From positions 248,001 through 312,000 of the forward strand of contig NZ_JBBYXJ010000002.1 of the NCBI RefSeq assembly GCF_039655775.1: 64,000 nucleotides of DNA, in the 5' to 3' direction. The notes under the pieces are model-generated. The model saw only the letters and a program-made list of their open reading frames with translations. It did no database searches and was not told where the DNA came from. Every line of letters begins with the position of its first letter. Within the stretch, counting starts at the first letter, position 1. This DNA is from Iodidimonas sp. SYSU 1G8 (GTDB lineage Bacteria > Pseudomonadota > Alphaproteobacteria > SMXS01). Of the stretch, positions 1 through 64,000 are shown one piece after another. The position numbers were made by a program, and so were the translations under genes.

Positions 1-716
1 ACGAGCTGTTCGCGGCCGCGCCCGGCCATGGCGCGCCGCTGTTGCAGGCCGTCTACGCCCGCGCCTATCTGGACGTGAACCGCGAGGCGTGGGAGCTGGA
101 CCCGGACATGTTCGATGGCCCGCTGCCCGACTTCGTCAACGCCCGATCGGGCCGCGTCGCGGCCGGGCTGGGCACCATCGCCCGCGTCGTCGCCAGCGGC
201 ACCGCCATCTACCGCGACCGCCTGCCGTTCACCGAGGCGGAACGGCGTGTGGCCATGGTCTACACCCCCTATCACCAGACGCTGAGCCGCCTGCTCGAGC
301 GCACGCGGGACCAGTTCGGCTGCGCCGTGCTGATCGACTGCCATTCCATGCCATCCAGCGGCGCCAGCTGGGGCGACATGCCGCTGAAGACCGGCGGCCC
401 CGCGCCCGACTTCATCCTCGGCGACCGCTATGGCCGAAGCTGCAGCATGGAAGTGGTGGCCGCCGCCCAGGAGGCGCTGAGCGGGGAAGGCTACCGCGTG
501 GTGCGCAACGATCCCTATTCCGGCGGCTACAACACCCGCCATTACGGCGTGCCGCGCGAGGGGCGCCACGCGCTGCAGATCGAGATCAGCCGCGCGCTGT
601 ACATGGACGAGACGACCATGGGCCGTGCCGACGGCTTCGACCGGCTGCGCGACGCCATCGGCGTGCTGATCAATGCGCTGTCGCGCCTGCCGCTGGACGT
701 GCTTCGCCCGCTCTGA
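1..716 (+). CDS. N-formylglutamate amidohydrolase, 5'-truncated by window edge
   Basis: The reading frame is open from base 3, so the true start lies before the window. The TTG at 42 is only an internal codon. The product resembles the N-formylglutamate amidohydrolase family (HutG type), which hydrolyses N-formyl-L-glutamate to formate and glutamate at the end of histidine breakdown. Visible family features are the DCHSMPS segment, with a likely metal-binding His, and the C-terminal stretch GGYNTRHYG followed by HALQIEISRALYMDE, which is typical of this family. No other hut genes are visible downstream. The gene converges on the HSD10-like gene across a shared hairpin terminator. The family call is firm; the exact substrate is inferred. 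Confidence 0.85.
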   Translation, partial: ELFAAAPGHGAPLLQAVYARAYLDVNREAWELDPDMFDGPLPDFVNARSGRVAAGLGTIARVVASGTAIYRDRLPFTEAERRVAMVYTPYHQTLSRLLERTRDQFGCAVLIDCHSMPSSGASWGDMPLKTGGPAPDFILGDRYGRSCSMEVVAAAQEALSGEGYRVVRNDPYSGGYNTRHYGVPREGRHALQIEISRALYMDETTMGRADGFDRLRDAIGVLINALSRLPLDVLRPL

Positions 717-725
717 AGACAAGAA

Positions 726-748
726 AAAGGGGCCGCGCAGGCCCCTTT
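726..748. terminator. Bidirectional intrinsic terminator
   Basis: A perfect 9-bp stem (AAAGGGGCC / GGCCCCTTT) with a 5-nt loop lies between two convergent genes. Read on the minus strand the stem is followed by a run of T residues, so it should end the dehydrogenase transcript well. Read on the plus strand the T tract is short, so termination of the amidohydrolase transcript may be weaker. Confidence 0.75.
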
Positions 749-770
749 CCCATCGGATGATCTCAGCCGG

Positions 771-1535
771 TCACTTCGGCGCCATGCGCAGCGCGCCGTC
801 GAGACGGATGGTCTCGCCATTGACCATGGGATTGTCGCAGATGAACAGCACGGTCTTGGCATATTCGGACGGATCGCCCAGACGCGAGGGGAACGGCACG
901 GTGGCGCCCAGCGAATCCTGGACGGCCTGCGGCAGGCCCTTCAGCATCGGGGTGATGAACAGGCCCGGCGCGATGGTGCAGCAGCGCACGCCGTCGCGTG
1001 ACAGGTCGCGGGCCACGGTCAGGGTCATGGACACCACGCCGCCCTTGGACGAGGCATAGGCGACCTGGCCGATCTGGCCCTCGAACGCGGCGACGGAGGC
1101 GGTGTTGACGATCACGCCGCGCTCGCCATCGGTCAGCGGCTCCATCTGGGTCATGCGCGCGGCCGCCAGGCGGATGCAGTTGAACGTGCCGATCAGGTTG
1201 ATGTTGATGACCTTGGTATAGACGGCCAGCGAATGGGGCTCGCCCTTGGCGACGGTCTTGCCCGCGTCGGCCACGCCGGCGCAGTTGATCAGGATGCGGG
1301 CGTCCTGGCCGTGCGCGGCCTTGCCCTTGTCGAGACCGGCGATGACGCTTTCCTCGCTGGTCACGTCGACCTTGGCGAAGACGGCGCCGATTTCCTTGGC
1401 GGCGGCTTCACCGGCGGCTTCGTTCACGTCGAAAATGGTGACCTTGGCGCCCTTGGCGATCAGCGCTTCGGCGGTCGCGCGGCCCAGACCAGACGCGCCG
1501 CCGGTGATGATGGCGGCAACCCCGTTCACATCCAT
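771..1535 (-). CDS. 3-hydroxyacyl-CoA dehydrogenase, SDR family (HSD17B10-like)
   Basis: A 254-residue short-chain dehydrogenase. The NAD-binding motif TGGASGLG is at residues 11-18, the NCAG motif at about 84-87, and the catalytic Ser147, Tyr160 and Lys164 are present. The C-terminus ([13 protein letters not shown], then [13 protein letters not shown]) is characteristic of the type II 3-hydroxyacyl-CoA dehydrogenase / 17-beta-HSD10 group, which oxidises 3-hydroxyacyl-CoA, including 2-methyl-3-hydroxybutyryl-CoA in isoleucine breakdown. An AGAGGATGAGAG purine stretch precedes the ATG. It is monocistronic and ends at the shared terminator. The subgroup is confident; the in vivo acyl-CoA is inferred. 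Confidence 0.88.
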
Positions 1536-1621
1536 TCTCTCATCCTCTTTTTTTGATTGGGTATCGGTGCGGAAGGCGATTTAGCACAGGGTGCGGGCGG
1601 AGTCGAGGCGCGGGGCGGCCG

Positions 1622-2524
1622 CTATTCCGCCGCTTTCGGGGCCGTTGCCGCCGCCTTGCGCTGGCGTGCCTCGCGCCGGGCGATATAGACCGTGCTGGCC
1701 AGGATCAGGCCGGCGCCCGCCCAGGTCAGCGCGTCGGGGGTTTCGTCGAACAGCATCACGCCCAGCAGGGTGACGAACACGAGGCGCAGGAAATCCATGG
1801 GCAGCACCGCGCCCGCGTCGGCCAGGGTGAGCGCCCGGGTCAGGAAGGTCTGCGCCGTGGTCGACAGCACGCCGATCACCGCCAGCACGCCGAAATTGTG
1901 CCAGGTCATGGGCTGCCAGTGGTTCAGCGCCAGCAGCAGTCCGATGGGCAGGCAGAGGGTGTTGCCATAGAAGATGATGGTGGGCGTGGACTCCGTGGCC
2001 GACAGCTTCTTGACGCACAGAAGAGCGCTCGCCATGCCCAGCGCGCCCACCAGCGCCGCCAGGATGCCCAGATGCACTTCCTGGAAACCCGGCCGTACCA
2101 CCAGCAACATGCCGGCGAAACCGATCAGCAGCGCGACGACGCGCCGCTGGTGCAGCGTCTCGCCCAGCAGCAGCGCCGCGCCCAGCGTGGCGAACAGCGG
2201 CGCGGAATAGTTGATCGCCATGCCCTGCGCCAGCGGCACGTGGGCGATGGAATAGAAGATGCCGACCATGGCCGTCAGACTGCACAGGCTGCGCAGCGTG
2301 TGCAGCGGCAGCCGCCGCGTGCGCAGCGACCCGATGCCAGTGCGCATCAGCAGCGGCAGCAGCACCACCGCCCCCAGGAACGAGCGCCAGAACACCATGT
2401 AGATCGGGTGCATGGTCTCCGACCCCACGCGCAGCGCCGCCCACAGCAGCGAGATGGTCGCGCTGGCGCAGATCATGAACACAACGGCCTGCGCCGTGCG
2501 GGAAAGACGGGCGAATGTCGGCAT
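1622..2524 (-). CDS. DMT-superfamily (EamA) transporter
   Basis: A 300-residue, highly hydrophobic protein with about ten predicted membrane helices arranged as two EamA repeats, the usual form of inner-membrane drug/metabolite transporters. The first repeat covers roughly residues 12-145 and the second 155-290, with a short charged C-terminal tail. The substrate cannot be deduced; family members export amino acids, purines or other small metabolites. The ATG has no evident ribosome-binding site. A TAACCT sequence lies 6 bases before it, so the transcript may be leaderless. Neighbours give no functional clue. Confidence 0.85.
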   Translation of the reverse strand: MPTFARLSRTAQAVVFMICASATISLLWAALRVGSETMHPIYMVFWRSFLGAVVLLPLLMRTGIGSLRTRRLPLHTLRSLCSLTAMVGIFYSIAHVPLAQGMAINYSAPLFATLGAALLLGETLHQRRVVALLIGFAGMLLVVRPGFQEVHLGILAALVGALGMASALLCVKKLSATESTPTIIFYGNTLCLPIGLLLALNHWQPMTWHNFGVLAVIGVLSTTAQTFLTRALTLADAGAVLPMDFLRLVFVTLLGVMLFDETPDALTWAGAGLILASTVYIARREARQRKAAATAPKAAE

Positions 2525-2676
2525 GGGCGGAGGTTAGGGGGAACAAGCGATACTGGAAAGCGGAAGCTTGTGTTAAAGCGATTTGTGCCCGTTGCAGCTG
2601 TTAAGCGATAAACCTCTCCATTCCATTAGCTGTAGATGGCCCGTCCAAGTGCTCTGCCATTCTATCGCAAAGTTTA

Positions 2677-4056
2677 TCAGCGGTATTTCATACGATCGAG
2701 GTCGGCGAGGAAATCAACTTGCTCTTTGTAACGGTGCATAGTCGTGATCACCGTGAGCATCGTGAGCCACATATTGTGGAAGAAGGTCGAAAAGGTCTCT
2801 TCGTCATCTACGGTCGCAAGGTGATGCACCTGCCGTGACCGGGCGCTATAGGCTTTCCTGAAATTAGCCACTATGTGCTGGCGTTCATCGACATCTTTGG
2901 CAATTAGAAATGCAATTCGGTCGCCGACGCTAGCTTGAATGGGTTCGTTGGAGTCGCGCAACAGCAGGTGCTCCGCAGCCGACATAGCGTAGACTAACCT
3001 ATCACGTTGGTCGTGGGATGCGATTCCCCGTGAATATGCTGAAACGGCCGTCTTTACCCGACGCTCGAAGCCAGTGAGATCGCGCCCTGAGAAGAAAGCC
3101 GCGCAGCGGTGAAATCCTGCCTTCATCAGTTCGTCGAGCTCGGCGATCGTCAGCTTCCACTGAAATATGCCGATGTTCAGCAATCCCGTCGAGATGGTCC
3201 CTAGTTCCCCACTGCGCATTTCAATGACGGTCGTGGATGGCATGTATTCGCAGCCGTGGGGTAGGCATGGAAAAACGATGTTCCAAGTTGCCCCTGCGGG
3301 CGACATAAGTCGGAGTACGTCGGCCATGTCGAAGCCAATGTCGCGGGCCCGCTCGCGAGCGTAGTCGAGGTCGCCGACGACATTAATCTGCACGCCAGTG
3401 AGGTGCCCATAGTTCCGTCTCAGCTCTGCCCTGGCGGCGAGCATAGCGTTCGCTCGGCTCGGACAGTTCTGGATTGCGGCGTCACCGAATCGTTCGAAGG
3501 GTAAGCCGTGCATCGGGGTGACGAGCACGTCTCCTAGCTGAAAGGGACTTTCAATCTCGATGTTTGCTAGAGGGATCAGAATGGAATGGCGTGCAACCGC
3601 AGCCTCGGCGACTTCTAGGAGGTGCCCCGATAGCGGTGTGTCGGTCTGGCCGCGTAGTGTCGACCGCCACCAGCGAAACGTTTCCTCCTCGATGAACGTC
3701 GACGATATTTTGGAAGCAAAGGGCTTGGTGCGCAGCACTTTCTCTGTCAGGCGGCGAAGTTGCATGTAGCCCTCTTCGCGCAGGGCAACGAGCCGACCGT
3801 CCTGAACGAAGTACCGACCGACCGTGCGGCCTGACAGATCGGTCCATGCCATCATAGGTTCACCGACAAGATCAGCCTCTGTAATCGTGGCGGCGGGTCG
3901 ACGACGGCTGGGAAAGGGAGACATGGTGCTGGTTACGTTGCCAACCTGCCTTGCTGAGAGCAGATTCGTGCCGTCTCGATCCAACGCAGCCGCCGCGCCA
4001 GCGTGAAGTAAACTGCGGTCGAACAGCACTCCGTTTCTCGCCAGGTCCTCATTCAT
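2677..4056 (-). CDS. Hypothetical protein with HEPN-like C-terminal region
   Basis: A 459-residue soluble protein with visibly lower GC and different codon use from its neighbours. I do not recognise the N-terminal two thirds. The C-terminal part (about 345-455) reads like a HEPN domain of the ApeA-associated type: a helix with AMSAAEHLLL, then GDRIAFLIA, then a segment containing R406-x4-H411. R-x4-6-H is the catalytic motif of HEPN ribonucleases. Such proteins act in anti-phage abortive infection and toxin systems. No partner antitoxin, transposase or other defence gene lies beside it. A TATACA box at 4080-4085 could be its -10 element. The HEPN assignment is by eye and moderate; a defence role is inference. 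Confidence 0.6.
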   Translation of the reverse strand: MNEDLARNGVLFDRSLLHAGAAAALDRDGTNLLSARQVGNVTSTMSPFPSRRRPAATITEADLVGEPMMAWTDLSGRTVGRYFVQDGRLVALREEGYMQLRRLTEKVLRTKPFASKISSTFIEEETFRWWRSTLRGQTDTPLSGHLLEVAEAAVARHSILIPLANIEIESPFQLGDVLVTPMHGLPFERFGDAAIQNCPSRANAMLAARAELRRNYGHLTGVQINVVGDLDYARERARDIGFDMADVLRLMSPAGATWNIVFPCLPHGCEYMPSTTVIEMRSGELGTISTGLLNIGIFQWKLTIAELDELMKAGFHRCAAFFSGRDLTGFERRVKTAVSAYSRGIASHDQRDRLVYAMSAAEHLLLRDSNEPIQASVGDRIAFLIAKDVDERQHIVANFRKAYSARSRQVHHLATVDDEETFSTFFHNMWLTMLTVITTMHRYKEQVDFLADLDRMKYR

Positions 4057-4375
4057 CTACTGTCTTCATTCGCTGCGTCTGTATATTGCGTTGCGCATCA
4101 TTTCGGTACCATCGCTTCCAGAACCGCCATTGACCTTATATTTAGCGGCGCATCTAGTGCTCTCGGGCTAAAAACCATTTACCGCGAGAAATTTCTAAGT
4201 TGTGTCAATGGAAGGGTGTAGCGCTAATCCTCGCCTTTTTTCATTCTTACGACTAGAATAAAGCCTCGCACCCACGGCAAAAATCTTCGTTGCCGCCTGC
4301 AACGTACTGCCTAACGGTTTTTGGTGGCACTCCGGCATTTAAAATCAACCCTATTCACGCTGCGTTCTCCCCGAT
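4057..4375. other. AT-richer intergenic region
   Basis: About 320 bases between the divergent HEPN-like gene and the TrmH-type gene. It is AT-rich for this genome and has no supported gene, RNA or clear repeat. It probably holds the divergent promoters and marks the edge of the inserted HEPN-like gene. An in-frame extension of the downstream gene to 4321 crosses part of it but is not supported, because a promoter sits inside that extension. Confidence 0.6.
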
Positions 4376-4404
4376 TTGCGCCGCCGCCTCACTCCCTGTA
4401 TAAG
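4376..4404 (+). promoter_or_regulatory. Sigma-70 promoter of the TrmH-type gene
   Basis: A -35 TTGCGC (4376-4381) and a -10 TATAAG (4399-4404) are separated by exactly 17 bases. Transcription would start near 4411, 33 bases before the ATG at 4444. This placement argues against the longer in-frame start at 4321. Confidence 0.65.
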
Positions 4405-4443
4405 CCGCGCCATTCCGGACCTTTTCGGGCCAGGGTGGAGCGG

Positions 4444-4983
4444 ATGCGCGGGTATTTCGGGATCGGGGTCGAGAGCGGCGACAAGTCTGGCAATCTGGGC
4501 AACCTGATGCGCACCGCGCATGGGTTCGGCGCCAGTTTCCTGTTCACGGTCGGGCGCGACTACAACAAGGACGACACCTTCTCCGACACCAGCCGCACCG
4601 ACAAGGAAGTGCCGCTCTATGCCTTCGAGTCCGTCGATACCATCATGCTGCCGGCCCGCTGCGTGCTGGTCGGCGTCGAGCTGACCGAGGACGCGGTGGA
4701 TCTACCCAGTTTCGCGCATCCGCGCCAGGCGGCCTATGTGCTGGGGCGCGAGCGCGGGTCGCTGACGCCCGAGATGCTGGCGCGCTGCGCCCATGTCATC
4801 CGCATCCCGACCAGCTTCTGCCTGAACCAGGCGACGGCGGGCGCGGTGGTGATGTATGACCGCATGCGCATGCTGGGCCGCTGGCCGGCGCGGCCGGTCA
4901 CCATGCTCGGCGAGCCGGAACCATTGCTTGAGCATCGCTATGGCGAGCCTATCTCACGTCTGAAACCTCAGGCCAAACAGTAA
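4444..4983 (+). CDS. TrmH/SpoU-family RNA methyltransferase
   Basis: A 179-residue SPOUT-class enzyme that should transfer a methyl group from SAM to a ribose in tRNA or rRNA. The three SpoU motifs are present: NLMRTAHGFGA at 20-30, GRERGSL at 101-107, and IPTSFCLNQATAGAVV at 121-136, which forms the trefoil knot and SAM site. The start is set at ATG 4444 because GGTGGAG precedes it and a good promoter lies just upstream. The protein lacks the extra N-terminal RNA-binding domain of RlmB-type enzymes. It lies near rlmN, another rRNA modification gene, but the target nucleotide cannot be read from the sequence. Confidence 0.85.
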   Translation: MRGYFGIGVESGDKSGNLGNLMRTAHGFGASFLFTVGRDYNKDDTFSDTSRTDKEVPLYAFESVDTIMLPARCVLVGVELTEDAVDLPSFAHPRQAAYVLGRERGSLTPEMLARCAHVIRIPTSFCLNQATAGAVVMYDRMRMLGRWPARPVTMLGEPEPLLEHRYGEPISRLKPQAKQ

Positions 4984-5035
4984 GCAGGAATCGGTTGTCG
5001 TGGAAAAGAACGGCGGCATTTCGTATGGTATGTGC

Positions 5036-5538
5036 ATGAAAACCATGTTGTTCGTGGCGGGCCTGCTGGCCGCCGTCGCCCTGCCCGCCGCCGCCGCGCA
5101 GCCCAAGCTGCTCGGCACCTTCCAGCAATGGGACGCCTTTTCGTCGGGCCAGGGCAAGGCGATGGTCTGCTATGCCATTACCGTGCCCACCCATGCCAAG
5201 CCGGTCGATGTGGGCCACGGCGCCGTCTACATGATGGTCTCGCACAAGCCCGCCAAACAGATCCGCGACGAGGTGCGCTTCGGCTTCGGCTATGCGCTCA
5301 AGCCGGGATCGGATGTGGTGGCCTCCATCGCCTCCATGAAGGAAACCCTGTTCGTGTCGGGCAACGATGCCTGGGCCTATGACGCCAAGGGCGATGCGCG
5401 CATCGTCGCGGCCATGAAGGGCGGCCAGAGCATGATGGTCAAGGCGCTGTCGGCCAAGGGCAACAACACGGCGTATGAATATCCCCTTTCCGGGTTCAGC
5501 GCGGCCTATAGCGCCGCCGCCAACGCCTGTGGTGTGAA

Positions 5539-5542
<4 letters not shown>
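5036..5542 (+). CDS. IalB-like exported protein
   Basis: A 168-residue protein with a clear signal peptide (hydrophobic core [16 protein letters not shown], likely cleavage near residue 22). The mature part resembles the invasion-associated locus B (IalB) family, common in alphaproteobacterial periplasms and of uncertain biochemical function. Two Cys residues, one near the mature N-terminus and one at the extreme C-terminus, could form a disulfide. ATG 5036 was chosen because it begins the signal peptide; ATG 5030 is equally possible. The stop overlaps the rlmN start (ATGA), indicating translational coupling. Confidence 0.75.
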
Positions 5543-6708
<1,166 letters not shown>

Positions 6709-6721
6709 GGAGACGCCGGCG

Positions 6722-7912
6722 ATGCTTCCACTGAAACTCCTGCTGGGCAGGCTGATCAAGGAAGGAACGCTGACCGTCACCGACGTGAAAGGCCATGTGC
6801 ATGCGTTCGGCGGCACACCGGGGCCTGCCGTGGCTATTCGCCTGCACGATGCCCGTCTGCCTTGGCGCATGCTGCGCAAACCCGAGCTGACGGTGGGCGA
6901 GGCCTATATGGACGGCACGCTGACCATCGAGAGCGGCGACATCCTGGATTTTCTCAATCTGGTCGCCATCAACGCCAAGCGCGCCACCGACAACACCTCG
7001 CTGCGCATCGGCGACAGCCGGCTGAAGCACGCCTGGGCGCGGGCCAATTCGGAACGGCGCGCGCGGCGCAACGTGGCCCATCACTACGAGTTCAAGACCG
7101 CTTTCTACGACCTGTTCCTCGACGCGAACCGGCAATATTCCTGCGGTTATTTCCGCAGCCCTGACGACAGCCTCGACCAGGCGCAGCGCAACAAGCTCGA
7201 TCACATCGCCGGCAAGCTGCGGCTAAAGCCCCATCACCGGGTGCTGGACATCGGCTGCGGCTGGGGCACGCTGGCGCGTCATCTCAACGCGGTTTCGGGC
7301 GCCAAGGTGGTCGGCATCACCCTGTCCGAGGAACAGTGCCGCGCCGCCAAGGAGATGGCCGCCGCCGAGGGCAAGTCCGACGTGCTGGACTTCCGGGTCG
7401 AGGATTACCGCAAGATCGCCGGGCCGTTCGACAGGATCGTCTCGGTGGGCATGTTCGAGCATGTGGGCCTGCACCACTACGACACCTATTTCCGCCGCAT
7501 CAACGAACTGCTGACGCCGGACGGCGTCGCCATGGTCCACACCATCGGCCGCTCGGACGGGCCGGGCGGCACCGACGACTGGACCGAGAAGTACATTTTC
7601 CCCGGCGGCTATTCGCCGGCCCTGTCGCAGATCATGCCGGCGGTGGAACGCTCGGGCCTGTTCATCAGCGACATCGAGGTCTGGCGCCAGCATTACGGCC
7701 GCACCACCGAACACTGGTACCGACGCTTCCAGCAGAACCGCGACAGGATCAGGGAGATGTATGACGAACGCTTCTGCCGGATGTTCGAATTCTTCCTGGC
7801 CGGCTGCGTGGGCGGATTCGATCATGGCGGTCTGGTTGTCTACCAGATGCAGTTCGGCAAGCGGGTGGATTCGGTGCCGCTGACGCGGGACTACCTCTAT
7901 GGCCGCGCCTAG
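6722..7912 (+). CDS. cfa: Cyclopropane-fatty-acyl-phospholipid synthase
   Basis: A 396-residue enzyme that uses SAM to convert cis double bonds of membrane phospholipid acyl chains into cyclopropane rings. It has the small N-terminal lipid-binding domain, the QYSCGYF segment typical of CFA synthases, and the SAM motif VLDIGCGWG at about 175-183. FEHVG and the C-terminal HYGRTTEHWYRRF stretch also match. GGAG lies upstream of the ATG. Its TAG stop shares the palindrome CTAG with the convergent glycosyltransferase stop, so the two genes overlap by 4 bases. Confidence 0.95.
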   Translation: MLPLKLLLGRLIKEGTLTVTDVKGHVHAFGGTPGPAVAIRLHDARLPWRMLRKPELTVGEAYMDGTLTIESGDILDFLNLVAINAKRATDNTSLRIGDSRLKHAWARANSERRARRNVAHHYEFKTAFYDLFLDANRQYSCGYFRSPDDSLDQAQRNKLDHIAGKLRLKPHHRVLDIGCGWGTLARHLNAVSGAKVVGITLSEEQCRAAKEMAAAEGKSDVLDFRVEDYRKIAGPFDRIVSVGMFEHVGLHHYDTYFRRINELLTPDGVAMVHTIGRSDGPGGTDDWTEKYIFPGGYSPALSQIMPAVERSGLFISDIEVWRQHYGRTTEHWYRRFQQNRDRIREMYDERFCRMFEFFLAGCVGGFDHGGLVVYQMQFGKRVDSVPLTRDYLYGRA

Positions 7913-9078
7913 CGGCGCGCCAGACTCTCGAACAGGGCGAGCTGGCCCTGCGTGGTCGCGTCCCAGCTGAAGCCTTCCGCATAGGCCCGGGTCGCCGCGC
8001 GCTCCGGCGGTGCATCCAGCAGACGCCGCACGCCGGCCGCGATGGCGGCGGCGGACCGCTCCGGAATCAGCACGCCCGCCTCGGGCGCGGTCACCACCTC
8101 GGCGGTGCCCCACACATCGGTGGCCGCGACCGGCGTGCCACAGGCCATGGCCTCCAGCAGCACGTTGGCCCAGCCTTCACGGCTCGAGGCCAGCACCAGC
8201 GCGTCCGCCGCGCTGTAGAGCGACGGCAGGTCGGCCTGGGCCACCTGTCCCAGCAGTCGCACCCGGCCGCCCAGGCCCAGCGCGGCGATCCGCCGCTCCA
8301 GCGCCCGCCGTTCCTCGCCTTCGCCCGCGATCAGCAGCGAGGTGTCCGGCAGGTCGGCCAGCGCGTCGATGATCAGATGGTGGCCCTTGCGCTCCACCAG
8401 CCCGCCGACGGACACCAGCGCGCGCCCCTTGGCGCCCCAGCGCGCGCGGGCGGCGTCACGGTCCATGGGGCGGAACCGGATCAGGTCGACGCCGTTGCGC
8501 AGGGTGCGGATCTTGTCCGGCGCGATGCCCATGTCGAGCAGGGGCTGCTGCAAGGCGTCGCACACCGTGATCAGGGCATCGGCCTCCCGCGCCGCGCGCA
8601 CGATCTGCCGGCGCGGGATGGCGAAGCGGGGGATCAGGTTCAGGTCCGTGCCGCGCGCGGTGACGCAGACCGGCAGCCCCAGCTCGCCGGCGATCGCCAC
8701 CGCGGCGACCCCGTCCGGATAGAAATAATGCGCGTCGATCAGGTCGATCCGCCGGTCCTTGACCAGCTTGGCGACCAGCGAGCGCACGTCCCGCGCCATC
8801 AGACTCGGCGCCACCGACATGCCGATCCTGGGAATGGTTCTGTAGCGGGGATGGAAGATTTCGATGCCGTGCCTTCGCTCGTGGCCCGGAACGCGGGCAT
8901 AGGCGCCCCACGCGCCGAAGCGGGGCGAGGCGAACGGAAACCACGGCACCGGCGCCACCACGGTCAGCCTGACCTTGCCGCTTTCGGCCAGCCGGCGCAG
9001 CCGGTTCTCGACGAAGATGCCGTGCACCGGCTGGACGGCGTTGGGATAAAGCGTGGTGAAGCTGAGAACGTTGATCAT
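7909..9078 (-). CDS. Family 4 glycosyltransferase, exosortase-A-locus type
   Basis: A 389-residue GT-B retaining glycosyltransferase. The N-terminal half carries the acceptor-side Rossmann fold. The C-terminal half has SVGGLVERKGHH and the sugar-nucleotide E-x7-E motif in SSREGWANVLLEAMACGTPV. The N-terminal NVLSFTTLYPNAVQPVHGIF followed by VAPVPWFPF resembles glycosyltransferases I associate with XrtA (exosortase A) exopolysaccharide loci. It overlaps the start-side neighbour asnB by 4 bases, with its ATG at 9076-9078 and the asnB stop at 9075-9077, so the two are coupled. It likely adds a sugar to a lipid-linked exopolysaccharide precursor; the sugar is unknown. Confidence 0.8.
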   Translation of the reverse strand: MINVLSFTTLYPNAVQPVHGIFVENRLRRLAESGKVRLTVVAPVPWFPFASPRFGAWGAYARVPGHERRHGIEIFHPRYRTIPRIGMSVAPSLMARDVRSLVAKLVKDRRIDLIDAHYFYPDGVAAVAIAGELGLPVCVTARGTDLNLIPRFAIPRRQIVRAAREADALITVCDALQQPLLDMGIAPDKIRTLRNGVDLIRFRPMDRDAARARWGAKGRALVSVGGLVERKGHHLIIDALADLPDTSLLIAGEGEERRALERRIAALGLGGRVRLLGQVAQADLPSLYSAADALVLASSREGWANVLLEAMACGTPVAATDVWGTAEVVTAPEAGVLIPERSAAAIAAGVRRLLDAPPERAATRAYAEGFSWDATTQGQLALFESLARR

Positions 9079-10964
9079 GCGCTAGCGCCAAGGCTGGCAT
9101 CGTGCCGCAGGAAACCCTGGAACATCAGCAGCAGCCAAAGCGCCCGGGAATGATCTCGGCCGCCGCTCTGGTGCTCGTCCAGCAGCCGTTCCACCCGCGC
9201 CGGATCGACGAAACCGGACTGCGCCAGCAACGGGCCGGTCAGCGCCTCGCGCAGCCGCTGGCGCAGCGGTCCCCGGAACCACGGGCCGATGGGCATGGAA
9301 AAGCCCTGCTTGGGCCGGTACAGCAGATCGCGGGGCACGAACGGCTCCATGGCGCGCTTGAGCACCGCCTTCTTCTCGCCGCCGGCGATTTTCACCTCGG
9401 GCGGCAGGTTGACGCCCCATTCCAGTAGATGGTGATCGAGGAACGGCGCGCGCACTTCCAGCCCGTTCGCCATGCTCGCCCGGTCCACCTTCACCAGGAT
9501 GTCGCCCGGCAGCCAGGTCTTGATGTCGGCGTATTGCGCCTGCGTCAGCGGGTCGGCGCCGGCGGCGGCCTGCCAGTGGGGGCGCAGCACCTCGACCGGG
9601 TGATACGCCGCCAGCGCCCCGCGCAGATCGCCGCCCAGCAGCGCGCGGCGTTCGCCGTCCGGCAGGGCCGAGACGCTGAGGAAGAAGGCGTCGAGGTCGT
9701 CGAGCGCCAGTTCCTGGAACGTGGTCCTGGCGCGCAACGGGCGCGGCGCCCAGTCGGCCTTGGGATAGATCCGGCCCAGCGTGCCGAACAGGCCGCGCCG
9801 CAGGGCGCGCGGCAGCCGGCGGCGCACGCTGGCCTCGCGCAGGTGCCACAGATAGCGGCGGTAGCCGGCGAACACCTCGTCGCCGCCGTCGCCGGACAGC
9901 GCGACGGTCACCTTCTCGCGCGCCAGGGCGCAGACCTGGAAGGTCGGCATGGCCGAGCTGTCGCCGAACGGTTCGTCATACAGCGCCGCCAGCCCGTCGA
10001 TCAGGTCGAACGCATCGGGATCGACCATGCGCTCCGTGTGGTCGGTGCCATAGCGCTGCGCGACCTGGCGGGCATAGCCGGTCTCGTCATAGGCCTTGTC
10101 GCCGAAGCCGATGGCGAAGGTCTTCACCGGCGCGCTCGTCAGCCCGGCCATCTGCGCGACCACGGCGCTGGAATCGACGCCGCCGGACAGGAACGCGCCC
10201 AGTGGCACGTCGGCGATCAGCCGCCGCTCCACGGCCTCGCGCAGCCTTCCGGCCAGCTCGGCCGCGCCGCCCGTGCGCGCCTCCAGCGGCAGCGTCCACC
10301 ACGCTTCGACTCGCGGGCTGTCGCCGCGCCGCCAGATCAGGCGGTGTCCGGGCGCCAGCTTACGCACGGCACGGTAGATGCTCTTGGGCTCGGGCACATA
10401 GCCATAGGCGAAGAAATCCTCGACCGCCTCGGGGTCGATGACGCGGGGCAGCGCCGGATGGCAGGTCAGCGCCTTCAGCTCAGAGCCGAACAGGCACGAG
10501 CCGTCCGCCAGCGCCGCGTAATGCAGCGGCTTCTTCCCCAGCCGGTCACGGGCAAGGAACAGGGTCGCCTCGCGCGGGTCCCACAGGGCGAAGGCGAACA
10601 TGCCGTCGAAGCGCTCGACGCAGGCCGGCCCCCATTGCTTCCACCCATGCAGGATCACTTCCGTGTCGCAATGGGTGCGGAAGCGATGGCCAAGTCCGGC
10701 AAGGGTCTCCATCAGCGCCGGAAAATTGTAGATCTCGCCATTGAATGCGACGGTCACACCGGTCTCGGCGTCGGTCATGGGCTGGGCGCCGCCGGCAAGG
10801 TCGAGGATGGACAGGCGCCGATGCCCCAGCCCGATGCCCGGGCCGACGAAAAGGCCGCTACCATCGGGTCCCCGATGGACCAGCGCGTCGGTCATGCGTT
10901 GCAGCAGGCCGCGGTCCACGTCCCGCTCCCCCGTGCCGTCGAAGATGCCCGCAAACCCGCACAT
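9075..10964 (-). CDS. Asparagine synthase (glutamine-hydrolysing), XrtA-associated amidotransferase type
   Basis: A 629-residue class II glutamine amidotransferase fused to an ATP-pyrophosphatase domain. Cys2 is the N-terminal nucleophile (MCGFAGIF), NGEIYN lies in the glutaminase domain, and the PP-loop is SGGVDSSAVV, followed later by SGDGGDEVF. Length and sequence style match the exosortase A system-associated amidotransferase group rather than housekeeping AsnB. Members of this group occur in exopolysaccharide clusters and probably amidate a sugar or peptide substituent. It is coupled to the downstream GT4 gene. Housekeeping asparagine synthesis remains an alternative. No exosortase gene is in this window. 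Confidence 0.8.
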   Translation of the reverse strand: MCGFAGIFDGTGERDVDRGLLQRMTDALVHRGPDGSGLFVGPGIGLGHRRLSILDLAGGAQPMTDAETGVTVAFNGEIYNFPALMETLAGLGHRFRTHCDTEVILHGWKQWGPACVERFDGMFAFALWDPREATLFLARDRLGKKPLHYAALADGSCLFGSELKALTCHPALPRVIDPEAVEDFFAYGYVPEPKSIYRAVRKLAPGHRLIWRRGDSPRVEAWWTLPLEARTGGAAELAGRLREAVERRLIADVPLGAFLSGGVDSSAVVAQMAGLTSAPVKTFAIGFGDKAYDETGYARQVAQRYGTDHTERMVDPDAFDLIDGLAALYDEPFGDSSAMPTFQVCALAREKVTVALSGDGGDEVFAGYRRYLWHLREASVRRRLPRALRRGLFGTLGRIYPKADWAPRPLRARTTFQELALDDLDAFFLSVSALPDGERRALLGGDLRGALAAYHPVEVLRPHWQAAAGADPLTQAQYADIKTWLPGDILVKVDRASMANGLEVRAPFLDHHLLEWGVNLPPEVKIAGGEKKAVLKRAMEPFVPRDLLYRPKQGFSMPIGPWFRGPLRQRLREALTGPLLAQSGFVDPARVERLLDEHQSGGRDHSRALWLLLMFQGFLRHDASLGASA

Positions 10965-11016
10965 AGACGTCTTTTCTATCAGGAATCAGGCTGTTAGCGG
11001 GCACAAAAAGCGCTTC

Positions 11017-11044
11017 TTGCCCCTTTACGCCTTTTCCCTATACT
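11017..11044 (+). promoter_or_regulatory. Sigma-70 promoter of argG
   Basis: A -35 TTGCCC (11017-11022) and a -10 TATACT (11039-11044) have a 16-base spacer, or 17 if CTTGCC is taken as the -35. Transcription would start near 11051, giving a leader of roughly 28 bases before argG. Confidence 0.65.
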
Positions 11045-11078
11045 CCGCCGCCATCCGATCCCCCTGGAACACAGCATA

Positions 11079-12290
<1,212 letters not shown>

Positions 12291-12309
12291 GCCGCTCTGT
12301 TCCACAATC

Positions 12310-12531
12310 GTCATCCCGGACGTTAGCGCCGCCCACGACCCGTCAGGGTCGTGATGTGCGGTGCTTGCGATCTGGGACCCGTGTTCATGCGGGAGATGTC
12401 GAGGACCCTTGCGGCTCCGGCGGTGATGCGGGACTGCGACGCCCGGGCCTTGCCCCGACATGGATCCCGGATCGCAAGTCTCGCGGCCGCGAACCTGCCG
12501 GTTCCCGGGCTCGACTAGCGTCCGGGATGAC
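12310..12531. repeat. Imperfect long inverted-repeat element
   Basis: The ends GTCATCCCGGACGTTAG and its near-complement ending TCCGGGATGAC face each other across 222 bases. Inner segments (TTGCGATCTGGGACCC and GGATCCCGGATCGCAAG) also pair. A perfect internal hairpin CACGACCC-GTCA-GGGTCGTG lies in the left arm. This is the architecture of a dispersed palindromic intergenic repeat. It fills the gap between convergent argG and folD and may end both transcripts. Confidence 0.7.
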
Positions 12532-12547
12532 AATGCAAGGTGAGCCG

Positions 12548-13438
12548 CTAAACCTTCGGTACCTCGACGCCCGCCTGACGGCACGCGGCGATCACCGTGT
12601 TGTGCAGCAGGGTGGCGATGGTCATGGGGCCGACGCCGCCGGGCACGGGCGTGATGGCTTCGGCGCGTTCGCTGGCCTCGGCGAAATGCACGTCGCCGAC
12701 GACGCGGGTGCCCCCGCCATCCTTGGGGATGCGGTTGATGCCGACATCGATCACCACGGCGCCGTGCTTGATCCAGCCGCCGCGCACCATTTCCGGCTTG
12801 CCGACGGCCGCCACCACGATATCGGCCCGGCGGCATTCGGCGGGCAGGTCGTCGGTGCGGGAATGGGCCATGGTGACCGTGGCGTTGGCCTTCAGCAGCA
12901 TCTGGGCGATGGGCTTGCCGACCAGGTTGGATCGGCCGATGACGATGGCCCGCTTGCCCGAAAGGTCGGCGCCCAGACGGTCCTCGATCAGCATCATGCA
13001 GCCTGACGGCGTGCAGGGGAACAGGCCGTCCAGCCCGCTGGCCAGCCGCCCGGCATTGATGACATGCAGGCCGTCCACGTCCTTGTCCGGGTCGATGGCC
13101 TGGGTGATCGGCTGCTCCACCAGCGGGCGCGGCAGCGGTAGTTGCACCAGGATGCCGTGGACCCGGGAATCGGCGTTCAGCTCGCGCACCAGGCCCAGCA
13201 GCGCGTCCTGGGTGATGTCGGCGGGCCGCTTGAACTCGAAGGAGTTCATGCCGGCTTCGACGGTCTGGGCGTGCTTGTTCCGGACATAGATCTCGCTGGC
13301 CGGATCGGCGCCCACCAGCACCACGGCGAGGCCGGGCGTCAGCCCGTGCGCCGCTTTCAGCGCCTCGACCTGCCGCGCCACCTTGCCGCGCAGACTGGCC
13401 GCGAACGCCTTGCCGTCGATGATCGCTGCTTCAGACAC
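12548..13438 (-). CDS. folD: Bifunctional methylene-THF dehydrogenase / methenyl-THF cyclohydrolase
   Basis: A 296-residue FolD, which interconverts 5,10-methylene-, 5,10-methenyl- and 10-formyl-tetrahydrofolate using NADP. Visible family signatures are [14 protein letters not shown] (catalytic Lys region, about 51-64), VQLPLPRP, the nucleotide-binding [10 protein letters not shown], and the C-terminal [13 protein letters not shown]. Length is typical. It is the last gene of a minus-strand group yggT-yggU-folD, with only 1 base between the YggU stop and its start. This product supplies formyl groups for the Fmt enzyme encoded elsewhere in the window. Confidence 0.97.
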
Positions 13439-13439
13439 C

Positions 13440-13748
13440 CTATTCTCCCGTCAGTTTCGCCAGCGCGGCGGCGATCTCGGTCACGTCGCCGCGCACCAGC
13501 ACGTCCTTGTTGCGCGACGTCGCGCCGCCCACCACGTCCACGCGTCCGCTGGCAACGCCCAGCGCCTTGGCGAGCAGGCGGCTCAACGCCGCGTTGGCCT
13601 TTCCCTTCTCGGGTACGGCCGTCACTTTCACCGCCAGAACCTGCCCGCCGTGGGAATCGTCGCGAAGCCCCTCGATGGCGTTGCGCGAAGCCTTGGGCGT
13701 CAGCCGCACCGCCACGATCAGGCCGTCAGCGGCGACTCGGCCGATCAC
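13440..13748 (-). CDS. DUF167 (YggU-family) protein
   Basis: A 102-residue small basic protein of the DUF167/YggU family. The signature is the stretch [12 protein letters not shown] near residue 20, then [13 protein letters not shown], which is highly conserved in these small alpha/beta proteins. Their biochemical role is unknown. It overlaps the upstream yggT gene by 4 bases and abuts folD, so the three are probably one transcript. The yggT-yggU pairing is common in proteobacteria. Confidence 0.85.
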
Positions 13749-14041
13749 CTCAGCGCCAGCGGGATCAGGATGTCGTCGACCAGCAGGGTGCGGACGACGA
13801 TGATGAGGATCAGCAATACGGCGGGCGAGAAATCGATCCCCCCCGGCGCGGGCAGGATGCGGCGGATCGGCCGCAGGATCGGCTCTAAAAACCGGTCGAG
13901 CGAGCGCATCACCGCGGCCACGAAGGGCTGGCGGGCATTGACGATGTTGAACTGCGCCAGCAGGCCCAGGACAATCCAGACGATCAGCATCACCTGAAGC
14001 AGCCAGGCGACCATGTTGATGAGGGTAATCAGCGCGTTCAT
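13745..14041 (-). CDS. YggT family membrane protein
   Basis: A 98-residue integral membrane protein of the YggT family with two hydrophobic segments, about residues 5-30 and 65-90. Between them lies RPFVAAVMRSLDRFLEPILRP, the typical conserved amphipathic region. ATG 14041 was chosen because AAGGCAGGA precedes it at good spacing; the frame stays open upstream but without a comparable site. Family members have been linked to osmotic stress and cell division, without an established mechanism. It starts the yggT-yggU-folD group. Confidence 0.85.
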   Translation of the reverse strand: MNALITLINMVAWLLQVMLIVWIVLGLLAQFNIVNARQPFVAAVMRSLDRFLEPILRPIRRILPAPGGIDFSPAVLLILIIVVRTLLVDDILIPLALR

Positions 14042-14146
14042 CGGGTTCCTGCCTTGTTGTGGGGCAGGTTTAGTATCCACGACGCCTGTGCGCAAGCATC
14101 GAGAAAATCATCGCGCCGCCGCGAGAAAAACTTGTGCGCAGGACCC

Positions 14147-14175
14147 TTGACTTTGTCCCCCGATCCTCAGATGGT
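14147..14175 (+). promoter_or_regulatory. Probable promoter of tRNA-Ala
   Basis: A strong -35 TTGACT (14147-14152) is followed after 17 bases by GATGGT (14170-14175), a weaker -10. The start point would be about 10 bases before the mature tRNA 5' end, which suits a tRNA gene. Confidence 0.5.
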
Positions 14176-14192
14176 ACGCGCCGTTTCGCCGT

Positions 14193-14268
<76 letters not shown>

Positions 14269-14353
14269 GAAACGCTCCCGCCCCTTATTCCGCTGATCGA
14301 CGACGCGCCGTGGTGCGTTCGAACGCGGTATGATGACCTTCGGGAGAGGCGGC

Positions 14354-14968
14354 ATGGCCGATCACATCAAGGGCACGAACGGTTATGAGCGGGAAGCCGA
14401 GGCGCTGCTCGTGCGCTACGAGACCATCAGCTTCGACGAGGCGCACGGCGATATCCTGCATCTGATTCCGCCAGTGCCGGCCCTGATTCTCGATATCGGC
14501 TCAGGCACGGGCCGCGACGCGGCCCATTTGGCGGCCCTGGGGCACCGCGTCGTGGCTGTCGAGCCGACCGACGCGTTGCGTCGCGGGGCCGCTGTCCTGC
14601 ATCCCTCGCCCGCCATCGAGTGGGTCGACGACGGGCTTCCCGACCTCGTGCGGTTGGCCGATCGCCGGGAGCGTTTCGACCTCGTCATGATGACGGCCGT
14701 CTGGATGCATCTGGCCCCGGCCGAGCGGGCCCGCGCCATGCCTGTCGTCGCGTCCTTCATCCGGCCGGGCGGCTGTCTGGTCATGACGCTGCGTCATGGC
14801 ACGGTGCCCTTGGGGCGCCGCATGTTCGAGGTCACGGCTGCGGAAACCATTGCGCTGGCTCGTGCGGAAAGACTTACGCTCCTGCTCGAGCAGCACCGCG
14901 GGTCTCTGCAGGAGCCAAACCGCGGCGCCGGCATCACATGGACCAGGCTTGCGTTTCGGCGGCTCTGA
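14354..14968 (+). CDS. Class I SAM-dependent methyltransferase
   Basis: A 204-residue methyltransferase with a single Rossmann-type SAM domain. Motif I is LILDIGSGTGRDAAHLA (about 44-60), followed by the acidic loop VVAVEPTD and the post-motif FDLVMMTAVWMHLAP. There is no accessory domain, so the substrate (small molecule or protein) cannot be inferred. The start ATG 14354 is preceded by GGGAGAGG at good spacing. The tRNA-Ala gene is just upstream. The downstream exported-protein gene is convergent. Confidence 0.8.
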   Translation: MADHIKGTNGYEREAEALLVRYETISFDEAHGDILHLIPPVPALILDIGSGTGRDAAHLAALGHRVVAVEPTDALRRGAAVLHPSPAIEWVDDGLPDLVRLADRRERFDLVMMTAVWMHLAPAERARAMPVVASFIRPGGCLVMTLRHGTVPLGRRMFEVTAAETIALARAERLTLLLEQHRGSLQEPNRGAGITWTRLAFRRL

Positions 14969-14972
14969 TTCG

Positions 14973-15365
14973 TCAGTCACCAACGAGGATGGGCGTTTCC
15001 ACATTCAGCATGTCGAGAGGCGCGGTGGCGATGCAGGTTTTCAGCCGAGGCGTGGCGGCGGCGCGCTTCTTGGCCGAGATCAGCGACACCTGATATTTCT
15101 GGCGCTCGGCGGAAAACGCGCCGAGGGACATGCCCTTTGCCTTTGCCAGGGTCTCGGCCTGATTCGACCAGGCGCGGTAGTCAGCATCAGAGGCTTTGGG
15201 CAGATCGCCCGCCGTCTCCGGCGATGCCAGATGCAGGAAATACGACCCGTGGGTGACACCCCAGCAGTCAAGGGCGTGGGCCAAGTCGTCCTGCGCCATC
15301 GCGCCAGGGACGTGGACGCCAAGCATGAGCGTGGCCATCAGCGCGGCGTTCCGCAGTACATTCAT
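14973..15365 (-). CDS. Small exported protein of unknown function
   Basis: A 130-residue protein with a signal peptide (NVLRNAALMATLMLGVHVPGAMA, cleavage likely after residue 24). The mature part is about 105 residues with two Cys (in DCWG and KTCIA) that may form a disulfide. I do not recognise a family. ATG 15365 is favoured because GGGGAGA lies 7-8 bases upstream; the frame extends to 15422 without support. It is convergent with the methyltransferase gene, 4 bases from its stop. Confidence 0.65.
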   Translation of the reverse strand: MNVLRNAALMATLMLGVHVPGAMAQDDLAHALDCWGVTHGSYFLHLASPETAGDLPKASDADYRAWSNQAETLAKAKGMSLGAFSAERQKYQVSLISAKKRAAATPRLKTCIATAPLDMLNVETPILVGD

Positions 15366-15523
15366 CCAGTTGTCTCCCCGTGTTGATTGTCCAGCACACC
15401 ACATTACCCAAGGCCCGGACAACGGGGAATGTGCGATGGCGGCGCTTCAATTCCTGTTCGCCCGGGACCCGTCATGCTGCATGCTGGTGCCTCGAACCTG
15501 CACCGCCACTGAAGGGGAGACGC

Positions 15524-15838
15524 ATGGCCACGCCGGTTTATCTGCATGTCACGCTCAAGGTCCGCATGGATGGCTATCAGCGCTTCTGCGACGCCATGGC
15601 CGGACAGGTGCCCATTATCGAAAGCTTCGGCTGGAAGCTGGTGGGCGCCTGGGTGACCACGGTCGGCCGCCTGCATACGGTGATCGACATCTGGGAGATT
15701 CCCGACGCCAACGCCTATGCCGACGTGATGGCGGAGGTCGCCAAGCGGCCGGACTATCGGAAATTCTGGGACATGCTGGCCGAGACGCTTGAGGAGGAGG
15801 TGGTCACCATGGTCCAGAAGGTGCCCTACAGCCCGTGA
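15524..15838 (+). CDS. NIPSNAP-like small protein
   Basis: A 104-residue protein predicted to fold as a ferredoxin-like alpha/beta domain, with a beta-strand YLHVTLKVR, a helix around YQRFCDAMAGQV, a strand GWKLVGAWVTTVG and a strand HTVIDIWEIPD. This pattern and the tryptophans are reminiscent of NIPSNAP or dimeric alpha/beta-barrel proteins. Function is unknown. The start is well supported by GAAGGGGAGA just upstream. It is convergent with the luxR-type gene, whose stop is 8 bases away. Confidence 0.6.
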   Translation: MATPVYLHVTLKVRMDGYQRFCDAMAGQVPIIESFGWKLVGAWVTTVGRLHTVIDIWEIPDANAYADVMAEVAKRPDYRKFWDMLAETLEEEVVTMVQKVPYSP

Positions 15839-15845
15839 TGTCCGT

Positions 15846-16601
15846 TTAGATCAGCCTCAGTCGCATCGCCTGTGCAACGGCGTGGGCGCGGGTTTCCACG
15901 CCCAGCTTGGTCTTCAGGTTGGCGACGTGATAGTTCACCGTGCGCTCGGCGATCTGCATGATCTCGGCAATGTCCTCGGTCGACTTGCCATGGCTGAGCC
16001 AGTTGAGGATTTCCGTCTCCCGGTCGCTCAACACGGGGGTATCCTCGCCCGCGTTGGCGGTCAGGCTGCACCAGGTCTCGTGCGCGTGGTTGCACAGGGC
16101 CGGCATCAGCATCTCCGCATGCTCGAAATGCGCGGGGCCCAGCGTCTCGTAGTCCACCTTCTTGGGCGCGATGCCGAACAGACCCATGTAGTTGGTCTGA
16201 TCGCGGACGGGAAAGTGCCAGGCCGGCGTATGCACGCCGAAACCTTCCAGCTCCTCGAAGATATCCTGGGCCCAGGACCCGTCGTCGCCGATGTCGGTCC
16301 GGCGCACCGGCGTGGTCCGGTTGATGATATGGGCGATCAGCGGATCCCGCACCGCGACGCTGGCATCCGCCCAGACCCGGCGGATGGCGTCCGGATAGGT
16401 GGAGCAGATCATGTAGAGGCGGGGCTGGGAGACATCGATCTGGCAATAGATGTAGTGGGCGAAACCCAATGCGAGAATGACCTTCTGAAAACGCCGTCCC
16501 AGCATCACCTCGTCGGGCGAGGTCCTAATGAACTCGACAAGCGATCGATTCGACTCGACCCCCGGAAGCGGGCTGAGTCTTTCCACCTGAATTTGTCCCA
16601 A
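15846..16601 (-). CDS. LuxR-family transcriptional regulator (LuxR solo)
   Basis: A 251-residue regulator with an N-terminal autoinducer-binding-like domain (about 20-175) and a C-terminal LuxR helix-turn-helix (about 187-248, LSDRETEILNWLSHGKS then TVNYHVANLKTKLGV). Asp86-Pro87 fits the conserved DP of AHL receptors. However, the positions expected to hold the ligand-contacting Trp, Tyr and Trp appear to be Ile73, Trp77 and Arg101. No luxI synthase is in the window. It therefore looks like a solo that senses another acyl-homoserine lactone source or a different small molecule. A small gene lies 41 bases upstream on the same strand. Confidence 0.85.
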   Translation of the reverse strand: MGQIQVERLSPLPGVESNRSLVEFIRTSPDEVMLGRRFQKVILALGFAHYIYCQIDVSQPRLYMICSTYPDAIRRVWADASVAVRDPLIAHIINRTTPVRRTDIGDDGSWAQDIFEELEGFGVHTPAWHFPVRDQTNYMGLFGIAPKKVDYETLGPAHFEHAEMLMPALCNHAHETWCSLTANAGEDTPVLSDRETEILNWLSHGKSTEDIAEIMQIAERTVNYHVANLKTKLGVETRAHAVAQAMRLRLI

Positions 16602-16625
16602 AATAATCCTCGATAAACCAGTTTT

Positions 16626-16641
16626 CGCGCCTTGCGGCGCG
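16626..16641 (-). other. Short hairpin between the small gene and luxR
   Basis: A perfect 6-bp stem CGCGCC/GGCGCG closes a GCAA tetraloop on the minus strand, immediately after the stop of the upstream small gene and about 25 bases before the luxR start. There is no T tract, so it is not a canonical terminator. It could trim or partly separate the two genes' mRNA. Function is not demonstrated. Confidence 0.35.
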
Positions 16642-16642
16642 T

Positions 16643-16906
16643 TCAGTCAGGCGCAGATTGGTAGGTCCTGCGTTGGAAAATGAACATCAGTTCTTGTTGG
16701 CTCGCCATGAAATCCGACGTGCCTACCTTGAACACGTTCACCAGCTCCCATGCAGGACCATGTTCACGATAGAACGCATCAAGAAGATTTTCCAGCTTTC
16801 GCGGGTGACCGCTATTATTGCTCCCGCCCGGCGCCATGAGCACGCGGTGCTCGATGCGGAGCCTCGGTTGTTCCGTCGCGACTGAAGCGCACCTTGCGAT
16901 GGTCAT
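16643..16906 (-). CDS. Small hypothetical protein upstream of luxR
   Basis: An 87-residue protein. Its central part (HRVLMAPGGSNNSGHP, then LLDAFYREHGPAWELVNVF, then ELMFIFQRR) looks loosely like DUF4177-type small proteins, in which a GWELV-like motif precedes a terminal FxR strand. That comparison is by eye only. The start at ATG 16906 has AGGGGCAG upstream; a longer frame to 16975 exists. Orientation and spacing suggest co-transcription with the LuxR-family gene, so it may share its regulation. Function is unknown. Confidence 0.5.
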   Translation of the reverse strand: MTIARCASVATEQPRLRIEHRVLMAPGGSNNSGHPRKLENLLDAFYREHGPAWELVNVFKVGTSDFMASQQELMFIFQRRTYQSAPD

Positions 16907-17031
16907 TTTCTGCCCCTGACCTTGTCGGCATTTCGCCCGTGTTTCACGAACATTTCCTACCCTGCGATAGGACACGCCAATTTTGATCTCAGGGGAACTG
17001 TAAGAAGTTGCAGTGCTGCAGCGCCAAGGCG

Positions 17032-17814
17032 CTACATCGCGCTGATTCCACCATCCAGCACCAGTTCGGCGCCGGTCATGAACTTGGACTCATCGGATGC
17101 CAAATAGACCACGCCCCAGGCGACATCGTCCGGTTCGCCGACCTTACGCATGGGAATCTGCCGCGAGAGCTTCACCAGCGCGTCCTCGCGCGACATGTTG
17201 ACGGCGATGTCGTCCAGGATCGGCGTGTCGACAAAAGCGGGATGGACCGAGTTGCAGCGCACACCCGGTGCGCTTCTGGCGCAATCCAGCGCGACCGACT
17301 TGGTCAGGTGGCGCACCGCCGCCTTGGCCGAATTGTAAGCCGGAACATTGTGGCCGGCGACGATGCCGGCGATGGACGAGATGTTGACGATGGCGCAACC
17401 GCGCTCGGGCGTCGCCGCGGCGCGCAGATAGGGCAGCACGTATTTGCAGCCCAGGAAGACGCTGTCCAGATCGATGGCGTGGACCCGCTTCCATTCGGAA
17501 AAGGCGACGGTCTCGATGGTGCCGACCGACCCGATGCCGGCATTGTTCACCAGAACGTGGATGGCGCCGAAATGCGCCGCGGCCGTCTTCAGCACGTCCT
17601 GCCAGCGGCTTTCGTCGGTCACGTCATGTTGCAGGCCGATGGATCCCGGAATGGTCTCGGCCAGCGTGTTCACCGCCTCGCCATTGATATCGGTGAGGAC
17701 CAGCGACGCACCCTCCTGTGCCAGCCGCCGGGCAATGGCGGAGCCCAGTCCGCCGGCCGCGCCGGTCACGACCGCTACCTTGCCGGCGACCCGGCCCGTC
17801 TTTCCATTCGTCAT
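17032..17814 (-). CDS. SDR-family oxidoreductase
   Basis: A 260-residue classical short-chain dehydrogenase. TGAAGGLG at 17-24 binds the cofactor, Asp42 in LVLTDIN predicts NAD preference, NNAG is at 90-93, and the catalytic Ser, Tyr160 and Lys164 are all present. The C-terminus ASDESKFMTGAELVLDGG is typical of the glucose/cyclohexanol/7-alpha-hydroxysteroid dehydrogenase-like groups. The substrate is not predictable. It shares the segment LASDESKF with the SDR at 58832-59611, suggesting a common subfamily. polA lies downstream in the same orientation, 25 bases away. Confidence 0.85.
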   Translation of the reverse strand: MTNGKTGRVAGKVAVVTGAAGGLGSAIARRLAQEGASLVLTDINGEAVNTLAETIPGSIGLQHDVTDESRWQDVLKTAAAHFGAIHVLVNNAGIGSVGTIETVAFSEWKRVHAIDLDSVFLGCKYVLPYLRAAATPERGCAIVNISSIAGIVAGHNVPAYNSAKAAVRHLTKSVALDCARSAPGVRCNSVHPAFVDTPILDDIAVNMSREDALVKLSRQIPMRKVGEPDDVAWGVVYLASDESKFMTGAELVLDGGISAM

Positions 17815-17839
17815 GGCTTCTTTCCGTTCAATGGCCCGT

Positions 17840-20638
17840 TCAGTGGGCTTCGTCCCAATTGTCGCCGACGCCGACGCCGACCGTCAGCGGCACCGAAAGG
17901 TTCACCGCCGGCGCCGCGGCGCCTTCCATCACGTCCTGCACCGTCCGGCGCGCGTCTTCCAGTTCGCGCTCGGGCACCTCGAACACCAGTTCGTCGTGCA
18001 CCTGCAGCAGCATGCGTGTCCGCAGGCCGGCACCCGACAGCGCGCCGGGCATGCGGACCATGGCGCGGCGGATGATGTCGGCGGCCGAGCCCTGGATCGG
18101 GGCGTTGATCGCCGCGCGTTCGCCGAACTGGCGCAGGGCCGGATTCTTGTCGTGGATGGAGCGGATATGGACGCGGCGCCCGAACAGCGTGCTCACATAG
18201 CCCTGTTCGCGGCAGGCGGCGACCGTGTCGTCCATATAGGTGCGAATGCCCGGAAAGCGCTCGAAATACCGGGTGATATAGGCTTTGGCTTCGCTTTGCG
18301 GAATGGCGAGCTGGCGCGCCAGACCGAACGCCGAGATGCCGTAGATGATGCCGAAATTGATCGCCTTGGCGCGGCGCCGCTGTTCGGGCGGCATGCCGTC
18401 GATGGGAATGCCCAGCACTTCCGACGCGGTCATGGCGTGGATGTCGAGCCCGTCGGCGAAGGCCTGCTTCAGCGCCGGGATATCGGCCATGTGGGCCAGG
18501 ATCCGCAGCTCGATCTGGCTATAGTCCGCCGACATCAGGCGGTGGCCAGACTCGGGAATGAAGGCCTGCCGGATCTTGCGGCCCTCGGGTGACCGGATGG
18601 GGATGTTCTGCAGGTTCGGGTCTGTCGACGACAGCCGGCCCGTGGTGGTCGATGCCATGGCGAAGCAAGTGTGCACGCGCCCGGTGACCGGATCGATCTG
18701 TTGCTGCAGGGAGTCCGTGTAGGTGCTCTTCAGCTTGGACAGCTGGCGCCAGTCCAGGACCCGCGCCGGCAGGTCGTGCCCCTGCGCGGCCAGATCCTCG
18801 AGAATATCGGCGCCGGTCGAGCGCGCGCCCGACTTGCCCGTGCGGGTGCTGCCCAGATTCATCTCGTCGAACAGGATCTCCCCCAATTGCTTGGGCGAGC
18901 CGATGTTGAACTCGCGTCCCGCCAGCCGGTAGATTTCGGTCTCGAAGGCGGCCATGCCATCGGCGAATTCGCGCGACAGCGCCGCGAGGCGCTCGCGATC
19001 GACCTTGATGCCTTCCTGCTCCATGGCCGCCAGCACGGGCGACAGCGGCCGCTCCAGCGTCTCGTAAACGGTGACAAGATGTTCCTGCGTCAGGCGGGGT
19101 TTCAGGACCTCATGCAGGCGCAAGGTCACGTCGGCGTCCTCGGCCGCATAGGCCGTCGCCTTGTCCAGTGGCACCCGGTCGAAGGTAACCTGATTCTTGC
19201 CACTGCCCGCGACATCCTTGAACGCGATCGGCTTGTGACCCAGATGCAGCTCGGACAGCTCGTCCATGCCATGGCCGTGCAGCCCGCCTTCCAGGGCGTA
19301 GGATATCAGCATGGTGTCGTCCACCGGCCCGACCTGAATGCCGCAGCGGGCCAGCACGACCGTGTCGTATTTGATATTCTGGCCGATCTTCAGCACGCCA
19401 GGGTCTTCCAACAGCGGCTTCAGCCGGGCGAGAACCTGGGCCTTGGGCAGCTGCGCCGGGCGGTCGCCGTCCAGATCCAGGGTGCCGTCGCCGCCCGAGC
19501 CGGTGTGGCCGATGGGAATGTAGCAGGCCTTGCCCGGCTCGATCGCCAGCGACACGCCCACCAGTTCGGCCAGCATGGGCTGCAGCGAGGTGGTCTCGGT
19601 ATCGACCGCAACGAAGCCTTGCGATGCCGCGGCGTCGATCCAGGCATCCAGCGCCTCGAGCGACAGGATGGTATCATAGCCGCCCATCTCGACCCGCGGC
19701 CTCGCCTCGGCAGCGGCCTGGGCTGCCGAGGATGCGGCGGCGGGCGCCTCGCGTTGGTGCCTAGCGGCCAGTTTGGTCGCCAGCGTACGGAAACCGTTCT
19801 CTTCGACGAAGGCGATGGCGCGGGGGACGTCGATGGGACGTACTTTGAGATCATCGATGGTTTCGGGGACGGGCACGGTGTCGTGCAGGCGCACCAGATC
19901 GCGGCTTATGCGGGCCTGGTCGGCGTAGTTGATCAGGGATTCCCGGCGCTTCGGCTGTTTGATCTCGCCAGCGCGGGCCAGCAGCGCATCCAGATCGCCA
20001 TACTCGTTGATGAGCTGGGCCGCTGTCTTGATGCCGATGCCGGGCACGCCGGGCACGTTGTCGACCGAATCGCCTGCCAGCGACTGCACGTCGATGACCT
20101 TCTCCGGTGGTACGCCGAACTTCTCGATCACCTCGGCGATGCCCAGCTTCTTGTTCTTCATGGTGTCGAGCAGCAGGACATCGTCATCGACCAGCTGCAT
20201 GAGGTCCTTGTCGGACGACACGATGATTACGGTGGCGCCGCGTTCGCGGGCCTGCCGGGCATAGGTGGCGATGATGTCGTCGGCTTCGTAGTCGGCCAGT
20301 TCGATGCAGGGCACGTCGAATGCGCGCACCGCGTCGCGGATCAGGGCGAACTGGGGAATCAAGTCCTCGGGCGGCTCCGGCCGGTTGGCCTTGTAGGCCG
20401 GATACAGGGTGTTGCGGAACGTCAGCCGGCCGGCGTCGAAGATGACTGCCAGATGGGTCGGCGCTTCCGAGCCACTGTCTTCCAGCAGCTTGTACAGCAT
20501 GTTGCAGAAACCATAGACCGCGCCGACGGGCGTGCCGTCGGGCCGCGACAGGGGCGGCAGTGCATGGTAGGCCCGGAAGATGTAGCCGGACCCGTCGATC
20601 AGGAAAAGGTGCTCGCGTTCGCTCATGCGGCGCATCAT
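17840..20638 (-). CDS. polA: DNA polymerase I
   Basis: A 932-residue, three-domain DNA polymerase I that removes RNA primers and fills gaps in replication and repair. It has an N-terminal 5'-3' exonuclease (LIDGSGYIFRAYHALPPL, SSDKDLMQLV), a 3'-5' proofreading domain with DTETTS (about 345), and an A-family polymerase domain containing SADYSQIELRILAH and RRAKAINFGIIYGIS. The palm motif is QVHDELVFEV near the C-terminus. All catalytic acidic residues look intact. It follows an SDR gene on the same strand but is probably expressed separately. Confidence 0.98.
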   Translation of the reverse strand: MMRRMSEREHLFLIDGSGYIFRAYHALPPLSRPDGTPVGAVYGFCNMLYKLLEDSGSEAPTHLAVIFDAGRLTFRNTLYPAYKANRPEPPEDLIPQFALIRDAVRAFDVPCIELADYEADDIIATYARQARERGATVIIVSSDKDLMQLVDDDVLLLDTMKNKKLGIAEVIEKFGVPPEKVIDVQSLAGDSVDNVPGVPGIGIKTAAQLINEYGDLDALLARAGEIKQPKRRESLINYADQARISRDLVRLHDTVPVPETIDDLKVRPIDVPRAIAFVEENGFRTLATKLAARHQREAPAAASSAAQAAAEARPRVEMGGYDTILSLEALDAWIDAAASQGFVAVDTETTSLQPMLAELVGVSLAIEPGKACYIPIGHTGSGGDGTLDLDGDRPAQLPKAQVLARLKPLLEDPGVLKIGQNIKYDTVVLARCGIQVGPVDDTMLISYALEGGLHGHGMDELSELHLGHKPIAFKDVAGSGKNQVTFDRVPLDKATAYAAEDADVTLRLHEVLKPRLTQEHLVTVYETLERPLSPVLAAMEQEGIKVDRERLAALSREFADGMAAFETEIYRLAGREFNIGSPKQLGEILFDEMNLGSTRTGKSGARSTGADILEDLAAQGHDLPARVLDWRQLSKLKSTYTDSLQQQIDPVTGRVHTCFAMASTTTGRLSSTDPNLQNIPIRSPEGRKIRQAFIPESGHRLMSADYSQIELRILAHMADIPALKQAFADGLDIHAMTASEVLGIPIDGMPPEQRRRAKAINFGIIYGISAFGLARQLAIPQSEAKAYITRYFERFPGIRTYMDDTVAACREQGYVSTLFGRRVHIRSIHDKNPALRQFGERAAINAPIQGSAADIIRRAMVRMPGALSGAGLRTRMLLQVHDELVFEVPERELEDARRTVQDVMEGAAAPAVNLSVPLTVGVGVGDNWDEAH

Positions 20639-20703
20639 GCCGACAGGTGGCGGGAGAGGCCAGCGCTACGTGCGGCGATCAGGCCGCCGCGCCGCGCGTC
20701 AGG

Positions 20704-20892
20704 TCAGTGCGCGTCGTCCTGGAGAATGAACAACCGGTCGCAATAGGGACACTCGACCCGGCCGGTTTCGTCCATGTGCAGATAGACGCGCGGATGGCCC
20801 AGCGCGCCCTCGCCACCGTCGCAGGCGACCTCAACCGAATTGACATAGGTGGTCTCGGGTGCTTCCGGGGCGATGACGGTTGAATTCGGCAC
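20704..20892 (-). CDS. Small zinc-finger domain protein
   Basis: A 62-residue protein of the CHCC zinc-finger family (PF10276-like). The ligands are visible as the Cys in VACDGG, the His in LGHPRVYL, and the CPYC pair near the C-terminus. The same family includes the small subunit of mitochondrial complex I (NDUFS6). In alphaproteobacteria such proteins are usually short stand-alone genes of unknown exact role. It lies between polA (same strand, 65 bases downstream) and the divergent ABC gene. Confidence 0.85.
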   Translation of the reverse strand: MPNSTVIAPEAPETTYVNSVEVACDGGEGALGHPRVYLHMDETGRVECPYCDRLFILQDDAH

Positions 20893-21019
20893 GGGGATTG
20901 TTCGCTTTTTATGACGCCAGGGTCGTTGAGGTTTGCGTGGCCGGATGATACGGATTGCCGCCCGCTATTCAACTGAATGTAGGCGGCGACAGGACAGACA
21001 TGCAGGAAAACGCCACTTC

Positions 21020-21955
21020 ATGATCCCGGACAACGCGATCGAAATCCGGGGGCTGCGCAAGAAATATCGTGGCGGCAAGGGTTTTCCCCCGCACGAGGCG
21101 CTCAAGGGCATCGACATGGATGTGCCGCGAGGGTCGTTCTTCGGCCTGCTCGGTCCCAACGGCGCCGGTAAATCCACGCTGATCAACATCCTGGCCGGTC
21201 TGGTCAACAAGACCGCCGGCGATGTGCGAATCTGGGGCTATGACATCGACCAGCACGCGCGCAACGCGCGGGCCAGCATCGGCGTGGTGCCGCAGGAAAT
21301 CAGCTTCGATGCCTTCTTCACGCCGCGAGAGGCGCTGGAGTTGCAGGCCGGTCTCTACGGCGTCAAGAAGCACGAACGGCGGACCGACGAAATCCTCGCG
21401 GCCATGCGCCTGTCGGACAAGGCCGACTCCTACGCGCGGGCGCTGTCCGGCGGCATGAAGCGCCGCCTGCTGGTCGCCAAGGCGATGGTGCACAGCCCGC
21501 CGATCCTGGTGCTGGACGAGCCGACCGCCGGCGTCGATATCGAGCTGCGCCAGCAATTGTGGGAACACATCCGGGCGCTCAAGCAGCGCGGCGTGACCAT
21601 CATGCTCACCACGCACTATCTCGAGGAAGCCGAACAGCTCTGCGACCGGATCGCCATCATCGACAAGGGGCAGGTCGTCGCCAACGAGCCGACCGTCGAT
21701 CTGCTGCGCCGCATCGATGAGCGCGAACTGGTCCTGCGCCTTGACCGGCCGGTGACCGAAATTCCCGAAGGGCTCCGTGGCTTTCAGGCGCGGGCCGAGG
21801 ATGGCACCCAGCTGTCGGTGCGCTATTCGGCCAGTTCCCATCATGTGGACGAAGTGCTGCACGCGGTCCATGGTGCGGGCTACGCCATCCTCGACCTGAC
21901 CATGCGCGAGGCCGATCTGGAAGATATCTTCATGCAGTTGACGAGCCGGAAGTAA
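21020..21955 (+). CDS. ABC-2-type exporter ATP-binding protein
   Basis: A 311-residue ABC ATPase. Walker A is GPNGAGKST (about 46-54), the signature is LSGGMKRRL, Walker B is [10 protein letters not shown], and the H-loop is in [10 protein letters not shown]. The C-terminal 80-residue extension and overall style match the ATPases of ABC-2 exporters (DrrA/NodI type). No permease gene lies next to it; instead it is followed 2 bases later by nadB. ATG 21020 has AGGAAA upstream. The partner permease must be encoded elsewhere or has been lost. Confidence 0.88.
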
Positions 21956-21957
21956 GC

Positions 21958-23538
21958 ATGGCGAACGACGCGGTTTTCGATGTCCTGGTGATCGGCAGCG
22001 GCGCGGCCGGTCTGACCCTCGCCCTCTGCGTGGCCGACCACTGCAAGGTCGGTGTCGTTTCCAAGGCGCAGATCGATTCGGGCAGCACCAACTGGGCCCA
22101 GGGCGGCATCGCCGCCGTGCTCAGCGCCACCGACAGCTTCGACTCGCATGTTCAGGACACGCTGGTCGCCGGCGGCGGCCTGTGCGACCTGGACGCTGTG
22201 CGCTTTACCGTCGAGGAAGGCCCCGCGGCCATCCAGTGGCTGATCGACCAGGGCATGCTGTTCGATACCACCAAGAAGGGGCCGTATCACCTGACCCGGG
22301 AAGGCGGCCACAGCCATCGCCGGGTGATCCACTCCAAGGACGCGACCGGCAAGGCGGTGCAGCACACCCTCGACGACCAGGCGCGGGCGCACCCGAACAT
22401 CACCGTGCTCGAGAACTATGTGGCGGTCGACCTGGTCAACCGCGATGCCGACGGGGTGCGCGGCCGATGCCGCGGCGCGTATCTCTACGACATCGAGGAA
22501 TCGCGGGTGAAAGTGTTCGGCGCCAAGGCGACGGTCATCGCCACCGGCGGCGCCAGCCGCGTCTATCTCTACTCCTCCAACCCCGACGGCTCGACGGGCG
22601 ACGGCATCGCCATGGCCTGGCGCGCCGGGTGCCGTGTGGCGAACCTGGAATTCAATCAGTTCCACCCCACCTGCCTCTATCATCCCGAGGCCCGGACCTT
22701 CCTGATCACCGAGGCCGTGCGCGGCGAAGGCGGCAAGCTGCTGCTGCCCAATGGCGAGCGCTTCATGAAGCGGTTCGATCCGCGCGGTGAGCTGGCGCCT
22801 CGCGACATCGTCGCCCGGGCCATCGATCATGAAATGAAACGGCTTGGCATCGAGTGCGTCTATCTCGACATCAGCCACAAGAAGAAGAGCTTCATCAAGG
22901 AGCACTTCCCCAATATCTACAAGCAGTGCAAGAAGTACGGCATCGACATTTCCAAGGAGCCGATCCCGGTGGTGCCCGCCGCGCACCATACTTGCGGCGG
23001 CGTGATGGTCGATCATCGCGGCCGGACCGACATCGACGATCTCTACTGCATCGGCGAGGCCTCCTATACGGGTCTGCACGGCGCCAACCGGCTGGCGAGC
23101 AACTCGCTGCTGGAATGCATCGTGTATGCGACCGCCGCGGCCGAGGACATCCTCGAGCGCCTGGACACATTGCCGGCGCCACCCGACCTGAAAGCGTGGG
23201 ACGAAAGCCGGGTCACCAATTCGGACGAGGAAGTGGTTGTCTCGCATAACTGGGACGAGTTGCGCCGCACCATGTGGAACTATGTGGGCATCGTGCGCAC
23301 CGACAAGCGCCTGCGCCGGGCGCAGCGCCGAGTCGATCTGCTGCTGGCCGAAATCCAGGAATATTACGGTAATTTCCGCGTCACGCCCGATCTGCTGGAG
23401 CTGCGCAATCTGGTCACCGTCGCCGATCTGATCGTGCGCTCCGCCGCTTCGCGCAAGGAAAGCCGGGGACTGCACTACACGCTCGATTATCCCGAGCCCG
23501 CCCCCGACCCCGTGCCCACCGTCCTGTCGCCGGAATAG
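21958..23538 (+). CDS. nadB: L-aspartate oxidase
   Basis: A 526-residue FAD enzyme that oxidises L-aspartate to iminoaspartate for NAD synthesis. The dinucleotide-binding [13 protein letters not shown] is at the N-terminus. [10 protein letters not shown] and [11 protein letters not shown] are family-typical. [14 protein letters not shown] and the C-terminal [15 protein letters not shown] also fit NadB rather than succinate dehydrogenase. Neither nadA nor nadC accompanies it, which is unusual because they commonly cluster. It is packed between the ABC ATPase gene and a D-amino-acid transaminase gene, so the four-gene group is probably one transcript. Confidence 0.93.
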
Positions 23539-23541
23539 ACC

Positions 23542-24450
23542 ATGTCGCGCGTCGCCTATGTCAATGGGCGCTACCTGCCCTATGCCCACGCCGCCATCCA
23601 TGTGGATGACCGCGCCGTGCAGTTCGCCGACGCGGCCTATGAAGTCATCGCCGTCATCGGCGGGCGGATCGCCGATCTAGACCCCCATCTCGACCGCCTC
23701 GACCGGTCGCTGGGCGAGCTGCGGATCGCGAACTATCCGCCGCGCGCCGCCCTCGCGGTGATCGCGCGCCAGATGGTGCGGCGGAACCGGCTGGACTACG
23801 GCCTGCTCTACATCCAAATCGGCCGCGGCGCGCCCGGCCTGCGCCAGTCGCCGCGCGACAGCACCTTCCCCAAGGATCTGCGGCCCTCCGTGGTGATGAC
23901 CTGCCGCCCGCTGGATTTCCGCAAGGTCGCCGCCCGCGCCGCGACCGGTGTCGCCGTCGCCACCATGCCGGACCAGCGCTGGGCCCGTGTCGACATCAAG
24001 GCCGTCTCCCTCCTGCCCAACGCGCTGGCCAAGCAGGCCGCGCGCGAAGCCGGCGCCTTCGAGGCGTGGATGGTCGACCGCGACGGCAACGTCACCGAAG
24101 GCGCCTCCACCAATGCGTGGATCGTCACCGCCGACGGCACGCTCGTCACCCGGCCGCTGTCAAGCAGCATCCTGGCGGGCATCACCCGGCACGTGGTCAT
24201 CGCCCAGGCGCGGGAGGCGGGACTGCGGGTCGAGGAGCGTGCCTTTACCGTCGCCGAGGCGCTGGCCGCCAAGGAGGCTTTCTTCACCAGCACCACCGGC
24301 GGGCCGATCCCGGTCGTCACCATCGACGGCAAGACCGTCGCCAATGGCGCGCCGGGCGAGACGACCGAAAAACTGGTCGGCCTCTATCGGCGGCATCTGG
24401 CCTCCTTCGCCGCCGATCCGGCGGCCGCGTTTCAGGTTCTGGGCGGCTGA
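23542..24450 (+). CDS. dat: D-amino-acid transaminase
   Basis: A 302-residue fold-type IV PLP enzyme. The Schiff-base lysine is Lys153 in DIKAVSLLPN. RWARVDIK, EAWMVDRDGNVTEGASTN and SSSILAGITR match D-alanine/D-amino-acid aminotransferases more closely than branched-chain enzymes. It would interconvert D-alanine and D-glutamate with their keto acids and so feed peptidoglycan precursors. The start is 3 bases after nadB and its stop overlaps the next gene (TGATG). Branched-chain or aminodeoxychorismate activity is a less likely alternative. Confidence 0.85.
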   Translation: MSRVAYVNGRYLPYAHAAIHVDDRAVQFADAAYEVIAVIGGRIADLDPHLDRLDRSLGELRIANYPPRAALAVIARQMVRRNRLDYGLLYIQIGRGAPGLRQSPRDSTFPKDLRPSVVMTCRPLDFRKVAARAATGVAVATMPDQRWARVDIKAVSLLPNALAKQAAREAGAFEAWMVDRDGNVTEGASTNAWIVTADGTLVTRPLSSSILAGITRHVVIAQAREAGLRVEERAFTVAEALAAKEAFFTSTTGGPIPVVTIDGKTVANGAPGETTEKLVGLYRRHLASFAADPAAAFQVLGG

Positions 24451-25121
24451 TGGCACATCCCCTCTACAATGCCGGCACCTGGATCTTCGATCTGGACAAC
24501 ACGCTCTATCCGGCGGCCTGCGACCTGTTCGCCCAGATCGACGTGAAGATGGGCGCCTACATCTCCAACCTGCTCAGCGTCGACCTGATCGAGGCGCGCC
24601 GCGTGCAGAAGGACTATTTCATGCAGTACGGCACCACGCTGGCCGGACTGATGCGCCATCACCAAATCGATCCGCACGACTATCTGGATTACGTCCACGA
24701 CATCGACGTCAGCGTGGTCATGCCGGATGAACGCATGGCGCGGGCGCTGGCAGCGCTGCCGGGGCGCAAGATCGTCTACACCAACGGGTCGGAAGGCCAT
24801 GCCACGCGGGTCATGGCGCGGCTCGGCATCACCCATCTGTTCGAAGGCATTTTCGACGTGCTCGCGTCGGATTTCATTCCCAAGCCCGATCCGGGCGCCT
24901 TCACCGCGCTGGTCGAGGCCTATGCGTTCGATCCCGCCGACGCGGTGATGGTCGAGGATCTGGCCAAGAACCTGATCCCGGCCCACGATCTGGGCATCAC
25001 CACCGTCTGGGTGCCCACCGCGTCCGAATGGTCGCGCGCCGGGTCCGATGGCGGCTTTATCGACTACGTGGCCGAGGATTTGTCGGCCTGGCTGGCCGAG
25101 GTCGCCGGGCTAGCGGATTGA
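24450..25121 (+). CDS. HAD-family pyrimidine 5'-nucleotidase
   Basis: A 223-residue HAD-superfamily phosphatase. Motif I is FDLDNTLYP with the nucleophilic and acid/base Asp, motif II is the Thr/Asn pair in VYTNGS, motif III is the Lys in FIPKPDP, and motif IV is VMVEDLAKNL. This combination and the helical cap fit the pyrimidine 5'-nucleotidase (SDT1/PhnX-like) branch common in alphaproteobacteria. It probably dephosphorylates pyrimidine nucleotides, but related sugar phosphates are possible. Its ATG overlaps the preceding stop. Confidence 0.85.
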   Translation: MAHPLYNAGTWIFDLDNTLYPAACDLFAQIDVKMGAYISNLLSVDLIEARRVQKDYFMQYGTTLAGLMRHHQIDPHDYLDYVHDIDVSVVMPDERMARALAALPGRKIVYTNGSEGHATRVMARLGITHLFEGIFDVLASDFIPKPDPGAFTALVEAYAFDPADAVMVEDLAKNLIPAHDLGITTVWVPTASEWSRAGSDGGFIDYVAEDLSAWLAEVAGLAD

Positions 25122-25145
25122 CAGCGCGCCTGACGCGGCTATGGT
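25118..25145 (+). promoter_or_regulatory. Sigma-70 promoter of dapD
   Basis: A consensus -35 TTGACA (25118-25123) overlaps the stop of the HAD gene, with -10 TATGGT (25140-25145) 16 bases further on. The predicted start leaves a short leader with AAGGA before the dapD ATG at 25176. Confidence 0.7.
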
Positions 25146-25175
25146 CTGCGGCGCTTCAGGAACAAGGATACAGCC

Positions 25176-26021
25176 ATGAGTGTGACCAGCCTTCAGCCGA
25201 TCATCGAGCGCGCCTGGGAAGAGCGCGACGGCATCTCGCTCACCACCACCGGCGAGGTGCGCGACGCCGTCGACGCCGCGCTGACCGCCCTCGACGCCGG
25301 CAAGGCGCGGGTCGCCGAGAAGATCGACGGCCAGTGGGTGGTCAACCAGTGGCTGAAAAAGGCGGTGCTGCTGTCGTTCCGCCTCAACGACATGGAGCCG
25401 ATCACCGGCGGCCCGGGCAACCACGCCCGCTGGTTCGACAAGGTGCCGTCCAAGTTCGAGGGCTGGGGCGTCGAGGAATTCCGCGCCGCCCGCTTCCGCG
25501 CCGTGCCCGGCTGCTTCGTGCGCCGCTCGGCCTATATCGCGCCCGGCGCGGTGCTGATGCCCAGCTTCGTCAATCTGGGCGCCCATGTGGGCGAGAACAC
25601 CATGGTCGACACCTGGGCAACCGTCGGCTCCTGCGCCCAGATCGGCAAGAACTGCCACATCTCCGGCGGCGCCGGCATCGGCGGCGTGCTCGAGCCGCTG
25701 CAGGCCGATCCGGTGCGCATCGAGGACAACGTGTTCATCGGCGCCCGCTCGGAAGTGGCGGAAGGCGTCATCGTCGAGGAAGGCGCGGTGCTGTCCATGG
25801 GCGTCTATATCGGCGCCAGCACCAAGATCGTCGACCGCGAGACCGGCGAGGTCATGTATGGCCGCGTGCCGGCCTATTCGGTGGTCGTGCCCGGCGCCCT
25901 GCCCGGCAAGGCGCTGCCCGACGGCACGCCCGGCCCCAGCCTCTACTGCGCCGTGATCGTGAAGCGCGTCGACGAGAAGACCCGCTCGAAGACCTCGATC
26001 AACGAGCTACTGCGGACCTGA
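25176..26021 (+). CDS. dapD: 2,3,4,5-tetrahydropyridine-2,6-dicarboxylate N-succinyltransferase
   Basis: A 281-residue left-handed beta-helix acyltransferase of the succinylase branch of lysine and diaminopimelate synthesis. It transfers succinyl from succinyl-CoA to tetrahydrodipicolinate. An N-terminal helical domain is followed by hexapeptide repeats ([20 protein letters not shown], then [16 protein letters not shown] and [13 protein letters not shown]). The C-terminus [20 protein letters not shown] is typical. dapE lies downstream, but a 140-base inverted repeat separates the two. Confidence 0.97.
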
Positions 26022-26037
26022 TCACTCGCACTCTGCC

Positions 26038-26177
26038 GTCATCCCCGCGCACGCGGGGACCCAGCTCTTCGTAGAGCGCGGCTTCCGATATGTTCCGGTG
26101 ATTGAGATGGCTGTAGGGCTAGCTCAGAGAAGCCAGTATCCTATGAAGAGCTGGGTCCCCGCGTGCGCGGGGGTGAC
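26038..26177. repeat. Long inverted-repeat element between dapD and dapE
   Basis: The left arm begins GTCATCCCCGCGCACGCGGG and the right arm is its complement over about 32 bases with a single mismatch (GTCAT versus GTCAC). The arms enclose about 75 unrelated bases. Each arm also contains its own small hairpin (CCCCGCG-CA-CGCGGGG). It is a dispersed palindromic repeat of the type found between genes in high-GC proteobacteria, and it could form a very stable cruciform or RNA hairpin. Confidence 0.85.
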
Positions 26178-26195
26178 GATTTGGAGATGTCAGGA

Positions 26196-27341
26196 ATGTC
26201 GGCGATCGACCCTGTCGCGCTAACGCAAGAACTGATCCGCCGGCCCAGTGTCACGCCGGCGGATGCGGGCGCGCTCGATGTGCTGCAGGCGGCGCTTGAG
26301 GCCATCGGCTTCGTCTGCAAGCGCTATGTGTTCTCGGAACCGGGCACGCCCGATATCGACAATCTCTATGCCCGCCTCGGCACGGCGCAGCCCAATTTCT
26401 GCTTCGCCGGGCACACGGACGTGGTGCCGGTGGGCGATCTGGCCGGCTGGACCGTCGATCCGTTCGCGGCCGAGATCATCGGCGGCAATCTGTTCGGCCG
26501 CGGCGCGGCTGACATGAAGGCCGCCATCGCGTGCTTCACGGCGGCTGCCGGCCGTTTCGTGGATGAACGCCCGGACTTCTCCGGTTCCATCAGCCTGCTG
26601 ATCACGGGCGACGAGGAAGGCCCCTCCATCAACGGCACCCGCAAGCTGCTCGAGGAGATCCGGGAGGAGGGCGAACAGATCACCCATTGCCTCGTTGGCG
26701 AGCCGACCAATCCGGTGCGGCTGGGCGAGATGGCCAAGATCGGCCGGCGCGGCAGCATGAACGGCTTGGTCACCGTCAATGGCGTGCAGGGCCATGTGGC
26801 CTATCCTCATCTGGCCGACAATCCTGCGCCCAAGCTGGTACGGCTGATGGCGCGGCTTGCGGCACTGGAGCTCGACAGGGGCAACGCCCACTTCCAGGCG
26901 TCCAATCTCGAGATCACGGCCATCGAAACCAGTCCGGGCGCCGAGAACGTCATTCCCGCCTGGGCACGCTGTCGTTTCAACGTGCGCTTCAACAGCGATC
27001 ACAGCTCTCAGGACGTGGAACGGCTGGTTCGCCACGCCATGGATCAGGAACTGATCGACTACGATCTGAGCATCCGGGTCAGCGGCGAGTCCTTCCTGAC
27101 GCCGCCCGGCAAGCTCAGCGGTCTGGTCGTCGATGCCTGCAAGGCTGTCCTGGGCGTCGAGCCCGAGCTCAGCACCACGGGGGGCACGTCCGACGCGCGC
27201 TTCATCAAGGATTACTGTCCGGTGATCGAGTTCGGCATGGCCAGCGGCACCATGCACAAGGTCGACGAGCGGGTCGCCGTGTCGGACATCGAGGGGCTGA
27301 CCGCGATCTATCAGGAAGTGCTGCGGCGCTATTTCGCCTAG
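26196..27341 (+). CDS. dapE: Succinyl-diaminopimelate desuccinylase
   Basis: A 381-residue M20 zinc hydrolase that removes succinate from N-succinyl-LL-diaminopimelate. Metal-site motifs are [12 protein letters not shown] (with the catalytic Asp) and [12 protein letters not shown], then [13 protein letters not shown] with the catalytic Glu. SGTMHKVDE near the end supplies the last His ligand. ATG 26196 was chosen because GGAG lies 9 bases upstream. The longer frame from GTG 26163 starts inside the inverted repeat. The stop shares CTAG with the convergent truA stop. Confidence 0.96.
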
Positions 27342-28078
27342 GGATAGATCACTTTCGTCAGGTACAGCCCGTCTGGCGGGGCGTTCAGCCCCAGGCGCTG
27401 GCGATCGCGGGCCTCCAGCGCGGCGCTGACATCGTCGGCGGTCCATTTGCCCTCGCCCACCAGCTTCAGCGTCCCCACCATCGAGCGCACCTGATGATGC
27501 AGGAACGACCGGGCCTCGGCGATCACGATGATCTCGTCGCCGTGACGCATCACGTCCAGCCGGTCCAGCGTCTTGAGCGGCGACTGGGACTGGCAGTGCA
27601 CCGACCGGAAGGTGGTGAAGTCGTGCCGGCCCACCAGCCGCTGCGCCGCCACGTGCATGGCGTCCGCGTCCAGCGGTACCGGCACCTGCCAGGCCAGCCC
27701 GTGATCGAAGGTCAGCGGCGGGCGGCGGTTGACGATGCGGAACCTGTAGTGCCGGCCGATCGCGTCGAAGCGGGCATGAAATCCCGGATCGGCGATCGCG
27801 GCATCCAGCACGGCTACCGGATCGGGCTTCAGATGATGGTTCAGGGCGCCCTGAACCTGGTTGGCGCTCTTGTCCGCCGCGATGTCGAAATGCACCACCT
27901 GCCCTTGGGCGTGCACGCCCGCGTCGGTCCGCCCGGCGCCGGTAATGGTGACCGTTTCGCCGCAGAATCTGGTGATGGCCGTCTCCAGCGCCTGCTGGAT
28001 GGACGGCCCATTGGTCTGGCGCTGGAAGCCGACGAACGGTCCCCCGTCATATTCGATAGTCAGGCGATAGCGGGGCAT
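27338..28078 (-). CDS. truA: tRNA pseudouridine(38-40) synthase
   Basis: A 246-residue pseudouridine synthase acting on positions 38-40 of the tRNA anticodon arm. The catalytic Asp lies in [15 protein letters not shown]. The N-terminal [18 protein letters not shown] and the [13 protein letters not shown] segment are family hallmarks. ATG 28078 is preferred to an upstream in-frame start because it begins the conserved strand. It overlaps the vapC stop by one base (TGATG), so its translation is coupled to the toxin gene. Confidence 0.96.
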
Positions 28079-28470
28079 CAGGACGGCACGCACACAATGT
28101 CGGTCATACTGAAATCGGTACCCTTGAACAGCAGCGGCTCACCGGTGCATTTGGCCAGCGCGTAGGAGAAACAGTCGCCGAAATTCAGGGCGGCCGGATG
28201 CCGGCCCTTGCCGAAGCGCCGCCATCCAAACCGGGCGGCCTCGGCCTGCAGGGCGTCGAAGGCGACGACGTCCAGGCGGGCGCGAAGGACGAAGCGGTCG
28301 AGTTCGGCCTGGCCGCTTGCCCCTTTCCGGCTTTCGATGACGAGCGCGGCTTCGAGAAGCGAGGCGGCGGATATCAGGCGGATCGCTGAAGCGGCGATGC
28401 TTGCGTTGTAGGCGGCGCGCTCCGGTTCATTCAGCAGGATCGCGACCAGTGCCGATGTATCGACGACCAT
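28078..28470 (-). CDS. vapC: VapC-family PIN-domain ribonuclease toxin
   Basis: A 130-residue PIN-domain protein. The acidic residues expected to bind Mg are visible: Asp4 in [11 protein letters not shown], a Glu in the second helix (LLEAALVIE), Asp in [11 protein letters not shown], and Asp in KGTDF. Such toxins cleave RNA, often tRNA or rRNA, and are neutralised by a partner VapB. The start overlaps the antitoxin stop (ATGA), the standard toxin-antitoxin arrangement. It is followed directly by truA. Confidence 0.92.
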
Positions 28471-28754
28471 CAGACGGGGAGGCCGTTTTCGTCATAGAGC
28501 CAGGAATGGTCACTACCCGGTCTGTCCGCCGTTGTTGGCGGCGCATCCAGCACGTCGGGCAACGCGGCGCACCGCTGCGCAATCTCGTTCAATTCATCGA
28601 GCAGTACACCATGCCTTGCCTCTCGTGCCCTTCGCGCGACGTCGAGTTCCCGCTTGAGCGCAGCGCGCACGGCATCGGTCAGGGTGCCGCCGCGTAGAGC
28701 GGCAAGCTCCTGCGCCATGTGATGAATTTCATCGTCCTTGATATTGAGCGCCAT
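28470..28754 (-). CDS. vapB: VapB-family antitoxin
   Basis: A 94-residue protein of the Rv0623/PSK-type antitoxin group. The N-terminal part (ALNIKDDEIHHMAQELAALRGGTLTDAVRAAL) is the expected ribbon-helix-helix-like DNA-binding region, followed by a charged C-terminal segment that would wrap the toxin. It presumably represses its own promoter in the short gap after fmt. Its stop codon overlaps vapC. The pair sits inside an otherwise conserved def-fmt-truA neighbourhood. Confidence 0.88.
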   Translation of the reverse strand: MALNIKDDEIHHMAQELAALRGGTLTDAVRAALKRELDVARRAREARHGVLLDELNEIAQRCAALPDVLDAPPTTADRPGSDHSWLYDENGLPV

Positions 28755-28808
28755 GATCCGCGTCCTTAATTTCCACCACCATAGCAGGAATGGTGGAAAC
28801 GTCCAGAA

Positions 28809-29732
28809 TCACCCCAGAATCTCGCCCGTGCCGAGCGGAAAGCCGCGCAGCAGGGTGGCGGCGTCCATGGCGCCCTTGCCCGCGCGCTGCAGTTCGGTCA
28901 GTTGCACCGCGCCGGTGCCGCAGGCGATGGTCAGACAATCGTCCAGCACCGCTCCCGCTGCGCCGCCGCCTTCCACGAGGCGGCTGCGCAGCACCTTGAT
29001 GCGCTCACCCCGTGCCTCGAACCAGGCGCCGGGAAACGGACTCAGGCCCCGGATCACGCGGTCGACCTCGGCGGCAGGGCGCGACCAGTCGATGCGCGCC
29101 TCGGCCTTGTCGATCTTCCTGGCGTAGGTGACGCCCTCGTCCGGCTGTGGCACGGGCACCGCGCCCGCCTGTACGTCGCCGATGGCCTCGAACAGCGGCG
29201 CGCTGCCCAGCGCGGCCAGCGCATCGTGCAGCTCGCCCGTTGTCGTCTCCGGTCCGATAGGGATCTCGCGGCGGCGATAGACCGGGCCCGTGTCCAGTCC
29301 CTCTTCCATGCGCATGATGCACACGCCCGTCATCTCATCGCCGGCCATGATCGCCCGGTGGATCGGCGCGGCGCCGCGCCAGCGCGGCAACAATGAGGCA
29401 TGCACGTTGAGGCATCCCAGCCGGGCCGCATCAAGGATGGCCTTGGGCAGGATCAGCCCATAAGCGGCGACCACCGCCAGATCCAGGTCCAGCGCCGCGA
29501 ACGCCGCCTGATCGGTCGTGTCTCTCAGCCGGATGGGCGTGAAGACCGGAATGCCGAGGCTATCGGCCAGCCCGTGCACGGGCGAAGGCTGCGGCTTCTT
29601 GCCGCGACCCGCCTCACGCGGCGGCTGACTGTAGACGGCGACGATCTCGTGCCCCTGCGCCGTGGCCCAGGCGGCCAGATCGGACAGCAGGCGCGCCGCG
29701 AAATCCGGCGTGCCCATGAAGGCGATGCGCAT
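28809..29732 (-). CDS. fmt: Methionyl-tRNA formyltransferase
   Basis: A 307-residue enzyme that formylates initiator Met-tRNA using 10-formyl-THF. The N-terminal Rossmann domain contains [11 protein letters not shown] and the catalytic region [20 protein letters not shown] with the conserved Asn and His. Asp lies in [12 protein letters not shown]. The C-terminal beta-barrel domain for tRNA binding is present. It lies 8 bases after def, the usual def-fmt operon. Confidence 0.97.
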
Positions 29733-29740
29733 GGGAATGG

Positions 29741-30253
29741 TTACTCGGCCGCCTTGCGGGCCTTGGTCAGCTTGCGCACGATCATGTCGCGCTTCATGCG
29801 CGACAAATGGTCGATGAACAGCACGCCGTTCAGATGGTCCATCTCGTGCTGAATGCAGGTGGCCAGCAGGCCGGTGGCATGGACTTCCTGCGGCGCGCCC
29901 TGATAGTCCAGGAACTTCACGCGCACCTCGGCGGGGCGATCCACGTCGCCGAACTGTTCCGGCACGGACAGGCAGCCTTCCTGATAGGAGCTCAGCTCTT
30001 CCGATTCCCAGACGATCTCCGGATTGACGAAATAGCGCGGCGCCGGCTCCTGGTCCTCGACGGCGATGTCCATCACCAGCACGCGCTTGGGCACGCCGAC
30101 CTGAATGGCGGCCAAGCCGATACCCGGCGCGTCGTACATGGTCTCCAGCATGTCATCCATCAGCGCGCGCAGATCGTCGTCCACGGTCTCGACGGGTTTC
30201 GAGACCTGCTTCAGGATCGGATCGGGGACGGTGACGATCTTGCGGATGGCCAT
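29741..30253 (-). CDS. def: Peptide deformylase
   Basis: A 170-residue metal hydrolase that removes the formyl group from nascent polypeptides. All three motifs are present: [18 protein letters not shown] with the metal-binding Cys, and QHEMDHLNG with two metal-binding His and the catalytic Glu. Length matches type I bacterial deformylase. First gene of the def-fmt pair, with a leader of about 60 bases after recR. Confidence 0.98.
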
Positions 30254-30320
30254 GGCTGCTCGCTCTCAACTGTTTCCGGTAGTTAGTACGGGCCGCCGGA
30301 AGCGTCAAGTCGGTGGCTCG

Positions 30321-30923
30321 CTAGAACGGCCGCCGCGCCCGCATCGCCGTGGTCAGGGTGCCGTCGTCCAGATAGTCCAGCTCGCCGCCAACGGGCACGC
30401 CGTGGGCCAGCCGGGTGATGGTGACGCCGCACTCCTGCAGGCGGTCGGTGATGTAATGGGCCGTGGTCTGGCCGTCGACCGTGGCGTTGGTGGCCAGGAT
30501 GATCTCGGTCACTTCCGGCGCGCGGGCGCGATCGACCAGGCCGGCGATGTTGAGATCGTCGGGCCCGATTCCGTCCAGCGCCGACAGCACGCCGCCCAGA
30601 ATGTGATAGCGCCCCTTATAGGCGGCCCGCTCCAGCGCCCACAGATCCGCTACTTCCTCGACCACGCACAGGATCGAGGCGTCGCGCCGCGGATCGGTAC
30701 AGATGTGGCAGGGATCTTCCGTATCCAGATTGCCGCAGATGCCGCACGGCTTGATCCGCGCGGCCGCTTCGGTCAGCGCCCGGGCCAGCGGCTCCATGGC
30801 CGAAGATCCCTTTTTCAGCAGATGCAGGGTGGCCCGCCGGGCCGAACGCGGGCCAAGGCCCGGCAGCTTCGCCAGAAGCTGGATCAGCCCGTCGATCTCG
30901 GGGCTGATGACGGGCGCGGCCAT
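30321..30923 (-). CDS. recR: Recombination mediator protein RecR
   Basis: A 200-residue RecR that works with RecF and RecO to load RecA at gaps. It has an N-terminal helix-hairpin-helix ([20 protein letters not shown]), the four-Cys zinc motif in [16 protein letters not shown], and a TOPRIM domain with [11 protein letters not shown] and the [15 protein letters not shown] end. It follows ybaB and dnaX on the same strand, the usual dnaX-ybaB-recR order, with 87 bases between ybaB and recR. Confidence 0.97.
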
Positions 30924-31010
30924 CAGCGCGCTTTCAGGCAGGGCGATATCGCCTTGCCGGCCGAAAGCCGCGACAGCGAGCGCAAAAGCGGCGCCTTCAT
31001 GAAGCGGCCG

Positions 31011-31334
31011 CTAGAACGGCAGGCTCATGCCCGGCGGCAATTCCAGGCCGCCGGTGACCTTCTTCATCTCCTCGGCCGCATGGGCCTCGACCTGGCCTTT
31101 GGCATCCTTGTGGGCGGCGACGATCAGGTCTTCCAGGATTTCCACATCATCGGCGTTGGCGATGGACGGGTCGATCTTTATGCGCTTCAGCTCGCCCTTG
31201 CCCGACAGCACCACATTGACCATGCCGCCGCCGGCCGTGCCGCTGATTTCCGCTGAATCGAGCGCGGCCTGCATGTCGGCCATCTTCTGCTGCATCTGCT
31301 GGGCCTGCTTCAGCATGCCGGCGAGGTTCTTCAT
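31011..31334 (-). CDS. YbaB/EbfC-family nucleoid-associated protein
   Basis: A 107-residue small DNA-binding protein of the YbaB/EbfC family, which forms tweezer-like dimers on DNA. The N-terminal [20 protein letters not shown] helix and the central [17 protein letters not shown] strand region are typical. The start ATG overlaps the dnaX stop (ATGA), so it is coupled to dnaX. A much longer in-frame extension runs back through dnaX but is an antisense-style artefact of high GC. Confidence 0.95.
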
Positions 31335-33100
31335 AGGTCCAGTTCTCCTGTGTCGTCCATGTCCGGATCGATGATCGCGTCCTCGTCGAGGGCGGGCGCC
31401 TCGGCCACGGTGCTTTCGATGATCGAGGTGACCTGCGCCCCCGGAAACGCGCGCAATGCGGCGCGCACCAGCGGGTGTTCGATCACCTCGTTGTGGATGC
31501 GGGCGTCGCTCGCCTGCTTCTGTTCGGTCAGGGTCGCCTCGCCCTGCTCGCGCGAAACGGTGACGATCCAGCGCGTGCCGGTCCACTCGCTCAGCCGTTG
31601 GCTCAGCTTGCCGATCAGGTCGGCCGGGGCGCGCGGACCAGGGCGCAACTCGATCCGGCCGGGCTGGAAGCGGACCAGGTGCACATTGTCGGTCAGGTGC
31701 GCCTCGAGCATGCCTTCCCGGTGCTCGATGGCCAGCGCGACCACGTCCTGGAAGCTGCGCGGCTGCGGCAGGCCGCTCGCCTGAATCTCGGGCTGCGCCA
31801 TCGGGGCGGGCTCGGCGCGGCCGCCACCGCCGTTGCCGCGGGCCATGGACGCGCCGCCATTGCCGCCCGAGGGAGGCGCCGGTGCCGGTGACGCCGCGCC
31901 GCCGGGCGCGGCGTTCTGCAGGCGTTTTACCAGATCGGCCGGACTGGGCAGATCGGCGGCATAGGCCAGCCGGATCAGGGTCATCTCGGCGGCGCCGATG
32001 GGCGTCGGCGCCGAGCGGGTTTCCTCCAGCCCCTTCAGCAGCATCTGCCACGCGCGGGTCAGCGCCGGCATGGCCAGGCGACCGACGATGCGCTCGCCGA
32101 ACCGGCGCTCGGCCTCGGGCAGCGCGTCGCCCGATTCGACGTCCGGCGCGGCCTTCAGCTGGGTCAGCCAGTGGGTGACGCCCAGCAGATCCTCGATGAT
32201 CGCGGCCGGGTCGGCGCCCGAATTATATTGGTCGCGCACATTGGCCAGTGCGGTCTTGATGTCGCCCGCCATCACGGCCTCGAACAGGTCCAGCACGCGG
32301 GCCCGGTCGGCCAGGCCCAGCATGTCGCGCACCTGCGCGGCATCCACCGCGCCGCCGCCATGGGCGATCGCCTGGTCCAGCAGCGACAGGCCGTCGCGCA
32401 CGGAACCGTCGGCTGCCCGCGCGATCATGGCCAGCGCGTCGTCGTCGATGGCGACGCTTTCCTTTGTCGCAAGATTGGCGAAGTGCTGCTTCAGGCTGGC
32501 CGTCTCGACCCGGCGCAGGTCGAATCGCTGGCAGCGCGACAGCACGGTGATCGGCACCTTGCGGATTTCCGTGGTGGCGAAGATGAATTTCACATGCGGC
32601 GGCGGCTCTTCCAGCGTCTTGAGCAGCGCGTTGAACGCGTTGCGCGACAGCATGTGCACTTCGTCGATGATGTAGATCTTGAACCGGGCGTCGCCGGGGG
32701 CATATCGCACGCCGTCGATGATCTCGCGCACATCGTCCACGCCGGTGCGGCTGGCGGCGTCCATCTCGATGACGTCCACATGGCGCGATTCGGCGATGGC
32801 GGTGCAGTGGCGGCAGACGCCGCAGGGCTCGGTGGTGGGTGGGCCGTTGCCGTCCGCGCCGACGCAGTTCAGCGCCCGGGCGATCAGGCGCGCCGTAGTG
32901 GTCTTGCCCACGCCGCGCACGCCGGTCAGCACGAAGGCGTGCGCCAGGCGGCCGCTGTCGATGGCGTTCTTGAGGGTGCGGACCATCGGCGCCTGGCCGA
33001 TCAGTTCCGCGAAGGTTCCTGGGCGGTACTTGCGGGCAAGCACCCGGTAAGGTCCGGTCTGGGTCGCCTGCTCAGGGGTCTGGGCTGTGCCGTCCGTCAT
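31331..33100 (-). CDS. dnaX: DNA polymerase III subunits gamma and tau
   Basis: A 589-residue clamp-loader ATPase. It has Walker [13 protein letters not shown] (about 60-71), the zinc module around CGVCRHC, Walker B IIDEVHML, and sensor-like [21 protein letters not shown] variable Gly/Pro-rich linker (about 400-440) leads to a C-terminal tau-like domain that would bind the polymerase. Whether a shorter gamma form is made cannot be judged; no obvious A-rich slippery site was noticed. It is followed by ybaB and preceded by the SRP RNA gene. Confidence 0.97.
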
Positions 33101-33154
33101 CCGTTCCGCGCCGGAGCGGCCTGCCGTGGGTCTGGCTGCGCCGCGGTGTGAGGT

Positions 33155-33250
33155 AGGAGGCTGGACGAATGACCCAAATCGGGCTCGTTACGGCTGCTTC
33201 CTCTCGGACCTGACCGGATTGGCGAGTGATTTGCCCACCGCCAACCTCCC
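33155..33250 (-). ncRNA. ffs: Signal recognition particle RNA (4.5S, small bacterial type)
   Basis: On the minus strand the sequence GTCAGGTCCGAGAGGAAGCA contains the universally conserved SRP apical domain, with a GAGA tetraloop in place of GGAA and the asymmetric internal loop AGGAAGCAGCC. The ends GGGAGGTTGG and CCAGCCTCCT form a 10-bp closing stem with two wobble pairs, giving about 96 nt. The RNA binds Ffh and targets membrane proteins. Its position just upstream of dnaX is common in alphaproteobacteria. Confidence 0.93.
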
Positions 33251-33256
33251 GCCCCC

Positions 33257-33285
33257 TATATCGGGCATTTGATCCCGCGTGGCAA
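33257..33285 (-). promoter_or_regulatory. Sigma-70 promoter of the SRP RNA gene
   Basis: On the minus strand a -35 TTGCCA (33285-33280) and a -10 GATATA (33262-33257) are spaced by 17 bases. The predicted start falls at about 33250, exactly the 5' end expected from the SRP RNA closing stem. Confidence 0.75.
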
Positions 33286-33340
33286 GGGCGGGCGCGATGG
33301 TTCGCGATGCATGCGGGATGGGCGGGTTTGCGCGGCCCGC

Positions 33341-33377
33341 AAAGCGAAAGGCCGCCCCGTCGCCGGTGCGGCCCTTC
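33341..33377 (-). terminator. Intrinsic terminator after the micro-ORF
   Basis: On the minus strand a stem GGCCGC/GCGGCC is extended by an inner CCG-GCGA-CGG hairpin with a GNRA tetraloop and followed by TTTCGCTTT. It begins about 25 bases after the 22-codon ORF and about 55 bases before the SRP promoter, so it separates the two transcripts. Confidence 0.75.
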
Positions 33378-33399
33378 CATTGTCAGCCGGTAAAGGCAA

Positions 33400-33468
33400 T
33401 CAGCGACCGAACTTCGGAGTGAAGGCCGGACCCTTTGGCGTGCCTTTCGGCGTGTGACAATGAGACAT
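33400..33468 (-). CDS. Micro-ORF (22 residues) with strong ribosome-binding site
   Basis: ATG at 33466-33468 is preceded by the near-perfect AAAGGAGGTGG (33473-33483), with 7 bases between AGGAGG and the ATG, the strongest Shine-Dalgarno I noticed in this window. The 22-residue product starts MSHCHTPKG, repeats TPKG once, and ends in basic residues. It has no signal peptide or membrane segment. A strong terminator follows. A possible promoter (TTGAAG, then TATGGA after 19 bases) lies upstream, overlapping the divergent nudC leader. I do not know a matching family. It could be a true small protein or a leader peptide; a 74-codon in-frame extension has no ribosome-binding site. Confidence 0.5.
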   Translation of the reverse strand: MSHCHTPKGTPKGPAFTPKFGR

Positions 33469-33665
33469 CGGACCACCTCCTTTCAATTTGTTGACGACAC
33501 CATCCATATTGCGCTCATCATCGGAAACTTCAAGTAATTGATGCGCTGCACCATCGCGGAGCGGATATGGTGGTTTTCGGGGAGCGCGGCCCCGGTTTTG
33601 CGGGAAATGAAGAGGTCGTTTCATTGCTGTTTCCCGCCGCCGCGTCTGCGGCTAATCTCCGCGCC

Positions 33666-34610
33666 ATGCTGAACCGTATTCCTGGCCTCGAACGGCCCAA
33701 TGTGTTCGCCGGCAGTCCGCTGGACCGGTGTGAGATTCTCCGCGGCGACGCGCGCAGGATCGACGAGATGATGCGCGCCAAGGACACGCGTTTCATTTGC
33801 CTGTGGAAGACAAGGCCGCTGATCAGGCCCGGCGAGACGCTGCGCATCCAGTGGGTGAACGGCCTGATGGCACTGCCGCTGATCGACGCCGGTGCCGACT
33901 GGGTCTTCCTGGGCACGGCCGACGGGCGCGCGCATTTCGCGGTCGATATCTCGTCCGAGACGGACCCCGAGAACAGTGGCGACTTCGCGGGCATGGGCAC
34001 CTTCCCCGATCTGCGCATGAGCGCGGCGAGTCTCGACCGGGTCGACGCGGCGATCATCGCCCAGGCCAAGCCGCTGATCGACTGGCATAGTCGGCGCAAG
34101 TACTGCTCGGTCTGCGGCGCGCTCACCGAGATGCGCCAGTCCGGCGCGTCACGTCACTGCACCAACGAGGCGTGCAAGGCGTCCCATTTCCCGCGCACCG
34201 ATCCTGTCGTCATCATGTTGGCGATCCATGGCGACCGCTGTCTGCTCGGCCGCCAGAAGATCTTTCCGCCGCACATGTATTCGGCGCTCGCCGGCTTTCT
34301 CGAGCCGGGGGAATCGCTCGAGGAAGCGGTGAGGCGAGAGATTCAGGAAGAATCCGGCGTGCCGGTGGGCGAGGTGCGGTACCATTCCAGCCAGCCCTGG
34401 CCGTTTCCCGCGTCGCTGATGATCGGCTGCCACGCCATCGCGCTCGACGACAGGATCGAACTCCCCGGTGACGAGCTGGAAGAAGCGGTATGGTTCGAGA
34501 AGGGTTTGATCCGCGAGGCCCTCGATGGCAAGCACCGCGACCGGGTCTGGATGCCGCCGCCCCACGCCATCGCCCACCAACTGATCCGCGCCTGGGCCTC
34601 GGTGGATTAG
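33666..34610 (+). CDS. nudC: NADH pyrophosphatase (Nudix)
   Basis: A 314-residue Nudix hydrolase that splits NAD(H), and in some bacteria removes NAD caps from RNA. It has the four-Cys zinc site (CSVCGAL, then CTNEACKA), the Nudix box GFLEPGESLEEAVRREIQEE, and the NudC-specific SQPWPFPAS motif. ATG 33666 was chosen because MLNRIPGLERPNVFAGSPLDR is family-like; the frame runs back to 33567. There is no ribosome-binding site, but TAATCT lies 7 bases before the ATG, so a leaderless mRNA is plausible. Confidence 0.93.
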   Translation: MLNRIPGLERPNVFAGSPLDRCEILRGDARRIDEMMRAKDTRFICLWKTRPLIRPGETLRIQWVNGLMALPLIDAGADWVFLGTADGRAHFAVDISSETDPENSGDFAGMGTFPDLRMSAASLDRVDAAIIAQAKPLIDWHSRRKYCSVCGALTEMRQSGASRHCTNEACKASHFPRTDPVVIMLAIHGDRCLLGRQKIFPPHMYSALAGFLEPGESLEEAVRREIQEESGVPVGEVRYHSSQPWPFPASLMIGCHAIALDDRIELPGDELEEAVWFEKGLIREALDGKHRDRVWMPPPHAIAHQLIRAWASVD

Positions 34611-34630
34611 CGCGTCTTCAGCGACCCGCT

Positions 34631-35497
34631 TTAATCCAGCGTGTCGCGGAAGGCGTTCTTGGGATACGAGCCCAGCACGGTGACCGTGGTGGAGAAGAAG
34701 CGCAGTTCCTCGAACGCCAGCTGTACCGCCCGGTCCTCCGGATGGCCTTCGATATCGGCATAGAACTGGGTGGCCTTGAAGCTACCCTCCAGCTGGTAGC
34801 TTTCCAGCTTGGTCATGTTCACGCCATTTGTGGCGAAGCCGCCCAGGCTCTTGTACAGCGCCGCCGGCACGTTGCGCACCTCGAACACGAAGCTGGTCAT
34901 GGTCGGCGTGCCGACCGGCGGCACCACGGGCTCCCGCGAGAGGATGACGAAGCGGGTGGTGTTATGGCCCGCGTCCTCGGCCTCCTCGACCAGGATGTCG
35001 AGGCCGTAGATCTCGGCGGCCAGCGACGAGGCCAGCGCGCCCATGTGCGGGTCGCCGCGCTCGGCGATCATCTTGGCCGCGCCCGCCGTATCGGCATTGG
35101 CCACCGGCTTCAGTCCCAGCCCGCGCAGCCGTTCGCGGCATTGACCCAGGGCCTGAACGTGGCTGTGCACCTCGGTGAGGCCGGCAAGGCTCGCGCCGCG
35201 CAGACCCAGCAGCTTGTGGTTCACCCGCTGGAAATGTTCGCCGACGATGTGCAGACCCGAATTCGGCAGCAGATGGTGGTTGTCGGCGACGCGGCCGGCC
35301 AGGGAATTCTCGATCGGGATCATGGCGAGCGCCGCGCGTCCATCGGTCACCGCCTGATAGGCGTCCTCGAAGGTGGGGCATGGCAGCGGGGTCATGTCGG
35401 GGCGGGCATTGCGGCACGACAGGTGCGAGTACGCGCCTGGCTCGCCCTGAAAGGCGATGGTCCGGTCAGGGCTCGCGCCGTTCAGCTCGTTTACCAT
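34631..35497 (-). CDS. pheA: Prephenate dehydratase
   Basis: A 288-residue monofunctional prephenate dehydratase making phenylpyruvate for phenylalanine synthesis. The catalytic domain has IAFQGEPGAYSH, the IPIENSLAGRV segment and the essential Thr-Arg-Phe in NTTRFVILS. A C-terminal ACT domain follows for Phe feedback; its usual ESRP motif reads ESYQ here, a variation I believe is common in alphaproteobacteria. No chorismate mutase domain is fused. ATG 35497 was chosen for GGCGGA at 8-base spacing. It is divergent from the cytochrome gene. Confidence 0.95.
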   Translation of the reverse strand: MVNELNGASPDRTIAFQGEPGAYSHLSCRNARPDMTPLPCPTFEDAYQAVTDGRAALAMIPIENSLAGRVADNHHLLPNSGLHIVGEHFQRVNHKLLGLRGASLAGLTEVHSHVQALGQCRERLRGLGLKPVANADTAGAAKMIAERGDPHMGALASSLAAEIYGLDILVEEAEDAGHNTTRFVILSREPVVPPVGTPTMTSFVFEVRNVPAALYKSLGGFATNGVNMTKLESYQLEGSFKATQFYADIEGHPEDRAVQLAFEELRFFSTTVTVLGSYPKNAFRDTLD

Positions 35498-35648
35498 CCG
35501 CATATTCCGCCGTGTTTTACAGCCGCTTAATCGGGCTGGCTGGTGGCCGGTTATACGGCTTGCAAACCTGAGGGGGAAGCGGCTAAATTCCGCGCAAATT
35601 TCGGACCTCGGGCCTGGAGCACGGCCTGGTGAGCAAGGGGCGGAAACA

Positions 35649-36311
35649 GTGAACAGTTTCGAACTAAACAAGATCGCGGGGGCGGTGCTGTTCGCAATGC
35701 TTATCGTCATGGGCATTCGCGAAGTGAACAACATCGTCAACCACGAGCCGGAAGTGGCCGTGAAGGGCTACAATGTCCCCGGCGTGGAAGCGACGGAAGA
35801 GGCGGGCGCCGCGGCGCCCAAGGTCGAGCCGCTGGCGGTCCTGCTGGCCAAGGGCAGCCCTGAAGAAGGCGCCAAGGTCTTCAAGAAGTGCATGGCCTGC
35901 CACACCATCGAGCAGGGAGGTCCCAATCGCGTGGGCCCGAACCTCTACAATACGATCGGCAGCCATTTCGCCCATATCGACGGGTTCAACTATTCCGACG
36001 CCATGAAGAACCATGGCGGCAACTGGACCTACGAGGACATGGATCACTGGCTGGCCAATCCGAAAACCTTCATTCCGGGTAACAAGATGGGCTTCGCCGG
36101 CCTGTCCGATGCTCAGGACCGCGCCAACGTGATCCTGTACATGCGTGCCAACACCGCCAATCCGCCGCCGCTGCCCGAGCCTCCGGCCGAAGCACCGGCC
36201 GAAGAGGCGCCCGCCGAAGGCGCGGCTCCGGCCGAGGGCGCCCCGGCCGATGCCGCGGCCCCCGAGGGCGAGGCTCCCGCGGCCCCGGCCGAACCGGCCC
36301 CCGCCGGCTGA
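35649..36311 (+). CDS. Membrane-anchored class I cytochrome c
   Basis: A 220-residue protein. An N-terminal uncleaved membrane anchor (IAGAVLFAMLIVMGI, about 9-23) leads to a periplasmic cytochrome c domain with heme motif CMACH (about 82-86) and Met ligand in NKMGFAGL. The C-terminal 45 residues are almost only Ala, Pro, Glu and Gly, a flexible tail. It likely carries electrons from the bc1 complex to an oxidase, as CycM-type cytochromes do. GTG 35649 is chosen because AAGGGGCGG precedes it. It is followed by a strong terminator. Confidence 0.9.
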   Translation: MNSFELNKIAGAVLFAMLIVMGIREVNNIVNHEPEVAVKGYNVPGVEATEEAGAAAPKVEPLAVLLAKGSPEEGAKVFKKCMACHTIEQGGPNRVGPNLYNTIGSHFAHIDGFNYSDAMKNHGGNWTYEDMDHWLANPKTFIPGNKMGFAGLSDAQDRANVILYMRANTANPPPLPEPPAEAPAEEAPAEGAAPAEGAPADAAAPEGEAPAAPAEPAPAG

Positions 36312-36332
36312 TCCACGGCAAGACACATCGGG

Positions 36333-36362
36333 AAAGGGGCTGCTTCGGCGGCCCCTTTTTTT
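36333..36362 (+). terminator. Intrinsic terminator after the cytochrome c gene
   Basis: An 8-bp stem AAAGGGGC/GCCCCTTT, continued inwards by TGC-TTCG-GCG with a stable UUCG tetraloop, runs into seven T residues. This is a textbook Rho-independent terminator. The next operon's promoter starts within its tail. Confidence 0.92.
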
Positions 36363-36388
36363 GCGTCCGCCGTTCCCGGTGTTATATC
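36361..36388 (+). promoter_or_regulatory. Promoter of the peptide-transport operon
   Basis: A -35 TTGCGT (36361-36366) and a -10 TATATC (36383-36388) have a 16-base spacer, directly abutting the preceding terminator. The start site would be near 36395, about 27 bases before the first binding-protein gene. Confidence 0.6.
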
Positions 36389-36421
36389 CTCCCCACCGGT
36401 TCGACAAACGAGGCATTCCCG

Positions 36422-38269
36422 ATGAGAAAAGCGCTTCTGGCCGCCAGCCTGGTGTTTTGCACCGCCGTGGCCCATGCTCAGCAGCCGGCGGCACGCTCCG
36501 ACCAGGGCATCCGCACCGTTCACGCCCTGTCGCTCATCGGTGAACCGGAAAACAAGCCCGGCTTCAGCCATTTCCCCTACGTCAACCCGGACGCGCCCAA
36601 GGGCGGCACCGCGCGGCAGGCCATCGCCCCGGCCAGCTTCGACAACCTCAATCCTTTCACCATCGCGGGATCGCCCGCCGCGGGCATCCTCGGGCTGGTC
36701 TATGAAACCCTGACCACCGAATCGGCCGATGAAAGCACGGCCGAATATCCGCTGATCGCCGAAAGCATCACCCTGCCGGCCGATTTCTCCTGGGTCGAGT
36801 TCACCCTCAATGCCAAGGCCCGGTGGCATGACGGCAAGCCGATCACCCCGGACGACGTCATCTTTTCGTTCAACGTGCTGATGGAAAAGGGTCAGCCCTT
36901 TTTCGCCCAGTACTATCACAACGTGAAAAAGGCCGAGAAGACGGGCCCGCGCAAGGTACGGTTCACCTTTGACCAGGCCGGCAACCGCGAGTTGCCCATG
37001 ATCATGGGCCAGCTGCCGGTCCTGCCGAAACATTACTGGCAGAACCGCAAGTTCGAAACGCCCACCCTTGAGGCGCCGCTGGGCAGCGGGCCCTACAAGG
37101 TCGCCGACGTGAAGCCGGGCCGTTCCATCGAATATGTCCGGGTGAAGGACTACTGGGGCGCCGATCTGCCCTCACGGCGCGGCCAGTTCAATTTCGACCG
37201 TCTCTCCTACGAATATTTCCAGGACGAGACTGTCCGGCTGGAGGCGTTCAAGGCCGGCAAGTTCGATTTCATCAGCGAGAACACCGCCAAGAACTGGGCG
37301 ACCCAGTACGATTTTCCCGCCATCCGCGACGGGCGGGTGAAGAAGGAAGAGGTCCGGCACAAATCGCCGACCGGGATGCAGGCCTATGTGTTCAACCTGC
37401 GCCGTCCGTTGTTCCAGGATGTGCGGGTGCGCGAGGCGCTCGCCCTCGCCTACGACTTCGAGTGGACCAACAAGAACATGTTCTACGGCCAGTACACCCG
37501 GACCCAGAGCTACTTTTCCAATTCGGACCTGGCCAGCAGCGGCCTCCCCTCCAATGACGAGCTGAAGCTGCTTCAACCCTTGAAGGCCAAGGTGCCGTCC
37601 GCCGTCTTCAAGCAGGCCTTCAAGGCGCCCGAGACCGATGGCTCCGGCAACAACCGCGCCAATCTGCGCAAGGCCGCGATCCTGCTCCAGCAGGCCGGCT
37701 GGGAGGTTCGAGGCGGTGTCCTGACCCATAAGCAGACCGGCCAGCAACTGAAGTTCGAGATCCTGCTGGTTCAGCCCATGTTCGAGCGCGTGACGCTGCC
37801 CTTCATCGAAAATCTCAAACGTCTCGGCGTGGCCGCGAATATCCGCATCGTCGATCCCTCACAGTACAAGGAGCGCGAGGACCGGTTCGATTTCGACATG
37901 ATGGTCGGCTCGTTCGGCCAGTCGGAATCTCCCGGCAACGAACAGCGCGAATTCTGGGGCTCCGAGGCCGCGGGCCGGCCGGGCAGCCGGAACGTGATCG
38001 GCATCCGCAACCCGGCGGTCGATGCGCTGATCGAAAAGATCATCTACGCGCGTGACCGCGACAGCCTGATCACGGCGACCCACGCGCTCGACCGGGTGCT
38101 GCTCGCCAACCATTACGTCATTCCCATGTATCACACGCGCGTTTTCCGCATCGCGTACTGGGACAGGTTCGGCCGGCCGGCACGGTTTCCCGCCTATAGC
38201 CATGGTTTTCCCGTGACGTGGTGGTTCGATGCGGGCAAGGATGCCGCCCTGAGGAAGAAAGGCTCGTAA
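36422..38269 (+). CDS. Oligopeptide-type ABC substrate-binding protein (YejA-like), first copy
   Basis: A 615-residue family 5 solute-binding protein with a signal peptide cleaved near residue 20 (VFCTAVAHA). The FSHFPYVNPDAPKGG opening and the ARWHDGKPITPDDVIFSFNVL segment are family signatures. The YejA branch binds microcin C-like peptides and, in some alphaproteobacteria, murein peptides. It is 42 bases upstream of a second, clearly homologous binding protein, an apparent tandem duplication. Both share EALxLAxDFEWTN-type and HYxxP stretches. Both precede yejBEF, so two binding proteins probably feed one permease. Confidence 0.9.
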   Translation: MRKALLAASLVFCTAVAHAQQPAARSDQGIRTVHALSLIGEPENKPGFSHFPYVNPDAPKGGTARQAIAPASFDNLNPFTIAGSPAAGILGLVYETLTTESADESTAEYPLIAESITLPADFSWVEFTLNAKARWHDGKPITPDDVIFSFNVLMEKGQPFFAQYYHNVKKAEKTGPRKVRFTFDQAGNRELPMIMGQLPVLPKHYWQNRKFETPTLEAPLGSGPYKVADVKPGRSIEYVRVKDYWGADLPSRRGQFNFDRLSYEYFQDETVRLEAFKAGKFDFISENTAKNWATQYDFPAIRDGRVKKEEVRHKSPTGMQAYVFNLRRPLFQDVRVREALALAYDFEWTNKNMFYGQYTRTQSYFSNSDLASSGLPSNDELKLLQPLKAKVPSAVFKQAFKAPETDGSGNNRANLRKAAILLQQAGWEVRGGVLTHKQTGQQLKFEILLVQPMFERVTLPFIENLKRLGVAANIRIVDPSQYKEREDRFDFDMMVGSFGQSESPGNEQREFWGSEAAGRPGSRNVIGIRNPAVDALIEKIIYARDRDSLITATHALDRVLLANHYVIPMYHTRVFRIAYWDRFGRPARFPAYSHGFPVTWWFDAGKDAALRKKGS

Positions 38270-38311
38270 GGACAGGATGTAACGGCGCATGGATGCCGCT
38301 ATGATCGCCCC

Positions 38312-40171
38312 ATGAGAGCCTTCATCCCGGCCGCGCTCGCGGCGTTCCTCGCATTCTCCGGCACCGCGACCTGCATGGCGCAGGGCGCGGTCTCCCATGG
38401 TCTTTCCGCGTTCGGCGAGCTTAAATATACCGCCGGGTTCAAGCATTTCGACTATGTGAACCCGGCGGCGCCCAAGGGCGGCACCCTTGCGCTGACGCCC
38501 GATGGCGGCAGCGGTAGCTTCGACAGCCTCAACGCCTTCATTCTGGAAGGTGACTACCCGCAGGGCATCCAGAACGCCGACCCCCGCAGCCTCGTCTTCG
38601 ATTCCCTGATGACCCGCGCCTGGGACGAGCCCGACGCGGTCTATGGCCTCGTCGCCGAGAGCGCCGAACTGGCGCCGGACCGGACCTGGGCCATCTTCAA
38701 TCTTCGTCCCCAGGCTAAGTGGCATGACGGGACGCCGATCACCGCCGCCGATGTGGTCTTCACCTTCAAGGCACTGAAGGAAAAAGGCCATCCGCAATTC
38801 GCCGTGGTGCTGGCCGATGTGCTGAAGGCCGAGGCTCTTGGTCCGCGCCGGGTGAAATTCAGTTTCGATCCCAAAGGCGCCGTCCGTGACCTGCCCATGA
38901 CCGTAGCCGAGCTGCCGATCCTGTCCAAGGCCTATTACGACAAGCACGATTTCACCAAACCGTCGCTGACGCCGCCGCTCACCAGCGGACCCTACAAGTT
39001 CGGCAAGGTCGTCTCCGGTTCCGCGATCACCTATGAACGGGTGAAGACCTATTGGGGCAAGGATCTGCCGGTGAACGTAGGGCGGATGAATTTCGATGCG
39101 GTCCGTGTCGAGTATTTCCGCGACCGCGCCATCGCCATGGAAGCCTTCCTTGCTGGCGCCTACGATTTCCGCGAGGAATACACTTCCAAGACCTGGGCGA
39201 CCGAATACAAGGGCCCCGGAATCGACCGGAAATGGATCCTGCGCGACACGCTGAAGGACAACCGTCCCTCGGGCGCCCAGGTGTTCTTCATCAATCTGCG
39301 GCGCGACAAGTTCAAGGACGTGCGGGTGCGCGAGGCGCTCGACCTCGCCTTCGACTTCGAATGGACCAACCGCGCCATCTTCTACGGCGCCTATGGCCGC
39401 ACCAGCAGTATCTTCGAGAATTCCGAACTTGCCGCCAAGGGCATGCCCAGCGCGGCCGAGCTGAGGCTGCTCGAACCCTTCCGCAAGCAGGTGCCCGCCG
39501 CCGTCTTCGGCCCGGCCTATACCCCGCCGAAGAGCGATGGCAACGGCGCCAATCGCGACAATCTGCGCAAGGCGGCCCTGCTGCTGCGCGAGGCGGGCTT
39601 CACCGTGAGGAACGGCGTCGTCACAACGCCGGACGGCAAGCCCTTCACCGTCGAGATCCTCAACTATGAACCCGGCTTCGAGCGTGTCTTCCTGCCCTAT
39701 ATCGAAAGCCTCAAGCGCATTGGCATCCAGGCCAGCCTGCGCACGGTCGACCCGGCCCAGTACGAGCAGCGCATCAAGCAGTTCGATTTCGACATGACCA
39801 CCACCCGCCTGTCCCAACCGCTGACGCCGGGTGTCGAGCAGCGGGCCCTGTGGTCCTCGGCGGCGGCCGATACGGTCGGCAGCTTCAACAAGGGTGGCAT
39901 CAAGGACCCGGTGGTCGATGCCTTGCTGACCCAGATCATCAACGCCAGGGACCGGCCCTCGCTGATCGCCGCATGCCGGGCGCTCGACCGGGTGCTGATG
40001 CACAATCACTACATGGTGCCGCAATACTACAAGGGCAGCCACACCATCGCCTGGTGGGACCGCTACGGCCGGCCCGCGCGGAAGCCGGCCTATTCGCGGG
40101 GCACCATTGATCTCTGGTGGCTGGACGCGGACAAGGCCGCGAAGCTGGCCGCGGCGCGGGGCAAGAACTGA
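38312..40171 (+). CDS. Oligopeptide-type ABC substrate-binding protein (YejA-like), second copy
   Basis: A 619-residue family 5 solute-binding protein with its own signal peptide (core [13 protein letters not shown]). The [15 protein letters not shown] opening, [21 protein letters not shown] and [12 protein letters not shown] are clearly homologous to the first copy, but the two have diverged across their length, so different peptide preference is likely. The stop overlaps the yejB start (TGATG), which makes this the likelier primary partner of the permease. The cargo is inferred to be peptides. Confidence 0.92.
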
Positions 40172-41295
40172 TGGCCGCCTATATCCTGCGCCGGCTGCTG
40201 CTGATCATTCCCACCTTGCTGGGTATCATGATCATCAATTTCGCCATCGTCCAGGTGGCGCCCGGCGGACCGGTCGAACAGATGATCGCCCAGATCACCG
40301 GCGCGGATGCGGGCGCCACGGCCCGTCTCGGCGGCGGCGCGGGCGGTGACATGGGTACGGCGGGCCGTCAGGCGGAACTGGGCGGGCAGGGCGCCGGCGG
40401 CGCCGAGGTGAAGTATCGCGGCGCCCAGGGACTGGATCCGGCGCTCATCGCCCGGATCGAAAAGCAGTTCGGCTTCGACAAGCCGGCCCATGAGCGCTTC
40501 TTCATCATGGTGCGCGACTATCTCCAGTTCGATTTCGGCACCAGCTTCTTCAAGGGACGCCCTGTCATGGAGTTGATCCTCGACAAGCTGCCGGTGTCCA
40601 TCTCGCTGGGTCTCTGGACGACCCTGCTCGTCTACCTGATCTCCATCCCTTTGGGCATCCGCAAGGCCGTGCGCGACGGCAGCCGTTTCGACACCTGGAC
40701 CAGCGCGGTGATCGTCGTCGGCTATGCCATCCCCAGCTTCCTGTTCGCGGTGCTGCTGATCGTGCTGTTCGCCGGTGGCTCCTACTGGGACCTGTTCCCG
40801 CTGCGCGGGCTCACCTCGGACAATTGGGCCGACATGGGCTGGTGGGCGCGCATCGGCGATTATTTCTGGCACATCACCCTGCCCGTCATCGCCATGACCA
40901 TCGGCGGCTTCGCCAGCCTGACCATGCTGACCAAGAATTCCTTCCTCGACGAGATCAACAAGCAATACGTCATGACCGCGCGCGCCAAGGGCCTGACCGA
41001 GCACCGGGTGCTGTACGGCCACGTCTTCCGCAACGCCATGCTGATCGTCATCGCCGGCTTTCCCGCCGCTTTCGTCAGCATCCTGTTCACCAACTCGCTG
41101 CTGATCGAATTCATCTTTTCGCTGGACGGACTCGGTCTGCTGTCGTTCGAGGCGCTGATCCAGCGCGACTATCCGATCATCTTCGGCTCGCTCTACGTTT
41201 TCACCCTTATCGGCTTGCTGATGAAGCTGATCGGCGACATCACTTATGTCTGGGTGGACCCGCGCATCGACTTCAATTCGCGGGAGGTCGCATGA
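40171..41295 (+). CDS. yejB: Peptide ABC transporter permease YejB-type
   Basis: A 374-residue permease with about six membrane helices, beginning with [21 protein letters not shown], the DppB/YejB-type first helix. A Gly/Ala-rich insertion (about 45-85) follows the first helix, a feature I associate with alphaproteobacterial YejB. The cytoplasmic EAA loop is in [21 protein letters not shown]. It couples to yejE by a 4-base overlap. It forms the membrane channel together with YejE. Confidence 0.93.
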
Positions 41296-42386
41296 ACGCG
41301 CCCGCGGCCGCAGAAGCAGCGCCGACCGCGCGGCGCCGGTTCCTGTTCTGGAAGATGACGCCCATCAACGAACGGCGCTGGGCCAGCTTCAAGCGCAACC
41401 GGCGCGGTTATTGGGCGCTGTGGATCTTCGGTATCCTGTTCGGCCTCTCGCTCTTCGCCGAATTCATCGCCAACGAGCGGCCGCTCCTCGTCCAGTACAA
41501 GAATGAACTCTACGTTCCCGTGCTTCGCGACTATCCCGAGACCGTGTTCGGCGGCTTCTTCGAAACGCCGACGGATTACCGCGATCCCTATGTCCAGGAT
41601 CTCATCAAGGCCGAGGGTGGATGGCTGGTCTGGCCGTTGATTCCGTATAGCGAGAACACCATCAACCGGAACATTCCCGTGCCCGCGCCCGCGCCGCCGA
41701 GTTGGGACAACGTGCTGGGAACAGACGATCAGGCGCGCGATGTTGCGGCCCGCATCATCTATGGCTTCCGGATTTCCGTGCTCTTCGGCCTGCTGCTCAC
41801 CCTGTTCGCCTCGGTCATTGGTGTCTGGGCCGGCGCCATCCAGGGTTATTTCGGCGGCAAGATCGATCTCTATGCCCAGCGTTTCGTCGAAATCTGGTCG
41901 GGCCTGCCCGAGCTGTTCCTGCTGATTATCCTGTCCAGTATCGTCACGCCGAATTTCTGGTGGCTGCTCGGCATCATGGTCATTTTCCGATGGGTGACCC
42001 TGGTCGACGTGGTGCGCGCCGAATTCCTGCGCGCCCGCAACTTCGATTATGTCCGCGCCGCGCGCGCGCTGGGCCTCGGCAACGGCAGAATCATGTTCCG
42101 CCATGTGCTGCCCAACGCCATGGTGGCGACGCTCACCTTCATGCCCTTCATCCTCAATGGCTCCATCGCCACCCTGACCTCGCTCGATTTCCTGGGCTTT
42201 GGCCTGCCGCCGGGATCCGCGTCGCTGGGCGAGTTGCTCAAACAGGGCAAGAACAACCTGCAGGCGCCCTGGCTCGGCATTTCCTCGTTCCTGGTGCTGG
42301 CGTTCATGCTGAGCCTGCTGATCTTCATCGGCGAGGCGGTGCGCGACGCCTTCGACCCGCGCAAGACCTTCGGAGGCCGCAAATGA
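41292..42386 (+). CDS. yejE: Peptide ABC transporter permease YejE-type
   Basis: A 364-residue permease. The N-terminal [22 protein letters not shown] is typical of the YejE/DppC group. A large periplasmic loop (about 65-140) precedes five further helices. The EAA loop [23 protein letters not shown] is intact, and the C-terminal [13 protein letters not shown] is standard for family members. Start and stop overlap both neighbours, so the yejBEF genes are tightly coupled. Confidence 0.94.
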
Positions 42387-44005
42387 GCCTGCTCGAGGTC
42401 AAGGACCTGTCGGTCAATTTCAATTCGGAAGGCCGCATCGTCGAGGCCGTGCGCCACGTGTCGTTCTCCATCAACCGGGGCGAGACATTGGCGCTGGTGG
42501 GAGAATCCGGCTCCGGCAAGTCGGTCAGCGCGCTCTCTGTCCTGCAGTTGCTGCCCTATCCCAACGCGGCGCACCCGAACGGATCGATCCGTTTCGAGGG
42601 CACGGAACTGGTGGGCGCCGATGAGAAGACGCTGCGCACCATCCGAGGCAACCGCATCTCCATCATCTTCCAGGAACCGCTGACCTCGCTCAATCCGCTG
42701 CATACGGTCGAGCAGCAGATCGGCGAGGTGCTCGCCATCCATAAGGGCATGCGGCCGCAGGCGGCGCGCGTTCGCATCATCGAGCTGCTGACCCTGGTCG
42801 GCCTTGCCAACGTCACCGAGCGGCTGAGGGCCTATCCGCACGAGCTGTCCGGCGGACAGCGCCAACGGGTGATGATCGCCATGGCGCTGGCCAACGAGCC
42901 GGACCTGCTGATCGCCGACGAACCGACCACCGCGCTCGACGTGACCATCCAGGCCCAGATTCTCGCCCTTTTGCGTGACCTGCAGCAGCGTCTCGGCATG
43001 GCGATCCTGATGATCACCCACGATCTGGGCATCGTCGAGAAGTTCACGGACCGGGTCTGCGTCATGACCCATGGCGAGATCGTCGAAGCCGGGAATTCTC
43101 GCGAGGTCTTCGCCGCCCCTCGCCATCCCTACACACAGAAGCTGCTGGCCTCGGCGCCGCGGGGAAGGCCCGCCCCCAAGCCCGCGGATCTGCCGCTGCT
43201 GGTCGAGACCAATGGACTCAAGGTCCATTTCCCGATCAAGGGTGGCCTGCTGCGCAAGACCGTCGATTACGTGCGCGCGGTGGACGATGTCAGTATCGCC
43301 ATTCCCGCCGGCACCACCCTCGGGGTCGTCGGTGAATCCGGTTCCGGCAAGACCACGCTCGGTCTGGCCATCCTGCGGCTGCTCGCCAGCAAGGGGCCGA
43401 TCCGCTTCGCGGGGAGCGATATTTCCGGCTATGGCTTCGAAGAGATGCGGCCACTCCGCCGCGAGATGCAGATCGTGTTCCAGGACCCGTTCGGCTCGCT
43501 CAGCCCGCGCCTGTCGCTGACGGAGATCGTCGCCGAAGGCCTTTCCATCCACGAACCAGGCTTGAGCGAGGCCGAAATCGACGCCCGTGTCGTCGAGGCG
43601 CTGGGCGAGGTCGGGCTCGATCCGGCCATGCGGCACCGCTACCCCCATGAATTCTCCGGCGGCCAGCGCCAGCGTATTTCCATCGCCCGGGCGCTGGTCC
43701 TGAAGCCGCGCTTCGTGGTGCTCGACGAGCCGACATCAGCACTCGACATGTCGGTGCAGGCCCAGATCGTCGATCTGCTGCGCGATCTGCAGACGCGCCA
43801 TAACCTGACCTACCTGTTCATCAGTCACGATCTTCGGGTGGTCCGCGCCCTGTCCGACCACGTGCTGGTCATGAAGGACGGCAAGGTGGTCGAACACGGC
43901 CAGGCCGAGCGCGTCTTCGAACATCCGCAAACGGACTATACGCGCGCGCTGATGGCGGCGGCCTTCAACCTGGAAGTGGCCCACGCGGACGCCGTGGGAA
44001 GCTGA
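42383..44005 (+). CDS. yejF: Peptide ABC transporter ATPase YejF-type (two ATPase domains)
   Basis: A 540-residue protein with two complete ABC ATPase domains in one chain. Walker A motifs are [10 protein letters not shown] (first) and [11 protein letters not shown] (second), each followed by an SGGQRQR signature and ADEPTTALD / LDEPTSALD Walker B regions. Fused ATPases of this kind energise the YejBE channel. Both catalytic Glu residues look intact. It is the last gene of the operon and is convergent with the NlpC/P60 gene. Confidence 0.95.
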
Positions 44006-44015
44006 ACCCGCCGTC

Positions 44016-44885
44016 TCAGTGGGTCCGGGCGCCCGTGTCGACCAGCCGCCGGATGGCCGTCACCGGCACCGGGTTTTTCTTGGCGATTTCGGCCACCACG
44101 TACCGCAGCGGATGCGGCGAGACCATCATGTCCCAGGCATTGGCGTGCAGCAGCACGCCGTCGTCGATGACAAGGCCGACATGGCCCGGGAAGAACACCA
44201 GGTCGCCGCGCTGGGCCAGCCGGGCATCCGGCTCGACCGCTTCGCCAAGGCTCGCGGCCTGCATGTCGCTGTCGCGCGGGCAGTTCAGGATGCCGGCGAA
44301 TTGTAGCGACACCTGCACCAGACCCGAGCAATCCAGACCCAGGCTGGTCTTGCCGCCCCACAGATAGGGCACGCCGATGAAGCGGATGGCCGTGGTCAGG
44401 TAGTCGGCTTCCATTTCGTCGACCGGCTTCAGGTGGTCGGTGAAGACGTAGCCGCCCGCATCGATCGCGGTAAACTCGCCTTCCTCGCCGGCAAACGACA
44501 CGGTGGCACCCAGGCTGATGGCGCCCAGCACCTGCGACTTCAGGTCGGGCCTGGCATAGATGAAGGTGCGGATGGCGCCGACCTTGTGGGTGCCCGGCGC
44601 GCCAAGGTCGCCCAGCGCGACGCTGGGCATGTAGCCCACATAGCCATCGGCATCGAGCTGGCCCCAGGACCAACCGTGCTTTTCCTCATAGACGGTGAAG
44701 CCTTCGCCCATCAGCGCCTCGGTGAGACGCCCCGACGCGGTATCCGGCTTGCTGTGCAGCGGCGCATAGGACAGCCGCACCTGCTTGCGCACACCCTTGG
44801 CGTAGTGCGGCACCTTGATGACCGAGCGGAGATAATCGGCGGCCAGGTCCTCGCGCGCCGGAGTCAGGCGCGGATCGCCCTTCAT
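44016..44885 (-). CDS. Cytosolic NlpC/P60-family (C40) peptidase with SH3-like domains
   Basis: A 289-residue cysteine peptidase. The N-terminal half contains two SH3-like regions (about 35-95 and 100-155). The C-terminal NlpC/P60 domain has Cys186 in DCSGL, His235 in FPGHVG and His247 in LLHANA, a complete C/H/H triad. No signal peptide is visible, so it probably works in the cytoplasm. Comparable enzymes cleave gamma-D-Glu-diaminopimelate bonds of imported muropeptides. It lies between a peptide importer and a MarR regulator with an aminopeptidase, which supports a recycling role. Confidence 0.9.
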   Translation of the reverse strand: MKGDPRLTPAREDLAADYLRSVIKVPHYAKGVRKQVRLSYAPLHSKPDTASGRLTEALMGEGFTVYEEKHGWSWGQLDADGYVGYMPSVALGDLGAPGTHKVGAIRTFIYARPDLKSQVLGAISLGATVSFAGEEGEFTAIDAGGYVFTDHLKPVDEMEADYLTTAIRFIGVPYLWGGKTSLGLDCSGLVQVSLQFAGILNCPRDSDMQAASLGEAVEPDARLAQRGDLVFFPGHVGLVIDDGVLLHANAWDMMVSPHPLRYVVAEIAKKNPVPVTAIRRLVDTGARTH

Positions 44886-44895
44886 GGCAGCCTCC

Positions 44896-45243
44896 TCAGG
44901 CGTCGGAACCCGCCGTCACGATGATGTCGGAGAGCTGCCCGAGATAGCTGGTACCGCGCGGCGTGCGTTCGATCAGCACGTTCCGCTTGTCGGTCATGTC
45001 GCGCCGCCGTTTCAGCAGCCCGAGCCGTCCGAGCGTGTCGAGCGCGCGGGTGACAACCGGCTTGGTGATATCCAGTTCCGCTGCCAGACCACGAACCGTG
45101 TGCGGTCCGGATGTCAGATACACGGTCAGCAGGATCGCCATCTGACGCGACGTCAGATCGTGCGTTTCCTCGCCGCGCACCAGCGTGCTCATTGTGTTCA
45201 GCCAGAGGCTTAACGCTTGGGGATTTGTCAGTTGTAGGGTCAT
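44896..45243 (-). CDS. MarR-family winged-helix regulator
   Basis: A 115-residue winged helix-turn-helix protein of MarR type. The recognition region is TVRGLAAELDITKPVVTRALDTLGRLGLLKRR, followed by the wing DKRNVLIERTPRG. ATG 45243 was chosen; the frame continues to GTG 45303, overlapping the aminopeptidase end. A possible promoter (TTGTAA, 18 bases, TACTCT) ends only 4 bases before the ATG, suggesting a leaderless mRNA. It is 10 bases upstream of the NlpC/P60 gene and probably controls that gene or the aminopeptidase. Confidence 0.8.
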   Translation of the reverse strand: MTLQLTNPQALSLWLNTMSTLVRGEETHDLTSRQMAILLTVYLTSGPHTVRGLAAELDITKPVVTRALDTLGRLGLLKRRRDMTDKRNVLIERTPRGTSYLGQLSDIIVTAGSDA

Positions 45244-45290
45244 AGAAAGAGTATCGGGTTGCGTCCATAGTTTACAAGCGCCCCCAAGGC

Positions 45291-46700
45291 TTAATTTTCG
45301 CACGCGAAACGTTTGACGATCATCTCAAACGCGGCGCGCATGGCCATTGCCTCGCCCCCAACAGTACGACCGTAACGTTTTTCAGGGTTCCAGGCATAAA
45401 TGTCCAGATGAATCCATCGTTCCGGGTCGGCGACGAATTTTTTCAGAAAAAGTCCCGCGACGACCGCGCCGGCGAAAGGACCGCCATCATTGCGCATATC
45501 CGCGATGTTGCTTTTCAGATTGTCCGCGTAGTTTTGCCACAGCGGCAGGCGCCAGACGGGATCCGCCGAAACCCGGGCCGCCTCGGTGAAGGCAGCCGCC
45601 AGATCCTCGCCATCGGTGAAGAAGGGCGGCACCTCGGGGCCCAGCGCCGAGCGCGCGGCGCCGGTCAACGTGGCGAAATCGATCAGCAGCGCCGGGTCTT
45701 CCTCGCAGGCCAGCGCCAGCGCATCGGCCAGGATCAGGCGGCCCTCGGCGTCGGTGTTGCCGATTTCGATGGTGAGCCCCTTGCGTGAGGCGATCACGTC
45801 GCTCGGTCGGAACGCGTTGCCCGAGATGCTGTTCTCCACCGCCGGGATCAGCACACGCAGGCGCACCGGCAGATTCATGGCTGCGATCATCTGCGCCAGG
45901 CCGAGGACATGCGCGGCGCCGCCCATGTCTTTTTTCATCAGCGCCATGGACGAGCCCGGCTTGATGTCGTAGCCGCCGGTGTCGAAGCACACGCCCTTGC
46001 CGACCAGCGTCACCTTGGGATGGGACGGATCGCCCCAGCGCAGATCGATCAGGCGCGGCGCGCGGACGCTGCCCTTGCCGACCTCGTAGATGGCCGGGAA
46101 ATTTTCGTCCAGCAGGTCTTCGCCGATCGTGGTGGTGGCCTCGGCACCGATCCGCGCGGCCAGATCGAGCGCCTCGCGCTCCAGGTCGGCGGGGCCCATG
46201 TCATTGGCCGGTGTATTGACAAGGTCCCGCACGAGGAAGGTCGCCTTTGCCGCGGCCGTCGCATAGGCGATGTCGCAGCCCTCCGGCACAACCAGATGCG
46301 GATGGGCCTTGCTTGGCCCGCCATCCGACATGCGGTAGCGCTCGAAACGATAGGTGCCCAATGCCCAGCCCAGCGCGGCCGTAGTGGCGAAGGCGCCATC
46401 CGGCACGGTATCGAAGGCATAAGTGCCCGCCGGCAATGAGACTGGCAAGGCGGTGAAGGGCCAGGGCGACAGCGGCGCGGCGGGCAGCGCGGCGCCCAGA
46501 CCCATCAGCACGCGGGCGATGCCGCCTTCACCGTCCGGGATCGTCACGATCTGCCCGGTCTGCGCCTTGAAACCCTGCAGGTCGGCCCATTTGCGTACGG
46601 CGTCCGGTTGTTGCGGCAGCCAGTCGGTCAGGGTGGCGGCGGTCAGGGCGGTGATGGTGATGGTGTCTGGGGGGCGCTGATCGGTCAGAAAGTCGAACAC
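45291..46700 (-). CDS. Leucyl aminopeptidase (M17 family)
   Basis: A 469-residue M17 zinc aminopeptidase. Metal and active-site residues appear in VGKGVCFDTGGYDIKP, KKDMGGAAHVLG and the invariant NTDAEGRLILADAL. It would release N-terminal amino acids from peptides in the cytosol. GTG 46700 was chosen because AGGAG lies 6 bases upstream; an out-of-frame ATG sits between. Next to the NlpC/P60 gene, it could finish breakdown of imported murein peptides. Confidence 0.94.
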   Translation of the reverse strand: MFDFLTDQRPPDTITITALTAATLTDWLPQQPDAVRKWADLQGFKAQTGQIVTIPDGEGGIARVLMGLGAALPAAPLSPWPFTALPVSLPAGTYAFDTVPDGAFATTAALGWALGTYRFERYRMSDGGPSKAHPHLVVPEGCDIAYATAAAKATFLVRDLVNTPANDMGPADLEREALDLAARIGAEATTTIGEDLLDENFPAIYEVGKGSVRAPRLIDLRWGDPSHPKVTLVGKGVCFDTGGYDIKPGSSMALMKKDMGGAAHVLGLAQMIAAMNLPVRLRVLIPAVENSISGNAFRPSDVIASRKGLTIEIGNTDAEGRLILADALALACEEDPALLIDFATLTGAARSALGPEVPPFFTDGEDLAAAFTEAARVSADPVWRLPLWQNYADNLKSNIADMRNDGGPFAGAVVAGLFLKKFVADPERWIHLDIYAWNPEKRYGRTVGGEAMAMRAAFEMIVKRFACEN

Positions 46701-46893
46701 GGCATTCTCCTGGTCGTCTCCCGTATGTACTTCACTGCGGCCATGCCGCCAAGGGCGGCCTGTGCGCTGATGGCTGCACATTTCCCAGGCGGATGCGCGC
46801 AGGTGCTCAAAAATTGCACAGCCATGCCCATGGATTGTCCGCCGCGCCGCGCCTGACGTCTCTGGATCAGCGATTCCCGCCCAAATCCGACGC

Positions 46894-46909
46894 TGGCACG
46901 GGAGTTGCT
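46894..46909 (+). promoter_or_regulatory. Sigma-54 (RpoN) promoter of the guanidine operon
   Basis: TGGCACGGGAGTTGCT matches the sigma-54 consensus TGGCACG-N4-TTGCW at every fixed position: -24 element at 46894-46900, -12 element at 46905-46909. Transcription would start near 46920, a few bases before the riboswitch. Two TGCAC motifs (46775-46779, 46815-46819) lie upstream and could be partial activator sites, but no full NtrC palindrome is visible. Confidence 0.82.
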
Positions 46910-46923
46910 AGGTAGAGGCTATA

Positions 46924-47034
46924 GGGTGGCTAGGGTTCCGGTGCGGTCAGGCCGCGCGACTGGTCCGAGAGCCGCCGCCCGGTCGGTGAACAGCGGCCGG
47001 GTACACGGCGGGACAAAAGCCCGGGAGGTCATCG
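46924..47034 (+). promoter_or_regulatory. Guanidine-I riboswitch (ykkC class)
   Basis: Three blocks diagnostic of the guanidine-I aptamer appear in order: CTAGGGTTCCG (46930-46940), ACTGGTCCGAGAG (46959-46971) and ACACGGCGGGACAAAAGC continuing to CCCGGGAGG (47003-47028). A closing P1 helix can form between 46925-46930 and 47028-47033 (four standard pairs, two wobbles). The class binds guanidinium and normally turns expression on. It sits directly upstream of a guanidine import and degradation operon, as expected. Confidence 0.95.
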
Positions 47035-47042
47035 TGATGCAA

Positions 47043-47108
47043 GGGATTGGCATCATACACTCGGCCTCGCCAATCCCCCAGACCAGCAGCCGTATTGTGG
47101 AGGATTGG
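47043..47108 (+). promoter_or_regulatory. Putative translational expression platform of the riboswitch
   Basis: CCAATCCCCC (47070-47079) can pair with GGGATTGG (47043-47050, 8 of 8) or with GGAGGATTGG (47099-47108, 9 of 10). The second partner contains the Shine-Dalgarno GGAGG (47099-47103) of the first gene. The two pairings are mutually exclusive, so this looks like an anti-sequestor/sequestor switch controlling translation. No T tract follows, so termination is unlikely. How ligand binding is linked to the choice is not evident. Confidence 0.6.
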
Positions 47109-47112
47109 AACT

Positions 47113-48186
47113 ATGCAGAAGAAATCCAGGTTCGTCGCCGCGCTCGCCATCGCCGCCATGACCCTCACCGCGTTCGCCGCCCCGGCCAGCGCGGAGAAGA
47201 AAACCGAATTCAAGCTGGCGTGGTCCATCTATGTGGGCTGGATGCCCTGGGGCTGGGCCGCCGACAATGGGATCGTGAAGAAGTGGGCGGACAAGTACGG
47301 CATCACCATCGACGTGGTGCAGTTCAACGACTACGTCGAGTCCATCAACCAGTACACCGCCGGCGCCTATGACGGCGTGACGGCGACCAACATGGACACG
47401 CTGGCCATTCCGTCGGTCGGCGGCGTCGATACGACGGCGCTGATCGTCGGCGACTTCTCCAACGGCAACGACGCCATCATCCTCAAGGGCAAGACCAAGC
47501 TGGCCGACATCGTTGGTCAGAAGGTCAACCTGGTGGAGCTTTCCGTGTCGCATTACCTGCTGGCGCGCGCGCTGGAGAGCATCGGCAAGTCGGAGAAGGA
47601 CGTCACCGTCGTCAACACCTCGGATGCCGACATGGTCGCCGCGTGGAACACCAAGGACGTGACGTCGGTCGTGACCTGGAACCCGCTGGTCGCGGAGATC
47701 GCCGCCCTTCCAGGCGCCAACAAGGTCTTCGATTCCAGCAAGATCCCCGGGGAGATCATCGACCTTACCGTGGTCAATACCCAGACCCTGAAAGACAATC
47801 CCAATCTCGGCCGGGCGCTGACCGGCGCCTGGTACGAAACCATGGCGATCATGAGCTCCAATACGCCCGAGGGCAAAGCCGCCCGCGAGGCCATGGGCAA
47901 GGCGTCCGGCACGGATCTGGCGGGCTACGACATGCAGCTCGCCTCGACCAAGATGTTCTACATGCCGGCGCAGGGCGTCGAATTCGCCATGGGCGCGAGC
48001 CTGCCCAAGACCATGGATTCGGTGCGCAACTTCCTGTTCGCTCACGGCTTGCTCGGTCAGGGCGCGCCGAGCGCCGACGTGGTCGGCATCTCCTTCCCCG
48101 ACGGCAAGGTGCTGGGCGACGCGGGCAACGTGAAGCTGCGCTTTACTGCCGCCTACATGAACGAAGCAGCCAAGGCGGCGAAGTAA
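47113..48186 (+). CDS. NitT/TauT-type ABC substrate-binding protein, guanidine operon
   Basis: A 357-residue periplasmic binding protein with a signal peptide (core FVAALAIAAMTLTAFAAPASA, cleavage near residue 27). The mature part resembles SsuA/TauA-like proteins, with LAWSIYVGWMPWGWA near its start. Such proteins next to ykkC riboswitches and urea-carboxylase-type genes are thought to bind guanidine or a relative. The aromatic cluster WSIYVGWMPWGW could form a cation-binding pocket, which is inference. ATG 47113 has GGAGG 9 bases upstream, within the switchable leader helix. Confidence 0.9.
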   Translation: MQKKSRFVAALAIAAMTLTAFAAPASAEKKTEFKLAWSIYVGWMPWGWAADNGIVKKWADKYGITIDVVQFNDYVESINQYTAGAYDGVTATNMDTLAIPSVGGVDTTALIVGDFSNGNDAIILKGKTKLADIVGQKVNLVELSVSHYLLARALESIGKSEKDVTVVNTSDADMVAAWNTKDVTSVVTWNPLVAEIAALPGANKVFDSSKIPGEIIDLTVVNTQTLKDNPNLGRALTGAWYETMAIMSSNTPEGKAAREAMGKASGTDLAGYDMQLASTKMFYMPAQGVEFAMGASLPKTMDSVRNFLFAHGLLGQGAPSADVVGISFPDGKVLGDAGNVKLRFTAAYMNEAAKAAK

Positions 48187-48220
48187 CGGTCACGGGCAGT
48201 CAGCCGGACAGCAGGCAAGC

Positions 48221-49048
48221 ATGCGCAGGCGTCTCATCAATGCCCATCCGACACGGGGTGTCGCGGTCTTCCTCGCCGCGCTCCCCTTCCTGCTCCTCCT
48301 CTTCGCCTATGTGGTGGGGTCGGAGGCGCGGCTGGCGGAAAACCCGAACGACAAGCTTTTGCCGTCGTTCTCCAGCATCGGCCAGGGTTTCGCGCGCATG
48401 GCGTTCGAGGCCGACGCCCGGACCGGAGACGTCCTGTTGTGGGTCGATACCGCCGCCAGCCTCGCCCGGCTGATGGCGGGCCTTGCCATCGCCACCCTGC
48501 TTGCCGGCACGCTGGGCGTCGCCATCGGCCTGCTGCCGTACATGCGGGCCTCGTTCAACTCCTTCGTCGCCGTTCTGGCCATGATCCCGCCGCTGGCCAT
48601 CCTGCCGATCCTGTTCATCATCTTCGGTCTGGGCGAAACCTCGAAGATCGCGCTGATCGTCATCGGTGTCGCCCCGGTGATCATGCGGGACATGATCCTG
48701 CGGGTCGAGGAACTGCCCCGCGAGCTGATGGTCAAGGCGCAGACCCTCGGCGCGTCCACCTGGCAGATCGCCCTGCGCGTGGTGGTGCCGCAGATGCTGC
48801 CGCGCCTCATCGATTCGGTCCGCCTGTCGCTTTGCTCGGCATGGCTGTTCCTGATCGCGGCGGAGGCGATCGCCTCCCAGTCGGGCCTTGGCTATCGCAT
48901 CTTCCTGCTGCGCCGGTACCTCGCCATGGACACCATCCTCCCCTATGTGGCGTGGATCACCCTGCTGGCCTTCCTGCTGGATTTTGGTCTGCGCAAGCTG
49001 CAGGACCGCGCCTTCCCCTGGTTCGCCGAAGGAAGGAAGCAGCGATGA
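48221..49048 (+). CDS. NitT/TauT-type ABC transporter permease, guanidine operon
   Basis: A 275-residue inner-membrane permease with about six helices. The EAA-like cytoplasmic loop is VKAQTLGASTWQIALRVVVPQMLPRLID (residues about 165-192). The protein is of the SsuC/TauC type. Its start is 34 bases after the binding-protein stop and its end overlaps the ATPase start by 4 bases. It forms the channel for the substrate delivered by the upstream binding protein, presumably guanidinium. Confidence 0.92.
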   Translation: MRRRLINAHPTRGVAVFLAALPFLLLLFAYVVGSEARLAENPNDKLLPSFSSIGQGFARMAFEADARTGDVLLWVDTAASLARLMAGLAIATLLAGTLGVAIGLLPYMRASFNSFVAVLAMIPPLAILPILFIIFGLGETSKIALIVIGVAPVIMRDMILRVEELPRELMVKAQTLGASTWQIALRVVVPQMLPRLIDSVRLSLCSAWLFLIAAEAIASQSGLGYRIFLLRRYLAMDTILPYVAWITLLAFLLDFGLRKLQDRAFPWFAEGRKQR

Positions 49049-49863
49049 CCGCCGTCAGCGTCAAGAACGTCTGGAAGGAATATGACGGGCGCATCGTGCT
49101 CGAGCATGTCTCGCTCGAGGTCGAGCCTCACTCCTTCGTCTCGCTGGTCGGCCCGTCCGGCTGTGGCAAGTCCACCTTCCTGCGCATGCTGCTCAGCGCC
49201 GAGACGCCGACGCGGGGCACCATTCTCGTCGATGGCGAGGCCCTGCCGGAAGAACCCACCGCCGATCGCGGCGTGGTGTTCCAGCGCTATTCGGTATTCC
49301 CGCACCTGACCGTGCTGGAAAACGTGGTCGTCGGCCTGGAATTCGCCGGCGCGCCACTGACCGGGCATTTTTTCGGCAAGGCCCGCCGCAAGGCGCGCGA
49401 GGATGCCGCCGAAATTCTCACCGCCGTGGGGCTGGGCGACTTTCTGTCGCTCTATCCGACCCAGCTTTCGGGCGGCATGCAGCAGCGCCTCGCCATCGCG
49501 CAGGCGCTGATCAAGCGGCCCAAGATCTTGTTGCTGGACGAGCCCTTCGGCGCCCTCGATCCGGGAATCCGCGCCGAGATTCACGTGCTCATGCTCAAGC
49601 TGTGGCGCGAAACCAAGATGACCGTCTTCATGGTCACCCACGACCTGTCCGAGGCCTTCCACCTCGGCACCCGTGTCATCGCCTTCGACCGGCCCCGCAA
49701 CCGGCCGGAGGAGCGTGACCGGTACGGCGCTACCATCACCCACGATCTGGCGGTCTGGCCGCCCAAGTATCCGGTTTCGGATACGGATATTGCCCCCGGC
49801 GGGACGGCCCGCCTGCTCGACGAGTTCGGGGCATTGCCGGGACGGCCCGGTGTCGGTCAGTAA
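49045..49863 (+). CDS. NitT/TauT-type ABC transporter ATPase, guanidine operon
   Basis: A 272-residue ABC ATPase. Walker A is GPSGCGKST, the Q-loop is VVFQRYSVFPHLTV, the signature is LSGGMQQRL, Walker B is ILLLDEPFGALD, and the H-loop His is in MVTHDLSEA. A C-terminal extension of about 50 residues follows, including DRYGATITHDLAVWPPKYP. This extension is unusual for SsuB-type ATPases and may be specific to guanidine/urea carboxylase loci. It completes the importer and precedes the deiminase genes by 12 bases. Confidence 0.93.
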   Translation: MTAVSVKNVWKEYDGRIVLEHVSLEVEPHSFVSLVGPSGCGKSTFLRMLLSAETPTRGTILVDGEALPEEPTADRGVVFQRYSVFPHLTVLENVVVGLEFAGAPLTGHFFGKARRKAREDAAEILTAVGLGDFLSLYPTQLSGGMQQRLAIAQALIKRPKILLLDEPFGALDPGIRAEIHVLMLKLWRETKMTVFMVTHDLSEAFHLGTRVIAFDRPRNRPEERDRYGATITHDLAVWPPKYPVSDTDIAPGGTARLLDEFGALPGRPGVGQ

Positions 49864-49875
49864 AGGAGACAACGC

Positions 49876-50700
49876 ATGACCGCGCTTGACCAAGCAACAC
49901 CCGAGGAAAACCGCGCCCGCTACGAGGCGCTGAAGGCCGGGGCCCACGAGAAGTCGCCGCGTCTGGCGCAGGCCGCGCAGGAGCCGTCGAACCCGGCGCG
50001 CATCAAGCCGAAGAAGGTGCTGCACCGCGAGCTGATCCCCGGCGGCTGGTATTGGAGCACCATCGTGCCGCGCGGCGAGACTCTTCGGATCGTCAATGGC
50101 GGCACCGGCAGCGTTTCCGCCCTGTTCTGGAACGCCGATGACACCAGCGAGCGGTATAATGCGGGCGACACTGTGAAGATTCAGTGGCACGCGCACCTTT
50201 CGAAGGGCCGGGTGCTGTTCTCCGACATGGGCCGGGTGCTCATGTCCATCACCGACGACACCTGCGGCCGGCACGATTTCATCGCCGGCGGATCGACGCC
50301 GTTCAGCAACCGGCGCCGCTATGGCGACGACAGCCTGCGCAACAGCCGCGACAATTTCCGGCTCGCCGCCGGCAAGTACGGCATGGGCGTCAAGGACGTC
50401 GCGCCCTGCATGACTTTCTTCGCGGGCGTCACCACCGGGGCGAACGGGCATTTCCAGTGGACCGGCGGCCACGACCGCGCCGGCGACTACGTGGATCTGC
50501 GGGCCGAGATGAACGTGCTCGCGGTGCTCTCCAACTGTCCTCATCCGCTCGATCCCGCGCCCCAATACGCGCCGAAATCCGTCGAGGCGATCCTTTGGCG
50601 CTCGCCCGAGCCGGACGAGGACGATCTGTGCCGGACGGCGACCGAGGAAGCGGTGCGCGGGTTCGAGAACACGGACCCGCTGTTCGGCGGCCGGGCTTAG
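49876..50700 (+). CDS. DUF1989 protein, carboxyguanidine deiminase subunit (CgdA/CgdB type)
   Basis: A 274-residue protein of the DUF1989 family, long annotated as urea carboxylase-associated. The family is now known to form, with its paralog, a carboxyguanidine deiminase that converts carboxyguanidine to allophanate and ammonia. Likely metal-binding residues lie in DDTCGRHDF and SNCPHPLD. It has a longer N-terminal part than the second copy. AGGAG precedes the ATG and the next start is 10 bases after its stop. Which subunit carries the active site is not visible. Confidence 0.88.
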   Translation: MTALDQATPEENRARYEALKAGAHEKSPRLAQAAQEPSNPARIKPKKVLHRELIPGGWYWSTIVPRGETLRIVNGGTGSVSALFWNADDTSERYNAGDTVKIQWHAHLSKGRVLFSDMGRVLMSITDDTCGRHDFIAGGSTPFSNRRRYGDDSLRNSRDNFRLAAGKYGMGVKDVAPCMTFFAGVTTGANGHFQWTGGHDRAGDYVDLRAEMNVLAVLSNCPHPLDPAPQYAPKSVEAILWRSPEPDEDDLCRTATEEAVRGFENTDPLFGGRA

Positions 50701-50710
50701 GAGACGGCCC

Positions 50711-51349
50711 ATGACCCTGTTCATCGATCGCGACTACGCCGCCGCCACCTATGATTTCACCATTCCCGCCCGCAAGCCGTGGTCCGGCCAGCTCCGCAAG
50801 GGCCAGGTGCTGCGGATCGTCGACCTGGAAGGCCAGCAGGCGGTGGATACGCTGCTGTACAATCTCTCCAACACCACCGAACGCTATAGCGCGCAGGACA
50901 CGCTGACGGCCCAGGGCGCGGCCTATATCGAGGCCGGCACGGCGCTGATGTCGAACGAAGGCAACGTGATGGCCACGGTGATCGCCGACACCTGCGGCCG
51001 GCACGATACCTCGGCCGGTGCCTGTTCTTGCGAGAGCAACACGGTGCGTTTCGGCCATCACACCCGCTACATGCACGCCTGCCGCGAGAACTTCCTGCTG
51101 GAAGTGTCGAAGTACGGCATGACCAAGCGCGACATCGTCGGCAACATCAACTTCTTCATGAACGTGCCGATCATGCCCGATGGCGAGGTGACCATCGACG
51201 ACGGCATCTCGGCGCCGCTGGGCTATGTGGATCTACGCGCCGACATGGACTTGCTGGTGGTGATCTCCAACTGCCCCCAGGTCAACAACCCGTGCAACGG
51301 GTTCAACCCCACGCCCGTCCGTGTCCTGGTCTGGGACTCGGCGGTCTGA
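50711..51349 (+). CDS. DUF1989 protein, second carboxyguanidine deiminase subunit (CgdA/CgdB type)
   Basis: A 212-residue paralog of the preceding gene. The cysteine- and histidine-rich segment ADTCGRHDTSAGACSCESN, followed by HHTRYMHACRENFL, and the later SNCPQVNNPCNGF are probable metal-binding sites and are richer in ligands than in the first copy, so this may be the catalytic subunit. It pairs with its neighbour to deiminate carboxyguanidine to allophanate. It is followed 14 bases later by the carboxylase gene, with GGGGAGA as ribosome-binding site. Confidence 0.88.
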   Translation: MTLFIDRDYAAATYDFTIPARKPWSGQLRKGQVLRIVDLEGQQAVDTLLYNLSNTTERYSAQDTLTAQGAAYIEAGTALMSNEGNVMATVIADTCGRHDTSAGACSCESNTVRFGHHTRYMHACRENFLLEVSKYGMTKRDIVGNINFFMNVPIMPDGEVTIDDGISAPLGYVDLRADMDLLVVISNCPQVNNPCNGFNPTPVRVLVWDSAV

Positions 51350-51363
51350 GGGGAGACATTATC

Positions 51364-54300
51364 ATGTTCGACAAGGTCCTGATCGCGAACCGGGGCGAAA
51401 TCGCCTGCCGGGTCATTTGCTCCCTGCGCCGCATGGGCATCGCCTCGGTCGCCGTCTATTCGGACGCCGACCGGCATGCCCGGCATGTCCTCATGGCCGA
51501 CGAGGCGGTGCGGGTCGGCCCGGCGCCCGCTGCGGAAAGCTACCTCAACCAGCAGGCCATCATCGACGCCTGCCTGTCCACCGGCGCCCAGGCGGTCCAT
51601 CCGGGCTATGGCTTCTTGTCCGAGAATCCGGCATTCGCCGAGAAGCTGGCCCTGCATGGCATCCGCTTCATCGGTCCCGGCGCCGAGCACATGCGCAGCT
51701 TCGGCCTCAAGCACACCGCCCGCGCTCTCGCCCAGAACAGCGGCGTGCCGCTGCTGCCCGGCACCGGCTTGCTGGCCGATGTGAACGAGGCGCTCGCGGC
51801 CGCTGCGACTATCGGTTATCCGGTGATGCTGAAAAGCACGGCGGGCGGCGGCGGCATCGGCATGGTGCTCTGCCACGAGGACACCGAACTGGCGACCCGC
51901 TACGAGGAGGTGAAGCGGCTCAGCCAGAACAATTTCGGCGATGCCGGCCTGTTCATCGAGAAATTCGTCAGCCGGGCCCGCCATATCGAGGTGCAGATCT
52001 TCGGCGATGGGCGCGGCCATGTGGTTGCCCTGGGCGAGCGCGACTGTTCCCTGCAGCGGCGCAACCAGAAGGTCGTCGAGGAAACCCCGGCGCCGCATCT
52101 GCCGGCGCAGGTCCGCCTCGATCTGCACGCCTCGGCCATCGCGCTCGGGCAGACGGTGAATTACGAATCCGCCGGCACGGTCGAGTTCGTCTACGACGTC
52201 GATGCCGACGCCTTCTACTTCCTCGAGGTGAACACCCGCCTGCAGGTCGAGCACTGCGTGACCGAGGAAGTGTTCGGCGTCGATCTGGTGGAATGGATGG
52301 TGCGCCAGGCCGCGGGCGAATACCCGGCGCTGGACATTCCGGCGGGCTACCCGAAAGGCGCGGCCATCGAGGTCCGTATCTATGCCGAGGACCCGGCCAA
52401 GGACTTCCGACCCAGCGCTGGCCGTCTGACCGCGGTAAAGTTTCCCTGCAATGCCCGCGTCGACGGATGGGTCGAGTCGGGGACAGAGGTGCCGCCCTAC
52501 TACGATCCCATGCTGGCCAAGCTGATCGTGTCGGGGCCGACCCGCGCCGCCGCCGTCGAGGCGCTCGCCGAGGCGCTCGACCGCTCCAGCCTCTACGGCA
52601 TCGAGACCAATCTGGCCTATCTGCGAGAGATCGCCCGCTCGCCCGTGTTCCGCGAGGGCAAGGCCATCACGGCGACGCTGAAAAGCTTCCCTTTCCAGTC
52701 CAGATCCATCGAGGTGCTCGCCCCCGGCGCCCAGTCCAGCATCCAGGACTGGCCGGGCCGGATCGGCTACTGGAACGTGGGCGTGCCGCCGAGCGGGCCC
52801 ATGGACGCGCTGTCCTTCCGCCTCGCGAACCGGCTGGTCGGCAATCCCGAAGGCGCGCCCGGGCTGGAAATCACCCTCACCGGCCCGACCCTGCGTTTCG
52901 GCTGCGACGCGGTCATCGCGCTGGGCGGGGCGAGGCTGAAGGCCACGCTGGACGGCGCCCCCGTCGCCTGGTGGCGCTCGCTGCCGGTGAAGGCCGGGCA
53001 GGTGCTGGCGCTGGGCGGCATCGAGGGCGCGGGCAACCGGGCCTATCTGGCGGTCGCCGGCGGGTTTGACGTGCCGGACTATCTGGGCTCGGGCGCGACC
53101 TTCGGCCTGGGCGGTTTCGGCGGCCATTCGACCGGGACGCTGAAGACCGGCGACGTGCTGCGGCTGAACGGCACGGACGCGCCGTACATCCCGCAGGTGC
53201 TCCGCGAGGACGCGCTGCCGCCGCTGACGCGCCAGTGGGAAATCGGCGTGCTCTACGGCCCGCACGGCGCGCCCGACTTCTTCACCGATGGCGACATCGA
53301 GACCTTCTTTTCCAGCGAGTACGAGGTCCATTTCAACAGCTCGCGCACCGGCGTGCGGCTGATCGGACCCCGGCCGCAATGGGCGCGGGCCGATGGCGGC
53401 GAAGCGGGTCTTCACCCGTCCAACATCCACGACAATGCCTATGCCATCGGCGCCATCGACTTCACGGGCGACATGCCGATCATCCTGGGTCCGGACGGGC
53501 CGAGCCTGGGCGGCTTCGTCTGCCCGGCGGTGATCGTCGATGCCGAATTGTGGAAGACGGGCCAGCTCAAGCCTGGCGACAAGGTCCGCTTCCGCCGCAT
53601 CGGGCTGGAAGAGGCGGCCTCCCTGCGCCGGGTGCAGGATGCCTCGGTGCTGAACCTCGACGCGCCGCGTCCGGTCGCCGCGCCGGTGCGCCACCAGCAC
53701 GACGCGGTCCTCGAGCGCCGCGAGGATCATGGGATTCCGGTCTGCTACCGGGTGGCCGGCGATTCCTACCTTCTGGTGGAATATGGTCCGCTGGTGCTGG
53801 ACATCACCCTGCGCATGCGCGTGCACAGCCTGATGCAGGCCATCGAGGCGCAGGACTGGCCGGGGATCATCGACCTGACGCCGGGAATCCGGTCGCTGCA
53901 GATCCACTATGACAGTCTCGCCTTGCCGCTCGCCCGGCTGCTCGACGGTCTCAAGGATCTGGAGCGCGGCCTGCCGGCGGTCGAGGACATGCGCGTGCCG
54001 TCGCGCATCGTCCATCTGCCGCTGTCGTGGAACGACGATCAGGCCCAGCTCGCGGCCCAAAAGTACATGGAACTGGTGCGTCCGGACGCGCCGTGGTGCC
54101 CGTCCAATATCGAGTTCATCCGCCGCATCAACGGCCTTGACAGCATCGACGATGTGTATCGGCTGTTCTTCGATGCCAGCTACATGGTGCTCGGGCTGGG
54201 CGACGTCTATCTCGGCGCGCCCGTCGCCACCCCGGTCGACCCCCGCCACCGGTTGGTCACCACCAAGTACAATCCGGCCCGCACCTGGACGCCCGAGAAC

Positions 54301-54951
54301 GCGGTGGGCATCGGCGGCGCCTATCTGTGCATCTACGGCATGGAAGGGCCGGGCGGTTACCAGCTCGTCGGCCGCACCATCCAGGTGTGGAACACCTGGC
54401 GCCAGCCGAAGCCGTTCGAGCCGAGAGTGCCGTGGCTGCTGCGCTTCTTCGACCAGATCCGCTTCTTCCCGGTCTCGGCCGAGGAATTGCTGGAGGCCCG
54501 CGCCGATTTCCCCCATGGCCGCTACAAGGTGGACATCGAGGAAACCAGCTTCAGCGTGCAGGAGTACAACCATTTCCTCGCGGCGAACGCCGAGGGCATC
54601 GGCGCCTTCAAGACCCGCCAGCAGACCGCCTTCGAGGCCGAGCGCCAGCGCTGGGCCGAACAGGGCCTCGCCACCTATGTGGGCGAGGAAACCGTCGCCG
54701 CGGTGATTGATGAAAGCGCGCTGCCGGACGGCTCGGTCGGCGTCGAATCCCACGTGCCGGGCAATGTCTGGAAGCTGATGGTCGAACCCGGCCAGAGCGT
54801 CGCCGCCGGCGACACCCTTGTCATCGTCGAATCCATGAAGATGGAGCTGTCCATCACCGCCCCCGTGGCCGGTGTGGTCAGTGAATATCGCTGCCAGCCC
54901 GGCAGGCCGGTCCAGGCCGGTCAGGTCGTGGCCGTACTGAAAGCCGCCTGA
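51364..54951 (+). CDS. Guanidine carboxylase (urea carboxylase family)
   Basis: A 1195-residue biotin enzyme. Domains in order are biotin carboxylase (1-450, with KSTAGGGGIGM ATP-grasp loop and FLEVNTRLQVEH), carboxyltransferase of the KipI/KipA-like type (about 460-1100, with HPSNIHDNAYAIGAIDFTGD), and a C-terminal biotinyl domain with Lys1159 in ESMKME. The family carboxylates urea or guanidine using ATP and bicarbonate. The guanidine-I riboswitch and the two deiminase genes show that guanidine is the substrate here. Annotation as plain urea carboxylase would be misleading. The stop overlaps the hydrolase start. Confidence 0.92.
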   Translation: MFDKVLIANRGEIACRVICSLRRMGIASVAVYSDADRHARHVLMADEAVRVGPAPAAESYLNQQAIIDACLSTGAQAVHPGYGFLSENPAFAEKLALHGIRFIGPGAEHMRSFGLKHTARALAQNSGVPLLPGTGLLADVNEALAAAATIGYPVMLKSTAGGGGIGMVLCHEDTELATRYEEVKRLSQNNFGDAGLFIEKFVSRARHIEVQIFGDGRGHVVALGERDCSLQRRNQKVVEETPAPHLPAQVRLDLHASAIALGQTVNYESAGTVEFVYDVDADAFYFLEVNTRLQVEHCVTEEVFGVDLVEWMVRQAAGEYPALDIPAGYPKGAAIEVRIYAEDPAKDFRPSAGRLTAVKFPCNARVDGWVESGTEVPPYYDPMLAKLIVSGPTRAAAVEALAEALDRSSLYGIETNLAYLREIARSPVFREGKAITATLKSFPFQSRSIEVLAPGAQSSIQDWPGRIGYWNVGVPPSGPMDALSFRLANRLVGNPEGAPGLEITLTGPTLRFGCDAVIALGGARLKATLDGAPVAWWRSLPVKAGQVLALGGIEGAGNRAYLAVAGGFDVPDYLGSGATFGLGGFGGHSTGTLKTGDVLRLNGTDAPYIPQVLREDALPPLTRQWEIGVLYGPHGAPDFFTDGDIETFFSSEYEVHFNSSRTGVRLIGPRPQWARADGGEAGLHPSNIHDNAYAIGAIDFTGDMPIILGPDGPSLGGFVCPAVIVDAELWKTGQLKPGDKVRFRRIGLEEAASLRRVQDASVLNLDAPRPVAAPVRHQHDAVLERREDHGIPVCYRVAGDSYLLVEYGPLVLDITLRMRVHSLMQAIEAQDWPGIIDLTPGIRSLQIHYDSLALPLARLLDGLKDLERGLPAVEDMRVPSRIVHLPLSWNDDQAQLAAQKYMELVRPDAPWCPSNIEFIRRINGLDSIDDVYRLFFDASYMVLGLGDVYLGAPVATPVDPRHRLVTTKYNPARTWTPENAVGIGGAYLCIYGMEGPGGYQLVGRTIQVWNTWRQPKPFEPRVPWLLRFFDQIRFFPVSAEELLEARADFPHGRYKVDIEETSFSVQEYNHFLAANAEGIGAFKTRQQTAFEAERQRWAEQGLATYVGEETVAAVIDESALPDGSVGVESHVPGNVWKLMVEPGQSVAAGDTLVIVESMKMELSITAPVAGVVSEYRCQPGRPVQAGQVVAVLKAA

Positions 54952-56780
54952 TGCCGATTTCGTCCCTGCAGATCGAAGACCTCCTCGCCGCCTACCGCGA
55001 AGCGCGGGCCACGCCCGAACAGGTAATCCACGCGGTTTATGACCGCATCGACGCCTGGCCCGACAAGGCCGTCTGGATCAGCCTGTTCCCGCGCGAGGAG
55101 GCGCTGGCACGGGCGCGGGCGCTGGCGGAACGGCCCGAGGGCATCGACGGCCTGCCGCTCTACGGCATTCCCTTCGCGGTGAAGGACAATATAGATTGCG
55201 CCGGACTGCCGACCACGGCGGCCTGCCCCGACTACGCCTACCAGCCCTGGGAGAACGCGACGGCCGTCCAGCGTCTGCTCGATGCCGGCGCGATCGCCAT
55301 CGGCAAGACGAACCTGGATCAGTTCGCCACCGGCCTCAACGGCACGCGCTCGCCCTATGGCGCGCCGCGCTGTGTCTTCGACGGCGAGTATATCTCGGGC
55401 GGCTCCAGTTCGGGATCGGCGGTGGCCGTCGCCGCCGGGCTGGTGTCCTTCGCCCTGGGCACGGACACGGCAGGATCGGGACGGGTCCCGGCCGCGCTGA
55501 ACAACATCGTCGGCGTCAAGCCGACCAAGGGCCTGCTGAGCACGGCGGGCGTGGTGCCGGCCTGCCGCTCGCTCGACTGCGTCACCGTCTTCGCCCTGAA
55601 TGTGGGCGACGGCAACCGGGTGCGCCGCATCTCGCAGGCCAATGATGGCGACGATCCCTACGGCCGGACCTTGACGCCCCGGCCGCTCCCCCTGCGCGGC
55701 TTCCGCTTCGGCGTGCTGGCGGGAGAGGACCGCAAGTTCTGCGGCGACCGGGATGCCGCGGGACTCTATGACCGGGCCTGCGAACGGCTGGCCAGCCTCG
55801 GCGGGCAGGCGGTCGAGATCGACTATCAGCCCTTCGCGGCGGCGGCGGCGCTGCTCTATGACGGCCCGTGGGTGGCCGAACGGCTGGCGGCGATCCAGAC
55901 CTTCTTCAACACCAGTCCCGGCGCCATCAACCCGGTGGTGCGCCAGATCATCCAGGGCGGCCGGCGCTTCACCTCGGTCGATGCGTTCGAGGGCCAGTAC
56001 CGGCTGAAGGCGCTGGAGCGCGTCGCCGCGCGGGAGTGGGAAAAAATCGACTTCATGTTGCTGCCGACCTGCCCCACCACCTACACGGTGGCCGAGATGG
56101 AGGCCAATCCCATCGAGTACAACGCCAATCTGGGCCTCTACACCAACTTCGTGAACCTGCTGGACTGCTGCGGCGTCGCCGTGCCCGCCGGCCGTCGCCG
56201 CGACGGCCTGCCGCTCGGCGTCACCCTGATCGGCCCGGCCTTCACCGACGATGCGCTCGCCGTGCTGGCCGACCGGCTGCACCGGGCGCTGGTGGAAACC
56301 GCCGGCGCGACAGGACAGGGGCTGTCGGCCCGGTCGCTGGTGCCCGAGCCGGCGCCCGCCGCCTATGTGGATCTGGCCGTGGTCGGCGCGCATCTGCGCG
56401 GCATGCCGCTGCATCACCAGCTGACCGAACTGGACGCCCTGTTCGTGCGCGCCTGCCGCACCGCCGCGCCGTACCGCCTCTACGCCCTGCCCAACACCGA
56501 ACCGGCCAAGCCCGGCCTGATCCGCGAGCCGGGATATGCCGGCAAGGGCGTCGAGGTGGAAGTGTGGCGGCTGACCGAGGCGGCCTTCGGCCGCTTCGTC
56601 GGCCGCATCCCGGGCCCGCTCGGCATCGGCACTGTCGAGCTCGAGGACGGCTCCAGCGTGAAAAGCTTCCTGTGCGAGGAATGGGCCGTACGCGGCGCCG
56701 AGGACATCACCGGGTTTGGTGGCTGGAAGGCGTATTGCACCGCGTTGACCATCAAGGCGGGGGCTGCGTCGGCGGGTTGA
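54951..56780 (+). CDS. atzF: Allophanate hydrolase
   Basis: A 609-residue amidase-signature enzyme that splits allophanate to CO2 and two ammonia. The Ser-cisSer-Lys core is present as AVKDNIDCAG (catalytic Lys) and GGSSSGSAVAVAAG, then GTDTAGSGRVPAALN with the nucleophilic Ser. The C-terminal domain (about 490-605, LYALPNTEPAKPGLIREPGYAG) is the second domain found in AtzF-type allophanate hydrolases. It overlaps the carboxylase stop by one base and is the final gene of the guanidine operon, completing release of nitrogen as ammonium. Confidence 0.94.
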   Translation: MPISSLQIEDLLAAYREARATPEQVIHAVYDRIDAWPDKAVWISLFPREEALARARALAERPEGIDGLPLYGIPFAVKDNIDCAGLPTTAACPDYAYQPWENATAVQRLLDAGAIAIGKTNLDQFATGLNGTRSPYGAPRCVFDGEYISGGSSSGSAVAVAAGLVSFALGTDTAGSGRVPAALNNIVGVKPTKGLLSTAGVVPACRSLDCVTVFALNVGDGNRVRRISQANDGDDPYGRTLTPRPLPLRGFRFGVLAGEDRKFCGDRDAAGLYDRACERLASLGGQAVEIDYQPFAAAAALLYDGPWVAERLAAIQTFFNTSPGAINPVVRQIIQGGRRFTSVDAFEGQYRLKALERVAAREWEKIDFMLLPTCPTTYTVAEMEANPIEYNANLGLYTNFVNLLDCCGVAVPAGRRRDGLPLGVTLIGPAFTDDALAVLADRLHRALVETAGATGQGLSARSLVPEPAPAAYVDLAVVGAHLRGMPLHHQLTELDALFVRACRTAAPYRLYALPNTEPAKPGLIREPGYAGKGVEVEVWRLTEAAFGRFVGRIPGPLGIGTVELEDGSSVKSFLCEEWAVRGAEDITGFGGWKAYCTALTIKAGAASAG

Positions 56781-56834
56781 TGGGCGGCTCCCGAACGGGC
56801 GTCATCCCCACACTCGATAGGCAGGTCAGATATC

Positions 56835-56876
56835 TTCGGCAAAGCCGAATGTCTGCTATCGACCCATTGCAGACAT
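56835..56876. repeat. Dispersed repeat, copy A, with two hairpins
   Basis: A perfect TTCGGC-AAA-GCCGAA hairpin (56835-56849) abuts ATGTCTGC...GCAGACAT (56849-56856 with 56869-56876), which encloses the core TCGACCCATTGCAGAC. The same core recurs three more times within 1.9 kb. Translation of this element gives the spurious MSAIDPLQTF peptide. Confidence 0.75.
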
Positions 56877-56917
56877 TTCCAGTCCGATACATGCTGTGGA
56901 TCATATCCGAGGCGCCA

Positions 56918-57130
56918 ATGAGACTGCTACGCAGGTGGGAATTCGTGTACCTCAGCGCGGTGCTCGCCGGAGTCATATGCTTTGCCAGACGAGATATCCC
57001 AGCCAAGCTTGCGAGTGATGCTGACACACTAGGCGTTTTTGGAGTCCCTACACTGGTGGCGGCCGTGGTCTGGCTGGCGCTCGCCTTCGTGCGATTTTGG
57101 CTGGTCAGCAAGGGCGCGCACCAAACGTGA
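56918..57130 (+). CDS. Small membrane protein, unknown function
   Basis: A 70-residue protein with two hydrophobic segments (about 8-22 and 42-62) separated by a charged loop. I recognise no family. ATG 56918 is preceded by GAGG at 5 bases. The in-frame start at 56891 and longer extensions run into the dispersed repeat and the end of atzF, and are not credible. GC is lower than in the adjacent operon. It lies between repeat copies A and B. Confidence 0.45.
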   Translation: MRLLRRWEFVYLSAVLAGVICFARRDIPAKLASDADTLGVFGVPTLVAAVVWLALAFVRFWLVSKGAHQT

Positions 57131-57227
57131 ACGTCCGCCATCCGCCCCAACCTGTCAGACTGATCACGACCCTTCGCAGCACAGAACCTCTGGGCTAACC
57201 TGGCGGTGTAATGTTCGATGCTCAGCC

Positions 57228-57632
57228 TCAGCGAACTTGTAGGATGACCCAAAGGACTGGCACCAGAAACGCGGGGACAAGGGTTATGCCCACAGATATG
57301 AATAACCCGAGATAAAAAATCTTGGAACGGAAAGCCTCAGTTCTGGTCGGATCGCCGCCCGACCACATTAACTCCGTCGCCCATCCGAGAGTGTAGGCAA
57401 CATTCGCAGCGATGGCATACAGCGGAACGAAGATGAAGAGCGCCATTGGCTCAATCGCATCTTCTCCAGGCCTAAGCAATTTCGCGCCCGCAACCTGCAG
57501 GATGGTGATGGTTATCAACCCGGTGATCGCCAATACGAGATTATAAGGGGCTCGGCGAAGCTCCCACCATAATACGCATTGGCCGGCTGGTTTCATTCCA
57601 TAGAGGATAGATGCGATCCATCGGTTTTGCAT
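57228..57632 (-). CDS. Hypothetical membrane protein
   Basis: A 134-residue protein with three or four hydrophobic segments: YNLVLAITGLITITILQVAG, then MALFIFVPLYAIAANVAYTLGW, then a C-terminal GLFISVGITLVPAFLVPVLW. The N-terminal part contains GQCVLWWELRRAPYN, which looks like a conserved family signature of small inner-membrane proteins without known function. ATG 57632 was chosen as the first Met of the coherent region; the frame upstream crosses repeat copy B. It is the only minus-strand gene in this patch. Confidence 0.6.
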   Translation of the reverse strand: MQNRWIASILYGMKPAGQCVLWWELRRAPYNLVLAITGLITITILQVAGAKLLRPGEDAIEPMALFIFVPLYAIAANVAYTLGWATELMWSGGDPTRTEAFRSKIFYLGLFISVGITLVPAFLVPVLWVILQVR

Positions 57633-57684
57633 TTGAGAACATCCAACGATGTCCTCTTTCCACCCAGACCGGCCAGGCTGGATA

Positions 57685-57699
57685 CGACCCATTGCGGAC
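57685..57699. repeat. Dispersed repeat, copy B
   Basis: The core CGACCCATTGCGGAC, matching copies A, C and D, lies between the divergent membrane-protein and acetyltransferase genes. The flanking palindrome seen in copy A is not clear here. Confidence 0.7.
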
Positions 57700-57748
57700 C
57701 TATCGACTACGGCAGTAGCGTAACGTCCATCTCTTGAGGTTTTCAGTG

Positions 57749-58207
57749 ATGAATATCGAGCATGTTGTTTCGGGAAAGGGAGCGCTATGTCGCTCCATAC
57801 TCGAAAGCCTTCCAGAGTGGTTCGCGATACCGAGGGCCGTGACTCAATATTGCGAGGATGCTGAGCAGCTTCCAATGCTGAGGTGTCGTGCTGACGGCGA
57901 ACTGATCGCCTTCACGTCTCTCAAGCATCACACTGCATACGCAACCGAAATTAGTGTCATGGGCGTTAGGCGAGAGTTTCATCGCCAAGGCATAGGTCGG
58001 GCCATGTTGGCCGAAGCTGAGGATTACGTTAGAGGGCTGGGCGGCACCTATCTGACCGTGAAAACGCTGGCAGCTTCAAACCCGGACCCCAGCTACCAAA
58101 GCACTCGTCAATTTTACGAAGGCATTGGCTTTATGCCGGTGGAAATCTTTCCAACGCTGTGGGGTGATACGAACCCTTGTCTCTTGGTGATCCGGCCGGT
58201 CCGGTGA
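57749..58207 (+). CDS. GNAT-family N-acetyltransferase
   Basis: A 152-residue acetyltransferase with the GNAT fold. The acetyl-CoA pyrophosphate loop is visible in EFHRQGIGRAMLAEAE (about 77-92, Q/R-x-x-G-x-G/A). STRQFYEGIGFMPVE matches the final strand-helix region. The acceptor (antibiotic, amino acid or protein) is unknown. GAGG lies about 9 bases before ATG 57749; TTG 57734 is less likely. GC is lower than in the flanking operons. It lies between repeat copies B and C. Confidence 0.85.
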   Translation: MNIEHVVSGKGALCRSILESLPEWFAIPRAVTQYCEDAEQLPMLRCRADGELIAFTSLKHHTAYATEISVMGVRREFHRQGIGRAMLAEAEDYVRGLGGTYLTVKTLAASNPDPSYQSTRQFYEGIGFMPVEIFPTLWGDTNPCLLVIRPVR

Positions 58208-58249
58208 GAGTTATTCTTTATCCAGCCCCATCAGCTCCCCGGCTGCATC

Positions 58250-58264
58250 CGACCCATTGCGGAC
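58250..58264. repeat. Dispersed repeat, copy C
   Basis: The core CGACCCATTGCGGAC is identical to copy B and sits between the acetyltransferase gene and the next small gene. Confidence 0.7.
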
Positions 58265-58292
58265 CGTTTGTAGCTCGCTCTACTCTGCGTGC

Positions 58293-58664
58293 ATGTTCAA
58301 CCCACCCTCATTAGCCGATGCTGTGAAAGCGCGTGCCTTTCATGCGCAAAGCGGCGAGCTTGGTTTGCACCTAGGCGACGCTCGTTCATTCCTGGATGCT
58401 TGCCGGCATGACGGCATTGAAGTGTTGGGTTGGGAGCTTTGGGTTATCGATCATGTTTGGGGAACCGTCGAGAATGGCCCCGTCCCGGCACCCGGTCTAT
58501 GGTGCGGCTTAATCCCTTTTCGAGGTGAACTCGCGCCGGCGATCGTCGGTGGAGAGGGTGATGCCGATGCCACACAGAATCAGTTGGCGGCGATTGATCT
58601 CAACGTCCAAGTTGAACCGATATGGATTTTCTACGTGCGGGTAAACTTCACCCTGGCGGACTAG
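58293..58664 (+). CDS. Hypothetical protein
   Basis: A 123-residue soluble protein of unrecognised family. Notable features are FLDACRHDGIEVLGWELWVIDHVWG in two parts, with three Trp residues, and an acidic middle. GC is clearly lower than the chromosome average. ATG 58293 was chosen because the longer frame to 58257 starts inside repeat copy C. It lies between repeat copies C and D. It may be a small accessory or immunity-type protein, but nothing in the sequence shows a function. Confidence 0.5.
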   Translation: MFNPPSLADAVKARAFHAQSGELGLHLGDARSFLDACRHDGIEVLGWELWVIDHVWGTVENGPVPAPGLWCGLIPFRGELAPAIVGGEGDADATQNQLAAIDLNVQVEPIWIFYVRVNFTLAD

Positions 58665-58708
58665 CAATGTCCATGTCCCCTAACCACCCTGAACGGAAAG
58701 GCTGATGA

Positions 58709-58723
58709 CGGCCCACTGCAGAC
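58709..58723. repeat. Dispersed repeat, copy D (degenerate)
   Basis: CGGCCCACTGCAGAC differs from the core of copies B and C at three positions. It marks the right edge of the small-gene patch, before the convergent SDR gene. Confidence 0.55.
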
Positions 58724-58831
58724 ACTAACGCATAAACACGAAGACCTCTGCGTCCGTCCCTAATGGCGAATGGGCGCCCCGGATGGCGCCACCTTGAAAA
58801 TCTTCCTGTGCGCGGCAGGGAGAATGCGCCA

Positions 58832-59611
58832 TCAAAGCGGGGCTGGATTGACGCAGGCGGCGTTGTCGATGCGCAGTTCGGCGCCGTTGATGAACTTGGA
58901 TTCGTCCGAGGCGAGGAACAGCACCGTGTTGCCCACATCCATCGGCTCCCCCAAGCCCGGACCGGGTTTTGTCTCGACCGGGTTCTGCTGGATCTGGCTG
59001 GCCTCGCCGGTGGTCTGCGCGCGCAGGCCCAGCACCAGCGGCGTGACGATCACGCCGGGCAGCAGGCAGTTCACGCGGATCCTGTAGCCCTCTTGCTGGC
59101 AATGGATCGCCGCGGCATTGGTCATCGACCGCACCGCGCCCTTGCAGGCGGCATAGGCGAAGACCTCCTTGTAGCCCATGAGCGCCGTGGTCGAGGCCAT
59201 GTTGATGATCGAGCCGGGCTTGCCGTTCCGCTTGATGGTCTCGATGCCGTATTTCAGACCCAGATAGGTGCCGTCCATGTGGATGCGCTGGTGAAGCTGA
59301 TAGTCGTCCCAGCTGCATGTCTCCACATTGCCGGGCCGGACCATGCCGGCATTGTTGACCACCACGTTGAGTTCGCCGAAATGATCGAGCGTCCGCGCGA
59401 TGACCCGCTCCCACTGGCTTCGCTCGGCGACATCATGTTCGATGAAGATGGCGTTGCAGCCCGCCTGTTGCGCGGTTTCCTCGCCGCCCTTTTGGTCGAT
59501 GTCCGTGATGACGACCCGCGCGCCCTCGCGCGCCAGCGCCAGCACGTCCGCCCGCCCTAGGCCCGAGCCGCCGCCCGTGACCAGACACACCTTGTCCTGC
59601 ACCCGTCCCAT
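58832..59611 (-). CDS. SDR-family oxidoreductase
   Basis: A 259-residue classical short-chain dehydrogenase with TGGGSGLG at 12-19, Asp37 in VVITDID (NAD preference), NNAG at about 91-94, and the catalytic pair in YAACK. The C-terminus LASDESKFINGAELRIDN resembles the SDR at 17032-17814. It lies just downstream of the methylcrotonyl-CoA carboxylase genes on the same strand, 125 bases away. A role in acyl-CoA or alcohol oxidation is possible; the substrate is unknown. Confidence 0.85.
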   Translation of the reverse strand: MGRVQDKVCLVTGGGSGLGRADVLALAREGARVVITDIDQKGGEETAQQAGCNAIFIEHDVAERSQWERVIARTLDHFGELNVVVNNAGMVRPGNVETCSWDDYQLHQRIHMDGTYLGLKYGIETIKRNGKPGSIINMASTTALMGYKEVFAYAACKGAVRSMTNAAAIHCQQEGYRIRVNCLLPGVIVTPLVLGLRAQTTGEASQIQQNPVETKPGPGLGEPMDVGNTVLFLASDESKFINGAELRIDNAACVNPAPL

Positions 59612-59736
59612 GAACCGGCCTTCCCCTCGTTTTCCGAACAGGCATGCATGCTATGGGCGGAGACCGCCGGTCGCAATCGGCAAGTCCGGCCGTGACCCGC
59701 CTTCCGGCCACCTTCGTGCGGAGACCGTCGGGTGCC

Positions 59737-61719
59737 CTAGCTCCGCGCCGCGAAGGTGACCAGCACGGCACCTTCGGCGACCTGATCGCCCGCCGTCACG
59801 CGGACTTCATCGACCATACCGGCGACCGGGGCGACCAGAACGTGTTCCATCTTCATGGCCTCGAGGATGACCAGCGGCGCGTGTTTCGCCACCGCCTTGC
59901 CCGGTTCGGCCAGCACCTGCGCCACGCGGCCCGGCAGCGGCGCGCGGATGTCGGACGCGCCGGCCGCCGCGTCGTCGCCCGCCGCGTCGGCCTGCAGCAG
60001 CGCCAGCCGGTGGGCGTGCCCTTTGCGCAGCACGGTGATGGTCTCGCCCTCGGTGAACACGTGAACCGTTGCGCGCACACCGCCCAGGCTGATGGCCAGA
60101 TCGCCATTGGCTTCCCGCTCGAAGGCGGCGAGCAGGCTGTCGCCGTTGATCTCGAGGATCAGCGACGGTGCATGAGTCACGGTCACGCGGCGCTCGGCAT
60201 CGCCGTCCTGCAGCACGAAGATTTCGCGCGGCGGCAGATTCACGCGCCATGCGGTGCGCTCGTCCCACGGATCGGCGGCGTTCTGCGTGCGGGCCGACAG
60301 GATCGACAGCACCGCCGCGCCCAGCGCCTCGCGATCCGCTGGCGCGGCGGCAGGGATCAGGTCGGCGGCGTGCTCATCGATGAAGCCGGTGTGCAGGTCG
60401 CCCGCCAGGAACGCCCCGTTGCCGGCGATGGCTGCGAGGAAGCCCAGATTGGAGGCGATGCCCGCCAGCCGTGTCTGTTGCAGCGCCGTCTCCAGCCGAC
60501 GCGCCGCGCCGGCGCGCGTCGTGTCCCACGCGACGACCTTGGCGATCATCGGGTCGTAGTAGATCGAGATGTCCTGGCCTTCCTCGACGCCCGAATCGAT
60601 CCGCAGATGCGGGCTTTCCGGCGGGAAGCGCAGGCGCTTGAGCGGCCCGGCCTGCGGGAAGAACTTCTTGGCCGGATTCTCGGCGTAAAGCCGCGCCTCG
60701 ATGGCGTGGCCGTTGATCGAAAGCCGGTCCTGGCTCAGCGGTAGCGCCTCGCCCGCCGCCACGCGGAACTGCCATTCCACCAGATCGGTGCCGGTGATCA
60801 TCTCGGTCACCGGATGCTCCACCTGCAGCCGCGTGTTCATCTCCATGAAGAAGAAGTCGGCGTTGGCCAGCCCCTGGCTGCCATCGACGATGAACTCGAC
60901 CGTCCCCGCGCCCCGGTACCCGATGGCCCTGGCCGCCGCCACCGCCGCCCCGCCCATGCGCGCGCGCAGTTCCTCGGTCATGCCGGGCGCGGGCGCTTCC
61001 TCGATCACCTTCTGGTGGCGGCGCTGGATCGAGCATTCCCGCTCGAACAGATGCACCGCTTGGCCGTGGCTGTCGGCGAAGACCTGGATCTCGATATGGC
61101 GCGGCCGGGCGACGAATTTCTCGACCAGCATGGCGTCGTCGCCGAACGCGCTCATGGCCTCGCGCCGCGCCGCCTTCAGCTCCTTGTCGAACGCGGCTGG
61201 ATCGTTCACCCGCCGCATGCCCTTGCCGCCGCCGCCCGCCGCCGCCTTGATCAGCACGGGATAGCCGGCATGTTCGGCGGCCAGCGCCAGCACCGCGTCG
61301 TCCTGGTCGGCGCCGTGATAGCCGGGCACCACCGGCACGCCCGCCGCGTCCATCAGCGCCTTGGCCGCGCTCTTGTTGCCCATGCGGCGGATGGCGTCGG
61401 CCGGCGGGCCGATGAAGACGATCCCGGCTTCGGCGCAGGCCTCGGCGAAAGCGGCGTTCTCCGACAGGAAGCCATAGCCGGGATGGATCGCCTCGGCGCC
61501 CGACCTGACGGACGCCTCGATGATCCGGTCGATCTTCAGATAGCTCTCCAGCGCCGGTGGCGGGCCGATCAGGTGCGCCGCGTCGGCGAAGCGCACATGG
61601 GGCGCGCCGGCATCCGCCTCGGAATGGACGGCGATACTGCGCATTCCCATGCGCCGCGCGGTCTTCATGACGCGCAGCGCGATTTCGCCCCGGTTGGCGA
61701 CGAGCACGGAACGGAACAT
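59737..61719 (-). CDS. Methylcrotonyl-CoA carboxylase, biotin-carrying alpha subunit
   Basis: A 660-residue subunit: biotin carboxylase (1-450, with KAAAGGGGKGMRRV ATP-grasp loop and FMEMNTRLQVEHPVTE), a middle linker domain, and a C-terminal biotinyl domain with Lys623 in EAMKMEHV. It loads carboxybiotin for the adjacent beta subunit. ATG 61719 was chosen because it begins MFRSVLVANRGEIA; the frame upstream lies in the beta-subunit gene. The gene is 2 bases after the beta-subunit stop. Propionyl-CoA or geranyl-CoA carboxylase are alternatives, but the partner subunit favours methylcrotonyl-CoA (leucine breakdown). Confidence 0.88.
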   Translation of the reverse strand: MFRSVLVANRGEIALRVMKTARRMGMRSIAVHSEADAGAPHVRFADAAHLIGPPPALESYLKIDRIIEASVRSGAEAIHPGYGFLSENAAFAEACAEAGIVFIGPPADAIRRMGNKSAAKALMDAAGVPVVPGYHGADQDDAVLALAAEHAGYPVLIKAAAGGGGKGMRRVNDPAAFDKELKAARREAMSAFGDDAMLVEKFVARPRHIEIQVFADSHGQAVHLFERECSIQRRHQKVIEEAPAPGMTEELRARMGGAAVAAARAIGYRGAGTVEFIVDGSQGLANADFFFMEMNTRLQVEHPVTEMITGTDLVEWQFRVAAGEALPLSQDRLSINGHAIEARLYAENPAKKFFPQAGPLKRLRFPPESPHLRIDSGVEEGQDISIYYDPMIAKVVAWDTTRAGAARRLETALQQTRLAGIASNLGFLAAIAGNGAFLAGDLHTGFIDEHAADLIPAAAPADREALGAAVLSILSARTQNAADPWDERTAWRVNLPPREIFVLQDGDAERRVTVTHAPSLILEINGDSLLAAFEREANGDLAISLGGVRATVHVFTEGETITVLRKGHAHRLALLQADAAGDDAAAGASDIRAPLPGRVAQVLAEPGKAVAKHAPLVILEAMKMEHVLVAPVAGMVDEVRVTAGDQVAEGAVLVTFAARS

Positions 61720-61721
61720 GG

Positions 61722-63329
<1,608 letters not shown>

Positions 63330-63413
63330 GACGTCTCCCCGGACATCATTTGTAGCGCACTAATCTTTTCCCGTCATCGCGAGCGAAGGCAGAGACTGTT
63401 GGAAAAGAACCCT

Positions 63414-64000
63414 TTATCGGGTCGGGACCGGCTTCTCGCCGGAATAGTCGTAGAAGCCGCGACCGGTCTTCTGGCCCAGCCAGCCGGCCTCCACATACTT
63501 CACCAGCAGCGGGCACGGCCGGTACTTGCTGTCGGCAAGGCCGTCATACAGCACCTGCATCACCGACAGGCAGACATCCAGACCGATGAAGTCGGCCAGC
63601 TCGAGCGGGCCCATGGGGTGGTGCGCGCCCAGGCGCATGGCGGTGTCGATGGCCTCGACGTTGCCGACGCCCTCATACAGTGTGTAGACCGCCTCGTTGA
63701 TCATCGGCACCAGGATGCGGTTGACGATGAAGGCGGGGAAATCCTCGGCGTTGGTGGTAATCTTGCCAAGGCGGTCGGCGAAGGCCTTGATCGCCTTGTA
63801 GGTGTCTTCCACGGTCGCGATGCCGCGGATGATCTCCACCAGCTCCATCAGCGGCACCGGATTCATGAAGTGCATGCCGATGAAGCGTTCCGGCCGGTCG
63901 GTGGTCGAGGCCAGCCGGGTGACCGAAATGGAGGACGTGTTGGTGGCGATATAGGCGTCCTTGCGCAGCGTCTTGCAGAGTTCGGTGAAGATCGCGACCT
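63414..64000 (-). CDS. 3-hydroxyacyl-CoA (3-hydroxybutyryl-CoA) dehydrogenase, 5' end beyond window
   Basis: The frame is open to the window edge; translation from 64000 downwards gives TELCKTLRKDAYIATNTSSI followed by GMHFMNPVPLMELVEII. These are the catalytic Ser/His and NAD-domain end of the HBD/PaaH family. The visible 195 residues include the C-terminal dimerisation domain (HHPMGPLELADFIGLDV). It oxidises 3-hydroxyacyl-CoA to 3-ketoacyl-CoA. The length suggests the short single-domain enzyme rather than a fused beta-oxidation protein. It lies 84 bases upstream of mccB on the same strand. Confidence 0.92.
   Translation of the reverse strand, partial: VAIFTELCKTLRKDAYIATNTSSISVTRLASTTDRPERFIGMHFMNPVPLMELVEIIRGIATVEDTYKAIKAFADRLGKITTNAEDFPAFIVNRILVPMINEAVYTLYEGVGNVEAIDTAMRLGAHHPMGPLELADFIGLDVCLSVMQVLYDGLADSKYRPCPLLVKYVEAGWLGQKTGRGFYDYSGEKPVPTR

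Follow-up and report, generated by a model that had tools for sequence, protein, structure and literature searches.

The window (the whole 64,000-nucleotide stretch of DNA that was analysed) contains an operon for guanidine import and assimilation that appears to be controlled at two successive levels, namely, NtrC-activated sigma-54 transcription followed by gating through guanidine riboswitches. We assign this reading a probability of roughly 0.87. In the proposed mechanism, phosphorylated NtrC, bound upstream, would activate the sigma-54 promoter of the operon; the operon RNA would be made when nitrogen is short, and the transcript would begin at the first helix of a Guanidine-I aptamer. 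The Guanidine-I switch at this 5' end would permit translation of the importer only in the presence of guanidine, and a Guanidine-II switch inside the operon would guard the catabolic genes. The net logic would be nitrogen limitation AND guanidine, a gate that we infer with good support from the observations described below.

The operon lies on the forward strand and starts with the genes of an ABC importer, which consists of a substrate-binding protein (47113-48186; TIGR03427, 544.7 bits, cut-off 333.9), a permease (48221-49048), matched by taurine/nitrate-type permease models below the equivalog cut-off, and an ATPase (49045-49863), delimited by its open reading frame and start. The importer genes are followed by those for UAAP1 (49876-50700; TIGR03425, 285 bits) and UAAP2 (50711-51349; TIGR03424, 330 bits), which are subunits of the carboxyguanidine deiminase that acts in the guanidine carboxylase pathway, as attributed to Schneider 2020 in PMC12186494. 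The next gene encodes a urea/guanidine carboxylase (51364-54951), an open reading frame with the biotin-carboxylase start MFDKVLIANRGEIACRV, the R. etli CFN42 counterpart of which, in the corresponding position, is annotated as uca, and the last one an allophanate hydrolase (54951-56780; TIGR02713, 809 bits). The NCBIfam matches and the gene order, with the importer, UAAP1/2, carboxylase and allophanate hydrolase all present, are those of a guanidine carboxylase operon. TIGR03427 is annotated as 'putative urea', and guanidine is assigned to the binding protein by context; likewise, the riboswitch and UAAP context points to guanidine as the probable substrate of the carboxylase.

The Guanidine-I (ykkC subtype 1) aptamer occupies positions 46919-47029 of the + strand (Rfam RF00442, 98.2 bits, gathering score 63, E 1e-16) and shows covariation in relatives. 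Three elements between the aptamer and the start codon are conserved in the genus, namely, GGGATTGGC, GCCAATCC and GGATTGG, which overlaps the Shine-Dalgarno sequence. The same strand at 47034-47108 is predicted to form a probable translational expression platform, in which GGGATTGGC (47043-47051) and the Shine-Dalgarno sequence GGAGGATTGG (47099-47108) compete for GCCAATCCC (47069-47077). The minimum free energy fold (-86.3 kcal/mol) pairs GCCAATCC with the GGATTGG element and hides the Shine-Dalgarno sequence, which is free in an alternative fold of -80.5 kcal/mol. The modelled folding fits translational control by the Guanidine-I switch. Guanidine-I switches are known to be ON switches, and by analogy, guanidine would favour the open form.

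A second riboswitch, Guanidine-II (mini-ykkC; 49796-49850, + strand; RF01068, 34.9 bits, cut-off 32), is located inside the ATPase gene, at its 3' end, immediately ahead of UAAP1 and between the importer and the catabolic genes. The coding sequence and the aptamer share bases because the aptamer is inside the 3' part of the ATPase coding region. Of 13 related loci, 10 have Guanidine-II at the equivalent place (37-43 bits); the same overlap with the ATPase gene was also observed in several Rhizobium-type plasmids. As a separate observation, three gammaproteobacterial cases (G431, G450 and G705) contain two Guanidine-I aptamers head to head on opposite strands, about 300-500 bp apart, an arrangement that suggests divergent guanidine operons.

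The putative promoter, TGGCACGGGAGTTGCT (46894-46909, + strand; -24/-12 elements TGGCACG-GGAG-TTGCT), is preceded by a C. The earlier note had claimed a perfect sigma-54 consensus at this position, with a predicted start at about 46920, just before the aptamer helix P1, and both points held on closer analysis. The element has 12 of the 12 fixed bases of the consensus TGGCACG-N4-TTGCW, with GG at -24 and GC at -12; setting the C of the -12 GC (46907-46908) as -12 places the predicted +1 at 46920. This is the 5' edge of the aptamer, the first paired base of P1 being at about 46925, so that the RNA would start at the Guanidine-I aptamer. The element is the sole perfect consensus match in the window, and the 3.9-Mb genome contains 3 such matches. 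Motif counts were tried as evidence for the promoter and dropped: matches with at most 2 mismatches number 10 in the window versus 12.5 expected, and a pattern search of the 3.9-Mb genome with at most 1 mismatch yielded 22 matches versus 37 for a reversed control pattern. Because near-matches do not exceed the control, with no enrichment in the window or the genome, counts alone were rejected as evidence. Taken alone, the motif is weak evidence; judging from sequence comparison, its placement and conservation clearly exceed chance. It is kept in all genus relatives, and its flanks diverge. The reading of 46894-46909 as a sigma-54 promoter is supported by these comparisons.

The broader survey of conservation covered genus relatives, named plasmids, 80 genome contigs on which a relative of the binding protein is encoded, and two samples (385 and 369 genomes) in which the RNA alone was the search target. 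Near-identical upstream regions were removed before counting, and a match required at least 10 of the 12 motif bases. The scan of regions upstream of ykkC riboswitches that the earlier note had proposed gave a positive outcome: the motif is present within 160 nt in 81 of 99 distinct upstream regions of Guanidine-I aptamers, mostly from Alpha- and Gammaproteobacteria, versus 0 of 97 control windows located 740-900 nt upstream. By set, it was detected in 8/8 upstream regions of the own family, 16/19 of the alphaproteobacterial sample, 14/19 of the gammaproteobacterial sample and 6/7 of the plasmids. In the first set, with the distance restricted to 80 nt, the motif is found in 58 of 73 distinct upstream regions; among the controls, it was absent from all 292 windows taken further upstream and from all 73 reverse complements, and it occurred in about 0.5% of shuffled sequences. 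It was detected at 0 of 30 alphaproteobacterial cobalamin riboswitches and is therefore not a general riboswitch habit. In the promoter logo, GG, C, TT and G of the -24/-12 elements are invariant or nearly so, with about zero information in the flanks. In 60 of the 81 cases, nearly all of them alphaproteobacterial, a distance of 19-25 nt separates the motif end from the downstream CTAGGG core; gammaproteobacterial leaders are mostly longer (43-85 nt). An apparent absence of the motif in Oceanospirillales was due in part to the window size: in a wider window, several members have it, at some 70-85 nt upstream of the core.

Candidate enhancers upstream of the promoter belong to the TGC-N11-GCA class, which has been characterized as the NtrC site by EMSA and footprinting in S. 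meliloti (PMC10746234). With a matrix trained without the window's own family, on other families only, the box TGCTCAAAAATTGCACA (46804-46820), which begins 90 bp ahead of the -24 element, ranks first among the 64,000 window positions (13.1 bits); it is asymmetric, with an imperfect right half that reads TGCACA, not TGRGCA. A probable second, weaker box, TGCACATTTCCCAGGCG (46775-46791, at -119; 9.1 bits), has stronger counterparts in three genus relatives, likewise at -119 (13.2-15.4 bits), and a possible third weak box, TGCCCATGGATTGTCCG (46825-46841, at -69; 8.5 bits), is conserved in four (8.5-10.8 bits). A de novo palindrome search of 61 upstream regions recovered the 17-bp motif TGCCCAAA.TTTGGGCA (TGCCcAaa.ttTgGGCA), with a log-likelihood of 227 (regions further upstream, 90; shuffles, 31). 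Under five-fold cross-validation, a site scoring 11 bits or more was recovered in 37 of the 61 held-out alphaproteobacterial promoters, versus 1 of 60 controls. The box positions repeat at 10.75-11 bp, as expected for putative enhancer sites facing one side of the helix (held-out nR2 about 17, the nominal P being too optimistic given the relatedness of the sequences). The enterobacterial NtrC consensus showed no enrichment in alphaproteobacterial upstream regions; in Gammaproteobacteria, this enterobacterial form (TGCACY-N5-RGTGCA) is matched at 10 or more of 12 bases in 16 of 28 promoters versus 0 of 28 controls. At sigma-54 promoters of the own genome, the held-out matrix scores 15.2 bits for glnB, 14.7 for glnK-amtB and 14.4 for the second amtB. 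Two other sigma-54 motifs of the own genome with strong NtrC-type boxes, L017 (C2:372100; 16.5 bits) and L004 (C2:1022266; 14.7 bits), are located upstream of genes for secreted, porin-like proteins, which are further candidates for the NtrC regulon.

The genome encodes a sigma-54 system, with a single rpoN copy and GAFTGA-bearing EBPs, that is, NtrC (identified at 699 bits) and the LuxO-like regulator L115; both NtrBC and NtrYX are encoded. Another EBP (L115, NtrX L116 or FlbD L117) could in principle activate a genuine sigma-54 promoter here, and the first input would then not be nitrogen. The genome has four full-length EBP genes, and the GAFTGA motif of L115 is compatible with such a role, but the box belongs to the NtrC class, the promoters of glnB, glnK and amtB are recovered with the same matrix, NtrX lacks GAFTGA, FlbD has GAFEGA, and no EBP gene was found near the operon, within the 64-kb window. 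Moreover, the orthologous Burkholderia operon is silenced in an ntrC mutant: by RNA-seq, the urea carboxylase transcript of B. cenocepacia H111 changes by log2 -6.0, and the transcripts for the ABC periplasmic protein and the UAAPs are undetected (PMC5491218). A survey of sigma-54 regulons also predicts that UAAP genes (COG3665) are sigma-54-regulated (PMC12316311). The link to the B. cenocepacia data runs through the DNA of Caballeronia, also of the Burkholderiaceae, the operon of which has a 10/12 sigma-54 motif, a modest enhancer match and both Guanidine-I and Guanidine-II. We consider activation by a different EBP improbable. The input from RpoN and an NtrC-like activator, as claimed in the earlier note, is backed by the conservation, the phased NtrC-type boxes, the same boxes at glnB, glnK and amtB of the own genome, and the Burkholderia RNA-seq data.

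Under the same criteria, 18 of the 99 Guanidine-I upstream regions are without the motif, which is thus not obligatory. It is missing in Roseospira, Rhodospira, Xanthobacter NM-59, S. fredii and Thioclava, most of which keep a strong NtrC-type box; boxes of 13.6-17 bits without the sigma-54 motif were detected at L040, L049, L050, L241 and L244. Such sequences suggest that NtrC acts at another promoter type, and because the strong box is kept, nitrogen control appears to persist in Thioclava, Roseospira, Xanthobacter NM-59 and S. fredii. NtrC of Rhodobacterales is without GAFTGA and works with sigma-70 (PMC10274813). The order includes Tabrizicola and Thioclava, which both have TTGACG upstream in their leaders (two cases), and the ELFG...GAFTGA segment was not found in Tabrizicola NtrC; Roseospira, S. 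fredii and Thioclava keep the box and would have lost the sigma-54 motif, which in the Rhodobacterales fits an NtrC without GAFTGA. Loss of GAFTGA as the general cause of the missing motif was rejected and fits Tabrizicola only: 20 of the NtrC homologues analysed keep GAFTGA or GSFTGA, including those from the Roseospira-type, Xanthobacter NM-59 and f42 genomes that lack the sigma-54 motif, and retention in most of the other motif-lacking genomes argues against a general explanation.

These departures bear on the alternative that the promoter is a constitutive sigma-70-type one, with the riboswitch as the sole control and the sigma-54 motif marginal or vestigial. The loci without the motif in Thioclava (L241), Tabrizicola (L059), Roseospira (L040 and L049) and S. 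fredii (L244), and TTGACG upstream in two motif-lacking relatives, would be in line with it. We nevertheless regard this alternative as very unlikely, given that the motif is kept in the window and in all genus relatives amid diverging surroundings, and that Thioclava, Roseospira, Xanthobacter NM-59 and S. fredii retain the strong NtrC-type box. The notion that GC-rich intergenic DNA matches the motif here by chance can draw on the unremarkable frequency of matches with one or two mismatches but is already contradicted by the sequence comparison, at a controlled distance and against cobalamin riboswitches, and has next to no probability.

Three loci from one alphaproteobacterial family (L031, L127 and L133) have neither the sigma-54 motif nor the NtrC box upstream of the aptamer; instead, TTGCTGTAATTGTATACAG or a close variant lies directly before the aptamer (upstream of position 1501), in place of the sigma-54 motif. 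By its sequence, the TTGCTGTAATTGTATACAG-type element is a possible binding site of another regulator. In the Kaistia and Bosea loci (L037, L038 and L045), a similar ATTGCATACAG or ATTGTATAC accompanies the sigma-54 motif.

No guanidine riboswitch was found with Rfam in the Asticcacaulis (L242) and Novosphingobium (L246) loci. Each of these has a gene of the CopG family (ribbon-helix-helix) in or beside the operon (L242, 1682-2191; L246, 5139-5663). The examined plasmid loci of Sphingomonadales and Caulobacterales have a CopG-type protein gene instead of a riboswitch, and this protein possibly replaces the RNA sensor. Distant homologues of the binding protein were also observed without a guanidine riboswitch on an IncA plasmid from Citrobacter (L248, 1278-2758) and a Vibrio penaeicida plasmid (L249); next to one of the two are a gene of the isochorismatase family and an operon for mercury resistance. 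The ligand of these homologues may differ. On balance, we favour the view that the NtrC box, the sigma-54 promoter and the Guanidine-I aptamer constitute an old, widely kept proteobacterial module for guanidine assimilation, the parts of which have been exchanged independently.

Studies of guanidine riboswitches have so far dealt chiefly with the RNA itself and with the enzymes. If NtrC-activated transcription with riboswitch gating is the true mode of control, guanidine would be a scavenged nitrogen source, not merely a toxin, for most Alphaproteobacteria and many Gammaproteobacteria, and cells fed with ammonium would leave the operon unexpressed even when guanidine is present. This would matter for the fate of guanidine in water and soil rich in ammonium, and for riboswitch tests performed in rich medium. 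The two-lock arrangement, which recurs across many Proteobacteria, would be a clean natural case of a global signal at the promoter level and a specific signal at the RNA level that meet at one 5' end.

The earlier note knew of no description of this pairing, which stands to the extent that no paper found joins the two parts; the NtrC dependence and the sigma-54 prediction had already been published, under the name of urea carboxylase. A literature search on guanidine riboswitches together with sigma54, RpoN or NtrC, with subscription papers, including Sinn 2021, outside its scope, did not find the pairing, and the terms RpoN and NtrC are absent from the 2025 review and other guanidine-riboswitch papers. 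Priority is, accordingly, not certain. The B. cenocepacia NtrC regulon and the sigma-54 survey deal with the same operon family, NtrC-dependent in the former and with sigma-54-regulated UAAP genes in the latter (PMC5491218, PMC12316311). The former paper names the operon for urea carboxylase, with guanidine and riboswitch absent from the text; the latter also treats the family as urea carboxylase, and a riboswitch appears only in the title of a reference. Conversely, the guanidine carboxylase operons of Raoultella, Klebsiella, Erwinia and Vreelandella share with the one described here the aptamer, importer, deiminase, carboxylase and allophanate hydrolase, as well as the internal Guanidine-II, and the review and the Vreelandella paper that describe them mention neither RpoN nor NtrC and do not consider promoter input (PMC12186494, PMC12508155).

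Among the operons controlled by NtrC and sigma-54, glnK-amtB, glnA and urease/urt have the same -24/-12 promoter and NtrC-type boxes on one face of the DNA, and they too consist of nitrogen-acquisition genes. Unlike in those operons, the transcript here would start directly with a metabolite-sensing aptamer, that is, a substrate-specific RNA checkpoint. Tandem riboswitch gates, such as the PRPP/guanine one (PMC5912903), likewise combine two inputs at one leader; unlike in that tandem, one of the inputs here would be a protein-DNA decision at the promoter and the other an RNA switch. The parts are of known kinds, and the new point is their joined, widely kept arrangement.
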